Source: Aquisalimonas sp. 2447
GTDB lineage: Bacteria > Pseudomonadota > Gammaproteobacteria > Nitrococcales > Aquisalimonadaceae
Length of the DNA: 64,000 nucleotides
Direction of reading: 5' to 3'
Assembly: GCF_012044895.1 (NCBI RefSeq)
Contig: NZ_CP050695.1
Span: 2,324,501-2,388,500 of the forward strand
The position numbers and the translations under genes are program-made. This document shows positions 1 to 64,000 of this stretch, piece after piece. A model generated the notes under the pieces. The model made no database searches. It saw only the letters and a program-made list of their open reading frames with translations, and had not been told where the DNA came from. Each line of letters begins with the position of its first letter. The stretch's first letter is position 1.

Positions 1-705
1 CACGCCGTGGACATGCTCGGGAAACCGGGACTCACGGGTGACTTGCAGCCGCAACCAGGGCGCCGCACGCTCCGCGCGGCGACGCACCTGGGCCAGCAGA
101 TCGTCCGGCGTGAACGGGTGCGCCTCACGCCACTGGGACTCGAACTCGAGGTGCTGATCCAGACACCCGGCAAAAATCCGGTCCGCCGGTGTGGCCGCCA
201 CCTGGAGCCAGTACCGCCGGGCCGGAACCTGGTCATCGACGGCGCCGCCGCCATGGCGCTGCACCAGGGTCTCGATCCCCTGCTCCCGGCGCCGCTCTGT
301 CACCATCGGCATGCCATCGCTGCGCTGCCCCTGGAGCGACGATACGTCCCGGAGAAACCCGGCGAAGCATTCCGGTTCACCGGGTGATCCACCCAGCGGC
401 AGCACCGTCATTTCATTGATGAACGCCCGACCGTGACGATCATAGTTGCGCATCAGGCCACGCATGGCCCGTGCGTCGCGAATCGCCTCGCGCATCAGCC
501 ATCGTGCCGGTTGATCGAACTCTTCGCCCTGGAGGACCCGGCAGTTACTGCCCAGGATGGCGTCTGCCGGCCAGCCACTGAGCCGTTCGAATTGCGGGTT
601 CACGTAGACCACTGGCTGATCTGGCGCGCGCGCGTCGGCAACTGCCAGGGATTCGCCGGCAATAGCGGCCAGGTCATCGACGATTTCCTGAAGACCTTCT
701 CGCAT
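1..705 (-). CDS. LOV-type PAS photoreceptor-like protein, C-terminus cut by window edge
   Basis: An open frame runs on the minus strand from an ATG at 705 to the left edge with no stop; the preceding in-frame stop is TAG at 729-727. Residues about 18-130 read as a PAS domain of the LOV class: VYVNPQFERLSGW (33-45), then GSNCRVLQG (52-60), matching the LOV signature GxNCRFLQ with the flavin-adduct cysteine at Cys55, then RNYDRHGRAFINEMTVLPL, which matches the LOV strands bearing the FMN-contacting Asn residues. The following ~100 residues match no family I recognise, so the output domain is unknown. It lies 117 bp downstream of and co-directional with the HsbR-like gene. No good ribosome site precedes the ATG, but no other start is possible. 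FMN binding and light response are inferred from the motif. Confidence 0.8.
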   Translation of the reverse strand, partial: MREGLQEIVDDLAAIAGESLAVADARAPDQPVVYVNPQFERLSGWPADAILGSNCRVLQGEEFDQPARWLMREAIRDARAMRGLMRNYDRHGRAFINEMTVLPLGGSPGEPECFAGFLRDVSSLQGQRSDGMPMVTERRREQGIETLVQRHGGGAVDDQVPARRYWLQVAATPADRIFAGCLDQHLEFESQWREAHPFTPDDLLAQVRRRAERAAPWLRLQVTRESRFPEHVHGV

Positions 706-822
706 GCATTCAGCGCTGATGGCGTACTACCTCGGATGTTGGGGGCAATCCGTGCCGGGCACTGTCCTGATCTCAGTCGCCATACGTGGGCATGGCGGCT
801 CGCAGGTCCGCATCGGGGACCA

Positions 823-2541
823 TCAACGGCCCGTGGGCAGCCGGTACACCGCTTCGACCTGATTGCCGCGCCCGTAGTACCGGAGCGACTCGCACATGCC
901 CTGGATCAGCGTGAGCCCCCGGCCACGCAGCGCGGAGTGATCCGACTCGCCCCCGGCCAGCAGGCCTTGATAGTCGAATCCACTGCCCGAATCCGTCATG
1001 CGGATCAGGAGAAACGGGCCGGCGTCGTCGGAGCGCCGATCCAGCTGAATCCGCACGCGGCCGACGCGGAGCGCCTGAAGCGCTTGTTGCCGCCCTTCGT
1101 AGTAGGCGGTAAACCCGTCCGGGGAATCCTTCATCCCGGAGTCCAGCCCGAGCACGCCGTGCTCGAGACCGTTTGAGTAGAGTTCGGCCAGCACCGTGAG
1201 CAGCGCCTGCCGCGACTCTTCGTCCATCGCTTCCATGCGGGCCACGCCGTCGCCCACGGGTTGCAGCGGCGACACCTCCCGCAGGGCCCGGGCGTCCAGC
1301 TCCAGGCTGAACGACCAATCCCGGGGCGCCTGACGGCTGACATCGGCGACCCCCGGTGCGGCGAAATCCGCCGGCCGCACCTCCAGCATGGTCATGTCAT
1401 CCCTGGTTCCATCCCGGAAAGCCGCCACGGCGTCGTCCAGCGCCCCGACGCCACCGGCATGGAGCGCCGCCTCGGCACGCGCCACGCCAAACTCCTCGCC
1501 GTCGGCGTCGCGCTCTTCCAGGGCGCCGTCACTGACCGCCCAGACAGCCTCCGGCGCCGACAACACCGTGGTTCCCGCGGAGCCGAAACTCCGTTGTACC
1601 CCCAGCGGCAGGTGGCTGGAAGTCACGCGACCGTGGCAGCCGTCCGCCGCACGGTAGAGGACATCGGGCATGCCGCCGTTCCAGACCTCCACGCTCTGCT
1701 GGCGCGGATCCAGCACCAGCAACGCACCGGCCATGAAGAGATTCGCCGGCAGATACTCGAAGAGCTTGCGGTTGATCCGCGCCAGCACCTCCTCGGGGCC
1801 GGCACCGGCGGCAACCGCGCCGTAGAACAGATCCGCAGCGGGCACGGTGCCGATGCTCGCGGCGATACCGTGCCCGGTGAAGTCTGCCAGCAGAAAGAAA
1901 CACCGCCCGTCCGGACCCTCGGCAGCGAGCAGCATGTCACCACTGAGGATCTCCGCGGGATGATACCGATAGGCGACACCCTGGCGATGAAGAACCTCGG
2001 AGGCGGTCGCCCGCTGCATTACGTCGCGGGCAATCCACTGGTCCATCTCGTTGCGCCGCTGATAGGCGTCCAGTTCGTCCCGCTGCCTGCGCAGGGTCCG
2101 GTACACCTGGCTGATCCGCAGCCAGGAATCCACCCGGGCGTTGAGCTGTACACGGCTCACCGGCTTGGCAATGAAATCATCGCCGCCGCAGGCCACGCAC
2201 CGGGCCAGTTGCTCGTCATCGTTCAGGGCGGTGACGAACAGCACGGGTATGTAACTGTCGCCATCCAGGGCCTTGATGCGCCGAGTGGCCTCGTAACCAT
2301 CCACCCCGGGCATGAGCACGTCCATGAGCACCAGGTCCACACGCCGCTCCGAGACGCGCTGCACCGCCTCCTCGCCGTCTGCGGCCGTGAGGAACTCCAG
2401 GCCCGCGCGGTGGCGTAGCATACCACGAAGCAGTTGCAGATTGACCGGCTCATCGTCCACCAGCAGCACGGTGGCAAGCGTGCCGTTATCGCCTTCCGGC
2501 GTTGCCCCCTCCGTGGCGTCGTTGCTCGTCGCCGAACTCAT
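823..2541 (-). CDS. HsbR-like response regulator with PP2C phosphatase and HATPase domains
   Basis: 572 residues. Domain 1 is an intact receiver: Asp29/Asp30, phospho-acceptor Asp74 in LVLMDVLMPG, Lys126 in AKPVS. Domain 2 (about 190-390) is a SpoIIE-like PP2C phosphatase with the metal-binding runs LSGD (199-202), DFTGHG (220-225), SDGALE (337-342) and DDMT (381-384). Domain 3 (about 410-572) is an anti-sigma-type GHKL ATPase with N-box ELYSNGLEHG, DSGSGFD and GRGLTLI. This REC-PP2C-HATPase order and length match HsbR of Pseudomonas aeruginosa, which both phosphorylates and dephosphorylates HsbA and so controls FlgM/FliA and a diguanylate cyclase. The next gene upstream is an HsbA-like STAS protein 12 bp away, as in Pseudomonas. 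No separate hptB is seen in the window; the hybrid kinase at 4578-6659 could supply phosphate (inference). Confidence 0.88.
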   Translation of the reverse strand: MSSATSNDATEGATPEGDNGTLATVLLVDDEPVNLQLLRGMLRHRAGLEFLTAADGEEAVQRVSERRVDLVLMDVLMPGVDGYEATRRIKALDGDSYIPVLFVTALNDDEQLARCVACGGDDFIAKPVSRVQLNARVDSWLRISQVYRTLRRQRDELDAYQRRNEMDQWIARDVMQRATASEVLHRQGVAYRYHPAEILSGDMLLAAEGPDGRCFFLLADFTGHGIAASIGTVPAADLFYGAVAAGAGPEEVLARINRKLFEYLPANLFMAGALLVLDPRQQSVEVWNGGMPDVLYRAADGCHGRVTSSHLPLGVQRSFGSAGTTVLSAPEAVWAVSDGALEERDADGEEFGVARAEAALHAGGVGALDDAVAAFRDGTRDDMTMLEVRPADFAAPGVADVSRQAPRDWSFSLELDARALREVSPLQPVGDGVARMEAMDEESRQALLTVLAELYSNGLEHGVLGLDSGMKDSPDGFTAYYEGRQQALQALRVGRVRIQLDRRSDDAGPFLLIRMTDSGSGFDYQGLLAGGESDHSALRGRGLTLIQGMCESLRYYGRGNQVEAVYRLPTGR

Positions 2542-2553
2542 GACGCCCCGGGG

Positions 2554-2859
2554 TTAGTTGCGCATGGGGAAGAGCTGGTGGAAATTGGCGATGCGCAGGA
2601 TGCGCTCGAGCTCACCGCTGACGTTGCGCAGTTCCACCTGCGAGCTGTGGGACTCCGCGTGTTCCCGTAACAGGAGCAGCATGCCCAGGGCAGAGCTATC
2701 CATGTACTCGGTGTCCGCCAGATCCACCACGAATCGCCGCACGCCGGTGGCGTTGCGGTAGGCATCGCGGAAATCGCGGTGCAGGCCGAAGTCGAACTGG
2801 CCGCTGATACGGATGATCAGCTCACCGTCCTCGTCGGAATAACTGGTGGTCAATGGCAT
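2554..2859 (-). CDS. HsbA-like STAS anti-sigma factor antagonist
   Basis: 101 residues from an ATG at 2859, preceded by GGGGAGGAG seven bases upstream; a longer frame to 2916 lacks such a site. The whole protein is one STAS domain. The conserved phosphorylation loop reads YMDSSALGM with Ser56, the same number as the switch serine reported for Pseudomonas HsbA. The partner-switch kinase/phosphatase is the following gene (HsbR-like). By homology it would bind FlgM when unphosphorylated and a GGDEF partner when phosphorylated; neither FlgM nor a certain HsbD is in view, so the partners here are inference. Confidence 0.85.
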   Translation of the reverse strand: MPLTTSYSDEDGELIIRISGQFDFGLHRDFRDAYRNATGVRRFVVDLADTEYMDSSALGMLLLLREHAESHSSQVELRNVSGELERILRIANFHQLFPMRN

Positions 2860-2915
2860 GCCGATCTCCTCCCCGGACTGGATCATTGCCGCGGCCCCAT
2901 GGGGGCCGCGGAACA

Positions 2916-4112
2916 CTAGAATAATTCAACGTCGCCGGCGTCCATGTCACTCTGGGACACCGAGCGCAGCGACTGGCGCTCTTCCTGCCGGCGCTGGCGC
3001 TGCACCTCCAGCCCCGCGCGCGCCTCACTCAGCCGCGTCGCCAGATCCCCCCGGGAATCGGCGCCACTGACTTCCTTGACCACCGACCGGATACCCGACA
3101 GGTAGCTGTCCAGGCCGTCCACGCCGCGGGCGGAATTATCCAGTAGTTGCGTGGAAATGTCCTCGAATTGCAGCGCCCGCACGGCGTCCTGCACATGAGT
3201 GTCGATATCGCCGGTGAGCGTCGAGATGCGTGCCAGGCCGGCCTCTACTTCCTGGTCGAGTTTCTCCAGCCCCTGCATCATGGACGTGATCCGGTTCTTG
3301 GCGTTCAGGGAATCGTTCATGTCCTGGGACGCCATCTCGCTCACCGACGCCCGCGCCTGGTCAATGACGGCGCGGGCGCTGCCCACCTGCTGGCCGATCT
3401 GGTCGTTGAAACTGTTGGCCTGCTCCGCCAGGGCGCGCACCTGCTCGGCCACCACCGCAAAGCCCCTGCCGGCCTCCCCGGCGCGTGCCGCCTCGATACT
3501 GGCATTGAGGGCCAGCAGGTCGGTCTGCTTGGCAATGCCGCGGATGTCATCCAGCAGACTGTTGACCGTATTCATCTGCGCGACGATGTCGTCCATGCTG
3601 TGGGCAGCATCGACGCTGTGGCGGCTCATCTCCACCACCATCTCCACGTAATCGGAGAGGATGGACTCCGTTTCCTTGACGAAGGACTGGATACCCAGCT
3701 GATCGTCGCCGGCTTCATCCCGGGAGAATTCCATGACCCGCGATGCCAGATCGGCCTGCTCCCGGGTCTTCTCGTTCACACCGACGAAGCTGCCATTGAG
3801 TTGCTGGACCGCATCGGTGACCAGGGAGCGGATCTGGGCGAGGTCATCGCGGACGTAGCCAAACTCGGCGTTGAGGCTTTCGTCCATGTCACCGAGAAAG
3901 CCGCGCAGCTCCTGCTCCAGCTCACGCTGGCCACCGGTGTCTGCCACGCTCCAGCGCGCAGCGCTGCCCTGACCACGGGCACCCAGCCACCAGCCCGCGG
4001 TGGCCGCGGCAAGCACCGCCGGCACTGCCAGGAAGGTCTGCCACCAGGCCAGCAGAGCCAGAGCCAAGGTCAGCACCACCGCCGCGGTGACGCGCATGCC
4101 CAGGGCAGTCAT
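2916..4112 (-). CDS. Methyl-accepting chemotaxis-type signal transducer without periplasmic sensor
   Basis: 398 residues. Two hydrophobic stretches at the N-terminus (about 8-24 and 28-44) form a hairpin with almost no periplasmic loop and no HAMP domain. A coiled-coil cytoplasmic rod follows, with the canonical MCP hairpin tip at about 185-232 ([36 protein letters not shown]) that binds CheA/CheW. It therefore has no evident ligand domain and may sense cytoplasmic or membrane signals or a partner. The gene overlaps the CheY-like gene by 4 bp (ATGA at 4109-4112), so the two are translationally coupled. The extreme C-terminus [13 protein letters not shown] resembles the SQDEIDALL CheY-binding peptide of FliM; this is discussed as a finding. 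Confidence 0.88.
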
Positions 4113-4471
4113 CGCAGCACCTTGCCCACTGTTGCCAGCAACTGGTCGGGCTTGAACGGCTTCACCAGCCAGCCGGTGGCCCCCGACGCCTTCGCCTGCT
4201 GTTTCATGTCCGCACGGGACTCCGTGGTCAGGAACAGAATGGGCGTGAAGCGGTAACCGGGAAGACCACGGAGTTCCTTGATCAGCGTCAGGCCGTCCAT
4301 GTTCGGCATGTTCACATCGGTGATCACCAGATCGAACCGCTCCCCCTGCGCCTTGCGCAGGGCTTCCGTGCCGTCGGCCGCTTCGCTGACTTGATGCCCG
4401 GTCTCCTTCAGAGCGGTCGCCACCATTTGCCGCATGGTGGCCGAATCATCCACCGCCAGTACTTTTCCCAT
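4109..4471 (-). CDS. CheY-like single-domain response regulator
   Basis: 120 residues from the ATG at 4471; the longer frame up to 4588 adds a tail that does not look like receiver sequence and crosses a likely promoter. It is a stand-alone receiver with Asp8/Asp9, phospho-acceptor Asp52 ([13 protein letters not shown]), Thr81/Thr82 (FLTTES) and Lys104 (VKPF). It resembles the CheY paralogues that accompany MCP genes and differs from the flagellar CheY at 18121-18519. It overlaps the MCP gene by 4 bp. Likely phospho-donors are CheA or the adjacent Hpt-bearing hybrid kinase; which one is not shown by sequence. Confidence 0.88.
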
Positions 4472-4500
4472 CTGCTGGACCCCGAATTTATTGTACGATA

Positions 4501-4528
4501 ATTGTACATTTATGTGCGAACGGTACAA
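4501..4528 (-). promoter_or_regulatory. Possible sigma-70 promoter of the CheY-like/MCP operon
   Basis: On the minus strand TTGTAC (4528-4523) and TACAAT (4506-4501) are separated by 16 bp, in a locally AT-rich stretch 30 bp before the CheY-like ATG. It would give a short leader and drive cheY-like, MCP, hsbA-like and hsbR-like genes separately from the hybrid kinase. Confidence 0.4.
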
Positions 4529-4577
4529 CCTGCATTGGATGTATCGGCCGGCCCGGCGATCCCTTGAACCCGACCAA

Positions 4578-6659
<2,082 letters not shown>

Positions 6660-6933
6660 TCGCGCACCCTAAAAGCCACGCCCAGCCACGCATCTCGATT
6701 CCCTGGCGATTGTCGGACGCCGGATGCAACTGCGCCCATGGTAGCGAATGCGCCGAACGAGAAAAGGACCCAGGTCACACACAACGCCAGGAACCCACGG
6801 AAGATCCGCGCGCCACGGCTGACTAAGGGGGAATCGTCGGTCTGGACGGGGGGCACGAACCCGGACAGCGTAGCCGCGTTAGGGCCGCACTGGCGAGTCG
6901 GGTCGTAAAAGGCTTATAAGCTGCGGGAAGAAA
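6660..6933. other. Intergenic stretch with no supported gene
   Basis: About 270 bp between the hybrid kinase start and tRNA-Glu. It contains only a 66-codon minus-strand frame (6656-6856) with one hydrophobic run and no family resemblance, which I do not call. AGGGTG precedes the kinase ATG at 6659. Confidence 0.5.
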
Positions 6934-7009
6934 TGGCGTCCCCAAGGGGATTCGAACCCCTGTTACCGCCGTGAAAGGGCGGTGTCCTAGGCCTCTAGAC
7001 GATGGGGAC
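6934..7009 (-). tRNA. tRNA-Glu (anticodon TTC)
   Basis: A 76-nt cloverleaf including an encoded CCA end (6936-6934). The acceptor stem is GTCCCC/GGGGAC, the anticodon loop is CTTTCAC with TTC at 6975-6973, and the T-arm carries GGTTCGAATCC. The sequence is nearly the same as enterobacterial tRNA-Glu. It is a single gene here, not in an rRNA operon. Confidence 0.97.
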
Positions 7010-7040
7010 GCTGCATCTCGACTTGGTCAAGATGGCGCGC

Positions 7041-7069
7041 ATGATACGAAGCGCTCCCGGAGGTGTCAA
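7041..7069 (-). promoter_or_regulatory. Sigma-70 promoter of tRNA-Glu with GC-rich discriminator
   Basis: TTGACA (7069-7064) and TATCAT (7046-7041) with exact 17-bp spacing on the minus strand, followed by GCGCGCC, a discriminator typical of stable-RNA promoters under stringent control. The tRNA 5' end lies about 25 nt past the expected start point. Confidence 0.75.
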
Positions 7070-7176
7070 CTCCCCTGTTGACCCCGGTTGATCCCCCGGG
7101 AACACCGCTTGGCCCAGACGCCCGGGGCACGCACAATGGCGGGCTATGGCACGGAGTGAGGAGTAAAGAGGAATCC

Positions 7177-8775
7177 ATGGCCGGCGGCGTTGATGATTCA
7201 CAAGTGGGCGGCGCGCTGCGTGCCACGTTCCACTACACCGATGGCGAGCGGGAAACCCGCGCCAACCTGCTTCTGCAGCACCTGCAGTCCGCTGAACAGG
7301 TGGTGGTGCTGCAGGGTGATCCCGGCAGCGGCCGCACGCACCTGCTGCGCAGAATCCTGGCCCGCAGCGACCATGGGTTGCGCATCTATGCCGTGCATTC
7401 GGAAGCGGGTCTCACGCTGACCGATTTGCTGCTGGGGCTGCTGGAGCATCTACAGCTGCCAGCCCCGCCCTCGGAGGCGCCGGACCGCATCCGCGCGCAC
7501 GCCGTCGAGCGGTTAACCGCGCTCGCCAGCGCCGGTGAACATGCCGTGCTGGCACTGGACGACGCCGACCTTCTCGGCGATGACCTTCTCGAAGCACTGC
7601 TTTCACTGCGGGACGACACCCGGGCGGACGGCGTGCCGCCCCTGGGGCTGTTACTCGTGGGTTCGCCACGGGTCGCCCTGCGGCTTACCGAGCTCGCCGG
7701 GCTGGATCACGACCGCACTCCCGTGACCGTGGCTCTGCATGGCCTCGACCGGGCCGCGACCCGTGCGTTTCTGGCGCAGGCCTTCAAGGCGGACGGCGAT
7801 GTCGACGGCCACTTGCTGGGGAGCCTGAATATCGATGTCATCGCGGAATCCAGCGGCGGTCGCCCGGGGGCCATTCTGGAGGCGGCCCGACAGCAGCTCG
7901 CGGGCGAGCGGCCCGCCGCGCCGGCGGCACGCCCGTCGCGGTCCATTCCCTGGCCCGAGGGTCTGCTGCCCAGCGGTTCCCGGCGCAGCATCGGGCTGGT
8001 GTCCGCAGCCACGGTGGTCCTGGTGGGCACGCTGTTGGCTTTGACTTTTATCGCCGACGACCCGTCAGAGGACGATCCGGAAAGGATCGAAAGCACCGAC
8101 ATCACCGCCGCCGAGGAACCTGCCGCAGCGCCGGAATCCGATGACACGGCCGGTCCCGACACGGATGCCCCCGACACCGGCATGCCGGCGGAAGCTGAAC
8201 AACCGGAGATGGTGGACACCCCCGAGACCTATGGTTTCGGAGACGACGACGAGTCGCGTGGTGACGCTTCCGCTGACCAGACCGAGGCTCCCCCGGAAGC
8301 GGACGCGGAGGCTCCGGAGGAACCCGTTCCCGAGACAGACACCGAACCGGACCTGGCAGACACCGAGGACGCTCCGCAGGCACCTGCACCGGGCACGACT
8401 GACGAGGACACCGACGACACCGCCGCGACTGACCCGGACCAGGAAAGCGCGCCGGAGCCGGAGCCGGAATCGGAACTGGAGCGGACCCTGGCTGCAGGTC
8501 GTGACTGGCGCGGCGGGCACGACGAAAACATGTGGACCATCCAGCTGGTGGCAGCCCACGACCCGGAGACAGTCCGGCGCTGGATGGAACGTCACGCCGA
8601 CCTCGCCGAGCTTTACCTGCTTCGAACGCAACGCGACGGCGAGGACTGGTACCTTGTGGTGACCGGCGCCGATGGTGACCGTGACGCGGCGCGGGAACGC
8701 CGGGACGGACTGCCGGAGGAGCTCCGGGAGGGTGGCGCCTGGATACGCCAGCTCCAGGGGATAGACGACTCCTGA
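7177..8775 (+). CDS. DamX-like membrane ATPase with C-terminal SPOR domain
   Basis: 532 residues from the ATG at 7177, preceded by AGAGGA. An N-terminal AAA/ExeA-type ATPase (about 15-245) shows Walker A GDPGSGRT (47-54) and Walker B VLALDDAD (124-131). A single transmembrane helix lies at about 272-292, followed by a ~150-residue periplasmic linker made almost wholly of Asp, Glu, Pro, Thr and Ala. A SPOR domain (about 455-530, starting WTIQLVAAHD) binds denuded peptidoglycan at division septa in known members. The architecture matches the DamX group of cell-division proteins. The acidic linker fits a salt-adapted cell. It is convergent with the diguanylate cyclase gene, 13 bp apart. Confidence 0.8.
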   Translation: MAGGVDDSQVGGALRATFHYTDGERETRANLLLQHLQSAEQVVVLQGDPGSGRTHLLRRILARSDHGLRIYAVHSEAGLTLTDLLLGLLEHLQLPAPPSEAPDRIRAHAVERLTALASAGEHAVLALDDADLLGDDLLEALLSLRDDTRADGVPPLGLLLVGSPRVALRLTELAGLDHDRTPVTVALHGLDRAATRAFLAQAFKADGDVDGHLLGSLNIDVIAESSGGRPGAILEAARQQLAGERPAAPAARPSRSIPWPEGLLPSGSRRSIGLVSAATVVLVGTLLALTFIADDPSEDDPERIESTDITAAEEPAAAPESDDTAGPDTDAPDTGMPAEAEQPEMVDTPETYGFGDDDESRGDASADQTEAPPEADAEAPEEPVPETDTEPDLADTEDAPQAPAPGTTDEDTDDTAATDPDQESAPEPEPESELERTLAAGRDWRGGHDENMWTIQLVAAHDPETVRRWMERHADLAELYLLRTQRDGEDWYLVVTGADGDRDAARERRDGLPEELREGGAWIRQLQGIDDS

Positions 8776-8788
8776 CGCGCCCCCGCAA

Positions 8789-9691
8789 TCACCAGAAAGC
8801 GACCTGGTTGCGCCCCGCGCGCTTGGCCTCGTACAGCGCTTCATCGGCGCGCTCGAGCAGACTGTCAACGGTATCCCCGTCAGTCAGCGCGGTCACGCCG
8901 ATGCTCACGTACACCGGCAACTCCTCGCCGTTGTGACGGAACACGTTGCGATCCACTGCACGGCGCAAGCGCTCCGCCAGCAACCTGGCACCGGCCAGGC
9001 TGGTGTGGCTGAGGGCGATGAGAAACTCGTCACCACCGGTGCGATAGATGAGATCGCTTTCCCGGGCACAGCGCCGCAGAAGCGTTGCCAGATCCCTCAG
9101 CACCTCATCACCGGCCGCATGACCGAAGGCATCGTTGACGGTCTTGAAGTCATCCAGGTCCACTGAAACCATGCAGAACTCCTCGCCATGGCGACGGGCC
9201 AGGCCCAGCTCGCGGCACAGGCTCTGCTCCATGGTGCTGCGATTGAGCACCTGGGTCAGCGGGTCCGTCCGCGCCTCCCGCAGTGCCGCCTCGTACTTGA
9301 GGGCATTGCGTAGCGGAGTAACCACCAGGCCGATACACTGCTCCGCCACGGCAAGATCGCCGGAGCTGAATGGCCGCCGGGCGTGGAGCGTCAAGGTCCC
9401 AAGGGAGTCGCCCTTGACGGTGAGGCGATACTGGGCCTGGTGTTCCGCCAGTTCACCGTGCTCCAGCACCTCACCGCCCTCCGGCGGCTGGTAGGTGACG
9501 CCGGCACAGTCAAAATACTGACTCGCGCTTTCGCCGAACGCCTGGATCAGCGCATCCAGTTCCAGACTCCCCATCCAACGGGACACCAACTGCCAGACCT
9601 GCTCCATGGGAAGCTGCTGCTCCGTGCCCAGGGGCACCACGGGGCCGACCTCACCCGGGTGCTGTTGCAGAGAATCGCTGTGCTGAGCCAT
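8789..9691 (-). CDS. Diguanylate cyclase (GGDEF)
   Basis: 300 residues from the ATG at 9691, preceded by GAGG; a longer frame to 9802 would run over the divergent promoter region. An N-terminal part (about 30-135) looks like a degenerate GAF domain. The C-terminal GGDEF domain (about 140-300) has an intact active site TGGDEF (219-223 for the GGDEF) and an intact inhibitory I-site RESD (210-213) five residues before it, so it should make c-di-GMP and be product-inhibited. No transmembrane segment or receiver. It is divergent from the fliK-like gene and near flagellar genes, so a motility role is plausible but unproven. Confidence 0.88.
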   Translation of the reverse strand: MAQHSDSLQQHPGEVGPVVPLGTEQQLPMEQVWQLVSRWMGSLELDALIQAFGESASQYFDCAGVTYQPPEGGEVLEHGELAEHQAQYRLTVKGDSLGTLTLHARRPFSSGDLAVAEQCIGLVVTPLRNALKYEAALREARTDPLTQVLNRSTMEQSLCRELGLARRHGEEFCMVSVDLDDFKTVNDAFGHAAGDEVLRDLATLLRRCARESDLIYRTGGDEFLIALSHTSLAGARLLAERLRRAVDRNVFRHNGEELPVYVSIGVTALTDGDTVDSLLERADEALYEAKRAGRNQVAFW

Positions 9692-9816
9692 TGCGTTATC
9701 GCCTCGTCGTGTCGTCGCCGTGTCAGCCCCACATGCGAGAGCCATGCCAACCGAGAAAACTGCCCGTACGGATAGGGCACTGGTATCATCGATCCAGTTC
9801 ACCGGAGACGACTGTC

Positions 9817-11013
9817 ATGCTGCCCCCTCCCGTTGCCCCACAGGCCGCGCTGCTCCGCGTGGCGGAGCCTCCGGCCGGCGCGGCCCGCGCGCTGCAGCCC
9901 GGCCAGGTGCTGGACGCCGTGGCGCGCTCCGTGACGCGGGACGGTCAGGTGACGCTGCAGCTCGGCAACCAGGCCCTGCAGGCACGCACCGACCAGCCCC
10001 TGCAGGCGGGCCAACCCTTGCAGGTCCAGGTGGTGCGTCAGGATTCTGACACCCTGATGCTGCGTGTGTTGCCCACCCAGCGCGCCAGCGAATCGTCGGA
10101 AGCCATGCGCGGACTGCTGGCCCGGCAGGCACCGCCCAATGCACTGGCCGCCAATGCCGCGCTGGCGACGCAGGAACCCTCCACGGTCCGGCAGTTGCCG
10201 GACCAGGTCCAACAGGCCCTGCGCCAGTATTTCCAGGCCCTGCCGGAGGCCTCCCAGGTCAGCCGCAGTGACGGGCTGCGCCAGGCCGTCGCCGATAGCG
10301 GCCTGCACCTGGAACGCCGCCTCGCCGCGGTGGCCACCGGCGCCGAGCCGCCCACCACGATCCGGGGTGATCAGAAGGGCCAGCTCACTGCGCTCGTCAA
10401 CCAGGTGTTCAAGGCCCTGGACGCCCGGCCCCGGACCACGGGCAGCGGCGATCAGCCATTGCCGCCCGCCGCCCAGGGGCGCACCGCACCCGCCACGCCA
10501 CCGCCTCCACCACAACTCCCCAGTCTGGCCACGCCCGGAGGCATGGGCGAGGCGCTGACGGAACTGGCCCGACAGGCCGACGGCGCCCTGGCCCGAACGC
10601 AACTGCATCAACTGGCCCTGCTCGCCGGCGACGCCCTGCCCTTCTTCTTCGAACTGCCGGTGCGTGACGGCCGCGGCATGGACCTGCTGCAGTTCCGCAT
10701 GGACCGTGACGGCGAGGGCGACGACCAGGACGGCGAGCGGACCTGGCGGGTGATGGTGAGCTTCAACTTCGAACGTCTGGGGCCCATGCACGCGGTCATC
10801 CATCTCTCCACGGAGGCTGTTGCCACCACCTGGTGGGCGGAACACCCGGCAACCGCTCGTTTCCTGGAGCGGCACATGGAGACGCTGACGGAGCGCCTGC
10901 AGGACGCCGGACTGCGGGTGGCTAACATGACCTGCGCGCAGGGGCGCCCGCCCATGGCCGACAACGCGCCGGGGGAATACGGACGGGAGGGATTCATCAA
11001 TGAGCAGGCCTGA
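9817..11013 (+). CDS. FliK-like hook-length-control family protein (second copy)
   Basis: 398 residues from the ATG at 9817 (GGAG about ten bases upstream). The N-terminal two thirds are rich in Gln, Ala, Pro and Leu, as in FliK rulers. The last ~150 residues form a Flg_hook-like domain: LPFFFELPVRDGRGMDLLQFRM, then VMVSFNFERLGPMHAVIHLS and ERLQDAGLRV. The gene overlaps by 14 bp an FlhB C-terminal-domain gene, the natural partner of FliK in the export switch. The ordinary FliK is encoded at 30094-31128, so this is a divergent paralogue. Comparable pairs are known elsewhere (for example ylqG/ylqH in Bacillus); their exact role is unsettled. Confidence 0.75.
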   Translation: MLPPPVAPQAALLRVAEPPAGAARALQPGQVLDAVARSVTRDGQVTLQLGNQALQARTDQPLQAGQPLQVQVVRQDSDTLMLRVLPTQRASESSEAMRGLLARQAPPNALAANAALATQEPSTVRQLPDQVQQALRQYFQALPEASQVSRSDGLRQAVADSGLHLERRLAAVATGAEPPTTIRGDQKGQLTALVNQVFKALDARPRTTGSGDQPLPPAAQGRTAPATPPPPPQLPSLATPGGMGEALTELARQADGALARTQLHQLALLAGDALPFFFELPVRDGRGMDLLQFRMDRDGEGDDQDGERTWRVMVSFNFERLGPMHAVIHLSTEAVATTWWAEHPATARFLERHMETLTERLQDAGLRVANMTCAQGRPPMADNAPGEYGREGFINEQA

Positions 11014-11284
11014 CAGCACCCGCCACCGCCTGGCCGTGGCGCTGGAATACGATGGTGACGGCGCACCGACGGTTAGCGCCAAGGGGGCGGATGCCCTGGC
11101 CGAGGCCATCGTGGCGCTGGCACAGGATCACGACGTGCCCGTGCATGCCGATGAGACGCTGGCGCAACTGCTGTCACAGCTGGAGGTGGACGAGGAAATC
11201 CCGGAGCGGCTCTACCGGGTGGTTGCGGAGGTGATCGCCTTCGCGTACCTGATCAAGGGCAGGACGCCGGAGGATCTGCGCTGA
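11000..11284 (+). CDS. Stand-alone FlhB cytoplasmic-domain homologue (FhlB/FlhX type)
   Basis: 94 residues. It aligns with the C-terminal half of FlhB from this window (24001-25185): LAVALEYDGDGAPTVSAKGAD against IALRYDQSRMKAPQVVAKGTD, and EEIPERLYRVVAEVIAFAY against QEIPAGLYLSVAQVLAYIY. It starts just after the point where FlhB cleaves itself, and the NPTH autocleavage motif is absent (HRLAVAL). It therefore resembles a pre-cut FlhB-CC fragment. The start overlaps the end of the FliK-like gene, arguing for co-translation. Such proteins can complement truncated FlhB in some species; the role here is inferred. Confidence 0.85.
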   Translation: MSRPDSTRHRLAVALEYDGDGAPTVSAKGADALAEAIVALAQDHDVPVHADETLAQLLSQLEVDEEIPERLYRVVAEVIAFAYLIKGRTPEDLR

Positions 11285-11303
11285 GCCGCGGAACCGCAAT
11301 TGC

Positions 11304-11406
11304 GTAGGCGGACCCGTAGGGCGGACCTTCAGGTCCGCCGTCGCGCGACATGCAAGCCAAGGCGGTTGATCGAGGCATCAACGGCGGACCTGAAGGTCCG
11401 CCCTAC
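11304..11406. repeat. 91-bp double-hairpin element (GGCGGACC family) with 12-bp end duplication
   Basis: The core 11316-11406 begins GTAGGGCGGACC and ends GGTCCGCCCTAC. Each end holds its own hairpin (GGCGGACCT-TC-AGGTCCGCC on the left). A 12-bp partial copy of the left end, GTAGGCGGACCC, sits directly before it. It lies between the convergent flhB-like and DUF2802 genes and could act as a two-way terminator. Confidence 0.9.
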
Positions 11407-11433
11407 GGCCTCGATCTTCCGCAATGACGCAGA

Positions 11434-11820
11434 TCATCTTTCGTCACCCTCCTGGTGAATCAGCACCACCAGGTCGGCTTCCACCTTGCTGAGGCCGCAG
11501 GCGTCGGCGATATCTTCGGCGGGCAGGCCCTTGCGGGCCATGCGGATGGCCTGATCGAAGGCGGCATTGCCGCTTTCCCGGGAACCCAGCATGCTCAGGC
11601 GCTCCTTGAGCCGCTGGAGCTCCTGTTCCACGCGGGCGATGCGCTCCCCCTGGGCAACGGCGCCGGAGGACAGGCCTTCGACGGTTTCGAGAAGGCGGCG
11701 GCGCTCGTCCCGCAGCCCGGCGACGCGGGCCTCAGCGCGACGAACCTGGTACAGGGCCATGACCGCCGCGGCCACGGCCACTGCCAGCGCGGCCACTGCA
11801 ACAATCAGGCTCAGCGTCAT
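11434..11820 (-). CDS. DUF2802 membrane-anchored coiled-coil protein
   Basis: 128 residues from the ATG at 11820 (AGGACA upstream); a longer frame to 11871 would overlap cheW. One N-terminal transmembrane helix (about 3-23) is followed by a coiled coil (about 25-80) and a C-terminal helix-turn-helix-like segment ending in AFDQAIRMARKGLPAEDIADACGLSKVEADLVVLIH, the hallmark of DUF2802. In Pseudomonas and relatives this family sits at the end of the che operon after cheW, exactly as here (19 bp gap). Its function is unknown. Confidence 0.8.
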   Translation of the reverse strand: MTLSLIVAVAALAVAVAAAVMALYQVRRAEARVAGLRDERRRLLETVEGLSSGAVAQGERIARVEQELQRLKERLSMLGSRESGNAAFDQAIRMARKGLPAEDIADACGLSKVEADLVVLIHQEGDER

Positions 11821-11839
11821 GCCGTTGTCCTGTCCGGTG

Positions 11840-12334
11840 TCAGAGGGATGACACCTCCTCCCATTCTTCACGGCTCAGGAGCTTGTTCACGTCCACCAGG
11901 ATGAGGAGCTCCTCGCCACGGCTCACAACGCCGTAAATATACTTGGACGACTCCTCGTTGCCTACATTCGGCGCGGTATCCACCTCGTCCTCACGGACGT
12001 TGATCACCTCGGCGACGCTGTCCACAAGGATGCCGGCCACCTGATCGCCGGTTTCGATGACCACGATACGGCTGGCACTGTCCGACTCCCGCGACGGCAG
12101 ACCGAAACGCATGCGCGTGTCGATCACCGTGACCACGTTGCCGCGCAGGTTGATGATGCCCAGCACATAGGGCGGCGCCCCCGGCACGGGAGCGATTTCG
12201 CTCATGGGCAGGACTTCCTGGACCCGCATCACGTCGATACCGTAGGTTTCCTGCTCCAGGGAGAAGGTCACCCACTGCGTCAACGCGCCCTGGTGCTCCT
12301 GCCGTTGCTCCTTGTCAGCCTGCTGCTGCGCCAT
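11840..12334 (-). CDS. cheW: Chemotaxis coupling protein CheW
   Basis: 164 residues with a single CheW domain (about 20-155). Typical runs are FSLEQETYGIDVMRVQEVLP, PYVLGIINLRGNVVTVIDTRMRFG and the closing LLILVDVNKLL. It couples MCPs to CheA. GGAGG precedes the ATG. It is the last chemotaxis gene of the block parC-parP-cheW, 64 bp after parP. Confidence 0.95.
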   Translation of the reverse strand: MAQQQADKEQRQEHQGALTQWVTFSLEQETYGIDVMRVQEVLPMSEIAPVPGAPPYVLGIINLRGNVVTVIDTRMRFGLPSRESDSASRIVVIETGDQVAGILVDSVAEVINVREDEVDTAPNVGNEESSKYIYGVVSRGEELLILVDVNKLLSREEWEEVSSL

Positions 12335-12398
12335 TGCTGGCCTCCACTTGCGTTGTACCGTCTCGTTTAGTTATCGGCGGCGCTCGCCGTCACATGAG

Positions 12399-13169
12399 TT
12401 ATTTCTGCCCGGCACCCTGCTGCAGCATGCGCGCAAAGGCGCCGGTATCAATGACGGCGCTGAGATGGCCGATGACCGTGCCCGCCAGCCACGGCCGGGC
12501 GCTGCCGCGTCGCCGCCACTTCACTTCGTCCGGCCCCAGGCGGAGCACATCGCCGATGCCGTGGCAGGTGATGCCCCAGGTGCCATCGCCCACCACCAGG
12601 ATGTGCTGCGGCTCGGCCTGTGCCTCCGGCGTCTGTCGCTTATCCGGCGGCAGCACCATGGTCACCGTGTCCACCACGCGGACGTGACGCTCGCGGTAGC
12701 GCATCAGCCCGAGCTGCCAGTCCGGCTGGCATGGCATGGGCGTGACATCCACATCGCCCCAGGGCACGACGCTGTGCAGTTCCGTCAGTGGCACTGCGAG
12801 CCTGAGGCCGCCCACGTCAAAGAAAAGCGCCTGCAACGCACCGCGCTCCAGCTCCTGCGCTTCCAGCTCGGTGTCCGCGTGATGCGGGTCCGTTGCCACG
12901 GGCTCCGGCTCCAGCTCCGTTTCCGCCGGCGCCGGACGGTGCGGCTGCTGCTGCACTTCGGCAACCGGCTCCGAAGCCGCTGTCCCGGTCGCCGGCGCGA
13001 GTTCCTCGCGGGCCGGCTGCGATGCGGTCTCCCCGGGCTGCGCCTGAACCTGCTGCGCAGACGCATCGTCGAAATCCGGAATCTCCTGCAGCAGCGCATC
13101 CAGGTAGTCCCGGATGGCTTCCTGCTGTTCCGCCAGTGCGTGTCGTGGCTGGTTGCGCCGATCAGTCAT
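12399..13169 (-). CDS. parP: ParP-like CheW-domain polar localisation protein
   Basis: 256 residues from an ATG at 13169 that overlaps the parC stop by 8 bp; a longer frame to 13199 lacks a better site. The N-terminal half is a variable region rich in Pro, Glu, Gln and Ala; the C-terminal half (about 130-250) is a CheW-like domain (ALFFDVGGLRLAVPL, WQLGLMRYRERHVRVVDTVTMVLP). In Vibrio and Pseudomonas ParP ties chemotaxis arrays to the pole by binding ParC and the MCP/CheA tip. The gene order parC-parP-cheW is the same here. Confidence 0.85.
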   Translation of the reverse strand: MTDRRNQPRHALAEQQEAIRDYLDALLQEIPDFDDASAQQVQAQPGETASQPAREELAPATGTAASEPVAEVQQQPHRPAPAETELEPEPVATDPHHADTELEAQELERGALQALFFDVGGLRLAVPLTELHSVVPWGDVDVTPMPCQPDWQLGLMRYRERHVRVVDTVTMVLPPDKRQTPEAQAEPQHILVVGDGTWGITCHGIGDVLRLGPDEVKWRRRGSARPWLAGTVIGHLSAVIDTGAFARMLQQGAGQK

Positions 13170-13956
13170 GGGCCGCGACCTCCCCCGCCGTGGACTCATC
13201 CTCCTGCAGCGACTCCAGCAGCTTGCGATAGGCCTGACTGCCGCGGGACCAGGGATACGACACCGTCAGGGGAACGCCCTGGCGGCTGGCGTCGCGGAAG
13301 CGGGTATCCACCGGGATGGCACCGTCCCAGACGGCGTCCCCGTAGCGCTCCCGCAGTTCCCGCAGCGCTTCCACCGACTCCCGGGTGCGGCGGTCGAACA
13401 TCGTCGGCACCACGCGATACGGCAGGCTCTGGCGCCGTGAACGCTGGATCATTTCCAGGGTGTGCAGCATCCGCTCCAGGCCCTTGATGGCCAGGAACTC
13501 GGTCTGCACCGGCACCAGCAGTTCGTCACAGGCCGCCAGGGCATTGACCATCAACACGCCCAGCATGGGCGGGCAATCAATGCAGACGGTATCGAAGCGG
13601 CTGCTCAGGGCGCGTGTGGCGTTGCGAACCACCAACCCTTTGCCGTGGCGCGAGCCCAGCTGGCGATCCAGTGTCGCCAGGGCCGTGCTCGCCGGCAGCA
13701 GACTGATGTTGTTCACCCCGGTGTCCCGCAGGAGCATGGGAATGTCCCCGGCATCCACGGAGTCGTGGAAGAGGTCGTAGACACTGGGCGAGATGTCATC
13801 CGGGTCGTAGCCGAAGTGGGCGGTCATGGACCCGTGGGGATCGAGATCCACCAGCAGCACCGACTGGCCACGGTTGCTCAGCAACCCGGCGAGACTGACG
13901 GCGGTGGTGGTCTTGCCGACGCCGCCCTTCTGGTTGGATATCGCCCATGTCCGCAT
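13162..13956 (-). CDS. parC: ParC, ParA-family ATPase for polar chemotaxis arrays
   Basis: 264 residues from the ATG at 13956, preceded by GAGGA in the tail of cheB. It is a deviant-Walker P-loop ATPase: WAISNQKGGVGKTTTAVSLA at 3-22 with the signature lysine, then LLVDLDPHGSMT and CIDCPPMLGVLMVNAL. ParC recruits chemotaxis arrays to the flagellated pole in Vibrio. It lies between cheB and parP. In Pseudomonas motC and motD usually separate cheB from parC; they are missing at this site. Confidence 0.88.
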   Translation of the reverse strand: MRTWAISNQKGGVGKTTTAVSLAGLLSNRGQSVLLVDLDPHGSMTAHFGYDPDDISPSVYDLFHDSVDAGDIPMLLRDTGVNNISLLPASTALATLDRQLGSRHGKGLVVRNATRALSSRFDTVCIDCPPMLGVLMVNALAACDELLVPVQTEFLAIKGLERMLHTLEMIQRSRRQSLPYRVVPTMFDRRTRESVEALRELRERYGDAVWDGAIPVDTRFRDASRQGVPLTVSYPWSRGSQAYRKLLESLQEDESTAGEVAAHD

Positions 13957-13969
13957 CGCTTCAGCGTCC

Positions 13970-15070
13970 TCAGGCCAATCGGGCCAGTGCCTGGCCAATG
14001 TCCGTCAACGGCATCTCGCGATCCGTCAGCCCCGCTTTGGCCACCGCCCCGGGCATGCCGTAGATCACGCTGGTTGCCTCGTCCTGGGACCAGACATGCC
14101 CCTGGCGGCCCTTGAGTTCACGCGCGCCCTCGCAACCGTCCGCTCCCATGCCGGTGAGAATCACTCCCAGCACGCGGCCACCACAGGCCTGGGTCGCTTC
14201 CCGCAGGGCCACATCGACACTGGGCTTGTAGAATTCACCATCCCGCGGCTCGATGGCACGCACGCTCAGCGCACTGCCCCGCCGACGCACGCCCATGTGC
14301 TGCCCGCCCGGCGCCAGCAGTGCAGTGCCGGCCTCCAGGGTGTCGCCGTCCACGGCTTCACGGACGCGCAGCTTCGACATGCCGTCAACCCGCTGGGCGA
14401 AGGCCGCGGTGAAATTGGCCGGCATGTGCTGCACCAGCAGAATCGGCAGCGGGAATGACGCCGGCAGTGCCGACAGCACCCGCTGCAAGGCCACAGGCCC
14501 ACCGGTAGAGGCGCCGATCACCACCAGGTCCAGATCACTGGCGCTGGGGCCGGCGCTGGCGCGTCGGGCCGGAGCGGCACTCTCCCGGGTCGCAGCGCCA
14601 GCGGCCGTGGATGAACGCGTCGCCGTCGGCGGCGGCGTTGGCCGTGTCCGCGAGGTTGCGGCTCCGGGCCGGGCGCCTGCGGCCACGGTGCGAACACGCT
14701 CCTGGAGCTGCTCGCGGGCCTTGTCCGCATTGGAGGAGATGTCGGAGAAGCGTTTGGGCAGGAAGTCCACCGCCCCGGCCTCCAGCGCGTCCAGCGTGGC
14801 GCGAGCGCCATCGAACGTCAGCGACGAAAACATCAGCACCGGCGTCGGCTGGCGCTGCATGATCTCGCGCACCGCGGAGATGCCGTCCAGCACCGGCATC
14901 TCGATGTCCATGGTGATGACATCCGGCTTCAGGCGCACGGCCTCTTCCACGGCCTGTCGGCCATCGGCCGCCTCACCGACGACCTCCAGCCGCGGGTCCG
15001 ACGACAGCATCTCCTTGATGCGTCGGCGGAAAAACCCGGAATCGTCCACGATCAATACGCGCTTGGCCAC
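13970..15070 (-). CDS. cheB: Chemotaxis response regulator methylesterase CheB
   Basis: 366 residues from a GTG at 15070 with GGAGAGG just upstream. The N-terminal receiver (about 1-125) has DD near residue 10, Asp at VITMDIEMPVLDG and Lys at LPKRF. A Ser/Thr/Ala/Pro-rich linker is followed by the methylesterase domain with catalytic Ser in GASTGG, His in VQHMP and Asp in TGMGADG. It removes methyl groups from MCPs or deamidates them when phosphorylated by CheA. It lies 33 bp after cheA. No cheR is in the window. Confidence 0.95.
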   Translation of the reverse strand: MAKRVLIVDDSGFFRRRIKEMLSSDPRLEVVGEAADGRQAVEEAVRLKPDVITMDIEMPVLDGISAVREIMQRQPTPVLMFSSLTFDGARATLDALEAGAVDFLPKRFSDISSNADKAREQLQERVRTVAAGARPGAATSRTRPTPPPTATRSSTAAGAATRESAAPARRASAGPSASDLDLVVIGASTGGPVALQRVLSALPASFPLPILLVQHMPANFTAAFAQRVDGMSKLRVREAVDGDTLEAGTALLAPGGQHMGVRRRGSALSVRAIEPRDGEFYKPSVDVALREATQACGGRVLGVILTGMGADGCEGARELKGRQGHVWSQDEATSVIYGMPGAVAKAGLTDREMPLTDIGQALARLA

Positions 15071-15103
15071 GCACCTCTCCTCATCAGCCCCGCCAGCGGC
15101 GCA

Positions 15104-17275
15104 CTACATCTGCGAGCCGAAGGTCTTCACCAGGCTGGGAATATCAATAATCAGTGCAATACTGCCATCGCCGGTGATCGTGGACCCCGCCAGGCCGGGC
15201 AGGCCCTGCAACATGCTGCCCAGCGGCTTGATGACCACTTCCTCCAGCCCGATGACATCATCCACCACAAAGCCCACCGTCTGGTTGCCGACGTTGACGG
15301 TGACCACCTGCTGCTCCTCCCGGGCGGCATCCGGATCCCGGGTTTCCAGACTGCCCAGGGCATCGATCCAGCGCTCCAGGAAGAACAGCGGCATGGCCTT
15401 GCGGCGCACCATGATCACGCGCCTGTTGTCCACCACCTTGGTCTTGTCCATTTCCAGCTCGAAAATCTCGCTGACCACGGACATTGGCAGGGCGAACTTG
15501 CGTCCGCGCATGCGCACCATCAGCGTCGGCAGAATGGCCAGGGTCAGCGGCACCTTGATCTTCAGGGTCGTACCCCGCCCCGGCGCCGAGTCGATGTCCA
15601 CGGTGCCGTTGAGCTGGGAAATCTTGGTCTTGACCACATCCATGCCCACGCCACGCCCGGAGACATCGGAGATCTCCGCCTTGGTGGAGAACCCGGGCAT
15701 GAAAATGAGGTTGAAGCAGTCCTTTTCGTCCAGCCGGTTGGCGGACTCCCGGTCCATGAGCCCCTTCTCCACCACCTTGGTGCGCAGGGCTTCCGGATCC
15801 ATGCCCTTGCCGTCATCGGCGATGGTCAGCAGGATGTGATCACCCTCCTGCTCGGCGGACAGGCGCAACACCCCCTTGCGGGGCTTGCCGGCGGCCTCGC
15901 GGTCCGCCGCTTCCTCGATGCCGTGGTCCACGGAGTTGCGCACCAGGTGGACCAGTGGATCGGCCAGGGCCTCCACCAAGTTCTTGTCCAGATCGGTTTC
16001 CTCGCCGGACATCTGCAGATCCACCTCCTTGCCCAGGCTGCGGGCGAGGTCGCGCACCTGGCGCGGGAAACGCCCGAAGACCTTCTTGATGGGCTGCATG
16101 CGCGTCTTCATGACCGCGTTCTGCAGGTCCGAGGTGACCAGTTCCAGGTCCGCCACCGCCTGGCTCATGCGCTCGTCATCGTAGGTGGAGCGGATGGTGC
16201 TGAGGCGATTGCGCACCAGCACCAGCTCGCCCACCAGGTTCATGATGTCGTCGAGCTTGCCGGTATCCACGCGCACCGACGTCTCGCCGCTGCCTCCCCC
16301 CTTGGCTCCGCCAGCGCCCCCGGCGCCGCCGGCATCACTGCCGCCACCGCCGGACCCACCGCCTGCGGCGGCGGGCTTGTCCTCGGCGCGGCCTGGCTCC
16401 GGCGGGGTCGTTTCCGGCTTCTGCGGTTCGGCTTTCGCCGGCGCCGGCGGCTCGGGGCTTACCGACCCCGCATCCGTGGACGTGGGGCCCTTGCCCTGCC
16501 CGTGGATCTGGTCGAGCACCGCATCGAATTCATCGTCGGTGATGAGATCATCGCCGTCGCCTGCCTCGGCCGACTGGCCGGCATCCGCCCCGTCGGGCAC
16601 GCCCTTGTGCGTGCCGGGGCCGTGGAGTTGATCGAGTACCTTCTCGAACTCCTCGTCGGTGATCTCGTCATCACCGCTGCTCGGCGGCGCGGCCTGCGAC
16701 GACGCAGCCTCCGCCTTGCCTTCGTCCATGGCATCCAGCAGGGCCTCGAACTCCTCCTCGGTGATGTCATCGTCGGCGGGCGCGCTGCCGCTGGCCGCGG
16801 GCTGCGGCTCGGCTGCAGGCTCGGCTGCAGGCTGGACTGCAGGCTCGGCAGCCGGCGCGGCGCCGGGCGCGGAATCCCCGAGGTGCTCTTCCTGCTGCAG
16901 CCGCTCCAGGGCCTCCAGCAGATCCGCCGGCGCACCGCGGGCATCCTCACCGTTCTGCAGGTCCGTAAACTGGTTGTTGACCACATCCAGCGCGCGCAGG
17001 ACGTAATCCATGAGTTCCGAGGTCACCTGCCGCTCGCCGTTACGCAGCAGATTGAAGAGGTCTTCGGTGCGGTGGCAGACGTCCACCAGCGGATCGAACC
17101 CGAGGAAACCGGCGCCACCCTTGATGGTGTGGAAGCCACGGAAGACCGCGTGCAGCAGGTCCTTCTGATCCGGCTGCTGCTCGAGCTGCACCAGCTGTTC
17201 GCCCAGCTCATCGAGAATCTCCCGGGATTCCACCAGGAAGTCCTGGACGATCTCGTCCTGTGTGTCAGTTGCCAT
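15104..17275 (-). CDS. cheA: Chemotaxis histidine kinase CheA
   Basis: 723 residues. The Hpt domain (P1) carries His49 (FHTIKGGAGFLG). A long acidic and Gly/Pro/Ala-rich linker (about 130-350) contains three copies of a short motif, ITEEEFEALLD, ITDEEFEKVLD and ITDDEFDAVLD. Dimerisation follows (VDTGKLDDIMNLVGELVLVRN), then an ATPase domain with LVHLVRNSVDHGIE, DDGKGMD and GRGVGMDVVKT, and a C-terminal CheW-like P5 domain. Unlike E. coli CheA there is no recognisable P2 domain; the acidic motifs occupy its place. It phosphorylates CheY and CheB. Confidence 0.95.
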   Translation of the reverse strand: MATDTQDEIVQDFLVESREILDELGEQLVQLEQQPDQKDLLHAVFRGFHTIKGGAGFLGFDPLVDVCHRTEDLFNLLRNGERQVTSELMDYVLRALDVVNNQFTDLQNGEDARGAPADLLEALERLQQEEHLGDSAPGAAPAAEPAVQPAAEPAAEPQPAASGSAPADDDITEEEFEALLDAMDEGKAEAASSQAAPPSSGDDEITDEEFEKVLDQLHGPGTHKGVPDGADAGQSAEAGDGDDLITDDEFDAVLDQIHGQGKGPTSTDAGSVSPEPPAPAKAEPQKPETTPPEPGRAEDKPAAAGGGSGGGGSDAGGAGGAGGAKGGGSGETSVRVDTGKLDDIMNLVGELVLVRNRLSTIRSTYDDERMSQAVADLELVTSDLQNAVMKTRMQPIKKVFGRFPRQVRDLARSLGKEVDLQMSGEETDLDKNLVEALADPLVHLVRNSVDHGIEEAADREAAGKPRKGVLRLSAEQEGDHILLTIADDGKGMDPEALRTKVVEKGLMDRESANRLDEKDCFNLIFMPGFSTKAEISDVSGRGVGMDVVKTKISQLNGTVDIDSAPGRGTTLKIKVPLTLAILPTLMVRMRGRKFALPMSVVSEIFELEMDKTKVVDNRRVIMVRRKAMPLFFLERWIDALGSLETRDPDAAREEQQVVTVNVGNQTVGFVVDDVIGLEEVVIKPLGSMLQGLPGLAGSTITGDGSIALIIDIPSLVKTFGSQM

Positions 17276-17360
17276 AATGCCCCCAAGCGCTTCCCGGGTG
17301 GGCGCTGCCCGTGGCGCGCCCCTTCACCCGCTTACCCATGCTCCCGTGCCGCCTTCCGCC

Positions 17361-18110
17361 TCAGAATCCCAGGCTGGAGAGCAGGTCATCCACCTCGTCC
17401 TGCCCCTGCACGGCGGTGTCGGACTCCTGGCCCGGTACCTGCGGCCCCTCGAGTTCCATCGGGTCCGTGACCGGCTTATCGGCCGGTTTCCGCTGTTCCG
17501 TAGTCCGCTCCGGCGCGGAGATGGAGATCAGCGACACCAGCCCGTCCTCCACCTCCTTCACCAGTTTCATCACGCGCCGGATGATCTGGCCGGTGAGGTC
17601 CTGGTAGTCCTGGGCCATGAGGGCGTCGGTGAGCTTGCTTTGCACCGTGGCGCCCTCGGTCTCCAGGCGCTGGAAGAACCCGTCCATGCGCCGACTGAGG
17701 TCACGGAATTCGGTGGCGGAGAGTTCACGCTGGCGGAAGCGCTTCCACTCCGCGGCCAGTTCCCGGCCCTCGCTGCCGAGGCCCGACAGCGACTCCAGTG
17801 ATTCCTCAAGGGCCGTCAGCGTGCGGTGCGCGGCATTGTCGGTGAGTTCGATGACGTGGTTGAGCCGATCCTGGGCATCCGGGATCTCGCTGGCGAGTTC
17901 GCTCAGACGGTTATCCGTGCGGAACGACTTCAGCGCTTCGTGAAGCTCCCGGGTGAGCTTGCCCACTTCGCGGAACAGCTCGGTCTCCCGCAGGCGGGTC
18001 AGCTCGTCCAGAACCTCGCCTACCGCCTCGTGGTCACCGGCCTCCACATGGTTCAGGAGTTCCCGCGCCTTTTCTGCATAACGATCGAGATCGCTGGCTT
18101 CAGTGCTCAT
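17361..18110 (-). CDS. cheZ: CheY-P phosphatase CheZ
   Basis: 249 residues, mostly long helices. The catalytic segment ALMAQDYQDLTGQIIRRVM contains the glutamine that attacks CheY-P. The C-terminal peptide VDDLLSSLGF is the conserved CheY-binding tail. GGAGTG precedes the ATG. It is directly downstream of cheY (10 bp gap), the usual gammaproteobacterial arrangement. Confidence 0.95.
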   Translation of the reverse strand: MSTEASDLDRYAEKARELLNHVEAGDHEAVGEVLDELTRLRETELFREVGKLTRELHEALKSFRTDNRLSELASEIPDAQDRLNHVIELTDNAAHRTLTALEESLESLSGLGSEGRELAAEWKRFRQRELSATEFRDLSRRMDGFFQRLETEGATVQSKLTDALMAQDYQDLTGQIIRRVMKLVKEVEDGLVSLISISAPERTTEQRKPADKPVTDPMELEGPQVPGQESDTAVQGQDEVDDLLSSLGF

Positions 18111-18120
18111 GCGTCACTCC

Positions 18121-18519
18121 TCAGCCGGCCGATCCGATACGCTCGAAGATCTTGTCAATCTTCTCCTTCAGCGTGGCGGCGGTGAACGGCTTGACGATAT
18201 AGCCGTTGACGCCGGCCTGGGCCGCCTCGATGATCTGCTCGCGCTTGGACTCGGCGGTCACCATCAGCACCGGGAGATCCTTGAGCTCCTCCTCGGCGCG
18301 CACGTTCTTCAGTAGCTCGAGCCCGTCCATCCCGGGCATGTTCCAGTCCGTAATCAGGAAATCGAAGCCGCCCTTCTTGAGCATCGGCAGGGCGGTATTG
18401 CCGTCGTCCGCCTCGGCAGTGTTGTTGTAACCGAGATCGCGGAGCAGGTTCTTGATGATCCGCCGCATGGTGGAGAAGTCGTCCACGATCAGGATTTTCA
18501 TGTTCTTGTCGGAACTCAC
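18121..18519 (-). CDS. cheY: Chemotaxis response regulator CheY
   Basis: 132 residues from a GTG at 18519 (AAAGGTGA six bases upstream). An ATG six codons in (18501) is the start used in many homologues but has no ribosome site, so I prefer the GTG. Receiver residues are all present: DD in [12 protein letters not shown], Asp in [12 protein letters not shown], Thr in MVTAES, Lys in VKPF. It is very close to flagellar-motor CheY proteins that bind FliM. It lies 118 bp after fliA. Confidence 0.95.
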
Positions 18520-18637
18520 TGTGAATCACCTTTGCTGTAGTCAGGGCCGTTCCCGCGGATAACGTGGCCTACCCTGCCCGACCATTGCGTCGGGTTCTGC
18601 CAAACAGGGCGCAGTTCGTGAACTTGTCCGCCGGCCG

Positions 18638-19366
18638 CTATTGTGTCCAGTCGGCAAGATGGTCGCGTAACTTGAGCATGATGCGGCCATGGATCTGGCT
18701 GACCCGGGATTCGGTCACCCCGAGCACTTCGCCGATCTCGCGCAGATTGAGCTCCTGCTCGTAGTAGAGGGACATCACCAGTTGCTCGCGCTCCGGCAAC
18801 GTGCGAATGGCCGCGGCCAGGGCCTGGCGGAAGCCGGCGTCCTCCAGACGGCTCACCGGGCCGGCGTCGTCGCTGGCGGGCTCCCGCGCCTCACCGGTGG
18901 TGAGAGACACCTCGTCCAGGCTGAACAGCCGTGCCGTTGAAGCGTCGTTGAGCACCTGGTGGTACTCATCGGCGCTCATGTCCAGAGCGTCCATGATCTC
19001 GTTGTCCCGGGCTTCACGGCCGGTGCGGTGTTCGATTTCCCGGCTTGCCTGGGCCACCTCCCGGGCACGGCGATGAACGGAACGCGGCGTCCAGTCCAGC
19101 CGTCGGATCTCGTCCAGCATGGCACCGCGGATGCGGATACCCGCGTAGGTGGTGAAACTGGCGCCATGGGCGGTGTCGTACTGCCGCGCCGCCTCCAGCA
19201 GGCCGATGGTGCCGGCCTGGATCAGATCCTCCAGCTGCACGGTGTCCGGCAGCCGCGCCAGGAGATGATGGGCGATGCGCTTGACCAACGGCGCATGCTC
19301 CACCAGCACGTCGTGTTCGCTGCTCTGCTTCTGGACCTCCGTGTAAGCGGCGGCGCGCGGCTTCAT
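18638..19366 (-). CDS. fliA: Flagellar sigma-28 factor FliA
   Basis: 242 residues from an ATG at 19366 that overlaps the fleN stop (ATGA) and is preceded by GGGGAGGTGA. Regions 2-4 are complete: LVKRIAHHLLARLPDTVQLEDLIQAG, ASFTTYAGIRIRGAMLDEIRR, and the HTH GEVLGVTESRVSQIHGR. It directs late flagellar genes; a matching promoter is present before fliC (49273-49299). Its anti-sigma factor FlgM is not in the window. Confidence 0.96.
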   Translation of the reverse strand: MKPRAAAYTEVQKQSSEHDVLVEHAPLVKRIAHHLLARLPDTVQLEDLIQAGTIGLLEAARQYDTAHGASFTTYAGIRIRGAMLDEIRRLDWTPRSVHRRAREVAQASREIEHRTGREARDNEIMDALDMSADEYHQVLNDASTARLFSLDEVSLTTGEAREPASDDAGPVSRLEDAGFRQALAAAIRTLPEREQLVMSLYYEQELNLREIGEVLGVTESRVSQIHGRIMLKLRDHLADWTQ

Positions 19367-20256
19367 GGCATCACCTCCCCGCCGGACGCGTTGTACTGCA
19401 CCAGGCGCTCGACAAAGAATTCCAGGTGCCCCTCCGCCCGGGTGGGCAACGGCAGTTTGTCCACGCGCTTGGCCATTTCCGCGTAGGCACGGCCCGACGG
19501 ACTTCCGGGGTAGGCATTCACCACCGCCTGCTGGCGCTGCACAGCCTTGCGCATGGCATCGTCCCGGGGAATGGCGCCCATGTAGGCAACGGTGAGATCC
19601 AGGTAGCGCTCGCATACCCGGGCGAGCTTGTCGTACAGCGTCTTGCCTTCCGCCGCGCCGGAGACCATGTTGGCCACCACATGCACCCGCTCCACACCGT
19701 AGTCCCGGTGCAACACCTTGATCAGCGCATAGGCGTCGGTGATGCTGGACGGCTCGTCGCAGACCACCACCATCACCTCCCGCGCTGCCCGCGCGAAGCT
19801 GATGACGCTATCGGCGATACCCGCCGCCGTGTCGATGATGAGATAGTCCCAGTCGCCGCTGAGCTCACTGAAGCTGCGGATCAGGCCGGTGTTCTCCGCC
19901 GGCCCCAGTTCCGCCATGCGCTTGGTGCCCGACGAGGCGGGGATGATCTGTATGCCCCCCGGCCCCTCCACCAGGATCTCTTCGAGCTCGGCCTCGCCAT
20001 CCATGACGTGAGCCAGGTTATAGCGCGGACTGAGCCCCAGGAGCACGTCCACGTTGGCCAGCCCCAGGTCGGCATCCATGAGCAGCACACGGTTGCCGGC
20101 GGTGGATAGCGCCACCGCCAGATTGACGGACACGCTGCTCTTGCCCACCCCGCCCTTGCCGCTTGCAACCGCAATGACCTTGACCGGTTTCGGGTTGCTC
20201 ATTCGCCTCAGCCCCGCTGCCTGATCCATGCGTTGTTCGATCTCTTGTTCCGACAT
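19363..20256 (-). CDS. fleN: FleN/FlhG, MinD-like regulator of flagellar number
   Basis: 297 residues from the ATG at 20256. This start keeps the N-terminal helix MDQAAGLRRM, the DQAxxLR motif by which FlhG stimulates the FlhF GTPase. Walker A is ASGKGGVGKSSVSVNLA; other P-loop ATPase runs are LLMDADLGLANVDVLLG and IIDTAAGIADSVISF. The C-terminal part carries a membrane-targeting-type helix. In Pseudomonas FleN also binds FleQ to limit flagella to one. The order flhF-fleN-fliA is conserved. Confidence 0.95.
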   Translation of the reverse strand: MSEQEIEQRMDQAAGLRRMSNPKPVKVIAVASGKGGVGKSSVSVNLAVALSTAGNRVLLMDADLGLANVDVLLGLSPRYNLAHVMDGEAELEEILVEGPGGIQIIPASSGTKRMAELGPAENTGLIRSFSELSGDWDYLIIDTAAGIADSVISFARAAREVMVVVCDEPSSITDAYALIKVLHRDYGVERVHVVANMVSGAAEGKTLYDKLARVCERYLDLTVAYMGAIPRDDAMRKAVQRQQAVVNAYPGSPSGRAYAEMAKRVDKLPLPTRAEGHLEFFVERLVQYNASGGEVMP

Positions 20257-20311
20257 GGCATCCGCGTCCCGCACGCGGTTCCATGACTCCGATTGTTCGA
20301 TGCGGCGCGGC

Positions 20312-21748
20312 CTACTGCCCCTGACCGGCACCGCCCCCGAAGGCGACCGCCAGCTGGTCGTCGTCGGCGGCCTGACCATACTGCTTCACCAGGCCCACGG
20401 CTTCCTGCACCAGTCTATCACCCCGTGCCGGCGCAAGATCCTCGGGCACCCGCTGGCCATTGCCCAGGAAGCTCACCGGCAGCCGCTGACGCAGCAGCAC
20501 CGTGATCACCGCGCCAAGACTGGTTGCCTCATCGGTCTTGGTGACGATGCAACCCGCCGGGCGCGCCCCGGCATACGCCTTCACCGTCTCGTTCAGCGTT
20601 GCCAGCTGGGTGTTCGCCGACAGCACCAGATAGCTGCGAATGCGATCCCCCAGCGCCTTCAGGGTGCTGAACTGCTCCGCCAGGCGCATGTCGCGCTGGC
20701 TCATGCCGGCGGTGTCCACCAGTACCAGACGCTTGTCCGCCAAGTCGCCGAGCACCTCTTCCAGTTCCTCCGTCGAGCCGGCGGTATGCACCGGCACGTT
20801 GAGAATCCGGGCAAAGTTGCGCAGCTGATCCTGCGCGCCAATGCGGTAATTGTCCGTGCTGACCAGGGCCACGGTCTGCCGACCATGCCGCAAAGCGAAA
20901 CGTGCGGCCAGTTTCGCCACGGTGGTGGTCTTGCCCACCCCGGTGGGGCCGATCACGGCCACCACGCCACCACGGTCCAGCAGATCATCCTTCTTCACCG
21001 GCAGATGCCGCGCCACCGTATGCATGGCCTGGCGCAGCGCCACGTCCGGAGCCAGGGACTCGTCCACCCGGTCCGCCAGCTTGCGACACACGTCCGGCCC
21101 CAGGCCGATCTCCGTGAGCTGGCGTAACAAGGTGGTCCGGGTCGGGCGATTGCGGCCCTGCTGCTGCCACTCCATCACGGAAAGCTGGTTCTCGAACAGG
21201 GTCCGCAGCGTCCGCAGTTCGCTGCGCATGGCCTCCACCGAGGCGTCGTCCCGGGGTGCGGCGGTCGCTGCCTCCTGCTCCCGACCGGGCCTGGCCCGGC
21301 TTGCGGCTGCGCGCCGGGGAGCAGGTTCCGGACGCGCGGGGGCGGGCCGGGCATGCGATCGGGGCGCCTCCATCCCCGTCAAGTCCAGGTCGTCCTCCGT
21401 CAACGGATCGTCCACATGGACGTCAATCCGCTGACGACCGCTATCGTCCTCGCGGGTGGCGGCGATGTCATTGGCCCGCTCCAGCATGGCGGCGAAATCC
21501 GCGGGCTCGGCCAGGGACGGCGCCTCCCGACGGCGTGGCGCCGGCGTTTCCGCCGCCGGGGGCACGCGCCGCTCGTCCCGCTCCGCCTGCTCGCGCACCG
21601 CCTCCTCGTCGAAGTCCAGGGCAGCGATGACCTCGACACCGTCATCCAGCTCCCGCGACGAGAGAATCACCGCCTGGGGCCCGATCTCGTCACGGACGCG
21701 GCGGATTCCCTGGCGCATGGTCTTGGCGTGGATGCGTTTGATCTTCAT
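20312..21748 (-). CDS. flhF: SRP-like GTPase FlhF, polar flagellum placement
   Basis: 478 residues. The short N-terminal B domain starts MKIKRIHAKTMRQGIRRVRDE; a variable acidic/Arg-rich linker follows; the N and G domains hold GPTGVGKTTTVAKLAA (G1, about residue 267), STDNYRIGAQDQL, VLVDTAGMSQRD (G3) and TKTDEATSLG (G4). It marks the pole for flagellar assembly. The gene follows flhA by 27 bp. Confidence 0.95.
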   Translation of the reverse strand: MKIKRIHAKTMRQGIRRVRDEIGPQAVILSSRELDDGVEVIAALDFDEEAVREQAERDERRVPPAAETPAPRRREAPSLAEPADFAAMLERANDIAATREDDSGRQRIDVHVDDPLTEDDLDLTGMEAPRSHARPAPARPEPAPRRAAASRARPGREQEAATAAPRDDASVEAMRSELRTLRTLFENQLSVMEWQQQGRNRPTRTTLLRQLTEIGLGPDVCRKLADRVDESLAPDVALRQAMHTVARHLPVKKDDLLDRGGVVAVIGPTGVGKTTTVAKLAARFALRHGRQTVALVSTDNYRIGAQDQLRNFARILNVPVHTAGSTEELEEVLGDLADKRLVLVDTAGMSQRDMRLAEQFSTLKALGDRIRSYLVLSANTQLATLNETVKAYAGARPAGCIVTKTDEATSLGAVITVLLRQRLPVSFLGNGQRVPEDLAPARGDRLVQEAVGLVKQYGQAADDDQLAVAFGGGAGQGQ

Positions 21749-21775
21749 GAACTTTCCGCTCCTGGTTGCCGTTCA

Positions 21776-23938
21776 CTAGCCCTGGGCGACCTGCTGTTGC
21801 CCGATGGACGCGACAATCTTCACCTGTTTCTCATCCGGTACTTCGTTGTACGACAGAACGTTCAGGCCCTGGACGCTGTGCCGTGTCAGCCGCGACAGCC
21901 AGCCCCTGAGCTGCGGTGCCGTGAGCAGCACCGCGGGCTGGTTGGCCATCTCCTGCCGCTGGGCCGTCTCCGCCAGGGAGCGCTGCAGGCGATCCGCCAG
22001 CCCCGGCTCGAACCCGGCGGCGCCGTCGCCACCGCCCTGCACGGTATTCAGCAATAACTGTTCCAGTTGCGGGTCCAGGGTAATCACCGGCACCTCCCGC
22101 GACATGCCGGCGACGTTCTGGATGATCATGCGGCCCAGGGCCTCCCGCACCGCCGAGGTGAGCGCCGAGGGGTCCTTGGTGGCCTGCCCGTGCTCCGCCA
22201 GCGTCTCGACAATGGTGCGCATGTCGCGGATGGGGATGCGCTCCTCCAGCAGGTTCTGCAGCACCCGGACCACCGTGGACAGCGGCAGCGTATTCGGCAC
22301 CAGCTCCTCCACCAGCTTCGGCTGCTTGCGGCCGAGCATGTCCAGCAGCTTCTGGACCTCTTCGTGGCCCAGCAGCTCGTGGGCATGGTTCTGGATGATC
22401 TGGCTAAGATGGGTGGCCGCCACGGTGCTGGCATCCACCACGGTGTAACCCATGGTCTGGGCGTAGTCCCGCTGGGATGGCTCGATCCACACGGCCTCCA
22501 GGCCGAAGGCCGGGTCCTTGGTGGCCATGCCCTTGATCTCGCCCTGGACCGTGCCCGGATTGATGGCCATCTCCTTGCTGGGCTGCAACTCGGCCTCGCC
22601 CATGGGCACGCCGAGCACGCTGATGCGGTAGGTATTCGGCCCCAGATCCAGGTTGTCGCGGATATGGACCGTGGGCACCAGGAAGCCGAGATCCTGGGAG
22701 ACCTTCTTGCGCACGCCCTTGATACGGCTGAGCAGTTGCCCGCCCTGGTTCTTGTCCACCAGCGGAATCAGCCCGTAGCCGACTTCCAGACCGATGGTAT
22801 CCACCGGCGGCACGTCCTCCCAGGTGAGCTCCTGGGTCTCGCCGGACTGCGCCGGCGCCGCGGACTGGCCCTGGCCGGCGGGCTCCCGGGTGGTCTTGCC
22901 GGCGCTGGCGCTGCGCTTCTGCTCGGCAGCCGTCTCCACCTCCGGCTCCGTCTCCAGCTTGCGGTGGATGCGCCAGGCGGCGAAACCGGCGATGGCCGCA
23001 AGACTGAGGAACGCCAGATTGGGCATGCCGGGGATCACGCCCATGATGCCCAGCACCACGGCGCTCACCGCCAGCGCCCGCGGCTTGCCGAGGAGCTGGC
23101 GGATCACCTCGCCCGCCATGTCCTGGGACGAGGACACCCGGGTGACCAGGATGGCCGCGCCCGTGGACAGCACCAGTGAGGGGATCTGCGCCACCAGACC
23201 GTCACCGATGGTGAGCAGCGTGTAATTGTTGACGGCGTTGCCGAAGGGCATGCCGTGCTGGAGGATGCCGATGAACAGCCCGCCGATGATGTTGATGAAC
23301 AGGATCAGGATGCCGGCGATGGCGTCGCCGCGGACGAACTTGCTGGCGCCGTCCATGGAACCGTAGAAGTCCGCTTCCTGCCCCACCTCCTCGCGGCGGG
23401 TGCGGGCGGTCTCCTGGTCGATCAGGCCGGCGTTGAGGTCGGCGTCGATGGCCATCTGCTTGCCCGGCAGGGCGTCCAGGGTGAACCGGGCGGTGACCTC
23501 GGAGATGCGCCCCGCCCCCTTGGTGACCACCACGAAGTTGATGATCACCAGGATGGCGAACACCACCAGGCCGACGGCGTAGTTGCCGCCCACCACGAAC
23601 TCGCCGAAGGCCTGGATGACGTTCCCCGCGGCATCGGTGCCGGTGTGCCCCTCCAGTAGGATCACGCGGGTGGAGGCGACATTCAGCGCCAGGCGCAGCA
23701 GGGTGGCCACCAGCAGCACCGTCGGGAAGACCGCGAACTCCAGCGGCCGCGGCGTGTACACCGCCACCAGCATGATCACCAGCGACAGGGTGATATTGAA
23801 GGTGAACAGCATGTCCAGCGCCAGCGGCGGCAGCGGCACGATCATCATCGCCAGCAACGCCATGAGCAGCAGCGGCGTGCCCAGGCCGTTGCGGCTCAGC
23901 TCGCGGATGTTGTCGAACACTGCCGTGGCTGTCGCCAT
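21776..23938 (-). CDS. flhA: Flagellar export gate protein FlhA
   Basis: 720 residues, slightly longer than the usual ~690-700. The N-terminal half has about eight transmembrane helices with the FHIPEP-family loop EVTARFTLDALPGKQMAIDADLNAGLI; the C-terminal cytoplasmic domain (from about 345) includes GLIPLVDKNQGGQLL and EAVWIEPSQRDYA. A charged Ser/Ala/Glu-rich linker of about 50 residues between them is longer than typical. It forms the nonameric ring of the type III export gate and receives late chaperone-substrate complexes. Confidence 0.96.
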   Translation of the reverse strand: MATATAVFDNIRELSRNGLGTPLLLMALLAMMIVPLPPLALDMLFTFNITLSLVIMLVAVYTPRPLEFAVFPTVLLVATLLRLALNVASTRVILLEGHTGTDAAGNVIQAFGEFVVGGNYAVGLVVFAILVIINFVVVTKGAGRISEVTARFTLDALPGKQMAIDADLNAGLIDQETARTRREEVGQEADFYGSMDGASKFVRGDAIAGILILFINIIGGLFIGILQHGMPFGNAVNNYTLLTIGDGLVAQIPSLVLSTGAAILVTRVSSSQDMAGEVIRQLLGKPRALAVSAVVLGIMGVIPGMPNLAFLSLAAIAGFAAWRIHRKLETEPEVETAAEQKRSASAGKTTREPAGQGQSAAPAQSGETQELTWEDVPPVDTIGLEVGYGLIPLVDKNQGGQLLSRIKGVRKKVSQDLGFLVPTVHIRDNLDLGPNTYRISVLGVPMGEAELQPSKEMAINPGTVQGEIKGMATKDPAFGLEAVWIEPSQRDYAQTMGYTVVDASTVAATHLSQIIQNHAHELLGHEEVQKLLDMLGRKQPKLVEELVPNTLPLSTVVRVLQNLLEERIPIRDMRTIVETLAEHGQATKDPSALTSAVREALGRMIIQNVAGMSREVPVITLDPQLEQLLLNTVQGGGDGAAGFEPGLADRLQRSLAETAQRQEMANQPAVLLTAPQLRGWLSRLTRHSVQGLNVLSYNEVPDEKQVKIVASIGQQQVAQG

Positions 23939-24000
23939 GCCGTCTTCCCGTCATGCCCGCAATCGCGGGGTGGTTGCCATGGTTGCGCCTGCCGGCGACG

Positions 24001-25185
24001 TCAGAATTCCGTCGCCGCCCGCCCGTCGGTGTCGTTCCGGCCGTCCGGTTGTGCGTACTTCCGGAACTCCTCCGGAACGTCCGGCTTTGGTCGCGTGGGA
24101 CGCTGCCCGCCGTGGCGCTGCGCCGCCTGAAGCTGGTAGATGTAGGCCAGGACCTGGGCCACGGAAAGGTAGAGTCCCGCCGGTATCTCCTGCTCCAGCT
24201 CGGCAGTGTGATACAAGGCCCGTGCCAACGGCGGTGCCTCGAAGCGCGGAATGCGGTTTTCGTCGGCGATCTCACGGATGCGCGCTGCCAGCACGTCGGT
24301 GCCCTTGGCCACCACCTGCGGAGCCTTCATGCGGCTCTGGTCGTAGCGCAGGGCGATGGCGTAGTGGGTCGGGTTGGTCACCACCACATCGGCCTTGGGC
24401 ACGTTCTCCATCATACGGCCCTGGGCAATCTGGTTCTGCAGTTGCCGGATCTTGCTCTTCACCTCCGGCTTGCCCTGGGTCTCCTTGTTCTCGTCCTTGA
24501 CCTCCTGCTTGGTCATCTTGAGCTTCTGGGTGTGGTCCCAGATCTGGTAGGGAATATCCACCGCGGCGACGATGATCAGCGCCGCCGACAGGGCGAAGAA
24601 CGCCCAGAAGAACAGGGTCGCGCCGTGGAGCAGCCCCTGGCGCAGCGGCTCCTGGGTGATGCCGGCAATGCGGTCATGCATGGCCCAGAACAGCAGCAGC
24701 GCCACGCTGAACACCACCAGCACCTTCGCCAGGGCCTTCACCAGCTCGATCAGCGCCTTGGTGCCGAACATGCGCTGAATCCCCTTCAGCGGGCTCATCT
24801 TCTCCAGCTTCGGCGCCATGGATTTGGCACTCATGGTCCAGCCGCCGAGCAGCGCGGGAGTGAGCAACGCCGCCACCAGCATGATCCCGGCGAAGGGCAT
24901 CACCGCCTTCAGTCCCACCCAGAAGGCCTCGCGCAGCATGTGAAACGGCGCTTCCGGATCGAAAATCGTTTCCCGGTCGACACGAAAAGCAAGATGAAAC
25001 GCTTCGAAGAGCTGCCCGGCCATATAGCTACCCAGCAGCAACAGCCCGCCGGCGCCGAGCACCATCACCATGGTGGTGTTCAGCTCCTTCGATCGGGGAA
25101 CCTGCCCTTTGTCCTTGGCGTCCTGGCGCCGTTTGGGGGTAGGTTCTTCTGTTTTTTCCTGCCCGTTCTCGCTTTCCTCAGCCAC
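24001..25185 (-). CDS. flhB: Flagellar export switch protein FlhB
   Basis: 394 residues from a GTG at 25185 (GGAGAG upstream). It has a charged N-terminus (EKTEEPTPKRRQDAKDKG), four transmembrane helices, and the cytoplasmic domain with the autocleavage motif NPTH (VVTNPTHYAIALRY). Self-cleavage there switches export from hook to filament proteins, triggered by FliK. It is separated from fliR by 207 bp containing a repeat element, although they are usually adjacent. A stand-alone copy of its C-terminal domain is encoded at 11000-11284. Confidence 0.96.
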   Translation of the reverse strand: MAEESENGQEKTEEPTPKRRQDAKDKGQVPRSKELNTTMVMVLGAGGLLLLGSYMAGQLFEAFHLAFRVDRETIFDPEAPFHMLREAFWVGLKAVMPFAGIMLVAALLTPALLGGWTMSAKSMAPKLEKMSPLKGIQRMFGTKALIELVKALAKVLVVFSVALLLFWAMHDRIAGITQEPLRQGLLHGATLFFWAFFALSAALIIVAAVDIPYQIWDHTQKLKMTKQEVKDENKETQGKPEVKSKIRQLQNQIAQGRMMENVPKADVVVTNPTHYAIALRYDQSRMKAPQVVAKGTDVLAARIREIADENRIPRFEAPPLARALYHTAELEQEIPAGLYLSVAQVLAYIYQLQAAQRHGGQRPTRPKPDVPEEFRKYAQPDGRNDTDGRAATEF

Positions 25186-25266
25186 GACGGCTCTCCGACG
25201 GTGGTTTGGCGGTCAGGAAGGGGATTGCAAGGTGCGGGCCAGGGGCCCTGGAGGGGGCGGCAGGCG

Positions 25267-25370
25267 GTAGGGCGGACCTGTAGGGCGGACCTTCAGGTCC
25301 GCCGTCAACAGACATGCAAACCGGGGCGGCCGATCAAAGCCCCACCGGCGGACCTGAAGGTCCGCCCTAC
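25267..25370. repeat. 91-bp double-hairpin element (GGCGGACC family) with 13-bp end duplication
   Basis: Core 25280-25370, starting GTAGGGCGGACC and ending GGTCCGCCCTAC, with a directly adjoining 13-bp partial copy of its left end (GTAGGGCGGACCT, 25267-25279). It is inserted between flhB and fliR, within what is normally one operon. Confidence 0.9.
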
Positions 25371-25392
25371 GCGGGCTTCGTTTTATGGGGAT

Positions 25393-26172
25393 CTAAGCGC
25401 CACCGAGAATCTGCCCGATGGTGTTGAAGGCATCGCTCCAGATGCCGGAGAGCCGCCCCGGCAGCGACGGCACCACCAGCGTCATCAACGCCAGGAAGCC
25501 CACCAGCATGGTCACGGGAAAGCCCACGGAGAAGATGTTCATCTGCGGCGCGGCGCGGGTCATGACACCCAGGGACAGGTAGACCAGCAGGAGCAGCACC
25601 ACCGCCGGCAAGGCGATCAGCACGGCGCCCGCGTACATCTGCGCCCCCCAGCCCGCCACGGTCCGGAACTCCTCCTCCATCAATCCATCGGTACCCACCG
25701 GCAGCATGACAAAGCTCTCCGCCAGGAGCTCGATGAGCATGAGATGGCCGCCAACGGTGAGGAAAATCAGCGTGGCAATCACCAGCAGGAACTGGGAGAC
25801 CACCGGCGTGGACTGCCCGGTGACCGGATCGACCATGTTGGCGAAACCAAGCCCCATGGACAGCGCCACGCTCTCCCCCGCCAGGCTCGCCGTCTGCAGG
25901 GCCAGGGCCAGCAGCAGCCCCATGGCCATGCCGATGACCACCTGCTGCATGCTGATCAGCAGCCCCTCGGCGGACAGGGGCTCCACCCCCGGGGCCAGCC
26001 CCACCACGGGCATGACGCCCACGGTGAGCGCCACGGCCAGCAACAGCCGCAGTCGCACCGACACCTGCTGATCACCCAGCACCGGTGCCACCAGCATCAT
26101 GGCGCCGATGCGCATGAACGGCCAGAAGAAGGCGCCGAGCCACGTCATGATCTCGGCGGTGGTAACGGTCAT
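25393..26172 (-). CDS. fliR: Flagellar export gate protein FliR
   Basis: 259 residues, nearly all hydrophobic, with about six membrane segments as expected for FliR. Family runs include FFWPFMRIGAMMLVAPVLG near the N-terminus and TQPxTG-type VDPVTGQSTPVVSQF in the middle. It forms the export pore with FliP and FliQ. GAGGGAG precedes the ATG; the gap from fliQ is 10 bp. Confidence 0.95.
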   Translation of the reverse strand: MTVTTAEIMTWLGAFFWPFMRIGAMMLVAPVLGDQQVSVRLRLLLAVALTVGVMPVVGLAPGVEPLSAEGLLISMQQVVIGMAMGLLLALALQTASLAGESVALSMGLGFANMVDPVTGQSTPVVSQFLLVIATLIFLTVGGHLMLIELLAESFVMLPVGTDGLMEEEFRTVAGWGAQMYAGAVLIALPAVVLLLLVYLSLGVMTRAAPQMNIFSVGFPVTMLVGFLALMTLVVPSLPGRLSGIWSDAFNTIGQILGGA

Positions 26173-26182
26173 GCCCGCTCCC

Positions 26183-26452
26183 TCAGCTCACCCAGGACGG
26201 CACGTTCATGAACAGCGAGCGGGTGAAGTCCAGCAGCACGCTCAGCATCCAGGGGGAGGCCACAAACAGCGTGATCACAAGCGTGCCCAGCTTGGGCACG
26301 AAGCTCAGGGTCTGCTCGTTGATCTGCGTGGCCGCCTGGAACATGCCGATGATCAAGCCGGTGATCAGCGCCACCAGCAGGATCGGGCCGGCCAGCAGCA
26401 CTGCGACCCAGAGGGCCTCCATACCGAGTTCAATCGCAAAGTCAGGACTCAT
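26183..26452 (-). CDS. fliQ: Flagellar export gate protein FliQ
   Basis: 89 residues, the normal size, with two transmembrane helices (about 16-40 and 50-75) and the family runs GPILLVALITGLIIGMFQAATQINEQTLSFVPK. It packs around FliP and FliR in the export gate. AGGAG precedes the ATG; the gap from fliP is 18 bp. Confidence 0.96.
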   Translation of the reverse strand: MSPDFAIELGMEALWVAVLLAGPILLVALITGLIIGMFQAATQINEQTLSFVPKLGTLVITLFVASPWMLSVLLDFTRSLFMNVPSWVS

Positions 26453-26470
26453 TGCCAGGCTCCTGAATAA

Positions 26471-27208
26471 CTAGAAGAAACTTGCCGCCAAGGTGCCCAT
26501 GACCAGGGACCACCCGTCCACCAGCACGAACAGCATGATCTTGAAGGGCAGCGAGATGATCATGGGCGAGAGCATGAGCATGCCCATGGACATGAGGGTG
26601 CTGGAGACCACCAGGTCCACCACCAGGAACGGCAGATAGAGAATGAAGCCGATCTGAAAGGCGGTCTTCAGTTCGCTGGTCATGAACGCCGGCACCAGCA
26701 CGGTAAAGGGCACGTCCTCGATGGACTCCACGCCCTGGTTGTCGGAGATGCGCAGGAACAGCGCCAGGTCCTCGTCCCGGGTCTGGCTGGCCATGAACTC
26801 CCGGAAGGGCTCCTGCGCGGCCTCCAGTGCCTCTTCCGGAGCCATTTCCTCGGACAGGTACGGATCCACGGCGTTGGTGTAGACGTCTTCCAGCACCGGG
26901 GTCATCACGAATAGGGTGAGAAAGAAGGCCAGACCGATGATCACCTGGTTGGACGGCGTCTGCGCGGTGCCGATGGCCTGCCGCAGAATGCCCAGCACGA
27001 TGACGATTCGGGTGAACGCCGTCATCATCAGCACCGCCGCCGGCAGCAGCGTGAGCAGCGTCATCAGCAGCAGCACCTGCAGCGTCACGCTGTAGGTCTG
27101 GCCGTCCTCGCCGTCCTGAACGGTAATCGCCTCCACGCCGCCGATCTGGGCGTGGGTCAGGGCAGGAAACAGCAGTAGAAAGAGTAGGAGAAGTACGCTC
27201 CGTGTCAT
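26471..27208 (-). CDS. fliP: Flagellar export gate protein FliP
   Basis: 245 residues with a cleavable signal peptide (MTRSVLLLLFLLLFPALTHA), as in other FliP proteins, and four transmembrane helices. Family runs are MTAFTRIVIVLGILRQAIG, PSNQVIIGLAFFLTLFVM and VVDLVVSSTLMSMGMLMLSP. It is the core pore subunit. The start overlaps the end of fliO by 4 bp (ATGA). Confidence 0.96.
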   Translation of the reverse strand: MTRSVLLLLFLLLFPALTHAQIGGVEAITVQDGEDGQTYSVTLQVLLLMTLLTLLPAAVLMMTAFTRIVIVLGILRQAIGTAQTPSNQVIIGLAFFLTLFVMTPVLEDVYTNAVDPYLSEEMAPEEALEAAQEPFREFMASQTRDEDLALFLRISDNQGVESIEDVPFTVLVPAFMTSELKTAFQIGFILYLPFLVVDLVVSSTLMSMGMLMLSPMIISLPFKIMLFVLVDGWSLVMGTLAASFF

Positions 27209-27642
27209 TGCTGTCGCTTCTCGTCGGGCTGCATCATCTGACGCAGACGTTGCGCAAACGGGTGTCCCTGCTCCGCAGGACCGCCGTGGCGGTCCCCGGT
27301 ACCGGACGCCCCATCCAGGGGTTTGTCCAGCACGTGCAAGGTTTGTACCCGTCCGGGCGCAACCCCGACGAGAAGCTGTTGCTCGCCCACCTGGACGAGC
27401 ACGACACGTTCGCGCGTGCCGACGGACACACCGCCGATGACGCGCAGTTGCCCGGCGGCCGGGCTGGAGTACCGGCCCACCCGACGCATGACCCAGCCCA
27501 GAGCCACGATCAGCAACAGGACCACAAGCAGACCGATCACCACCCGCACCAGCGCCGCCGTATCGACACCCGGTGCCGCAGTTTCACCGGCCTCGTCCGC
27601 CAGCAGGGTCGCCGACGCCAGAAAATTGGCGCACAGCACCAT
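27205..27642 (-). CDS. fliO: Flagellar protein FliO
   Basis: 145 residues if started at the ATG at 27642; the start is uncertain because no ribosome site is visible. The frame stays open to 27837, but those extra codons are translated repeat sequence and are unlikely to be real. A signal-like hydrophobic N-terminus is followed by a transmembrane helix (ALVRVVIGLLVVLLLIVALGW) and a FliO domain (LRVIGGVSVGTRERVVLVQVGEQQLLVGVAPG). FliO helps FliP assemble. It overlaps fliP by 4 bp. The 265 bp separating it from fliN hold two repeat elements, so coupling to fliN may be disturbed. Confidence 0.85.
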   Translation of the reverse strand: MVLCANFLASATLLADEAGETAAPGVDTAALVRVVIGLLVVLLLIVALGWVMRRVGRYSSPAAGQLRVIGGVSVGTRERVVLVQVGEQQLLVGVAPGRVQTLHVLDKPLDGASGTGDRHGGPAEQGHPFAQRLRQMMQPDEKRQQ

Positions 27643-27730
27643 GACGCCGGGGAGCAGGCGCTTGAGGTGACAGAGTTGGCGGGTCAGATGTCGGATGGTG
27701 ATTGTCCGTGTTCCAGTGTGTACAGAGTTC

Positions 27731-27764
27731 CGGCGTTGTCTCGGTGCATCAAGATGCACCCTAC
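27731..27764. repeat. Solitary half of a GGTGCATC-family double-hairpin element
   Basis: Contains GGTGCATC-AA-GATGCACC followed by CTAC, preceded by CGGCGTTGTC that is also found before the right half of the copy ending at 57335. Only the right half is present. Confidence 0.75.
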
Positions 27765-27790
27765 GGCGACGCCCGGCATTGAGCTTTCCC

Positions 27791-27894
27791 GTAGGGCGGA
27801 CCTTCAGGTCCGCCATTCCGGCTTTGATGAGCCGCATTGGCTTGCATGTCTTTTGACGGCGGACCTGAAGGTCCGCCCTACGGTCCGCCCTACG
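27791..27894. repeat. 91-bp double-hairpin element, inverted, with end duplication
   Basis: Core 27791-27881 is the GGCGGACC family in the opposite orientation (interior GGCTTGCATGTC instead of GACATGCAAGCC). It is followed by a 13-bp partial copy of its right end (CGGTCCGCCCTAC, 27882-27894). Allowing for orientation this is the same end that is duplicated at 11304 and 25267. It lies between fliN and fliO. Confidence 0.88.
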
Positions 27895-27907
27895 TTCGCC
27901 GTCCGTC

Positions 27908-28405
27908 CTACTTCAGTTTTTTCACGCGCTCCTGGGGGCTGATGACGTCGGTGAGGCGGATGCCGAAGCGCTCGTTGACCACCACTACTTCACCGTGGGC
28001 AATGAGCGTTCCGTTCACCAGGACATCCAGCGGCTCGCCGGCCAGGCGGTCCAGTTCCACCACGGAGCCCTGGTTGAGCTGCAGCAGATGACGAATGCTG
28101 ATCTTGGTGCGGCCGATCTCCATGGCCAGGGTCACGGGAATGTCCAGGATCACGTCCAGGTTGACGTTCTCATCCCCCTCGGCACCGCCCTCGTCCTGCA
28201 GTGCCGCCATGGCTGCACGCTGGACGCTTTCGCCGCCCGCCTCCTTTTCAGCGGACTTGCCGCCATCGCCGGCATCATCAGCGCCACCGGCAGCATCGTC
28301 GCCGCTGCCGTCCCAGGTCTCGGCCTGTTCCTGCTCCTGCAGCGCCGCTTCCCAATCCGCGGCCGCCGCGTCCTCGTCACTCTTCGTTTCGTTCTCGTCG
28401 CTCAT
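27908..28405 (-). CDS. fliN: Flagellar motor switch protein FliN
   Basis: 165 residues from an ATG at 28405 with a strong AAGGAGAGG site. It overlaps the end of fliM by 29 bp. The N-terminal ~75 residues are an acidic, low-complexity region; the C-terminal SpoA domain (about 78-160) reads LDVILDIPVTLAMEIGRTKISIRHLLQLNQGSVVELDRLAGEPLDVLVNG. It builds the C-ring bottom and docks FliH. The acidic extension is longer than in E. coli FliN (137 residues total there). Confidence 0.95.
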   Translation of the reverse strand: MSDENETKSDEDAAAADWEAALQEQEQAETWDGSGDDAAGGADDAGDGGKSAEKEAGGESVQRAAMAALQDEGGAEGDENVNLDVILDIPVTLAMEIGRTKISIRHLLQLNQGSVVELDRLAGEPLDVLVNGTLIAHGEVVVVNERFGIRLTDVISPQERVKKLK

Positions 28406-29414
28406 CGTTTCCTCTCCTTAGCGGCAGCGGCACTTCGGCCTCCTGGGAGCGGATCTGCTCCAGGACCTTGATGGCCATCTGGCCATTGGACACGCCGTAG
28501 CTGCCCCGCAGCACGGGAATGCCCTCCGCCTCCACCACGACTTCATCCGGGATCTCGCAGGGAATCACGTCCCCCGCCTTCATCTGGCGCAGATCCCGCA
28601 GGCTGACCTGCACCTCCGTGAGCTTGGTGCTGAGCTCCACTTCCGCGCTCTTCATCTCCTCGCGCAGGGAGCGGGTCCAGCGCTCATCCACCTCGTTGCG
28701 GTCACTCTGCACGCCGGCATTGAGCTGGTCACGGATGGGCTCGATGTTGGTGTAGGGAATGGTCAGGTGGAACTCCCCGGCGCCACCGTCCAGCTCCACG
28801 TTGAAGCGGCAGACCACCACCACTTCCGAGGGGCTGACGATGTTGGCGAATTGCGGGTTCACCTCGGAATTCATGTACTCGAACTCCACCGGCAGCACCG
28901 GCGCCCAGGCCTCCTGCATGTCCGCGAAGGCCTGATCGAGCACCATGCGGATCACCCGCCACTCGGTGCTGGTGAACTCCCGGCCCTCGATCTTGGTGTA
29001 GTAACGCCCGTCGCCGCCGAAGAAGTTGTCCACCACCACGAACACCAGCTTCGGGTCCACCACGCACAGGCTCATGCCGCGCAGCGGATGCATGCGCACG
29101 ATGTTCAGGCTGGTGGGCACGAACAGCGTGTGCACGTACTCGCCGAACTTCATCATGTCCACGCCCTGGACGGAGACTTCCGGCGTGCGGCGCAGCATGT
29201 TGAACAGTCCGATGCGAAACAGCCGCGCGAAGCGCTCGTTGATCATCTCCAGCGTGGGCATGCGCCCGCGGACGATGCGCTCCTGGTGCTGGAAATCGAA
29301 CTGGCGCGGCTCGCCGTCCGGCCCGGTGTCCGAGCCGGCATCCACGTCGCCGTCATCCACGCCGTGGAGCAGGGCGTCGATTTCGTCCTGACTGAGGATA
29401 TCCTCCTGGGCCAT
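28377..29414 (-). CDS. fliM: Flagellar motor switch protein FliM
   Basis: 345 residues. The N-terminal CheY-P-binding peptide ILSQDEIDALLHGV is intact, followed by a linker, the CheC-like middle domain (about 55-240, with GRMPTLEMINERFARLFR) and a C-terminal SpoA domain (about 255-330). It is the CheY target in the C-ring. It follows fliL after 2 bp. Confidence 0.96.
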   Translation of the reverse strand: MAQEDILSQDEIDALLHGVDDGDVDAGSDTGPDGEPRQFDFQHQERIVRGRMPTLEMINERFARLFRIGLFNMLRRTPEVSVQGVDMMKFGEYVHTLFVPTSLNIVRMHPLRGMSLCVVDPKLVFVVVDNFFGGDGRYYTKIEGREFTSTEWRVIRMVLDQAFADMQEAWAPVLPVEFEYMNSEVNPQFANIVSPSEVVVVCRFNVELDGGAGEFHLTIPYTNIEPIRDQLNAGVQSDRNEVDERWTRSLREEMKSAEVELSTKLTEVQVSLRDLRQMKAGDVIPCEIPDEVVVEAEGIPVLRGSYGVSNGQMAIKVLEQIRSQEAEVPLPLRRGNDERRERNEE

Positions 29415-29416
29415 GG

Positions 29417-29947
29417 CTATTGCGTCACCAGGTGGGTGAAAAAGACGGCTTCCACGTTCGGCTGCTCGCCTTCCTCACGGAGAATGTCGTTGATCTCTTC
29501 CAGCGCCTGCTCCCGCAGGGCGTTCTTGCCGTCGCTGGAGGTGACTTCCTCGTAGCGCTGATCACCGAACAGGCTGATGAGGTTGTTGCGGATCATCGGC
29601 AGATGCCGGTCGACCCCTTCCAGCACCGCCTCATCCCGCGCCATGAGCTCGATACGCGCCTGCAGGATGGCGTTGCGTCCGCCCTCGCGACTGATGTTCA
29701 CCGTAATGGCGTCATCCAGCCTCATGTACTGCGCCGGCCCCGAAGGCGCACTTTGTTGCTCCTGCGGCTCGTCCTGCTCGGCCACTTGCTGCTGATCGTC
29801 GCCGTTGCCGCCGGGCGGGGACACGACGCCAGTGAGATACAGCGCAGCCGCCGTGCCCACCGCAAGCAGGATCACGATCAGCAGCACCAGGAGAATCACG
29901 ACCAGCTTGCTGACGCCGCGCTGATAAGCCTTGCCGGTGAAGTGCAT
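29417..29947 (-). CDS. fliL: Flagellar basal-body protein FliL
   Basis: 176 residues from the ATG at 29947, which has AAAGGA eight bases upstream; a longer frame to 30013 has no such site. One N-terminal transmembrane helix (about 14-38) precedes a periplasmic domain with the FliL pattern ITVNISREGGRNAILQARIELMARDEAVLEGV and ends FFTHLVTQ. FliL rings surround stator units. It begins the fliLMNOPQR run. Confidence 0.93.
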   Translation of the reverse strand: MHFTGKAYQRGVSKLVVILLVLLIVILLAVGTAAALYLTGVVSPPGGNGDDQQQVAEQDEPQEQQSAPSGPAQYMRLDDAITVNISREGGRNAILQARIELMARDEAVLEGVDRHLPMIRNNLISLFGDQRYEEVTSSDGKNALREQALEEINDILREEGEQPNVEAVFFTHLVTQ

Positions 29948-30093
29948 CCGTTGTCCTTTCTGCAATTCGATGTCATCAGCCGGCCTACCCCCGACCGATT
30001 GTCTGGCCTCCATGGTATCGGCCGCACCCCGCCGTACAAGACCCCGAAACTGTGCAGGCGTCGCAAAACCGGGAAAAACTCACGTCTGCAGCC

Positions 30094-31128
30094 TTACGCG
30101 TAGTGATCCACCAGACCACGCGGCCTCATGTCCGCATCCGCCGCACCGGCGGTATCATCACCACCCTCGCCATCTTCGGTATCCCCCCTGGCATAGCCCT
30201 CCGGACGCTCGCCTTCATCGTTCTGGGTCATGGTCTCCTGCTGGTCGACGTTGACCTCGGCATCCTCGATGCCGTTATCGCTCAACATCATGCGCAGCCG
30301 CGGCAGCTCGGCTTCCAGCGCCTCGCGGGTCACCGCATTCTGGGCCTGGAACACGATACTGGTCTTGTCCTCGCCCATCTGTATGCGCACATCCAGCGGC
30401 CCCAGCTCACGCGGATTCATCTGAATGCGCGCATGCTGCACATCCTGCTTGGCCATCATTGTCAGGCGCTCACCCAGCGCCTGCCCCCAGCCGGACTGAT
30501 CCATGGGTTGCGACACGGTATAGGTGGGAACCCCGCCGGACTGCGGCATGGCGCTCTGCAGCGTCTGCTGGAACTGGGCCTGGGCACCACGGCCACGCTC
30601 GGCGCTGATCGGCGTCTCCGCGTCCGCGCGCGCCTGGGCTGCGTCGTTACCCAACTGCTGGAACTGCAGGTGCCGCGACCGCCCCCCTGTCTGCACCAGA
30701 TCCTCCTGCTGCTTCAGCGCATCACTGCCCTGACCCGCCAGCGGGTTCATGCCGCCCATGGCAAGCAGGTCCTGCAACAGCGCCTCATCCTGCTCGGCCT
30801 GCTGCACACCGGCGCGGTCTTCCAGGCCGCCCTTGAACTCCACCGCCGGCTCCACACCGTCCGTCTTGGCACCGCGGGCCAACGCGGCGCTTTCACCGCC
30901 CTGCCCCTGCGTCGGCAAGTCGTGTCCGCCCAACGGCAGGCCCTTGCCGCCCTGACTGGCCAGCCACGCCTCCAGGTCCTCCAGCGTCAGCCCGCTGTCC
31001 TTGAGCGCGTCGGTCTCCAGCAAGGCCTCCAGAAACGCCCGGCTCTCCGGCGCGTCCGGCGCCGCCGGGTCCAGTTTGCCGCCATCCAGATTCCTGAACG
31101 CGGTTTCAATCAAATGCAGCCCCTGCAT
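30094..31128 (-). CDS. fliK: Flagellar hook-length control protein FliK
   Basis: 344 residues from an ATG at 31128 preceded by GGGAGA; an ATG seven codons upstream (31149) has no ribosome site. The N-terminal part is Gln/Ala/Gly-rich. The C-terminal Flg_hook domain (about 210-320) is classic: WGQALGERLTMMAKQDVQHARIQMNPRELGPLDVRI and AVTREALEAELPRLRMML. It measures the hook and triggers FlhB switching. It is cut off from fliJ by an IS1380-family element, but has a good sigma-54 promoter of its own (31168-31183). Confidence 0.93.
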   Translation of the reverse strand: MQGLHLIETAFRNLDGGKLDPAAPDAPESRAFLEALLETDALKDSGLTLEDLEAWLASQGGKGLPLGGHDLPTQGQGGESAALARGAKTDGVEPAVEFKGGLEDRAGVQQAEQDEALLQDLLAMGGMNPLAGQGSDALKQQEDLVQTGGRSRHLQFQQLGNDAAQARADAETPISAERGRGAQAQFQQTLQSAMPQSGGVPTYTVSQPMDQSGWGQALGERLTMMAKQDVQHARIQMNPRELGPLDVRIQMGEDKTSIVFQAQNAVTREALEAELPRLRMMLSDNGIEDAEVNVDQQETMTQNDEGERPEGYARGDTEDGEGGDDTAGAADADMRPRGLVDHYA

Positions 31129-31167
31129 GCCATTCTCCCGGATGTTCATGGTTCTGAGGGGGGCACT

Positions 31168-31183
31168 AGCAAGACCGGGGCCA
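31168..31183 (-). promoter_or_regulatory. Sigma-54 promoter upstream of fliK
   Basis: On the minus strand TGGCCC-N5-TTGCT with GG and GC 12 bp apart, one mismatch from the consensus TGGCAC-N5-TTGCW. The expected start is near 31156, about 30 nt before the fliK ATG. It lies between the IS and fliK, so fliK and downstream genes need not depend on readthrough from fliJ. FleQ is the likely activator. Confidence 0.7.
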
Positions 31184-31215
31184 ACTTGGGGAGATCGGCC
31201 TGAACCACTGTTTTT

Positions 31216-31288
31216 CGGGGCTGAAGCCCCTCCCACAGCAACGCAAGGCCACGGGAGACAACAATTGTGGGAGGGGCTTTAGCCCCGA
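31216..31288. repeat. GGGGCT-family inverted hairpin pair
   Basis: TCGGGGCTGAAGCCCC followed by TCCCAC at one end and GTGGGAG followed by GGGCTTTAGCCCCGA at the other, about 30 nt apart. Each GGGGCT-NN-AGCCCC is a hairpin. The head motif (GTGGGAG) faces inward here, opposite to the other families. Confidence 0.85.
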
Positions 31289-31300
31289 CAACGCATCAAG

Positions 31301-33017
31301 CCCGGATAATTCACCAGCAGGGTAAGAAAAGGATGACGCAGCGCCGTAATCCCTTCAAAATCAGTGTTGTGACGACATTGATCAAGAGAGGGGACGCTGC
31401 GCCATGGGTGAAACGCTATCGCTGTTCGAGCCGTCGTTCAATGGCTCCGTGCGGGTGGAGACGCGCTCGGAGCGTCTCAGTGGCGATGCCGGTTTCCTGC
31501 TGTTGCGCGAAGTCCTCGATGACACCGGCCTCATTGACCACCTCGTCGGGCGGCTGCACGACCCGCGCTGCCCGGAGCGTGTCGTGCATTCACTCCCGGA
31601 GCTGCTGCGCGAAGCCGTTGCCATGATCGCCCAGGGCTGGGGCGATCAGAGTGATGCGCAGCGCCTGCGCGACGACCCCTTGCTCGCGCTCGCCGGCAGT
31701 GACCGGCGTGGTATGGCTGCCGCCGGCAAGACGCTGGCTTCGCAGTCCACGTTCTCGCGGTTGCTGGACCTCCTCGCCCAGCCCGCCAACCAGGCGGTGA
31801 TCGACACCGCGGCGCTGGAGCTCGCCACGCGGCGGCGGGCCGCAGCCGGTGCGCCGCCGGCGGCTGTGATGACCGTCGATGTCGACGGTCTGCCGCTCAC
31901 TGCCCACGGTGAACAGCCAGGCAGTGAGCACAACGGCCATGTCGGTGACCGGATCCACTACCCGCTGATCGCCTCCTGTGCCGAGACGGGCGACATGCTC
32001 GCCGGGCTGCTGCGCCCCGGCAACGCCGCCCCTGGCGCGCAGGCCGCAGCGTGGATCCCGCAGCTTGTCGCCACCCTGAGCGAGCGCGGCCTGGCCCGGC
32101 AGGTGTGCTGCCGGCTCGATGCCGGGTTCACCGATGGCGCCACACTCGAGGCGCTGGACCAGGCGGGGATCGGCTACCTGGGGCGGCTGCGCGATAACGC
32201 CGCGCTGGACCGCCACTTCGACCCGCACCGCCGGCGCGGCCCGGGGCGCCCGGCCGAGCGGCCCCGGGAGTGGACCGAGGAGACGGTCTACGGGGCCGAG
32301 AGCTGGCAGCGCAAGCGCCGGGTGGTCATGGTCATCCAGGAGCACCCGGCGGAGCTCTTTCGCAGGTGCTTCTACATCGTCACCAACCTGCCCGCCTCGA
32401 CCCACAGCGGCGAGCAGGTCCTGGCGCTGTACCGCCGCCGTGGCAAGGCCGAGGGGCACATGGGCGAGTTCAAGGACACCATCGGCACCTCGCTGCCGTG
32501 CACCTCGCGGGGACGGGCCAGCGAGGCCGAGGTCTTCGCCCGGGCGCAGGCGCTGCTGTCGCTGCGGCTGCTTGCCTATGAGCTGCTGCACGTGCTGCGT
32601 GCGCAGATGGAGGCGGCCACGGGACAGGGCTGGAGCCTGCGACGGCTGCGCGAGCGCGTGCTCAAGGCCGCCGCCCGCGTGCAGTGTCATGCACGCCGGC
32701 TGCACGTCATCCTGGAGCGTCGCGCCGCGACGATGTGGCGCAAGCTCTTGGGGCGGCGTCACCGATGGCGACTGGCCGCATGACGGCGTCCGGCTCAACG
32801 CGAAAAGCCAGCCCCGACACGCTGGAACACGTCGGCGATGGTGGCGCTCGTCCAGAGCGTGGCCAACGGGCTTCGAGAGCCCCTTGTGAGACCGCTTATG
32901 CAGGCCTCGCACCCGGTTCGGAACCGTGGAATCCGCCACCGGCTTCATCAATGAAGGTGATCCGCGCATAAACAGCCAGTCAGCCAGGCCAAATCACTGC
33001 CTGGTGCATTAGCCGGG
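31301..33017 (+). mobile_element. IS1380-family insertion sequence
   Basis: 1,717 bp with one transposase gene. Terminal inverted repeats match over about 16 bp with two differences: left end CCCGGATAATTCACCAG, right end (complement) CCCGGCTAATGCACCAG. A perfect 6-bp direct repeat ATCAAG (31295-31300 and 33018-33023) flanks it, the target duplication. The right copy contains the fliJ stop codon, so insertion happened exactly at the end of fliJ and the gene stayed whole. About 230 bp between the transposase stop and the right end hold no gene. Confidence 0.9.
31404..32783 (+). CDS. IS1380-family DDE transposase
   Basis: 459 residues from an ATG preceded by AGAGGGG. IS1380-type features: N-terminal VRVETRSERLSGDAGFLLLRE, first catalytic Asp in VMTVDVDGLPL, second in CCRLDAGFTDG, and a C-terminal YRRRGKAEGHMGEFKDTIG with the acidic partner. 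The frame is uninterrupted and both inverted repeats are present, so the element looks able to move. It is transcribed opposite to the surrounding flagellar genes. Confidence 0.93.
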   Translation: MGETLSLFEPSFNGSVRVETRSERLSGDAGFLLLREVLDDTGLIDHLVGRLHDPRCPERVVHSLPELLREAVAMIAQGWGDQSDAQRLRDDPLLALAGSDRRGMAAAGKTLASQSTFSRLLDLLAQPANQAVIDTAALELATRRRAAAGAPPAAVMTVDVDGLPLTAHGEQPGSEHNGHVGDRIHYPLIASCAETGDMLAGLLRPGNAAPGAQAAAWIPQLVATLSERGLARQVCCRLDAGFTDGATLEALDQAGIGYLGRLRDNAALDRHFDPHRRRGPGRPAERPREWTEETVYGAESWQRKRRVVMVIQEHPAELFRRCFYIVTNLPASTHSGEQVLALYRRRGKAEGHMGEFKDTIGTSLPCTSRGRASEAEVFARAQALLSLRLLAYELLHVLRAQMEAATGQGWSLRRLRERVLKAAARVQCHARRLHVILERRAATMWRKLLGRRHRWRLAA

Positions 33018-33018
33018 A

Positions 33019-33468
33019 TCAAGGGCGGTTGCGCCGATGGGCAAACATTCGCGCCGCCAGCTCGTCCGCCTGGCTCTGCTCGCGCTTCTGCTCCCTGCGC
33101 GCCTCCGTCTGGCGTTCCTGATCCACCACCTTGCCCAGGGCATCGGCGCGGGTGCGCTCCTCGTTCCACTGCGCCCGGGCGCGCTCGAGCTTCTGCTCCA
33201 CTTCCCGGATCTGCCCCCGCTGCTGCTCGATGGCGGCATCGATCCGCAGAATGAACGCGTTGAAATCCCGCAGCCGGAAGGCGTCCATGGGTTCACTGGC
33301 ATCGCCGGTAAGCCGGCCCTGGTACTCTGCCCGGAACTGCTGCAACTGCTCCAGCCGCTGCTGCTCCTGCTGCAACTGCTCCTGCACCCGCCCGAACTCC
33401 CGCGCCGCGCGATCGGCCTTGTCGCCCATCACGCCTTCGACCGTCTGCAAGCGCTTCAGTCGGGACAT
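33019..33468 (-). CDS. fliJ: Flagellar export protein FliJ
   Basis: 149 residues from the ATG at 33468 (GGGGGG three bases upstream); a longer frame to 33567 runs into repeat DNA. It is almost entirely coiled coil, rich in Gln, Glu and Arg, with the FliJ start MSRLKRLQTVEGVMGDKADRAAREFG. It connects FliI to FlhA and stimulates the export ATPase. Its TGA (33021-33019) lies within the target-site duplication of the neighbouring IS. The 340 bp between it and fliI are filled with repeats. Confidence 0.92.
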   Translation of the reverse strand: MSRLKRLQTVEGVMGDKADRAAREFGRVQEQLQQEQQRLEQLQQFRAEYQGRLTGDASEPMDAFRLRDFNAFILRIDAAIEQQRGQIREVEQKLERARAQWNEERTRADALGKVVDQERQTEARREQKREQSQADELAARMFAHRRNRP

Positions 33469-33544
33469 GCACCCCCCGGAAACCAGTGAAAACAACGCCT
33501 CCGTGCAAGATACGCCATCTTGGGCCGTGCAGCGATACAGAAGC

Positions 33545-33636
33545 TTAGGGTGGACCTTCGGGTCCACCGTTGTGGGCCTGGATCACCCGTTGCGCTACGC
33601 GTTTCGGCGGACGGCGGATCTAAAGATCCGCCCTAC
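33545..33636. repeat. Hybrid double-hairpin element, first of a tandem pair
   Basis: Left arm GGTGGACC-TTCG-GGTCCACC, right arm GGCGGATCT-AA-AGATCCGCC followed by CTAC. The arms do not pair with each other, only within themselves. It is 92 bp long. Confidence 0.85.
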
Positions 33637-33668
33637 GGGCTGCCGTCGCGTTTGCGCCCTGCAGGAGC

Positions 33669-33760
33669 GTAGGGTGGACCTTCAGGTCCACCGTTGCGGG
33701 GCTGGATCACCCGCCGTGCTCCGCGTTTCGGTGGACGGCGGATCTAAAGATCCGCCCTAC
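33669..33760. repeat. Hybrid double-hairpin element, second of a tandem pair
   Basis: Left arm GGTGGACCT-TC-AGGTCCACC, right arm GGCGGATCT-AA-AGATCCGCC. Its interior (GGATCACCCG...GCGTTTCGG) closely matches the first copy, so the pair is a 124-bp-period tandem duplication. The two copies fill the unusually long fliJ-fliI gap. Confidence 0.88.
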
Positions 33761-33807
33761 GGCGTGGACTGGCGCGGCGGTTTGCGCCTCGCGGTGACGA
33801 GCCCCCG

Positions 33808-35166
33808 TCATTTTCCTCCATCGCCCGGCAATACCTCTTCCAGCCTGGCAACACTGGCTTCCAGCGTCTCCGACGCATGCAAATCCTGCTGCAGAAACTC
33901 CAGCAAGCTTGGCCGCATCTCGATGGCCTCGTCGACGCGCGGATCCGACCCCCGCTGATACGCCCCCACGTTGATCAGATCCCGGTTCTGCCGCCAGACG
34001 CCGTAAATCTGCTGGAACCGCTGCGCCATTTCCCGATGCCGCACGTCGACAATGTTCGCCATGGCCCGGCTCACCGACGCCTCAATATCGATGGCCGGAT
34101 AATGGCCGGAGTCCGCCAGATCCCGGCTCAACACCACATGCCCGTCCAGGATCGCGCGCGCCGCGTCGGCGATGGGATCGTTCTGGTCATCACCCTCCAC
34201 CAGCACCGTGTAGAAGGCCGTGATCGAACCACCACCCACCGGCCCGTTCCCGGCACGTTCCACCAGCCGCGGCAGCCGTGCAAACACCGACGGCGGATAA
34301 CCCTTGGTCGTGGGTGGCTCACCGATGGACAACCCGATCTCCCGTTGCGCCTGGGCGTAACGGGTGAGCGAATCCATGAGCAGCAATACCTGCTTGCCCT
34401 GATCGCGGAAATGCTCCGCAATTGCCGTCGCCTGCATGGCGCCGTGCAGCCGCATCAGCGGCGAGGCATCCGCCGGGGCGGCCACCACCACCGAACGCTT
34501 CAGCCCATCCTCGCCGAGAATGTCCTCGATGAACTCCTTCACCTCGCGGCCACGTTCACCGATCAGGCCCACCACCACCACATCGGCGTTGGTGTACCGG
34601 GTCATCATGCCGAGCAGCACGCTCTTGCCGACGCCACTGCCGGCAAACAGCCCCATGCGCTGCCCGCGACCGACGGTGAGCAGACCATTGATGGCACGCA
34701 CGCCTGTATCCAGCGGCTCGCGGATGGGCGCCCGGGAGAGCGGATTCACCGACTCCCCCAGCAACGGCTTGCGCTCGGTCACATGCAGTGGCCCGGCGTC
34801 GTCAATCGGGCGGCCGGAGCCGTCCAGAATGCGACCCAGCAGATTCTCGCCCACCTCCGCCTCGTAGACCCCCTCCTGGGGCGTCACCGTGGCATTGGGC
34901 GTAAGACCGTGAATATCCCCCGTGGGCATGAGGAACAGACTGTCGTCACCGAAGCCGACGACCTCGGCCTCCACCTCCGTGCCATCCGGAGTCGCGATCA
35001 GGCAGCGGGCGCCCACCGGCGCCACGCACCCCTCCGCCTCCAGGGTCAGGCCCACCATGCGCCGCAGCACCCCGGTGGGCACCATCCGCGGCGGCTCGAC
35101 CCGCTCCTCAAGCCCGCGCAGGCGGTCCAGCCAGATGTTCCGGCGCTCGGCGGCAGGGTCACTCAT
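33808..35166 (-). CDS. fliI: Flagellar export ATPase FliI
   Basis: 452 residues. F1-beta-like ATPase with Walker [14 protein letters not shown] (Lys181), Walker [22 protein letters not shown], and the family stretch [25 protein letters not shown]. It energises export with FliH and FliJ. It overlaps fliH by 4 bp (ATGA). Confidence 0.97.
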
Positions 35167-36140
35167 GGTTCGCGGCGCTCCTCCGGATCGGCATTGTCAT
35201 CATCCGCGTCCGGCTCACCCTCCGCCGGGGTGTCATCCGCCGCGGCACTCTGATCGACATCCTCACCAGCCGGTTCCTGCGCGTCAAACACGTCTTCGGA
35301 GACCTCTGAATCCGCAGAAGAGGCGTCGTCCGGGGTATCGGCCTCCGGCGCGGCCGGCGCCCCGGTGCCTTCAGTATCCCGCGGCTGCGTCGTCCCGGCG
35401 TCACTCCGGGTCAAATCCCGCACCAGGTCATCCTCCCGTCCACCCAGGAGCTGACTGGCCAGTTGTGCCAGACGTCGCTCCAGCGTGGCGTCCACCCGCG
35501 AACGCTCGGCCTGCACCACACAGCCACCGCGGCTCAGGGCCGGATCGTCCACCAGACGCCAGGCGCGACCACTCTCGTCTTCGCCCAGGAGTTCATTGAG
35601 AAACCGGTGATCGTCCGGGTGCACGTGCACGCGCACATCCCGCGCCGACATGGGCAGCAGGGCCACCGCCTCACGAATCACCGGCAATATCTCGCCGGGC
35701 TGGGTCTGCAGCTCGCGACGGATCACCTGTCGGGACAGTGTCAGCACCAGGCGGACCATCTGCTCCTGGACCTCGTCGTCCAGCTGCGCCAGCGGCTCCG
35801 CCTGGGCATGGATGAGCGCCTCCAGCGTCTGCAGCCGCTTCTTCTGCTCCTGCTCGAGCTTCTTTGCTTCCTTTTCGCCGGCCTTGTAGCCCTTGTCGCG
35901 CCCTTCCTGATGCCCCGCCTCACGGCCCTCGGCAAAACCCTCGTCGTGGGCCTGCCTGCGGATGGTTTCCAGCTCCTCGACAGTGGGCCAGCGGGGCCGG
36001 ACCTCCTCCTCGGGCTCCGCCTGCGCCTCCTCAGCCTCGCGGGTCTGACTGTCGGACTCCGCCCGCCCGTCGACATGAGGCAGTTCCCAGCGACTCATGG
36101 CATCCGCTTCGTCGCCGCGAAGGACCCTAGACAAACTCAT
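35163..36140 (-). CDS. fliH: Flagellar assembly protein FliH with acidic C-terminal tail
   Basis: 325 residues from an ATG at 36140 preceded by GGAGG and overlapping the fliG end by 14 bp. A Glu/Arg-rich helical centre contains the FliH GxxxG-type repeats [25 protein letters not shown], and a V-ATPase-E-like domain ([33 protein letters not shown]) binds FliI. The last ~85 residues are an extra tail of Asp, Glu, Ala, Pro and Thr with no counterpart in typical FliH (~230-260 residues). Confidence 0.92.
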
Positions 36141-37146
36141 CGCCGCCTCCGCCCAAGGAGATCTGGCCCTCGTCGGCCAGGCGCTTGGCAATGCCCAGCA
36201 CTTCCTTCTGCGCCTGCTCCACCTCGCTCAGGCGCACCGGCCCCTTGGCCTCCAGGTCGTCCTGGAGCATCTCCGCGGCACGCCGGGAGAGGTTGCGGAA
36301 CATCTTGTCCTTCACCGTCTCGTCGGCGCCCTTGAGCGCCAGCACCAGGTTGTCCGAGGTCACTTCGCGGAGGAGCGTCTGCACGCTGCGGTCATCCAGG
36401 TTGCCCAGGTCATTGAACACGAACATGAGATCCTGGATGCGATTGCCAAGATCCTCGTCCATCTCGCTGATGGACTCCATCACCGAACCTTCCACCGAGG
36501 TGTCCAGGAAGTTGAGGATATTGGCCGCGGCCTGCAGACCACCGATGGACGACGACTTGAGACGCTGCTTGCCGGAGAACTGCTTCTCCATCATCTCATC
36601 CAGCTCCTGCAACGCGGCGGGCTGGACCCCATCCAGGGTGGCAATGCGCATGACGATGTCGTGGCGCATGCGCTCGGGTATCTCCGCCAGCACCTCGGCG
36701 GCGTGGTCGGAATCCAGGTACGACAGCACGATGGCGGTGATCTGCGGATGCTCCAGGCGCAGCATCTCGGCGACGGTACGCCCGTCCAGCCACTTGAGCT
36801 GCTCCAGGCCACGGGTGTTGCCGCCCATGAGGATGCGGTCGATGATGCCGCCGGCCTTGTCCTCGCCCAGCGCCTTGACCAGCACCGAGCGGATGTAGTC
36901 CGTGTTGCCGATGCCCAGCGAGGTGTGCTGGCCCACCGTGACCACGAACTCCTCCATGACACCGCCCACCTGCTCGCGGCTCACATTGGTCAGGCTGGTC
37001 ATGGTGGTGCCCAGTACCTGGACCTCCCGCGGCCCCAGATGCTGCAGCACCGACGCGGCTTCGTCCTCGCCCAGGCTCATGAGGAAGATGGCGGCCCGTT
37101 CGGCACCGCTGAGCTTGCGTACTGCCTGCTGATTCTCTTCACTCAT
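36127..37146 (-). CDS. fliG: Flagellar motor switch protein FliG
   Basis: 339 residues with N, middle and C domains. Family runs: AAIFLMSLGEDEAASVLQHLGPREVQ, VLSYLDSDHAAEVLAEIPERMRHDIVMRIATLDGVQPAAL, and the torque helix DLMFVFNDLGNLDDRSVQTLLREV with its charged residues. It overlaps fliF by 8 bp. Confidence 0.97.
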   Translation of the reverse strand: MSEENQQAVRKLSGAERAAIFLMSLGEDEAASVLQHLGPREVQVLGTTMTSLTNVSREQVGGVMEEFVVTVGQHTSLGIGNTDYIRSVLVKALGEDKAGGIIDRILMGGNTRGLEQLKWLDGRTVAEMLRLEHPQITAIVLSYLDSDHAAEVLAEIPERMRHDIVMRIATLDGVQPAALQELDEMMEKQFSGKQRLKSSSIGGLQAAANILNFLDTSVEGSVMESISEMDEDLGNRIQDLMFVFNDLGNLDDRSVQTLLREVTSDNLVLALKGADETVKDKMFRNLSRRAAEMLQDDLEAKGPVRLSEVEQAQKEVLGIAKRLADEGQISLGGGGDEFV

Positions 37147-38875
37147 CTTCGTTCAGCCAGTTCTTGATCACGTTCGCCGCCAGTGCCGGGTCGCTTTCCA
37201 CCATTTCCCTGGCAGCCTGCACCTTATCATCGCTCTGATCCGGGGCAGCCGTCGCAGTCTGGGCAATCGACCCGCTCTCGACGTCCGGTCCGGTCAGGCG
37301 CTGCTGCTCGTCGCCGGCATCCGCGTGTGCGCCACCGGGCGGCAGCCGCTCGCCGTCCGTGGAGGCCAAGGCCTTGTCATCGTCACCCGGACGGCCGACC
37401 AGCGCGCGCACCAGCGGGCGGATCACGAACAGGATCAGTGCCAACGCCACCAGTCCGGCGATCATCCAGCGCAGCAATTCCTGCATCCACGGCTGCTCCC
37501 AGATGGCGGGCTCCACCATCTCGGCCTCCGCATCCACTTCCTGGAACGCGGCATCCACGACGTTGACGCGATCGCCGCGGGCCTCGTCGAAGCCCACGGC
37601 ATCCTGCACCAGCGCGGTGATCTGCTCCACCTGCTCCGCGGTCATGGCCTCACGGACCATTTCGCCCTCTTCCTCACCTTCCACCATGGGCTGATCCACC
37701 AGCACCGCGACGGTAAGCCGCTGCACCGCACCTTCCGGGCGTTGCAGATGCCGCAGGGTGCGGCCGACCTCGTAGTTCCGCGTGGCGGTGTTGGTCATGT
37801 CCAGCGGCTCGGGCATGAATCCGCCGCCGTCCTCGCCCTCGCCGTCACCGCCGATCACCCCGGCGCCGGGGGGCTGATTCGTGAGTGCCCCGGGGATGCC
37901 CTGGGCCAGCTCCCTGCCGGCCCCCTGCTCCTCGCTGGTCTGCTCGCTACGGATCACCGTGGCGTCGGGATCGAACATCTCCTCGGTCAACTCCTCCCGG
38001 GAGAAATCCACGTCGGCGTTGACCTTCGCCTTGACCCGGCCGTTACCCACCATGGGCGTCAGCAGGTCCTCGATGCGGCGCTGGTAGTCCCGCTCCAGGC
38101 GTTCCCGCACTTCGAACTGCGAGGAGGACATGCCGTCGCCGCTGTCGTCGTCACGGGTGAGCAGGTTGCCGCTATTGTCGACCACGGAGACATTGCCCTC
38201 GGTCATCTCCGGCACGCTGCTGGAGATCATGTGCACGATGGCCTGCACCTGGCCGTCGGTGAGGCTGCGGCCACCGTGGAGATGCACCGTCACCGAGGCG
38301 GTCGGCTGGGTGGTTTCACGGATAAAGACCGAATCCTCGGGCACCGCCAGATGGACCCGTGCGTTCTGCACCGGCCGCAGGGAACTCACCGAGCGGGCAA
38401 GCTCCGTCTCCAGGGCACGCTGGAACCGGGCGGATTCCATGAACTGGCTGGTGCCGAAGCGCTGATCTTCATCCAGCATCTCGAAGCCGGTCCCCTGGCC
38501 TTCCGGCAGGCCACGACCGGCCAGGAAAATGCGGGCCTCGTGGACCTCGCCACGGGGCACCTCCACGGCGCCGGTGTCACGATTCAGGCGCACGGTCACG
38601 TCACTCTCGCGCAGCGCCTCCACCACCTGGGCGCGGTCCGATTCGCCGAGGCCGCTGTAGAGCGTCTGGTAGCTGGGCTGCTGGGCCCAGAAGAACAGAC
38701 CCACGCCCAGCCCCACGGCCCCCAGTATGGCGGCGATGAGCCCGATCTGACGCATGTCCATGGGGCCACGCATGAAACGCTGCCAGGGGCGCTCACCGCT
38801 GCTGCCACCCATCTCTTCCGGATCCGCGGTGAGATCCTGGCTGTCCCGTGGGCTCAGTGCCTGTGACTCGGCCAT
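37139..38875 (-). CDS. fliF: Flagellar MS-ring protein FliF
   Basis: 578 residues with two transmembrane helices, one near residues 40-65 (IGLIAAILGAVGLGVGLFFWA) and one near 465-490 (WMIAGLVALALILFVIRPLV). The periplasmic ring-building domains include TLYSGLGESDRAQVVEAL and the YscJ-like run GFEMLDEDQRFGTSQFMESARFQRALETELARSV. The C-terminal peptide (ALAANVIKNWLNED) binds FliG. GAGGT precedes the ATG. Confidence 0.97.
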   Translation of the reverse strand: MAESQALSPRDSQDLTADPEEMGGSSGERPWQRFMRGPMDMRQIGLIAAILGAVGLGVGLFFWAQQPSYQTLYSGLGESDRAQVVEALRESDVTVRLNRDTGAVEVPRGEVHEARIFLAGRGLPEGQGTGFEMLDEDQRFGTSQFMESARFQRALETELARSVSSLRPVQNARVHLAVPEDSVFIRETTQPTASVTVHLHGGRSLTDGQVQAIVHMISSSVPEMTEGNVSVVDNSGNLLTRDDDSGDGMSSSQFEVRERLERDYQRRIEDLLTPMVGNGRVKAKVNADVDFSREELTEEMFDPDATVIRSEQTSEEQGAGRELAQGIPGALTNQPPGAGVIGGDGEGEDGGGFMPEPLDMTNTATRNYEVGRTLRHLQRPEGAVQRLTVAVLVDQPMVEGEEEGEMVREAMTAEQVEQITALVQDAVGFDEARGDRVNVVDAAFQEVDAEAEMVEPAIWEQPWMQELLRWMIAGLVALALILFVIRPLVRALVGRPGDDDKALASTDGERLPPGGAHADAGDEQQRLTGPDVESGSIAQTATAAPDQSDDKVQAAREMVESDPALAANVIKNWLNEDE

Positions 38876-38892
38876 GACTCGATTACCTCAGA

Positions 38893-39219
38893 TCAGACGG
38901 GCATGTTGTAGATGTCCTGGTAGGCTTCCACCAGCTGGTTACGCACCTGCTTGGTGGCCTCGAAGGCGACCTGCGACTTCTGCAGCGACACCATCACTTC
39001 CGTCAGTTCCACATCTTCGCCGCTGACGAAGGCATCCTGCATGGCACTGGCCTGAAGCTGGGTCTCGTTCACCGTCTCCACGGCATTGCGCAACGCTTCG
39101 GCGAACTGGGGCCCCTCCTGCGGATTGCCCTGCGCCTCCCGGGCGCCGCCGGCCTGCTCGGCCATGGCTTGCATCTGCTGGAGCAGTTGCGCCGCACCAT
39201 TGTTGTTGACCGGATTCAT
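38893..39219 (-). CDS. fliE: Flagellar hook-basal body protein FliE
   Basis: 108 residues, the usual size. The C-terminal helix region SGEDVELTEVMVSLQKSQVAFEATKQVRNQLVEAYQDIYNMPV is the FliE hallmark. It joins the MS-ring/export gate to the rod. GGAGG precedes the ATG. It starts the fliEFGHIJ operon, 45 bp after fleR. Confidence 0.96.
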   Translation of the reverse strand: MNPVNNNGAAQLLQQMQAMAEQAGGAREAQGNPQEGPQFAEALRNAVETVNETQLQASAMQDAFVSGEDVELTEVMVSLQKSQVAFEATKQVRNQLVEAYQDIYNMPV

Positions 39220-39264
39220 AGCACACCTCCGTTACCGTGCCCCATGAACGGGGCCGCAATTCCG

Positions 39265-40590
39265 TTAACCCGCCTGCACCTGGGCCGTGCCGGCGCTGTC
39301 CGGCACCGACACGCCCTCGTCACGCATGCGGGCGATCTTGTATCTGAGCGTGCGCACGCTGATGCCCAGACGATCCGCAGTCGTCTTGCGACTGCCATTG
39401 GTCTGGCGCAGGGTGTCAAGAATCAGACGGTGCTCGCTGTCCCGCAGGTTCTCATCCAGGGAACCGTCGGCATCCGCCGCCCCGTCCGCGCTCAGCGGCG
39501 CCACCTCGAACTGCAGATCCTCGGCGTCCACGTGTTCGCCGTCGGCGAGGATCAGCGCGCGCTGGACCACGTTCTCGAGTTCCCGGACGTTGCCCGGCCA
39601 GTCGTGTTCCAGCAGCCGGCGGCGCGCCCCCGGCGAGAGGGTGGCGCTGCCGTTGCCCAACCGCTGCAGAAGCTCCTCGGCCAGCGGCAGCACGTCGTCA
39701 CGGCGCTCCCGCAGCGGCGGCAACTGGATGGGGAAGACACACAGGCGGTAGTAGAGATCCTCGCGGAAGGCGCCGCTGGCCACGGCCTCGCGGAGATCGC
39801 GGTTGGTGGTGGCCACCACGCGGGCGTCCACGGGAATGGGCCGCGAACCGCAGAGGCGTTCCACCTCCCGCTCCTGCAGCACCCGCAGGAGTTTCGCCTG
39901 CAGGGCGCCGTCGATCTCGGAGATCTCGTCCAGCAGTAGCGTGCCGCCGGCGGCCTGCTCGAACTTGCCGGCGTGGCTGCGGACCGCACCGGTGAAGGCG
40001 CCCTTCTCGTAGCCGAACAGCAGCGCCTCCAGCATGTTCTCGGGGATGGCCGCGCAGTTCACGGCCACGAAGGGGCCCTCGGCGCGCTCGGAGTGATCGT
40101 GGAGATACCGGGCGAACACTTCCTTCCCGGTACCGCTCTCGCCGTTCAGGAGCACCGTCACCGGCTTCGACGCCACGCGACGGGCGAGATCCAGCACGCC
40201 GCGGGTGCGCTGATCCACCGCCACCAGACCCTCCCCCGAGGCGGGGATCGCATGGCGCCGGCTCACGGTAACCACGGCGGCGGCGTCCTCGGGAGCCGCC
40301 AGAAAATCGACGGCGCCGTAGCGAATGGCCCGCACCGCCCGCGGCACATCGGCCCCGGGCTCCATCACCACCACCGGCGGCGCCCCGGGCCGGCGGCGCA
40401 GACGCCGCCAGTCGCCGACGCTGCTGGCATGCACCAACGCCAGGCCCACCGGGGCTGTATTGACGGCGTCACAGGCGGCATCCATGGACGCAACGGACAA
40501 CACCTCGAAGCCCGCATCGCCCAGCGCCTGGACCGGCGCGGCCCGCATGGCCTCGTCCGCTGCAACCACGAGAATCTTCGTCTCCGACAC
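39265..40590 (-). CDS. fleR: FleR-type sigma-54 activator with degenerate receiver domain
   Basis: 441 residues from a GTG at 40590 preceded by GGGAGGG; an earlier GTG at 40605 has no site. The sigma-54 AAA+ domain is intact: [32 protein letters not shown], and a Fis-type HTH at the C-terminus (KTTADRLGISVRTLRYKI). The N-terminal receiver lacks every phosphorylation residue: the acidic pair is AA (10-11), the Asp site is His54 (GLALVHASS), Thr is replaced (VVVMEPG) and the invariant Lys is Ala (FLAAPED). The kinase gene fleS, normally between fleQ and fleR, is absent; a repeat occupies the gap. It probably acts without phosphorylation on fliE-type and later genes. Confidence 0.9.
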   Translation of the reverse strand: MSETKILVVAADEAMRAAPVQALGDAGFEVLSVASMDAACDAVNTAPVGLALVHASSVGDWRRLRRRPGAPPVVVMEPGADVPRAVRAIRYGAVDFLAAPEDAAAVVTVSRRHAIPASGEGLVAVDQRTRGVLDLARRVASKPVTVLLNGESGTGKEVFARYLHDHSERAEGPFVAVNCAAIPENMLEALLFGYEKGAFTGAVRSHAGKFEQAAGGTLLLDEISEIDGALQAKLLRVLQEREVERLCGSRPIPVDARVVATTNRDLREAVASGAFREDLYYRLCVFPIQLPPLRERRDDVLPLAEELLQRLGNGSATLSPGARRRLLEHDWPGNVRELENVVQRALILADGEHVDAEDLQFEVAPLSADGAADADGSLDENLRDSEHRLILDTLRQTNGSRKTTADRLGISVRTLRYKIARMRDEGVSVPDSAGTAQVQAG

Positions 40591-40662
40591 GACGCACCCT
40601 CCCACTCACAGGCCGACGACGACGATTCCCCGACGGCCCTGTTATTCGTGTGGGAGGGGTTT

Positions 40663-40678
40663 TGCAGTAACCGTGCCA
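40663..40678 (-). promoter_or_regulatory. Sigma-54 promoter upstream of fleR
   Basis: On the minus strand TGGCAC-N5-CTGCA with exact GG-N10-GC spacing, a perfect -24 box and one mismatch in the -12 box. The start would be near 40652, about 60 nt before the fleR GTG. FleQ, encoded just upstream, is the expected activator. Confidence 0.75.
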
Positions 40679-40699
40679 GGAGGGTGGATGCGGGGCCTC

Positions 40700-40790
40700 G
40701 TAGGGCGGACCTTCAGGTCCGCCGATCGGCTCCGATGGGCCACGATGGCCTGCATGTCGGGAAAACGGCGGACCTGAAGGTCCGCCCTAC
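40700..40790. repeat. 91-bp double-hairpin element (GGCGGACC family), inverted
   Basis: Starts GTAGGGCGGACC, ends GGTCCGCCCTAC, interior GGCCTGCATGTC in the same orientation as the fliN-fliO copy. It fills the fleQ-fleR gap, where fleS is found in Pseudomonas. Confidence 0.9.
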
Positions 40791-40829
40791 GGCGGGCGAA
40801 GGCAAGCGAAGGCGGGTGACGGCGGGGCT

Positions 40830-42329
40830 TTACGCCTCCTCGGGGCGCTGGATGTCGTACTTGCGCAGTTTCTCCACCAGGGTCGTGCGGCGCAGGTGCA
40901 GCAGCTTGGCGGCCTGGGCGACGACGCCGTCGGATTCCTGCAGGGCCTCGCGGATCAGCCGCTGCTCCAGATCCGCCAGATGTTCGCGCAGATCGATGCC
41001 GCCGTCCGCCCAATCCACCATCAAGCCATTGGCGTCCGAGGCGGCATGGCCGTTGGTTTCGGGCACTGCGTGGCCGTTCACCGCGGCAGCCTCCGATGGC
41101 GTCTCCAGGGGTTCGGCCGCGGCGCCCTCCTCCTGCGACGCCGCCGTGTCCTCGCCCTCGTCGCCGACTTCCCGCAGGATCTTCTCCGGCAGTTCCTCCA
41201 CCACCACCTCGCCGTAGGGGCAAGTGATGGCCAGGCGCTCGATCATGTTGGCCAGTTCGCGCACGTTGCCGGGCCACTCGTACCGGCTCAGCGTCGACAG
41301 CGTTGCCGGGGACATCTGCACCGATCCACGGCCGTCATCCTCAATGCGCTTGGTCAGCTCCTCCACCAGCACCGGGATGTCCCCGGGGCGGTCGCGCAAC
41401 GGCGGCATTTCGATGGGAAACACGTTGAGCCGGTAGAACAGATCCTCGCGGAACGCGCCATCACGGATTCGCTCCTCCAGATCCCGGTGGGTGGCCGCCA
41501 GCACCCGCACATCCGCCTCCATGGACTTGTTACTGCCCACCCGCTCGAAGGTGCGCTCCTGCAACACCCGCAGCAGTTTCACCTGCATGTTCGGGCTCAT
41601 GTCACCGATCTCGTCCAGAAAGATGGTGCCGCCCTGGGCCAGCTCGAACCGCCCCTGGCGGGCGGTGATGGCGCCGGTGAAAGCGCCCTTCTCGTGGCCG
41701 AACAGCTCACTCTCCAGCAGCTCCGGGGGAATGGCGCCGCAGTTGATGGGCACGAACGGCCCGTTGCACCGCTCTGAGAGGGCATGGATGTTCTGCGCCA
41801 CCACCTCCTTGCCGGTGCCGGATTCACCCAGGATCAGCACGCTGGCATCGGTGCCGGCCACCTGATCGATGAGCTTCTGCACCCGGCGCATGGCGCGGCT
41901 CTCACCCACCAGGCGCGGAGCGCCGGCCTTGCGGGCCTGACGCGCGCGGCGGCCGGTGTTATGGCTCATGGCCTGTTTCAGTGCCGATGCGAACTGCTGC
42001 TGGCGCAGCGGCAGATCCAGGGTACCCAGGACGTTGGCCGTCAGACTCTCCGCAGCCACGCGGTTGACGGCATCGGGATTGAGCAGGAACACGGGGAGGT
42101 CTTCCGCCAGCCGGTTCACCCGCTCCAGCGCCGCCCGCCAGCCGGCCTCGTCTGCCGCGCCGGCCAGCAGGGCCAGCGCCGGCTCGCGCGCGGCGAAGGC
42201 CGAATCCAGGGACTCCGGGCTGGAACACACCACCGCCTCGTGGTCCTGAAACCGCAGCACCGCCTCCACGCCCGAAGCCCGCTCCCGGTCTTCGTCAAAG
42301 ATCACCACATGAACCACGCGCACCCCCAC
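40830..42329 (-). CDS. fleQ: Flagellar master regulator FleQ
   Basis: 499 residues if started at the GTG at 42329; a second GTG at 42317 is possible. An N-terminal FleQ domain (receiver-like, without phospho-acceptor as in other FleQ) is followed by a sigma-54 AAA+ domain (Walker A GESGTGK 168-174, [15 protein letters not shown]) and a Fis HTH ([21 protein letters not shown]). The central domain is very close to Pseudomonas FleQ. However, the R-switch LFRS is GAPR here (136-139), and the post-Walker KExxxRN motif is KEVVAQN; only ExxxR (ELTKR) of the three c-di-GMP contact sites is kept. An insertion of about 40 acidic/Ala residues precedes the HTH. Confidence 0.93.
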
Positions 42330-42437
42330 GCTATAACCGCCGCTGCCCGGCGGGCGTTCGTTCTTGATTACTTATTGCGGCGTCCTGCCCGGGAAATTCC
42401 TGTCAACCCGTCGCACCCCGGCGACGTCAATAACCCG

Positions 42438-42467
42438 ACAGTAGTTGGCCCTCAGCTACAGTGTCAA
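42438..42467 (-). promoter_or_regulatory. Possible sigma-70 promoter of fleQ
   Basis: TTGACA (42467-42462) and TACTGT (42443-42438) spaced 18 bp on the minus strand, about 110 bp before the fleQ start. A second TTGACA (42406-42401) has no good partner. Confidence 0.4.
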
Positions 42468-42537
42468 CGAACCGTCGCCGAGATTGGGAACCGGTTCACG
42501 TAATGGCGGGAAGGGGGGAACGACGCGCGGAAAGAAC

Positions 42538-42628
42538 GTAGGGCGGACCTTCAGGTCCGCCGTGCAAGATATGCAAGCCAAGGCGGCTCAATCGACGCCC
42601 GATCGGCGGACGTGAACGTCCGCCCTAC
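42538..42628. repeat. 91-bp double-hairpin element, left flank of the toxin-antitoxin cassette
   Basis: Left hairpin GGCGGACCT-TC-AGGTCCGCC, right hairpin GGCGGACGT-GA-ACGTCCGCC. It is identical to the copy at 43411-43501 except for one base. Both are followed by GAAG and, 8-9 bp later, CCGCCCTGCGTGC. Confidence 0.92.
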
Positions 42629-42831
42629 GAAGCGACACAACCGCCCTGCGTGCTACCTGCGTAGCTCCGCCCACACCATGACATCCTACTTCGGGATGCA
42701 GGCGAGCGTCTCCCGGGCCCTGCTGGCACCTGACGGCACAACCAGCGGCACCGCCGCAGACATTATATTTCTTGACCGCACCTGTTCACCGGTGCTATCG
42801 ATAGCACTCTCCGGTTGAGTGAGCGGTCCCC
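42629..42831. other. Leader of the toxin-antitoxin operon
   Basis: About 200 bp with locally AT-richer DNA (CATTATATTTCTTGACC). TTGACC (42772-42777) lies 18 bp before TATCGA, which falls inside the 16-bp palindrome at 42792-42807, a likely self-regulated promoter. A 68-codon frame from 42612 starts inside the repeat and is not called. Confidence 0.5.
42792..42807. promoter_or_regulatory. Perfect 16-bp palindrome, probable operator of the toxin-antitoxin pair
   Basis: GTGCTATCGATAGCAC is a perfect inverted repeat 25 bp before the antitoxin ATG and overlapping the likely -10 region. Phd/YefM antitoxins repress their own operons through such sites; the binding here is inferred. Confidence 0.6.
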
Positions 42832-43101
42832 ATGCCAGTGAAATTTTCCGAGGATGTCATCCCTCTTTCAGACTTGAAGATCAATCCCGGCAAGGTGGTT
42901 GGTCGGGCGCAGGATACGCATCGTCCGATACTGTTGACCAGTCGAGGCCGCGGCATCGCTGTTGTTCAGGGGCTCGAGGATTATGAGAAAACCGCGGAGG
43001 AATTGCGGTTCGTAAAAGCGGTGGCGCAAGGGCTTATGGATGTGCGTGAGGGCAACACCGTATCGCTGGAGGACGCCAAGGCAACGCTGGGCATGAAGTA
43101 A
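42832..43101 (+). CDS. Phd/YefM-family antitoxin
   Basis: 89 residues. The N-terminal DNA-binding/dimer fold shows IPLSDLKINPGKVVGRAQDTHRPILLTSRGRGIAVVQGLEDYEKTAEEL, the Phd/YefM pattern; the C-terminal third would wrap the toxin. The stop is followed directly by the toxin ATG. The coding sequence is visibly less GC-rich than its neighbours, a sign of recent arrival. Confidence 0.88.
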   Translation: MPVKFSEDVIPLSDLKINPGKVVGRAQDTHRPILLTSRGRGIAVVQGLEDYEKTAEELRFVKAVAQGLMDVREGNTVSLEDAKATLGMK

Positions 43102-43401
43102 ATGGAATTACGCATCGCACAGTCCGCCCTTGAGGACTTGCAAACGATTCAGGAGTACTACGCGGAGCAGCAGGTACCACACATTGGTGATGAGTACCTG
43201 ACTGCCATTCTGCAGCACTGTGAATTGCTTCAACGTCACCCGGATGCAGGCCGAATCGTCCCTGAATTCAATCTGGACCACATTCGCGAACTGATTCACG
43301 CACCGTTTCGCGCGGTCTACCTCAGGCATGCCACGGAGGTTGTGCTCATACGAGTATGGCGGAGCGAGAGGCAGCTCGAATTACCGGGTAACGAAATATA
43401 A
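43102..43401 (+). CDS. ParE/RelE-family toxin
   Basis: 99 residues. The fold pattern fits ParE/RelE toxins: MELRIAQSALEDLQTIQEYYAEQ, then ILQHCELLQRHPDAGRIVP, IRELIHAPFRAVYLRH and EVVLIRVWRSERQLEL. Lack of the RelE catalytic set and the HAPFRAVYR-type strand favour a ParE-like gyrase poison over an mRNase, but this is not certain. It is tightly coupled to the antitoxin (no gap). Confidence 0.85.
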   Translation: MELRIAQSALEDLQTIQEYYAEQQVPHIGDEYLTAILQHCELLQRHPDAGRIVPEFNLDHIRELIHAPFRAVYLRHATEVVLIRVWRSERQLELPGNEI

Positions 43402-43410
43402 CCAGCTTTC

Positions 43411-43501
43411 GTAGGGCGGACCTTCAGGTCCGCCGTGCAAGATATGCAAGCCAAGGCGGCTCAATCGACGCCCAATCGGCGGACGTGAACGTCCGCCCTA
43501 C
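43411..43501. repeat. 91-bp double-hairpin element, right flank of the toxin-antitoxin cassette
   Basis: Direct copy of 42538-42628 (one base different, G to A), 873 bp away in the same orientation. It also separates the convergent toxin and fliT genes. Confidence 0.92.
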
Positions 43502-43538
43502 GAAGTAAGAGCACCCGCCCTGCGTGCATGTGGGTTCG

Positions 43539-43859
43539 TTATCTGGAATAGCGGCGGTAGGCGGAGAGGGCCGCCTTGCCGGTCTGGGTCTTGCGCACGG
43601 CGTCGCCGGCTTCATCGCGGGCGGCGGCGGCGAGGCGCTGGAGTTCCGGGTCGATCTCCAGGAGTTCGCTGATGCAGCGGCGGACCACCTCCACTGCCTC
43701 ATCCGGCACGGGTTCCGCAAACAAAGCTTCACTCAGTTCACGGCGCTGCCCTTCCATGGCGGCCACCGCGGCCCAGTCCTCCTTGCGCGCTTCACGGAGC
43801 ATCTGCTCCGTGAGGCCCAGGAGGCGACGGGCGGCCTGTTTCTTGTCGTCGGGGGTCAT
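43539..43859 (-). CDS. fliT: FliT-like flagellar chaperone
   Basis: 106 residues, all helical, with little sequence conservation, as is normal for FliT. Position is the main support: immediately after fliS (19 bp) in a fliC-flaG-fliD-fliS-x order where x is fliT. The N-terminal LLGLTEQMLREARKEDWAAVAAMEGQRRELSEALF fits the family. FliT guards FliD before export. Confidence 0.75.
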   Translation of the reverse strand: MTPDDKKQAARRLLGLTEQMLREARKEDWAAVAAMEGQRRELSEALFAEPVPDEAVEVVRRCISELLEIDPELQRLAAAARDEAGDAVRKTQTGKAALSAYRRYSR

Positions 43860-43878
43860 GCGTCCATACTGCCGGGGC

Positions 43879-44328
43879 TCAGCCGGTCACGCTGATGCGC
43901 GGCTGGGCCGGGGCCTCCTGTTCCGCCGAAGCGGTGGTGCCACCGGACTGGGCCTGCGGCGAGACGCCGTCCCAGCCGGTCTTGATCTCGCGCATGAGCT
44001 GGGCGACGTGATCGAACAGCTCCACGTCCTTGCGCGCCGACGCCAGCAGCAGCTGACGCTGCATGTAGTCGTACAGGGCTTCCAGGTTGCCGGCCAGTTC
44101 ACCACCGTGCTCGTGATCCAGGGTGCCCTGCAGGGCGTGGAGAATGCCCAGGGCCTTGTCCACTTCCCGGCCTTTCGCCATGTAGTCCTTCTGCTCCAGC
44201 GCGGCGGTGGCCCGCACCATGCGCTGACAGAAGTTGTCCATCAGCATGCCGACCAGGGTGTACGGGTCCGCATACTCCGCCGACTGCGCCGTGGTCTGCT
44301 GGTAGGCCTTCAAGTTGCCGTAGGTCAT
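43879..44328 (-). CDS. fliS: Flagellin chaperone FliS
   Basis: 149 residues from the ATG at 44328, preceded by GAGGAGAAG. Family runs: LKAYQQTTAQSAEYADPYTLVGMLMDNFCQRMVRA and HEHGGELAGNLEALYDYMQRQLLLAS. It binds the flagellin C-terminus until export. A short Gln/Ala/Glu tail follows the domain. It lies 51 bp after fliD. Confidence 0.93.
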   Translation of the reverse strand: MTYGNLKAYQQTTAQSAEYADPYTLVGMLMDNFCQRMVRATAALEQKDYMAKGREVDKALGILHALQGTLDHEHGGELAGNLEALYDYMQRQLLLASARKDVELFDHVAQLMREIKTGWDGVSPQAQSGGTTASAEQEAPAQPRISVTG

Positions 44329-44379
44329 GGTTCTTCTCCTCGACCGCGGTCCGGGCATGCCGGGGGCGCGGGGTCAGGG

Positions 44380-46380
44380 TTATTGCTGGTTCAAGCCGGC
44401 GAGCTGCTGTTCCAGGAACTCACCGGTCTGCTGAAGCTCCGACACCAGGCCGTCCAGGCGGCCGAACTGCTGGTTGTAGCGCGCCTCCACCTGCTCCATG
44501 CGGTCGTCCAGGCGCTCGCGGCCCTGCGCCACGCGCTCCAGGCGATTGTTCAGGCTGTCCGTCTGGCTGCCGATGACACCATCGGCGCCAAGGAACCGGT
44601 CCAGGACCCGATCCACCCCCGCCAGTGACCCCCGCGAGAACGCCAGAGTCCCCAACTCACCGAAAGCATCCGGCTGGGTATCCAGGCTCAGGCCGGCCGC
44701 GGGGCCGTCAAAGGCGGTGAGCTGCAATCCCTCGCCGGTGGCCTCCACGCCGCCGATGGTGCCCTGGACATCGCTCCCCGCCGTGCTGGTGGCGTCATCC
44801 AGGGACAGCCGATCGCGCAGATCCGCCCCCACGTCCTCGAAGGCGATGGTGGACTCTTCACCAAAGCTGTTGGAGCGGATGCGCAGGGAGCCATCCTCCA
44901 GGGCCTCCACCTCGACACCCAGGCCGCCGCTGCGCACCGCCTCGGCACCGTTGATGGTACGGGCGAGTTCGGCGGCCAGCTCGTCGGCGGAGTTGATCTC
45001 GCCGCCGGGCAGGTCAAGCAACTCGGTACGTTCGCCGTCCACGATCACGCGGAAACTGCTGTCAGCATCGTCCGGGTCGAAAGGGAATTCACCCGTGGTC
45101 AAATTCTCCAGGGAACCGCGGGTGGCGGCCTCGGTGACTTCCACGTCGAACCGCCCCGGTTCGGCGCTGCCGCTGGCGCTACGCAGACTGAAGCCGTCGC
45201 CCTCGACCAGCCCGGTGGACTGGGAAAACAACGCCTCCACCGCGCGCGGGTCCTCCTGCAGGGCATCTTCCAGCCGTGCCTCGTCCAGTTCCAGGGTGCC
45301 CTCTCGGGTGGTGAGAATGCCCACGTCCGCCAGGGAACGAACGGCGCGTCCCTCCAGCTCATCCAGGGGCTGAGTCAGTTCATTACGCAACTGGCTGGTG
45401 AGGCCGCGCAGCAGCGGGTCACCGTTGAGTGGGCCGCTTTCCTCGGTTTCGGGGTCGAAACGCGTGAGCTCGTTGATCTGGGTCTGCAGCTCGTTGAAAC
45501 CTTCAACAAAGGCTTGCACGCCCTCGGCCGCCCCGCTGCTATCCTCGGAGACGCTCACCGTGGCCGGGCCATCGGTGGTGCCGTCCAGGGTGATGCTGGT
45601 CCCGGGGAGAATATCGTCCAGTTCGTTGGAGCTGCGGGTGATGGCCAGGCCGTCCACGCTGAGCTCCGCGTCCTGTGCACTGCGATTCAGCAATGCCGAT
45701 GCGGCGTTATCCTCGTTGAACGCGAGGGCTTCCAGCTGACCACCAGCGTCGTCCGCATCGACATCCACCACGAAGCCGCTGTCGGCACCGGTATCCGTGG
45801 AGTTGAACACCAGCCGGTCCTGGGTGCCGTCATTGACGATACTGGCGCGCACGCCACCATCGGCCGCGTTCACCGCGTCGCGGATCTCTTCCAGGCTGCT
45901 CTCGGCGGGATCAATGTTGATGGAGACGGTGCCGCGGCTATCGCTGGGCGTGAAGTCTTCAACCCCCCCTTCCTCACCCGGCGTGACTTCACCGAAGCGG
46001 AAGGTCAGGCTGCCGCCGCCGAGCTGCTCGTCCCGCTCGACGCCCTCGGGCCCCACGGCGAGGCTCTGGCCCCGGGCGAGCTGTTGCACGTCCAATTCCA
46101 CACTACCCGGCTCCGCATCATCGCCGGCGCTCACGGAGACGGCGTCACTGGTGCTGTCGGCGGCGATGGTCTCGAAGCCGCCTTGGGCGGCCTGCACCGC
46201 CTCGCGGAACTGACCCAGCGCGGATTCCACCTGCCCCATGGCGGAGAGCTCCGTCTCCAGGCGCTCTTCCTGACGGTTGAGCCGGTTTTCCTGGGGCGCG
46301 CGTTCCGCCTGCACCAGATCATCCACGATGCCGCGGATATCCAGCCCAGAACCGACGCCCAGCGAGCTAATGGTGGACAT
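44380..46380 (-). CDS. fliD: Flagellar filament cap protein FliD
   Basis: 666 residues, longer than the usual 450-480. The N-terminal domain starts STISSLGVGSGLDIRGIVDDLVQAE, and the C-terminal coiled coil ends with LNNRLERVAQGRERLDDRMEQVEARYNQQFGRLDGLVSELQQTGEFLEQQL, both canonical. The extra length is in the exposed middle, which is very rich in Asp and Glu. It caps the filament and folds flagellin. GAGAGGAGG precedes the ATG. Confidence 0.95.
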   Translation of the reverse strand: MSTISSLGVGSGLDIRGIVDDLVQAERAPQENRLNRQEERLETELSAMGQVESALGQFREAVQAAQGGFETIAADSTSDAVSVSAGDDAEPGSVELDVQQLARGQSLAVGPEGVERDEQLGGGSLTFRFGEVTPGEEGGVEDFTPSDSRGTVSINIDPAESSLEEIRDAVNAADGGVRASIVNDGTQDRLVFNSTDTGADSGFVVDVDADDAGGQLEALAFNEDNAASALLNRSAQDAELSVDGLAITRSSNELDDILPGTSITLDGTTDGPATVSVSEDSSGAAEGVQAFVEGFNELQTQINELTRFDPETEESGPLNGDPLLRGLTSQLRNELTQPLDELEGRAVRSLADVGILTTREGTLELDEARLEDALQEDPRAVEALFSQSTGLVEGDGFSLRSASGSAEPGRFDVEVTEAATRGSLENLTTGEFPFDPDDADSSFRVIVDGERTELLDLPGGEINSADELAAELARTINGAEAVRSGGLGVEVEALEDGSLRIRSNSFGEESTIAFEDVGADLRDRLSLDDATSTAGSDVQGTIGGVEATGEGLQLTAFDGPAAGLSLDTQPDAFGELGTLAFSRGSLAGVDRVLDRFLGADGVIGSQTDSLNNRLERVAQGRERLDDRMEQVEARYNQQFGRLDGLVSELQQTGEFLEQQLAGLNQQ

Positions 46381-46497
46381 GCAAACCTCCTCTCGTGACC
46401 GGCGGCAATCGCCTGCCGGTCGCCGGCATGTTACTGCCGCGGGATGCGGCGTCGATGCCGGGTATTGCTGTCGCTACCGACCCGGCAGCCGTCTTTC

Positions 46498-46513
46498 TGC
46501 AAGACCCCTGCCG
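46498..46513 (-). promoter_or_regulatory. Possible sigma-54 promoter upstream of fliD
   Basis: CGGCAG-N5-TTGCA on the minus strand with correct GG-N10-GC spacing and two mismatches in the -24 box. It lies overlapping the end region before fliD, about 105 bp before the expected leader ends at the fliD ATG. Confidence 0.4.
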
Positions 46514-46532
46514 CCTCGGCAACGCGATCTGT

Positions 46533-46877
46533 TCAGGCTTCCGCCTCGAACAGCAGACCGCGGACTTCTTCCAGGCTTTCCGCCACGGCCATGAGCTTCT
46601 CCGGCGGAATCTGGCGAATCACTTCCTCGGTGGCGGAGTCCTTCACGGTGACGATGATGCGGCCGGACTGATCGCTGACCTCGAATTCGAGATCGCGGCT
46701 GACCATCTGTGCATTCTCGTTGAGGCGATCCACCGCCTCTTCCACCTGGTCCGGGTCCATGGGCTCGACGGGCCCCTGATTACCAAGCTCCGGAGAGGCA
46801 CTCCGGTCACCGCTCTCGTTGCGGCTCACCGCGCCCGGATTGACCAGACCGGCACTGACGAATTCAAGCTTGTCCAT
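46533..46877 (-). CDS. flaG: FlaG family protein
   Basis: 114 residues from the ATG at 46877 (GGAGAATGGAAGG upstream). The C-terminal FlaG domain reads VEEAVDRLNENAQMVSRDLEFEVSDQSGRIIVTVKDSATEEVIRQIPPEKLMAVAESLEEVRGLLFE. Its role is unsettled; mutants in polar flagellates have altered filament length. It stands between fliC and fliD as in Pseudomonas and Vibrio. Confidence 0.93.
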   Translation of the reverse strand: MDKLEFVSAGLVNPGAVSRNESGDRSASPELGNQGPVEPMDPDQVEEAVDRLNENAQMVSRDLEFEVSDQSGRIIVTVKDSATEEVIRQIPPEKLMAVAESLEEVRGLLFEAEA

Positions 46878-46906
46878 CCTTCCATTCTCCACAGGAACCG
46901 AAGGGA

Positions 46907-46933
46907 GCGGTACCCGGTCATCCCGGGTACCGC
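46907..46933 (-). terminator. Strong hairpin after fliC
   Basis: An 11-bp perfect stem (GCGGTACCCGG with its complement) and a 5-nt loop, about 20 nt after the fliC stop. No T-run follows, so it may trim or protect the fliC transcript 3' end and let only part of transcription reach flaG-fliD. Confidence 0.6.
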
Positions 46934-46952
46934 CCATTCACCCCGAAGGGCT

Positions 46953-49190
46953 TTACTGCAGCAGGCTCACCACGTTCTGGGGAATCTGGTTGGCCTGGGC
47001 CAGCACCGAGGTACCGGCCTGCTGGAGGATCTGCGCACGGGTCAGATCCGCCGTCTCGGAGGCGAAATCGGCATCCACGATGCGGGAGCGGGCGGCCGAC
47101 AGGTTCTCCGACCCGACACTCAGGTTGGCGATGGTGGACTCGAAGCGGTTCTGGGTCGCACCAAGATCCGCCCGCAACCCGTTCACCTGGTCAATGGCGA
47201 AGTCCACGGCCACCAGGGTCTCGTTGGCCGCGTCGCGGCTGATCACGCCCAGGTCGTTGAGCGAGCGCCCGTCCGCCTCGGCATCGGCATTCAGTTCGAC
47301 ATCGACCACCTGCTCACCGTCGACATCCGCGGCCAGGGACACCGAGAAGTCCTGCCCGCGCTCACCGGAGAAGACAATGTCGTTACCATCCGCCGTCAGA
47401 TTCGCCTGGACGCCCGTCTCGGCCGATTCGGCGTTGATCTGGCCGATCACGTCGTTCAGGGAACTGGCGTCCTCGATGGCAACCGCTGTGCCGTTGACAT
47501 CCGCCTCGAAGGTCACCGTCTCGCCCGCGGCAAAGCGGTCGTTCAGGGTCTCGATCTCGGCGCTGCTCAGATCCGTCTCGGCAGTGACCTGGTTCTGCCC
47601 ATCCTCAATGTCCAAATCGAAGTCGAACTGCTCCAGACCGGCGTTCGTAATGGTCAGTTCATCTCCGGAGCCTGAAACGCTGATCTGCTCATTGCCGGCT
47701 TCCTCCTGCACGGTGGCCTCGATGGCAGCTGCCAAGTCGGTAATGCTGCTGCCTTCTTCGACGGAGAACTCGAACTCACCAACACCATCGATGGTGATTG
47801 TTCCCGTGGCTCCGGTCGAGATATCGAAGTCCGCGTTCTCAGCGGCAAGATCGAGTTCAGTTTCCTGTGCGGCCGCAGCATCCAGCGTCAGATTAAAGTC
47901 GTCGCCCGTCGTGCCATCCTGATCGAGCTGAAGCGAATCGAGAGAGAATTCCTCGAGGGTTGTATTTTCAAAGGTGATATTATCACTAGTGCCAGTATCT
48001 CCGTCTACCCCGAAATTCTCGATTCCGTCGATATCCTGGAGCTCCGAGGCATCACGAATTGCTGCCTGCAAAGCGCCAGCCAGGTCATTGGAATCATCGA
48101 ACTGTTGTCCGTCAATACCGGCTGCATCGGCAAGATCCACTGTCACGCCACCGAGGGTGACTTCAAAGCTTTCGACGGTTACTGGATTCTCAGCTCCTCC
48201 CTGATCGAAATCCCCATCATTCGTATTGATCCCGCCAGCGGAAACATCAACTGTGCCTGTCTCCGCCTCAGCTCCATCGACGTCCTCGTTATTGAAGTTG
48301 ACTTCTTCACCATCACCGGTGCGAAGGTCGGCCCCGAAATCGACGGAGTCCGTTGTCAGGTTCGTGACCGAAACGGTGTTGAGAGAGGGGTTAGAAGTTA
48401 CTTCGAAATCGTCGGCATCCAGAACACTGTCATCAGCGATTCCATCGCGGATCGCATCGGCGATAAGGCCCATTTGCGTTTCCGAATCCTCACCATCGAG
48501 ATCCGCCTGCGCAATTTCGATATCGATCGTCCGACCGTCGATCTCCACGCTACCGGTCAGGTCGCCCTCGTCAAAGGCGACGTCACTGAAATCCAGCGAC
48601 GCTTCTCCTCCAGCAACGCGGTCCACCTCGGTTTCACCCAGGCTCACGGCGTCGCCGGCACCGGTCTGGGTCAGCACGGCTCCGAGCTGGCTACCCCGGG
48701 AGTCCGCACCGTCCACACCGATGGTCTGCCCGGCATTCGCGCCCACCTGGAAAATGAGCTCTTCGAGATTGCCGTCCAGGACATTCTGGTCGTTGAACTG
48801 CGTAGAGGCGGCGATCCGGTTCACCTCTTCGATCGCCTGCTGCACCTCCTGATCCAGCGCCTGCCGGTCGGAGTTGGAGTTGGTGTCGTTGGCCGCCTGC
48901 ACCGAGAGTTCGCGCACCCGCTGGAGCAGGTTGCCGATCTCGTCCAGGCCGCCCTCGGCGGTCTGGGCAAACGAGATACCGTCGTTGGAGTTGCGCTGCG
49001 CCTGTTCCAGGCCACTGATCTGGGCGCTGAAACGCTCGGAGATGGCCAGGCCGGCGGCGTCGTCACCGGCGCTGTTGATGCGCAGCCCGGAGGACAGGCG
49101 CTCCAGGGAGGTCTGCAGGCCGCCCTGGGACTCGTTCAGATTGCGCTGCGCGTTAAGCGACGCAATGTTGGTGTTGATTACCTGAGACAT
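46953..49190 (-). CDS. fliC: Flagellin FliC, large acidic type
   Basis: 745 residues, against about 280-500 for most flagellins. The N-terminal D0/D1 (about 1-170) starts SQVINTNIASLNAQRNLNESQGGLQTSLERLSSGLRINSA, and the C-terminal D1/D0 (about 650-745) ends with NLSAARSRIVDADFASETADLTRAQILQQAGTSVLAQANQIPQNVVSLLQ; both are classic. The ~480-residue centre is made of beta-rich segments very high in Asp and Glu, including flagellin-IN-like repeats (TGTITIDGVGEFEFSVEEG). The central DNA (about 47600-48500) is visibly lower in GC than the ends. Transcribed from a sigma-28 promoter at 49273-49299. Confidence 0.96.
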   Translation of the reverse strand: MSQVINTNIASLNAQRNLNESQGGLQTSLERLSSGLRINSAGDDAAGLAISERFSAQISGLEQAQRNSNDGISFAQTAEGGLDEIGNLLQRVRELSVQAANDTNSNSDRQALDQEVQQAIEEVNRIAASTQFNDQNVLDGNLEELIFQVGANAGQTIGVDGADSRGSQLGAVLTQTGAGDAVSLGETEVDRVAGGEASLDFSDVAFDEGDLTGSVEIDGRTIDIEIAQADLDGEDSETQMGLIADAIRDGIADDSVLDADDFEVTSNPSLNTVSVTNLTTDSVDFGADLRTGDGEEVNFNNEDVDGAEAETGTVDVSAGGINTNDGDFDQGGAENPVTVESFEVTLGGVTVDLADAAGIDGQQFDDSNDLAGALQAAIRDASELQDIDGIENFGVDGDTGTSDNITFENTTLEEFSLDSLQLDQDGTTGDDFNLTLDAAAAQETELDLAAENADFDISTGATGTITIDGVGEFEFSVEEGSSITDLAAAIEATVQEEAGNEQISVSGSGDELTITNAGLEQFDFDLDIEDGQNQVTAETDLSSAEIETLNDRFAAGETVTFEADVNGTAVAIEDASSLNDVIGQINAESAETGVQANLTADGNDIVFSGERGQDFSVSLAADVDGEQVVDVELNADAEADGRSLNDLGVISRDAANETLVAVDFAIDQVNGLRADLGATQNRFESTIANLSVGSENLSAARSRIVDADFASETADLTRAQILQQAGTSVLAQANQIPQNVVSLLQ

Positions 49191-49272
49191 GTTGTTTCTC
49201 CTGCGTTTGTCCTGCGGTGCTGCTGCACCGGTTCATCGGTTTGTAACCGCGAGATGTTGTCTCTCGGGCGGG

Positions 49273-49299
49273 TTAACGGCAGGGGTTGGGGGGACTTTA
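49273..49299 (-). promoter_or_regulatory. Sigma-28 (FliA) promoter of fliC
   Basis: TAAAGTCC (49299-49292), 11 bp, GCCGTTAA (49280-49273): consensus TAAAGTTT-N11-GCCGATAA with three differences and exact spacing. The start would be near 49265, giving a leader of about 75 nt with AGGAG before the ATG. Confidence 0.88.
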
Positions 49300-49400
49300 G
49301 GGGTTGCGGGCGGTTTTTTGTGACGGGGCTCACAAAACCGGGGTTGGAGAGGTCGCGGCCTGCGCCGCTCCTACGGTGGGGCATGGTCGTGACCGGGCTC

Positions 49401-49492
49401 GTAGGGCGGACGTTCACGTCCGCCGTCAATCGACATGCAAGCCGAGGTGGCTCATCGAAGGCCGGATCGGCGGACGTGAACGTCCGCCCTAC
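49401..49492. repeat. 92-bp double-hairpin element, both arms of the GGACGT type
   Basis: Left GGCGGACGT-TC-ACGTCCGCC, right GGCGGACGT-GA-ACGTCCGCC, ending CCTAC. The interior GACATGCAAGCCGAGG shows it belongs to the main family. It lies between fliC and the NfeD-like gene. Confidence 0.9.
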
Positions 49493-49521
49493 GCGGGTGG
49501 TCGAGATGCCGGCCGCGCGAT

Positions 49522-49947
49522 TCATTCGCGGGTGCCGGGATCCGGGGTGACGGTGAGGATGCGGCCTTGGGTGGACTGGACGCGGATGGGGGTGCCGTTG
49601 CGGATGGGGTCTGCGGCGCTGCGGGCGCGCCAGAATTCGCCGTTGACCAGGACCAGGCCGCGGTCGGTGATGTCGGAGTGGGCGCGGCCGCGGGCGCCTT
49701 CCAGGGTGGGCACGGGCTGGCCGCGGATGCCGGACTGGAGCGCGGGGCGGTAGAGGGGGTAAAGCGCGGCGTCCTTGGCGACCCAGATGACCATGACCCA
49801 GGCGGCAGTGCTCCGGGAAATCCACCCCCAGCCCAGCAGCATGTAAAGGCCCGCACCGAGGACCAGAATGCCGGGAACCTGGATCAGAATGTAACGAATC
49901 AGTGGTCCGTAACCGGATGTTCGGTTTCGTGACTCAGGTCCGGGCAT
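49522..49947 (-). CDS. NfeD-like membrane protein
   Basis: 141 residues from an ATG preceded by AGGATG. Two transmembrane helices (about 15-40 and 48-65) are followed by an OB-fold NfeD C-terminal domain: PTLEGARGRAHSDITDRGLVLVNGEFWRARSA. Short NfeD proteins usually partner stomatin-like (SPFH) proteins or ClpP-class NfeD proteases; neither is adjacent here, so its role is open. Confidence 0.75.
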   Translation of the reverse strand: MPGPESRNRTSGYGPLIRYILIQVPGILVLGAGLYMLLGWGWISRSTAAWVMVIWVAKDAALYPLYRPALQSGIRGQPVPTLEGARGRAHSDITDRGLVLVNGEFWRARSAADPIRNGTPIRVQSTQGRILTVTPDPGTRE

Positions 49948-50057
49948 GAATCATCCTGTTCTGTTCTAATGCGGCACTGGAGAAGCATATTCACGCACAC
50001 GCACAGTCACGCATATAACGAGCGGCCATAACAAGAACAGCCGCCGGGAGAGCGTTC

Positions 50058-52730
50058 GTGACGGATCGGCCCGAATCCAGCACGCAGCAACGTCACACCA
50101 TCGTACGCCGGCTGGGTGAACTGGATGAGCGCACGATGGCGCTCATGAGAGATATCACTGGCCTCGCCTCGCGACTGGCCGGTACCGAATTCGCCACCAT
50201 CACGCTGGCTGACGTGGAGGCCATGCGTGTGCGTGCCTGCGTCAGCCTGCAGGACCACGACCTCCCCCACGAGGAAAGCTTCTGCGCGCGAACCGTCACC
50301 GACGACGACCTGGTGATTGTGCCGGATGCGCGCAACGACCCCCGTTTCCGGGATCTGCCCCTGGTGCAGCAGCAGGACGGTCTGCGGTTCTACGCCGGTG
50401 CGCCGCTGCGCAGCCCGGAGGGCCTGCCCTTCGGCACCCTCTGCGTCCTCGACCGAACGCCTCGGGACGGCCTTAACGAAATCGGTCAGCACGTTCTTGA
50501 CCACCTGGCCCGCCTCGCCGCGGCGTATCTGGACAACTACCTCGCCCTCCAGGATGCCCGCCACCAGCGCCAACACCAGGCGGAGCAGGAGCAGATCCTG
50601 GACGCCTTCTCCAGGACCAGCCACAGCGGCTACAGCCTTGCTGATGCCGAGGGCCGTATCCGGCGCATCAGCGGTTTCAGCAGCCACATTCTGGGCTACT
50701 CCCCGGAGGAACTGGTGGGCACCCAGGTCGTCCGGATGGTGCCCGAAGAGCTCCGGGGCACCGTCCGGGAGCAGCATGAGGCGGTGATCCGCGACGGCAA
50801 GCCGCGCTCCGGTGTGTGGAAGTTGATGCACCGCCGTGGCCATTTTCGCTACATGCACATCTCCGGAGAGCGGGTGACCGGGGCAGACGGAGAACCACTG
50901 GTGTTCTCCAGCCTCACGGATGTGACCCAGGACCACCTGCGCACGCGGCTGCGCAACGAGCGCTCGCGACTGCTGGAGCGGCTGGCGCGCAGCTACTCGG
51001 TGGCCGACGTGCTCTCGGAACTCCTGGGCACGTTGCCCCGCTACAGCTCCAACGCCGTGGCGGCCATCGCGGAGTTGAACGGCGAGGGTCTGCAACTGCT
51101 TTCCGCGCCGGCGTTGACGGCAGAGCAGCGCGAGCTGTTCCAGGCGCTGCTGCAACTGCCGGGCAGCCCCGTGGAGGTTATGCGCCAGCGCGACTGGCTC
51201 ACCGCCACGCCGGACCTGCAGCGCAGCAGCACTTACGCGGGCGGGGAACTTGCGGCCCGCGCCGGCTGGCAGGCCATGATCTGGTTCCCCCTGCGCCACC
51301 CGGACGGCAGCCAGCGGGGGGCCATGGCGATCCTGCGCGACCAGCCGGAGCCGTTCGGCGACGATGAGACCGAACTTCTGGCCGATGTGGTGGCTTTGGC
51401 GTCTACCATCCTGGAGACGGGCTCGTTGCTGGAGCGCATGCACTACCAGGCCAACCACGACATCCTCACCGGCCTGGCGAACCGGCGACTGCTCAGGGAG
51501 CGCACCACCCGGGCGCTGGCGGGAGCGCGGCGGGGACGATCCCAGCTGGCCGTGTTCATGCTGGACCTGGACAACTTCAAGATGGTCAACGACAGCCTGG
51601 GGCACGATGCCGGGGACGAGCTACTGAACGACGTCGCCAGTCGGCTGCTGGACTGCACCCGGGACGAGGACACCGTGGCCCGGCTGGGTGGCGACGAGTT
51701 CGTGGTGGTCGCCCCGGAGGTGGACCGGGCCGGCGCGGAGCGGCTGGTGGAGAAACTGATGGCCGCCCTGAGCAACCCGGCCCGCCTCGGCGGCCAGGCG
51801 GTCACGGTGCGGCCCAGCATCGGCATCGCCCTCTCCGGCGTGGACGGTGATTCAGCGGATGCGCTGCTGAGCGCCGCCGATGCCGCCATGTACGACGCCA
51901 AGGCGTCCGGGCGGAACACTTACCGGTTTCACGGGCCGGACATGGACCGGCCCATCGCAACGCGGTTCCAGCTGCAGCAGGAACTCTACCAACCCGAGGT
52001 CCGCTCGCAGCTGGCCACCGAGCTCGACCCGCGGGTCGACCGGCAAGACCGGCTGGTGGCCATGGAGTACATCTCGGTCTGGCATCACCCGGTGCAGGGC
52101 TACATCGACCGCGCCCAGTTGCTGGAGCTGGCCGAGGAGACGGGGCAGCTCCATGTCATGGAACGCCTGATCGTGGAGAAGATGGCGGCAACCCTGCCCA
52201 CGGTACTGAGCCGCAATGCCAACGCGGTGCTCTCCGTGCGCCTGGCCGAGATCACGCTCAAGGACGAGACGTTCCCGGAGCGGCTGGAGCAGTACATGGA
52301 CACCTTCGGCATCGGTCCGCGGCAAGTGGAAGTGGATGTGACCCGCGCGTTCCTGCATCACGACCCGCAACTCATGCAGGGGATTACCGCCCTGAAGTCG
52401 CGACTGCCCGGCCTGCGCCTTGCCATGTACGACTTCGGCGCCCGCGCCGTGCCCATGATCGAGCTCGCCCGGCTGGGCGTGGACACGGCCAAGCTCGCCC
52501 CCGAGTGGCTGAGCCTGCTGACCGGCACCAACACCTCCGAGCGCCGTCGGGCAGAGACGGTTATCACGCACTTCCGCGGCCTTTGCCAGGACATGGACAT
52601 GACCCTGGTGGCGGAAGGTGTGGAGACGCCGGAGCAGCGGGATGCGGCTTGGGCGGTCGGGGTGCATCAGTGTCAGGGGGCGTTGTTCCTTGAGGGGGCG
52701 CCGCTGGAGTCGGACGGTACGTCCGGGTAG
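50058..52730 (+). CDS. GAF-PAS-GAF-GGDEF protein with degenerate EAL domain
   Basis: 890 residues from a GTG at 50058 with GGGAGAG upstream. Order: GAF (about 30-175, SFCART...DPRF...RFYAG), PAS (about 185-305), a second GAF (about 310-450), GGDEF (about 460-620) with active site GGDEF at 544-548 and I-site RDED at 535-538, then an EAL-like domain (about 630-885). The EAL signature is MEYISVW (Glu670-Tyr-Ile), the loop-6 DDFGTG region is YDFGARA, and other metal ligands are changed, although EVDVT and AEGVETPEQ remain. It is thus probably a cyclase, not a phosphodiesterase. It is soluble; the GAF ligands are unknown. Confidence 0.88.
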   Translation: MTDRPESSTQQRHTIVRRLGELDERTMALMRDITGLASRLAGTEFATITLADVEAMRVRACVSLQDHDLPHEESFCARTVTDDDLVIVPDARNDPRFRDLPLVQQQDGLRFYAGAPLRSPEGLPFGTLCVLDRTPRDGLNEIGQHVLDHLARLAAAYLDNYLALQDARHQRQHQAEQEQILDAFSRTSHSGYSLADAEGRIRRISGFSSHILGYSPEELVGTQVVRMVPEELRGTVREQHEAVIRDGKPRSGVWKLMHRRGHFRYMHISGERVTGADGEPLVFSSLTDVTQDHLRTRLRNERSRLLERLARSYSVADVLSELLGTLPRYSSNAVAAIAELNGEGLQLLSAPALTAEQRELFQALLQLPGSPVEVMRQRDWLTATPDLQRSSTYAGGELAARAGWQAMIWFPLRHPDGSQRGAMAILRDQPEPFGDDETELLADVVALASTILETGSLLERMHYQANHDILTGLANRRLLRERTTRALAGARRGRSQLAVFMLDLDNFKMVNDSLGHDAGDELLNDVASRLLDCTRDEDTVARLGGDEFVVVAPEVDRAGAERLVEKLMAALSNPARLGGQAVTVRPSIGIALSGVDGDSADALLSAADAAMYDAKASGRNTYRFHGPDMDRPIATRFQLQQELYQPEVRSQLATELDPRVDRQDRLVAMEYISVWHHPVQGYIDRAQLLELAEETGQLHVMERLIVEKMAATLPTVLSRNANAVLSVRLAEITLKDETFPERLEQYMDTFGIGPRQVEVDVTRAFLHHDPQLMQGITALKSRLPGLRLAMYDFGARAVPMIELARLGVDTAKLAPEWLSLLTGTNTSERRRAETVITHFRGLCQDMDMTLVAEGVETPEQRDAAWAVGVHQCQGALFLEGAPLESDGTSG

Positions 52731-52741
52731 GTGTTGGATTC

Positions 52742-52812
52742 GTAGGGTGCATCTTGATGCACCATGAGAACCTTTCTCGAAGCCGTTGAAGGTGCATCAA
52801 GATGCACCCTAC
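52742..52812. repeat. 71-bp double-hairpin element, GGTGCATC family
   Basis: Left GGTGCATC-TT-GATGCACC, right GGTGCATC-AA-GATGCACC, ends GTAG and CTAC. It lies at the convergent junction of the GGDEF/EAL gene and ppx. Confidence 0.9.
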
Positions 52813-52830
52813 GCGTCCGGGGTGTCGGCT

Positions 52831-54354
52831 TCATTGATCTTCATTGACGATGAGGGTGTAGCCCGCGCGGGTCAGGGTCTGCCGTTCCAGTTCCAGGTCC
52901 GCCAGGGTGAGCGGGTGGCGGTCCAGCCACACAGGGGGGAAGGTCAGGGTCAGGGTGGCGTCTTCGGCCTCCAGGCGCACGGGCGGGGCCTCTTCGTCCA
53001 GGCGGCTGCGGTGCAGGACCACCGCCAGGCGCAGCAGCGGGATCAGGCGCCACGTTCTCTGCTGCCGCCCGTGCGGGACGGCCGATAACGCCGAGCGGGC
53101 GATCTTGCGGCGGTGGCACCGGATCAGCGCCGCCAGCACCGCCTGATCCTGGGCCGAGAAACCGCCCAGATCGCCGTGGCGGGCGATGTACTCGCCGTGG
53201 CGGTGATAACCGCTATGGGCAACGTCCAGGCCGATCTCGTGCAACCGCGCCGCCCAGGCCAGCCAGTTCCGCGCCTCATGGTCCAGGCCCCAGTCGTCCG
53301 TTACCTGGCCCAGCAGCGACAGCGCGGTGCGCTCCACCCGGGCGGCATGCCCCGCGTCCACATGGTATCTGCTGGCCAGGGCGGCGACGGTCTGGTCACG
53401 GACGTCGTGGTAGTCCATGCGCCCGACCAGGTCGTGGAGCACGCCTTCCCGCAGTGCGCCGTCGGAGACCTGCATGCTCTCGATGCCCAGCGCCCGGAAC
53501 AGCCCCGTGAGGATCGCCACGCCAGCAGGGAACACGGGCCGCCGATCATCCTCAAGCCCCGGAAGGTCGAGTCTGTCCATGGTCCGGGCGGCAGCGATCC
53601 GCTGACTGAGATCCATCAGGGCATCCCGCCGGATGCACTCCTCGGCCTGGCCGCCGGCGGTCAGCACACGATGCACGGCCTTCACGGTCCCCGAGCCACC
53701 CACCGCATGGGCAAAGGCCGGCGCCCGGAACCGGGCCACCACGGGCTCCAGCACGCGCTCCGCCTCCAGCGCCGCTTTTTCCATCGCCTTCGCCCCAAGG
53801 CGACCATCGGCAAAGCAGCGGCGAGTCAGGTTGACGCAGCCCACCTCCAGGCTCTCCATGCGCAGCGGCCGCACCCCCTCGCCGATGACCACCTCGGTAC
53901 TGCCCCCGCCGATATCCACCACCAGTCGCCGTCCACCCTCCTCGCCGAGACTCCGCGCCACACCGAGGTAGATCAGGCGCGCCTCCTCCATGCCGGAAAC
54001 CACTTCCACCGAATGCCCGAGGGCCGCCTCGGCCGCCGCCATGAAGGCGTCGGCATCACGCATCTCCCGCAGGGTGTTGGTGCCGACCACCCGGACATGG
54101 CTGGACGGCAGCCCCTGCAGGCGCTGGCCGAAGCGCTCCAAGGCCTGCAGAGCGCGGCTGCGTACCGCGTCACCGAGCGCACCCGTGTCATCCAGCCCTT
54201 CGCCCAGGCGCACCATGAGTTTCAGGCGATCCAGGATCTGCAGATCACCGTGGTGGCGCCGCGCCACCACCATGTGGAAGCTGTTGGAGCCGAGATCCAC
54301 CGCGGCCACGGTTGCCGTGGTGTCGCTCTGCGCTCCGCTCATCTGCGCGCTCAC
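52831..54354 (-). CDS. ppx: Ppx/GppA exopolyphosphatase
   Basis: 507 residues from a GTG at 54354 that overlaps the sixA stop (GTGA); an ATG four codons in is possible. ASKHA-type phosphatase: AAVDLGSNSFHMVVAR, then VVDIGGGSTEVVIGEGVRP, and a C-terminal HD-like helical domain with LHEIGLDVAHSGYHRHGEYIARHGDLGGF. It cuts polyphosphate or pppGpp. The length fits Ppx more than the shorter GppA forms. Confidence 0.92.
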   Translation of the reverse strand: MSAQMSGAQSDTTATVAAVDLGSNSFHMVVARRHHGDLQILDRLKLMVRLGEGLDDTGALGDAVRSRALQALERFGQRLQGLPSSHVRVVGTNTLREMRDADAFMAAAEAALGHSVEVVSGMEEARLIYLGVARSLGEEGGRRLVVDIGGGSTEVVIGEGVRPLRMESLEVGCVNLTRRCFADGRLGAKAMEKAALEAERVLEPVVARFRAPAFAHAVGGSGTVKAVHRVLTAGGQAEECIRRDALMDLSQRIAAARTMDRLDLPGLEDDRRPVFPAGVAILTGLFRALGIESMQVSDGALREGVLHDLVGRMDYHDVRDQTVAALASRYHVDAGHAARVERTALSLLGQVTDDWGLDHEARNWLAWAARLHEIGLDVAHSGYHRHGEYIARHGDLGGFSAQDQAVLAALIRCHRRKIARSALSAVPHGRQQRTWRLIPLLRLAVVLHRSRLDEEAPPVRLEAEDATLTLTFPPVWLDRHPLTLADLELERQTLTRAGYTLIVNEDQ

Positions 54355-54839
54355 CCCGCCGACACGGCCGGTGGCAGGAAGGCTTCAAGGCGGCCGGCAC
54401 CTGGCTCCGGGATACCGGGGAACTCCACCACAGCCACGCCGGCCTTGCGGAAACGCGCCAGACCCACCGTCTCCCCGGTCAGTGCCAGCCCCAGGAGCAG
54501 ATTCATCTGCGGTTCATGGCCCACCAGCATGGTGGTCTCCACCGCCGGTTCGCCGTTGAGCCATGTGTAGACTTCCCGGGGAGCGCCTTGCGGCGCCAGG
54601 CCCGGAAACTCGGCGCGCTCCGACGGCGACAACGCCTCGGCCAGCAGGTCGGCGGTCTGCCGCGCCCGCAGCAGTCTGCTGCTCACCAGCCGGTCCACCG
54701 GCCCCAGCAGGGTCGCCAGCGTCCCGGCTACTGCGCTTACCCGGTCGCGCCCACGCCGGGTAAGCGCCCGGTCGGCATCCGCCTGGCCCGGCGCCGGATC
54801 CTCGGCAATGCCGTGACGCACCAGTATCAGTTGTGGCAT
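54351..54839 (-). CDS. sixA: Phosphohistidine phosphatase SixA
   Basis: 162 residues. Histidine-phosphatase fold: QLILVRHGIAEDP (catalytic His in RHG), SSRLLRARQTADLL, and TMLVGHEPQMNLLLGLAL with the second His. SixA removes phosphate from Hpt histidines or PTS proteins. It overlaps ppx by 4 bp, so polyphosphate and phosphohistidine turnover genes are coupled. Confidence 0.93.
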   Translation of the reverse strand: MPQLILVRHGIAEDPAPGQADADRALTRRGRDRVSAVAGTLATLLGPVDRLVSSRLLRARQTADLLAEALSPSERAEFPGLAPQGAPREVYTWLNGEPAVETTMLVGHEPQMNLLLGLALTGETVGLARFRKAGVAVVEFPGIPEPGAGRLEAFLPPAVSAG

Positions 54840-54904
54840 GCAATCGCCTCGCTGTGGGAGTGTCCGCCGAGTGTGCCACAGCCGTGGGGCGGGGCCATGA
54901 CATC

Positions 54905-54973
54905 GTAGGAGCGACGTCAGTCGCGATGCCGAAGCCGCATGCTCTGCAACATCGCGACTGACGTCGCTCCTAC
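54905..54973. repeat. 69-bp double-hairpin element, GCGAC family
   Basis: GTAGGAGCGACGTCAGTCGC at the left and its complement at the right; each half holds the hairpin GCGAC-GTCA-GTCGC. The whole is also a long inverted repeat. It lies in the sixA-typA gap. Confidence 0.9.
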
Positions 54974-55036
54974 GGTCGGGTGGCAGAGGGCCGCGAGGAC
55001 GCGCAGCGGCAGGCAGGCGTGGTTCAGCGATTCCGC

Positions 55037-55065
55037 TTGAGTCTGAGGGACATCACGCGGATAAT
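55037..55065 (+). promoter_or_regulatory. Sigma-70 promoter of typA
   Basis: TTGAGT (55037-55042), 17 bp, GATAAT (55060-55065), then a GC-rich GCGCGC. The leader of about 135 nt includes a GC hairpin CCGGGGGCACCCCCGG just after the start. Apart from this and the repeat, the 369-bp sixA-typA gap shows nothing else. Confidence 0.6.
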
Positions 55066-55208
55066 GCGCGCACCGTAGCCGGGGGCACCCCCGGCAGGAA
55101 GGATTGCTTCGTGTCTTCCGGGCCCCGCGCCCGTCCCCGAACGTTCTCACCTCCTGCCGCAGGTGTCCGGCGGCTGTTCCGATTCGCCGACCTGACGGAC
55201 GACCAGAC

Positions 55209-57032
55209 GTGATCGACAATCTTCGTAACATCGCCATCATCGCCCACGTGGACCACGGCAAGACCACCCTCGTGGACAAGCTGCTGCAGCAGTCCGGGAC
55301 CCTGGACAGCCGCGCCGCGCCCACCGAGCGCATGATGGACTCCAACGACCTGGAAAAAGAGCGCGGGATCACCATCCTGTCCAAGAACACCGCCATCCGC
55401 TGGCAGGACTACCGCATCAATATCGTCGACACCCCCGGCCACGCCGACTTCGGCGGCGAGGTGGAGCGGGTGATGTCCATGGTGGATTCGGTGCTGCTGC
55501 TGGTGGACGCCGTGGACGGCCCCATGCCGCAGACGCGCTTCGTCACCCAGAAGGCGCTGGAACAGGGCCTGAACCCGATTGTGGTGATCAACAAGATCGA
55601 CCGCCCGGGTGCGCGCCCGGACTGGGTGCTGGACCAGACCTTCGACCTGTTCGACCGGCTGGGCGCCAGCGACGAACAGCTGGATTTCCCGGTGATCTAC
55701 GCCTCGGCCCTCAACGGCTACGCCAGCGAGGATTCCGAGCGCCGCGACGGCGACATGCAGCCGCTGTTCAAGGCCATTGCCGATGGCGTCAAGGCGCCGG
55801 ACGTGGACCCCGAAGGCCCGCTGCAGCTGCAGGTCTCGTCGCTGGACTACAACGCCTACGTGGGCGTGGTGGGCATCGGCCGCATCAAGCGCGGCAAGCT
55901 GCGCACCAACACCCAGGTCACCGTCATCGACCGCCACGGCAAGAAGCGCAATGCCCGGGTGCTGCAGGTACTGAGCTATCTCGGCCTGCAGCGCACCGAA
56001 GTGCCCGAGGCCAGTGCCGGGGACATCATCGCCTTCACCGGCGTGGATGATCTGCACATCTCGGATACGCTTTGCGATCCCGCCAACGTCGAGGCGCTGC
56101 CGGCGCTCACCGTGGACGAACCCACCGTGAGCATGACCTTCGTGGTCAACAGTTCGCCCTTCGCCGGCCGCGAGGGCAAGTACATCACCTCGCGCCAGAT
56201 CCGCGAACGCCTGGACCGGGAGCTGCTGCACAACGTGGCGTTGCGGGTGGACCCCACTGACGACCCGGAGAAGTTCCGCGTCTCCGGCCGCGGCGAGCTG
56301 CACCTGGGCGTGCTCATCGAGAACATGCGCCGCGAGGGCTACGAGCTGGGCGTCTCCCGGCCGGAAGTGATCGTCCGCGAAGTGGACGGCGTGCGCCAGG
56401 AGCCTTATGAACAGCTCACCGTGGACGTGCCCGAGGACTGCCAGGGCGCGGTCATGGAAAAACTCGGCGAGCGCGGCGGGGAAATGACCAACATGACCCC
56501 GGACGGCAGGGGCCGGGTGCGCATGGACTACACCATGCCGGCGCGCGGCCTGATCGGCTTCCGCACCGAGTTCCTCACGGCCACCTCCGGGGATGGCCTG
56601 ATGTATCACGTGTTCGACCACTACGGCCCGTATCGGGGCCGGCAGCTGGGCCAGCGCCCCAACGGCGTGATGATCGCCAACGCCGCCGGCAAGGCCGTGG
56701 CCTATGCCCTGTTCACCCTGCAGAACCGCGGCAAACTGTTCGTGGGCCACGGTGACGAGGTCTACGAGGGCATGGTCATCGGCATCCACGCCCGGGACAA
56801 CGACCTGGTGGTCAACCCCATGAAGGCCAAGCAGCTCACCAACGTGCGCTCCGCCGGCAACGACGAGAACCTGGACCTGACCCCGCCCCTGCGGCTGACG
56901 CTGGAACAGGCGCTGGAGTTCATCGACGACGACGAGCTGGTGGAGGTGACGCCCAAGGCCATCCGCGTGCGCAAGAAGCTGCTCAAGGAGCACGAGCGCA
57001 AGCGGGCGAGTCGGGCGGCGGCGAACGCGTAG
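55209..57032 (+). CDS. typA: Ribosome-associated GTPase TypA/BipA
   Basis: 607 residues from a GTG at 55209, exactly the E. coli BipA length and start ([26 protein letters not shown]). Further motifs: RGITILSKN (switch I), [15 protein letters not shown] (G3), NKIDRP (G4), and the C-terminal BipA domain ending [17 protein letters not shown]. It aids ribosome assembly under stress and cold. A longer frame to 55104 lacks homology. Confidence 0.97.
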
Positions 57033-57037
57033 GCGCT

Positions 57038-57107
57038 GTGGGAGCGACGTCAGTCGCGACGACCGAAGGCGTCTGCTCTGCAATTTCGCGACTCACGTCG
57101 CTCCCAC
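57038..57107. repeat. 70-bp double-hairpin element, GCGAC family
   Basis: GTGGGAGCGACGTCAGTCGC at the left, GCGACTCACGTCGCTCCCAC at the right. It begins 5 bp after the typA stop. Confidence 0.88.
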
Positions 57108-57129
57108 GGGCTCTCTCGGACAACCCCTG

Positions 57130-57335
57130 CAGGGGTGCACCTTGATGCACCTTCCCGAGGCCGGCCAACCGAGGCGGCGCGATCCGGCGGTGTCGCGGTG
57201 CATCAAGATACACCCTACGCGGGCGTATGCCGCGGCGGTGCCGGGTTCGTAGGGTGCATCTTGATGCACCTTCCAAGGCCGGACCACGAAGGCGGCTCAT
57301 CCGGCGTTGTCGCGGTGCATCAAGATGCACCCTAC
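57130..57335. repeat. Two tandem GGTGCATC-family elements
   Basis: Copies 57130-57218 (with decayed arms: GGTGCACC-TT-GATGCACC and GGTGCATC-AA-GATACACC) and 57249-57335 (perfect arms). They share the interior AGGCGG and CGGCG.TGTCGC. Together with the GCGAC element they fill the 324-bp typA/ygjP convergent junction; nothing else is seen there. Confidence 0.88.
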
Positions 57336-57356
57336 GCGCCCCTCTGACCGAGGATG

Positions 57357-58076
57357 TCATCCCCATTGCTGCTGGTGGTGGCGGAGCTGCTGGCGGCGGG
57401 TTCGCCAGTCCGGGAGGATGCGGTCCATGTGGGCGTGGAAGCGGGGGCCGTGGTTGAACTCCAGCAGATGGCAGAGTTCGTGGACGACCACGTAGTCGAT
57501 GCAGGCCAGCGGTGCGCGGATCAGCCACAGGTTGAGATTGACCCCGCCGCGGCTGGAGCAGCTGCCCCAGCGGCTGCGCATGGCGCGGATACGCAGGGAC
57601 GGCATCTGCGCCACGGGTAGGCCCAGAGCCGGATACCAGTGCGCCAGGCGCTCCTCGAACAGGCCTCGCGCGCGCTGCCGGTACCACTCCCGCAGGGCCC
57701 GCTCCACCGCCGCCGGCTCCCCGGGGCGGGGCAACCCCATGAGCAGCGCGCTCCCCTCGCGGCGACAGTGGCGCCGCCCCCGGGGATAGATCCGCAGGGT
57801 CAGCGCCTCGCCCAGGTAGGGGTGGACCGCGCCGTCCTCGTACGCCGGGGCCGCCGGCGCTTCCGGCAATGCCTGCAGCGTATCCCGCAGCCACGCGCGC
57901 CGCTCGGCGGCGAACGCCAGCGCCTGTTCACGGCTGGTGCCGTGGGGCACCCGGATCTCCACCCGGCCGTCCGGGAAGACATACAGACCCAGGGTGCGGC
58001 GCCGCGTCTGCCGCACCCGCACGGGGATGGCGCTGTCGCCAATGCGCAGCTTGGCGTTGTGCTGGTCTCCCGTCAT
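57357..58076 (-). CDS. YgjP-like M48-type metallopeptidase family protein (DUF45)
   Basis: 239 residues. The zinc site HELCHLLEFNHGPRF (HExxH with third ligand) and the upstream SLRIRAMRSRWGSCSSRGGVNLNLWL are the YgjP/DUF45 signature, followed by ...HMDRILPDWR. The N-terminal half is a beta-rich YgjP domain. The substrate is uncertain. It overlaps tamB by 4 bp. Confidence 0.88.
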   Translation of the reverse strand: MTGDQHNAKLRIGDSAIPVRVRQTRRRTLGLYVFPDGRVEIRVPHGTSREQALAFAAERRAWLRDTLQALPEAPAAPAYEDGAVHPYLGEALTLRIYPRGRRHCRREGSALLMGLPRPGEPAAVERALREWYRQRARGLFEERLAHWYPALGLPVAQMPSLRIRAMRSRWGSCSSRGGVNLNLWLIRAPLACIDYVVVHELCHLLEFNHGPRFHAHMDRILPDWRTRRQQLRHHQQQWG

Positions 58077-61000
58077 CCTCGCGACCCGAACTCGAAGCGG
58101 TAGAGCAGATCAATGGCGCTCTCCAGGCTGGTCACCGCCTCCAGGTACAGGTTGGTGGCCAAGCGGTAGCGCAGGGTCAGGGTATTCACTGGTGTGAACA
58201 CGCCAACACCATAGCCCAGATACAGATTGGGGTTGATGTACCCGCCCACCACCACCTGGGTGTCATCGCCATCCCCCTCGGTGTCGATGGTGAAATCCTG
58301 GATACCGATTTCCTCGGCCAGGGCGGTGGCGTAGCCGCTGCCTCCGGCCATGCCCAGCGCCAGGGCGGCACGGCCCAGCATGTTGTCGTCGCCGCCGCCC
58401 TGCCCCGCCGGCCTACCAAGGATGATATAGGAGAGCACGTCCTCTTCACCCATGGCCGGTTCAGAGAACAGGCTCACGCGGGGCTCTTCCGGGTTGCCCT
58501 CCAGTCGTAGCCCGGCGGTGACGTCATCGCGCTCGATGCGGCGCACCGCCTCGACGTAGAGCTGCGGCCGGTCCAGCGGCCCCGAGAACAGCAACTGCCC
58601 TTCACGGATTCGCAGGCGCTGGCCGTAGGCGCGGTACTCGCCGTCCATGATGCGGATCTCGCCGAAGCCCTGGGGCTCGTCGCTGCCGCTTTGCTGCAGG
58701 CGCAGATCCCCGGTCAGGCGCCCGGTGATACCGAATCCGGAGAGGTTGACGCGATTGCCGAGCACGATCTGTATGTCGGTTTCCAGGTTCAGCCCTTCCG
58801 GGGCTCCCGCCAGTGCCTCCTCGGCCTCCTCCAGGTCCTGGTCGTCTGCGGGCCCCGGTGCCTCGGGCTGGTCGTCAATGATCACCACATCGCCGGAGAC
58901 CCGGACTGCGGATTCCGGCAGCTGGACCAGCGTGATTTCGCCGCGCGGCACGCGCAGCTCCCCGCCCAGACTCAGGGTATTGTCGGTGAAGGTGACATCG
59001 ATATCCGGGTTCACCCGCAGGTCCGCAAGGGGGTCATACACCACCTGCAATGCCGACCCGGACAGATTCACCGCCGCGCTGAGCTCGTCCGCCCAGTCCG
59101 CTTCACCGGTGATGGTTGCGGTCCCGTCACCACTACTGAAACCGCCGGTGAGCGTCGCGTTGTCACCGTCGACTCCCAGCTCCAGGCCAATGTCCCGCAG
59201 TTCCATGCCGATGGCCACAGGCTCCACTCGGCCGTCGGTGAGCGAGACCGTGCCGTGATAACGGGGATCCATGACCTCGCCGGCCAGCTGACCCTGCGCG
59301 CTGATGGTGCCCCGTAGGGTCCGCAGTTCGGGGAAAAACGGCTCGATCACGCCGAGTTCGATGGCGCGGATATCCACTTCGCCGTCCAGCGGCCCGAACG
59401 GCTGATCACCGCCGACCACCGCGGCGTTGGCACTGAGATCCACCGTCCCGAGATCGTCCGAGCGCAGGGAAATGGCCGTGCGCAGGCGGTCTTCGTCCAG
59501 GTCCAACCGCAGGCCAAGGCGCTCGTAATCGAGCACCAGATCCACCTGGTCGTCGTCCATGTCACTCTCGGGATCGATCACGCGGATCTGACCGTCATCA
59601 ATGCGGGCAGCCAGCGCAACGACGGGCAGCGGGGTCTCGCCCCAGCGGGCATCCACCTCGGCACCGATGCGCCCGTCCAGCTCCACCGCCTGGGGCAGCC
59701 AGGGGGCCAGCAGGGCCAGGTCGAAGCCTTCCAGGGCCACGGACGCCTCGCCGCTGGCACCGGCCAGGATCGGTTCCCCGGCGCACAGGCTCGCGCCGTC
59801 ATACCGCCAGCAGTGCGGGTCGATCCGGGCCTGCTGCGCCGCCATGTCGAAGCGCACCGGCGTTGACGCATCCAGTTGCCAGCGCTGATCCGCGGCGCTG
59901 AGTTCCGCCCGCTCCAGGGCACCATCCCAGTCCAGCGCCTCACTCAGGGCACCAGCCACCGTCACGGATGCGGCGGCGCGCCTGGCGTCCACATCCAGGC
60001 TCAAGCGGTGGTCGCTGCGATCCCCCTCCAACAGGACATCAACGCTGTCAACGGTCTCTGCCTCCAGCTCCACCCCACGCACGGCCAGCCGCAGCCGGCT
60101 GGCCTGCTCGCCCAGCCCGGCCACCGCCGCATCCAGATCCACGCTGTCCACGCTGACCAGATCGCCGTACCGGATCTGTCCGGCCTCGATGGCGGCGGTG
60201 ATGTCCGGCGCGGTCAGCGCCCCGCTGGCGGCGAAATCGCCGTGGACGCTGCCGGCGGCATCGGGCAGAAATGCGCCGAGGTCGGCAACGTCCAGGGACC
60301 CTTCCACATCCAGGGTCTCCGTCCCCACCCGGCCGGCCAGGCTCACCAGGCTTTCGCCGGTGCGCAGCTGGATATCCTGCAGGTTCCAGTCACCACCCAC
60401 TGGCTTGTGCACGGCCCCCGAGAGCACCAGTTCGTAACCTTCAACGGCGGCCTGAATCCGGTCGATCTCCACATCCAGCGCCAGGTCGTCCTCGGCCAGC
60501 CGGCCGCGGGTCCGCAGCGCGCCGCTGACCGACTCCGGCGCCTGTTCCACGATCCTGCTCGCAGCCAGCCCCTGCAGTTCCACGCTGGCGTCCCATTCCA
60601 CATCCGGGTGCCAGGCGGCGGTGCCGGTCACCTCCAGCCAACCGTCCAGGAGTTCACCGCGCAGACGCTCCAGCTGCGCGCCCTGGAGATCCCCGGCGGC
60701 ATCCACCTGCCAGCGCCCCTCGGGGATGTCGGCGCCATCCACGGTGGCGCCCAGCTCCAGGCGGTAGTCGGTGAGATCGCCCTGGAGGCTGAGCCGGCCG
60801 TCGCGGGCAGCCACCAGATCCCGGGTATCCAGGGGCCAGCCCAGGGTGTCCCACTGTGCCTGGACGTTCATGGGCATGTGCTCGCGCCCCGGCGCCACGG
60901 TCCCCTCCAGCGCCAGGTTCGCCAGGCCGCCGGCCTGCAACCGGAACTCCAGATCGCCGATGCTGTTCCACAGCGAGGCGTCCAGCGTCAGATCGCCGAC

Positions 61001-61945
61001 CTCCGGCAGATCCCGGGCCTCCACCTGGAGCTCCAGGTCCACGGGCCAGTCATCGCGCATGGTCAGGCTGCCGTCCGCCCTCAGCCGACCCTGTGCATGC
61101 ACCACCTCCAATTGCCGCAGGCGGGCACGACTGTCACGCAACTCGCCGGCGACACTGAAGCGGTCCAGGGCCAGGAGTTCATTGTCCGGCCCCTGGACCA
61201 CCCGCAGATCGTGCAGCCGGAGGTCGTCGACGACGATGTTCAGCGGCAGCTCAACCTCGGGCAGTTCCAGGCCCTCCCAGCCGGTTTCCAGAAAACCGGG
61301 ACCGGCGTCGGGGTCCTCTGTCACCACCGCCTCGGCGTCATCGCCTTCCGGCAGTTCCACCAGGATGGATTCCCAGTTGAACCGGCTCAGGGTCAGGGTT
61401 CGCCCCTCCAGCGTGCCGCCGAGCCGCAGATCGCTCCAGCGTGCGCGGTGTCCGTCCACGGTGACGTCCACCTGCTGCGCCCGGACCTGCGGAAACGCGA
61501 TGTCCACCGGCAGCGGGAAGGGATCCCCGCCGTCCGCCGCCGGCTCACCGTCATCCTCGGCGACGGGCATGGCGTCGGTGTCCACCCGGGCGTCAACGCC
61601 GCGCACCAGGGCTGCGTTCACGCACACCCGCGCCCGGAGCAGGCACAGATGGTTCCAGCGCAATTCCGCCTCTTCCACGGTGACGGCGACACCCTCGTCC
61701 CGCCACTGTACCGCGCGGACGTCCAGGCCGTTCCACAGGCTGCCGCCGGTGATCTCCAGCTGCAGGCGCTGTTCCTCCGCCATGGCTCGCTCGGCCAGCC
61801 ACTGGGCGCCACTGGTGGTGAACACCAGCCACAGCACCACCGCCGCAAGGGTGATCAGGACGACGTAGAACAGCCGCGAGAGGCTGTTCACCAGCACCCG
61901 CAAACCACGCCCCAATCGTGCCAGCCAGCGCCAGAGCACGGTCAT
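58073..61945 (-). CDS. tamB: Translocation and assembly module protein TamB
   Basis: 1290 residues. One N-terminal transmembrane helix (about 20-45) anchors it in the inner membrane; the rest is a long beta-taco of AsmA/DUF490 type, ending with the TamB domain (GNRVNLSGFGITGRLTGDLRL, DVLSYIILGRPAGQ, and ATNLYLEAVTSLESAIDLLYRFEFGSRG). It works with TamA in outer-membrane protein insertion or lipid transport. The periplasmic part is very acidic. It overlaps tamA by 4 bp (ATGA). Confidence 0.95.
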   Translation of the reverse strand: MTVLWRWLARLGRGLRVLVNSLSRLFYVVLITLAAVVLWLVFTTSGAQWLAERAMAEEQRLQLEITGGSLWNGLDVRAVQWRDEGVAVTVEEAELRWNHLCLLRARVCVNAALVRGVDARVDTDAMPVAEDDGEPAADGGDPFPLPVDIAFPQVRAQQVDVTVDGHRARWSDLRLGGTLEGRTLTLSRFNWESILVELPEGDDAEAVVTEDPDAGPGFLETGWEGLELPEVELPLNIVVDDLRLHDLRVVQGPDNELLALDRFSVAGELRDSRARLRQLEVVHAQGRLRADGSLTMRDDWPVDLELQVEARDLPEVGDLTLDASLWNSIGDLEFRLQAGGLANLALEGTVAPGREHMPMNVQAQWDTLGWPLDTRDLVAARDGRLSLQGDLTDYRLELGATVDGADIPEGRWQVDAAGDLQGAQLERLRGELLDGWLEVTGTAAWHPDVEWDASVELQGLAASRIVEQAPESVSGALRTRGRLAEDDLALDVEIDRIQAAVEGYELVLSGAVHKPVGGDWNLQDIQLRTGESLVSLAGRVGTETLDVEGSLDVADLGAFLPDAAGSVHGDFAASGALTAPDITAAIEAGQIRYGDLVSVDSVDLDAAVAGLGEQASRLRLAVRGVELEAETVDSVDVLLEGDRSDHRLSLDVDARRAAASVTVAGALSEALDWDGALERAELSAADQRWQLDASTPVRFDMAAQQARIDPHCWRYDGASLCAGEPILAGASGEASVALEGFDLALLAPWLPQAVELDGRIGAEVDARWGETPLPVVALAARIDDGQIRVIDPESDMDDDQVDLVLDYERLGLRLDLDEDRLRTAISLRSDDLGTVDLSANAAVVGGDQPFGPLDGEVDIRAIELGVIEPFFPELRTLRGTISAQGQLAGEVMDPRYHGTVSLTDGRVEPVAIGMELRDIGLELGVDGDNATLTGGFSSGDGTATITGEADWADELSAAVNLSGSALQVVYDPLADLRVNPDIDVTFTDNTLSLGGELRVPRGEITLVQLPESAVRVSGDVVIIDDQPEAPGPADDQDLEEAEEALAGAPEGLNLETDIQIVLGNRVNLSGFGITGRLTGDLRLQQSGSDEPQGFGEIRIMDGEYRAYGQRLRIREGQLLFSGPLDRPQLYVEAVRRIERDDVTAGLRLEGNPEEPRVSLFSEPAMGEEDVLSYIILGRPAGQGGGDDNMLGRAALALGMAGGSGYATALAEEIGIQDFTIDTEGDGDDTQVVVGGYINPNLYLGYGVGVFTPVNTLTLRYRLATNLYLEAVTSLESAIDLLYRFEFGSRG

Positions 61946-63693
61946 ATCTCCGGCCCCATGGAGAAGTGGATGCGGAACGGGGTATCCGGCTCACTAACAC
62001 CCCAGGCCAGGTCCAGCCGGATCGGCCCCACCGGCGACGACCAGCGCACGCCCACCCCGGCGCCTTCGCGGAAATCCTCGTCCAGATCGCTGAAGGCGTT
62101 ACCCACATCATAGAAGGTGGCCAGCGTCCAGCGCTCGAAAATCCGGTAGCCGTACTCGACACTGCCCACCAGCAGGTAACGGCCACCAATCAGGTCACCA
62201 TCCTCGTTGCGCGGCGCCAGGGACTGATAGCGGAAGCCACGCACGCTCTGGTCACCGCCGGTGAAGAAACGCAGCGACGGCGGCGTGCGATCGAAGCTCT
62301 CGGAGATCACGGCCCCGCCATCCGCCCGTGCGACGACCCGGTGGCGGCCGTACGTGCGCAGCCACTTGGTGCCAAGCCGGAAGCGAGACAGCTGGATGCT
62401 GGAGCCGAGTTCCTCGTGGGTGGCCTCCACGGAGGCGAACTGGCGATCCCCCCAGGTGGGGTCCATGCCGCCGCGACTGCGGGTCCGTGTCAGACTCATG
62501 CCCGGGAGGGTCAGGGTACTCTCGCCGCGGTCCCCGGCCTGAGTGAATTTCTCCCGCTCCCAGCGCAGGAACAGGGTCTGCGTCCAGCCGCGGGTGAGCA
62601 CCCGCTGCCGCTGGATCGCCGCAGTCAGCTTTTCCGTCTCTGTATCTTCGATGTCCTCGCGCTGCCAGCCCCCCTGGAACTGCAGCCGGTGGTCCAGCGG
62701 CGGCGTCAGCGGAATGGTGTAGGTGCTGCTCAGGGACTGTCGCACCTCCGAGACCTCGGCCTCGGAAGACAGGCTGTGCCCGTCGGCGTTGACCCACGGC
62801 TTGCGCCAGTTCAGGCGCACACGCGGGCCAACGTCGGTGGCGTAGCCCACGCCGACGCCCACGCGATTGGGGCGGTTCATGCGGACATCAGCCTCCACCG
62901 GCACGCGACGCTCGTCGCCGGCCCGGTCCTGGTGCGTTCGCACACGCACGTCCCGGAAGTAGTCGCTGTTGAGCAGGTTCCTGTTCAGCGCGGCGATGCC
63001 GTCGGAGTGGTACGGATCATCCGGTTCGAAGGGCACCAGTCGTCGCCGCAGGTCCGCCGACAGGGTCTCGTCGGTGTAGTCCACGTCACCGAAGCTGTAC
63101 CGGTCACCGGAGTTGTAGTGGAGGACGATCTCCGCCTCCTGGTTGCGCAAGCTGACGTTGATGCGGGTGGTCTCGAAGGCACCGTCAAAATACCCGCGGG
63201 TCAGGGCCAGGTTGCGGATGGCGCGCTTGGAGGATTCGTAGCGCCCGTGGTGGAGCCGATCGCCTTCGCGCAAGGGAATGCGATCGCGCAACGACTGGAA
63301 CGCGCTGTCATCCGCCGCCTCGCCGCGGAACTGGACATCCACCCGGGTGATCCGGATCGCCGGCCCCGGCTCCACATGGATGATGATGGTGTGCCGATCA
63401 TCCTCCCGGCGGCGCTCCACGCGGATCTCCGGCTCGTAGTGACCCAGCGCCTGCAATGCCTCGGTGGCGCGCTGATTGACCCGCCCGGCGAAGCGGCGCA
63501 CCACCAGTGGATCACTGCTCGGCGGCTCGCCCACGTGATTGCGGATGTTGTCGGCCAGATCCCCTTCCACCCCCCGGATCTCGATGGTGACACTGGCCGC
63601 GGCGGACGCGCTGCACAGCAATAGCAGCAGTCCGCAGACCGCGACCAGTGCGGCGCGGAAGGGGTGACGACAGCGGAACATCGGCAGCGGCAT
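61942..63693 (-). CDS. tamA: Outer membrane assembly factor TamA (Omp85 family)
   Basis: 583 residues with a signal peptide (about 1-32, hydrophobic AALVAVCGLLLLLCSASAAA). Three POTRA-like domains (about 33-275) precede a 16-strand Omp85 barrel with LGTKWLRTYGRHRVVARADGG, FFTGGDQSVRGFRYQSLAPR (the conserved VRGF/Y loop) and the closing LDLAWGVSEPDTPFRIHFSMGPEI. Partner gene tamB follows directly. Confidence 0.95.
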   Translation of the reverse strand: MPLPMFRCRHPFRAALVAVCGLLLLLCSASAAASVTIEIRGVEGDLADNIRNHVGEPPSSDPLVVRRFAGRVNQRATEALQALGHYEPEIRVERRREDDRHTIIIHVEPGPAIRITRVDVQFRGEAADDSAFQSLRDRIPLREGDRLHHGRYESSKRAIRNLALTRGYFDGAFETTRINVSLRNQEAEIVLHYNSGDRYSFGDVDYTDETLSADLRRRLVPFEPDDPYHSDGIAALNRNLLNSDYFRDVRVRTHQDRAGDERRVPVEADVRMNRPNRVGVGVGYATDVGPRVRLNWRKPWVNADGHSLSSEAEVSEVRQSLSSTYTIPLTPPLDHRLQFQGGWQREDIEDTETEKLTAAIQRQRVLTRGWTQTLFLRWEREKFTQAGDRGESTLTLPGMSLTRTRSRGGMDPTWGDRQFASVEATHEELGSSIQLSRFRLGTKWLRTYGRHRVVARADGGAVISESFDRTPPSLRFFTGGDQSVRGFRYQSLAPRNEDGDLIGGRYLLVGSVEYGYRIFERWTLATFYDVGNAFSDLDEDFREGAGVGVRWSSPVGPIRLDLAWGVSEPDTPFRIHFSMGPEI

Positions 63694-63707
63694 CGGTACG
63701 ACCCCGC

Positions 63708-64000
63708 CTAGAGCTGCAGTGGCGGTTCATCGAGGAGTGCCGCCTGCTCGCGCAGGGCAAGGATCTGTTCCTCCCAGTAGCGTTCCCCGCCGAACCACGG
63801 AAACGCCGGAGGAAACGCGGGATCATTCCAGCGTAGCGCCAGCCAGTAGGAGAACCGCATCATGCGCAGCGTCCGCAGGGCTTCCACCAGGTGCAACTGG
63901 CGTGGGTCGAAGTCGGAGAAATCCTCGTAGCCCTCCAGGAGCTCGTCCAGCTGCCGGGTCATCTCGCCCCGGTCTCCGGAGAGCAGCATCCAGAGGTCCT
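63708..64000 (-). CDS. srkA: Stress response kinase A (SrkA/YihE), C-terminal end only
   Basis: About 97 C-terminal residues; the N-terminus lies beyond the right edge. The frame enters as DLWMLLSGDRGEM, then RTLRMMRFSYWLALRWNDPAFPPAFPWFGGERYWEEQILALREQ and ends LDEPPLQL, matching the end of SrkA, an APH-like Ser/Thr kinase that counters envelope and MazF stress. It is 14 bp upstream of tamA and co-directional. Confidence 0.88.
   Translation of the reverse strand, partial: DLWMLLSGDRGEMTRQLDELLEGYEDFSDFDPRQLHLVEALRTLRMMRFSYWLALRWNDPAFPPAFPWFGGERYWEEQILALREQAALLDEPPLQL

Follow-up and report, generated by a model that had tools for sequence, protein, structure and literature searches.

Gene organization of the locus

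The locus described here lies at the left edge of a 64,000-nucleotide stretch of DNA from Aquisalimonas sp. 2447 (hereafter the window; genome G000), which represents positions 2324501-2388500 of a single 3.97-Mb contig. The first minus-strand frame of the window codes for a LOV domain and extends 2,835 bp to the left of the window, and retrieval of this flanking sequence gave a full product of 1179 amino acids (aa). The gene is the last of a block that also codes for MCP, STAS and HsbR-like proteins (Table 1). The earlier note on this DNA had placed an HsbR/HsbA-like pair and chemotaxis-type genes beside the LOV gene, and Pfam searches agree with it: both the REC-PP2C-HATPase regulator and its STAS partner score above their cut-offs, the pair is adjacent in other genomes, and the pair and the MCP/CheY genes are kept in the orthologous loci. 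The identity of these two neighbours rests on domain architecture, and they are referred to here as HsbR-like and HsbA-like.

No sigma-70-like promoter was found in the gap preceding the LOV gene. A strong sigma-70-like match precedes the GAF hybrid kinase gene by about 380 bp, and it is possible that it represents the promoter of the whole minus-strand block. In the same part of the window, a 570-aa frame (7063-8775, plus strand), which by eye is AAA ATPase-like with an acidic middle and a SPOR-like C-terminal part, adjoins a GGDEF-type frame (8789-9802, minus strand).

On its other side, the LOV gene converges with a gene for a large CheB-CheR protein carrying a canonical LOV domain (GANCRFLQG, with the I-beta glutamine present) and an intact kinase. 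Beyond this CheB-CheR-LOV-kinase lie a double-MCP protein and then a triple CheW, and CheR-, CheB- and CheA-like frames are seen by eye further to the left. No description of such a CheBR-LOV chemosensory pairing was found in the open-access literature searched, which is a part of the whole literature.

Table 1. Coordinates of the genes, domains and sequence features at the locus.
Feature	Position	Strand	Remarks
N-terminal 235 aa of the 1179-aa protein	window 1..705	minus	ATG start; frame open at window edge
Complete LOV gene, 1179 codons	G000:C1:2321666-2325205 = L008:8666-12205	minus	
LOV domain, aa 18-124	window 334..654	minus	Cys55 codon 541-543; Leu118 codon 352-354
First half (aa 125-235) of degenerate histidine-kinase core	window 1..333	minus	whole core aa ~125-350
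REC1	aa ~353-470		coded left of window
HPt	aa 514-592		coded left of window; Pfam
REC2	aa 630-741		coded left of window
GGDEF	aa 758-915		coded left of window; Pfam
EAL	aa 939-1174		coded left of window; Pfam
HsbR-like REC-PP2C-HATPase response regulator, 572 aa	window 823..2541	minus	117-bp gap to LOV gene
HsbA-like STAS anti-anti-sigma factor, 120 aa	window 2554..2916	minus	DSSALG motif
Short MCP-like signalling protein, 398 aa	window 2916..4112	minus	hydrophobic N-terminus; no annotated sensor domain
CheY-like single REC protein	window 4109..4588	minus	true start may be further in
GAF-HisKA-HATPase-REC-HPt hybrid kinase	window 4578..6659	minus	motifs intact; candidate phosphodonor
Sigma-70-like match, 11/12, TTGACA-17-TATCAT	window 7041..7069	minus	consensus match only
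CheB-CheR-PAS-LOV-PAS-HK-REC protein, 1644 aa	L008:3710-8644 = G000:C1:2316710-2321644		convergent with LOV gene, 21 bp away

Domain architecture and orthologs of the LOV protein

Pfam analysis of the full 1179-aa protein identified a PAS domain (aa 28-122), REC in two stretches, HPt, GGDEF and EAL, and together with the results below the order of domains is LOV, a degenerate histidine-kinase core, REC, HPt, REC, GGDEF and EAL. The individual domains are already known; their combination beside motility-signalling genes was not found described, and no protein of this architecture was reported in the portion of the literature that we could search (open-access articles).

Orthologs containing both the LOV domain and the post-LOV region are present in genomes G002 (85%), G004 (60%) and G012 (47%). 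The order of the gene cluster is kept in four genomes of one family, G000, G002, G004 and G012, and in G011 as far as its contig reaches. In G011 a REC-HPt-REC-GGDEF-EAL frame stands at the contig end and the preceding 410 bp contain nothing that resembles the post-LOV region, so that this genome seems to carry the same enzyme without LOV. The CheB-CheR-LOV-kinase adjoins the enzyme in G002, G004, G011 and G012; it is found beside HsbR in G006 and G038, and in the latter it comes after HsbR. The enzyme was not found in G001 and G003, which belong to the same genus, and G006 retains the CheBR-LOV-HK/HsbR/STAS neighbourhood without it; hence, the cluster can do without it. In G022, the corresponding cheY-che-MCP-STAS-HsbR cluster is headed by a 268-aa REC-HPt protein, which aligns at 36% with aa 354-571 of the protein studied here.

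A LOV domain of the glutamine-less type

The sequence motifs on which the LOV domain was originally recognized, GSNCRVLQG (aa 52-60) and INEMTVLPL (aa 96-104), are both confirmed, and the proposed family and adduct cysteine hold as well: the domain matches a YtvA-family model with an E value of 9e-23, PAS_9 scores above its cut-off, and Cys55 aligns with the adduct cysteine of solved LOV proteins. The resemblance is far from a chance one: 130 distinct PDB sequences match the frame at E<=0.01, with LOV proteins in first place (E 2.5e-22). The GxNCRFLQ-type motif, here GSNCRVLQ with Cys55, is present in the three orthologs, and Cys55, Arg56, Gln59, Asn87 and Asn97 are invariant in an alignment of the three LOV-bearing orthologs. 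The last four of these residues correspond to flavin contacts in LOV structures.

Alignment to solved LOV proteins places Leu118 at the position of the conserved I-beta glutamine. At this position Leu is found in the window's protein and in its nearest ortholog, that of G002, and Gln in the more distant ones of G004 and G012; the loss of the glutamine therefore looks derived. Natural LOV-deltaQ receptors are known, in which the replacement is most often Leu or Ile; signalling is largely intact in the tested receptors, and one LOV-deltaQ-GGDEF protein has been demonstrated to be blue-light-responsive (PMC9098866). Because the I-beta glutamine is absent yet not essential (PMC9098866), the domain is assigned to the LOV-deltaQ class instead of the canonical LOV class, and the sequence evidence supports the protein as a candidate LOV photoreceptor of the glutamine-less type.

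Two further PAS domains of the same genome are LOV-like but have no adduct cysteine, one with the motif GATPRMLQG in a GGDEF-EAL protein (L011:3248-7075) and one with GKTPGLLQG (L006:1513-1968). Short stand-alone LOV frames, both with the I-beta glutamine, were seen at L009:2624-3064 (147 codons, DCRFLQ) and L010:2732-3205 (158 codons, NCRFLQ).

A degenerate histidine-kinase core follows the LOV domain

According to the earlier note, the part of the frame behind the LOV domain fits no known output domain. This is borne out in so far as aa ~125-350 have no match in Pfam or NCBIfam, and it requires amendment in that aa 125-350 represent a degenerate histidine-kinase core and that the outputs, REC-HPt-REC-GGDEF-EAL, are found in the sequence obtained from the left of the window. 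A PDB profile search with the post-LOV region returned only chance matches to a Rho exchange factor (E>=1). However, when an alignment of this region from the four orthologs (including the window's own) was compared by hhalign with nine aligned kinase cores taken from those loci, 178 collinear columns were matched with a probability of 39% and a score of 33.7, whereas 60 column-shuffled kinase alignments reached scores of at most 20.6 over at most 70 columns, and no score above 14.6 was obtained with the reversed kinase or with six further domains of the protein. A chance resemblance to kinases is ruled out by these shuffled and other-domain controls.

Among 369 genomes of the class, the post-LOV profile found its own locus and seven weak matches (E 5e-5 to 8e-3), six of them on frames with a complete kinase core, as assigned at the level of the whole frame. 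The predicted structure of the region alone is of moderate confidence (mean pLDDT 69, up to ~90 in the core), and its first structural matches are histidine-kinase cores (RetS, DivL, GacS and others; E down to 1e-7), the likeness to the unorthodox or degenerate kinases RetS and DivL being seen in the kinase-core fold only. A model of LOV plus the post-LOV region, likewise of moderate confidence (mean pLDDT 52), matches the LOV kinases SB2F1, YF1 and EL346 over its full length. The profile comparison with its controls and the fold match thus both point to a kinase-core fold. The phospho-acceptor histidine and the N, G1 and G2 boxes are absent in all four orthologs, and the region is therefore called a histidine pseudokinase and not a histidine kinase: as judged from sequence comparison and the predicted structure, it is a homologous fold that cannot be a kinase. 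It is also the least conserved part of the protein (71% identity versus 93-94% for GGDEF and EAL), as would be expected of a mere spacer too.

Phosphorelay and c-di-GMP domains are under purifying selection

The phosphosites of the relay (REC1 Asp405, HPt His547 and REC2 Asp678) are intact here and in the orthologs. The GGDEF signature and an RxxD I-site (RERD) are present (RERDMVARLGGDEF at aa 828-841) and are intact in the orthologs too, and all of the EAL catalytic motifs (viz. ExLxR, NxS, ExTE, DDFGxG, K, E and QG) are found in this protein and in all orthologs. The dN/dS values between G000 and G002 (NG86) are 0.09 for LOV, 0.25 for the pseudokinase, 0.10 for REC1, 0.07 for HPt, 0.06 for REC2, 0.06 for GGDEF and 0.07 for EAL. 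These values are low in every domain, and therefore none of them drifts freely; constraint is weakest in the pseudokinase. Decay of the 1179-aa open frame is ruled out by this purifying selection in every domain. The protein probably makes or breaks c-di-GMP, and light and phosphate signalling would control it together.

Relationship to known proteins and systems

A class search found REC-HPt-REC matches in about 20 genomes, and in 14 fetched loci (L109-L119, L121-L123) they precede GGDEF-EAL. The H box is intact in 11 of these 14 frames, the kinase region being cut off or outside the stretch in the rest. The 14 proteins show the same order of domains behind a histidine-kinase core, most of them with 29-39% identity over ~400 aa; they differ in that the kinase (H box, GxGLG) is intact where the region is complete and that an additional REC is present in many of them. 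Ahead of the kinase, those with a complete kinase region showed no canonical LOV motif. Those of L109-L113, L116-L119 and L121-L123 are mostly ~1400-1900 aa long and come from several gammaproteobacterial families. Since these relatives elsewhere in the gammaproteobacteria keep intact kinases, the window's protein looks like a kinase-dead, light-sensing offshoot of a recurrent HK-REC-HPt-REC-GGDEF-EAL architecture.

The protein resembles the LOV histidine kinases YF1, SB2F1 and EL346 over its full N-terminal part, where LOV is followed by the kinase-core fold, but it differs from them in having neither the catalytic motifs nor the phospho-acceptor histidine. It shares with a Mesorhizobium loti receptor (WP_140774521.1), the LOV-GGDEF part of which is a blue-light-repressed cyclase, a LOV domain with the adduct cysteine and without the I-beta glutamine, joined to GGDEF and EAL (PMC9098866); in M. 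loti the glutamine is replaced by Met, whereas here it is replaced by Leu. The M. loti receptor is described as LOV-GGDEF-EAL; in the window's protein the sensor is separated from the output by the pseudokinase and REC-HPt-REC. In Pseudomonas aeruginosa, HptB phosphorylates HsbR, HsbR sets HsbA, and phosphorylated HsbA acts with the cyclase HsbD (PMC5085249). The two systems have in common a REC-phosphatase/kinase regulator, a STAS partner, an HPt and a c-di-GMP enzyme, in both cases in the vicinity of chemotaxis genes. HsbD, however, is a protein of its own, a cyclase of 389 aa that has no REC (PMC5085249), whereas here a single chain contains the light sensor together with HPt, RECs, GGDEF and EAL. 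With its two RECs, HPt and EAL, the window's protein is not of the HsbD type, i.e., a stand-alone cyclase without REC.

Proposed mechanism and alternative explanations

On these observations, we consider the chances about even that the gene codes for a bifunctional c-di-GMP enzyme gated by blue light and by a phosphorelay. Because the protein has no kinase of its own, the REC-HPt-REC chain would be loaded in trans, and the neighbouring hybrid kinases (the convergent CheB-CheR-LOV-HK-REC and the GAF-HK-REC-HPt protein) may serve as donors; both trans-phosphorylation and the choice of partners are suggested by gene neighbourhood. Phosphorylated REC2 would then control the balance of GGDEF and EAL, and LOV, acting through the pseudokinase as a dimerisation and lever module, may add a direct light input to this same output or gate phosphotransfer. 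By analogy with HptB and HsbD acting with HsbR/HsbA in P. aeruginosa, the REC of the HsbR-like regulator may be served by the HPt of the protein as well, so that the STAS partner switch and the level of c-di-GMP would be connected. We put forward only tentatively the complete proposal that a catalysis-dead, light-sensing histidine pseudokinase acts as an entry gate, controlled by light, to a phosphorelay within one c-di-GMP enzyme, in which adjacent kinases, one of them with LOV, load REC-HPt-REC in trans, light is read twice (by donor and acceptor), and c-di-GMP and the Hsb-type switch are set together.

Light could also act in cis, the LOV dimer altering coiled-coil or dimer geometry and switching GGDEF/EAL as in LOV-activated diguanylate cyclases, with the pseudokinase as a linker only and REC-HPt-REC secondary. 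LOV-GGDEF(-EAL) proteins do respond to light without a phosphorelay (LadC, PMC10396304; SL2, PMC8846402; the M. loti LOV-deltaQ-GGDEF, PMC9098866), and the LOV domain is under purifying selection; however, ~500 residues of pseudokinase-REC-HPt-REC separate it from REC2-GGDEF, all phosphosites are retained in all orthologs, and the G011 enzyme seems to lack LOV, which makes this explanation a rather doubtful one. A protein acting chiefly as an HptB-like HPt donor or sink for the HsbR-like regulator, with c-di-GMP activity as a coupled side output, appears unlikely: the adjacent GAF hybrid kinase has an HPt of its own and GGDEF and EAL are among the most conserved domains, although no stand-alone HptB gene was seen beside hsbR/hsbA at this locus, the REC-HPt protein of G022 heads a corresponding cluster, and HptB phosphorylates HsbR in P. 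aeruginosa (PMC5085249).

It is also conceivable that LOV is no longer a light sensor (a redox sensor or structural relic) and that the enzyme is controlled by phosphorylation only, in keeping with three observations: the I-beta glutamine is missing in G000 and G002, the kinase has been lost, and G011 apparently has no LOV. This explanation seems to us very unlikely, as the adduct cysteine and flavin-contact residues are retained, the dN/dS of the domain is ~0.1, and Leu is among the commonest natural LOV-deltaQ replacements, with signalling largely intact in tested receptors (PMC9098866).

Biological significance

Under the proposed gating by light and phosphorelay, blue light, c-di-GMP and an Hsb-type partner switch would be linked within one conserved gene cluster. 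The protein provides a natural case of what is apparently a LOV kinase reduced to a pseudokinase, with purifying selection still acting on its sensor, phosphorelay and output; light could thus be used as the input in a direct test of what histidine pseudokinases do. In addition, close orthologs differ by the change from Gln to Leu, which represents a natural experiment on LOV signalling.
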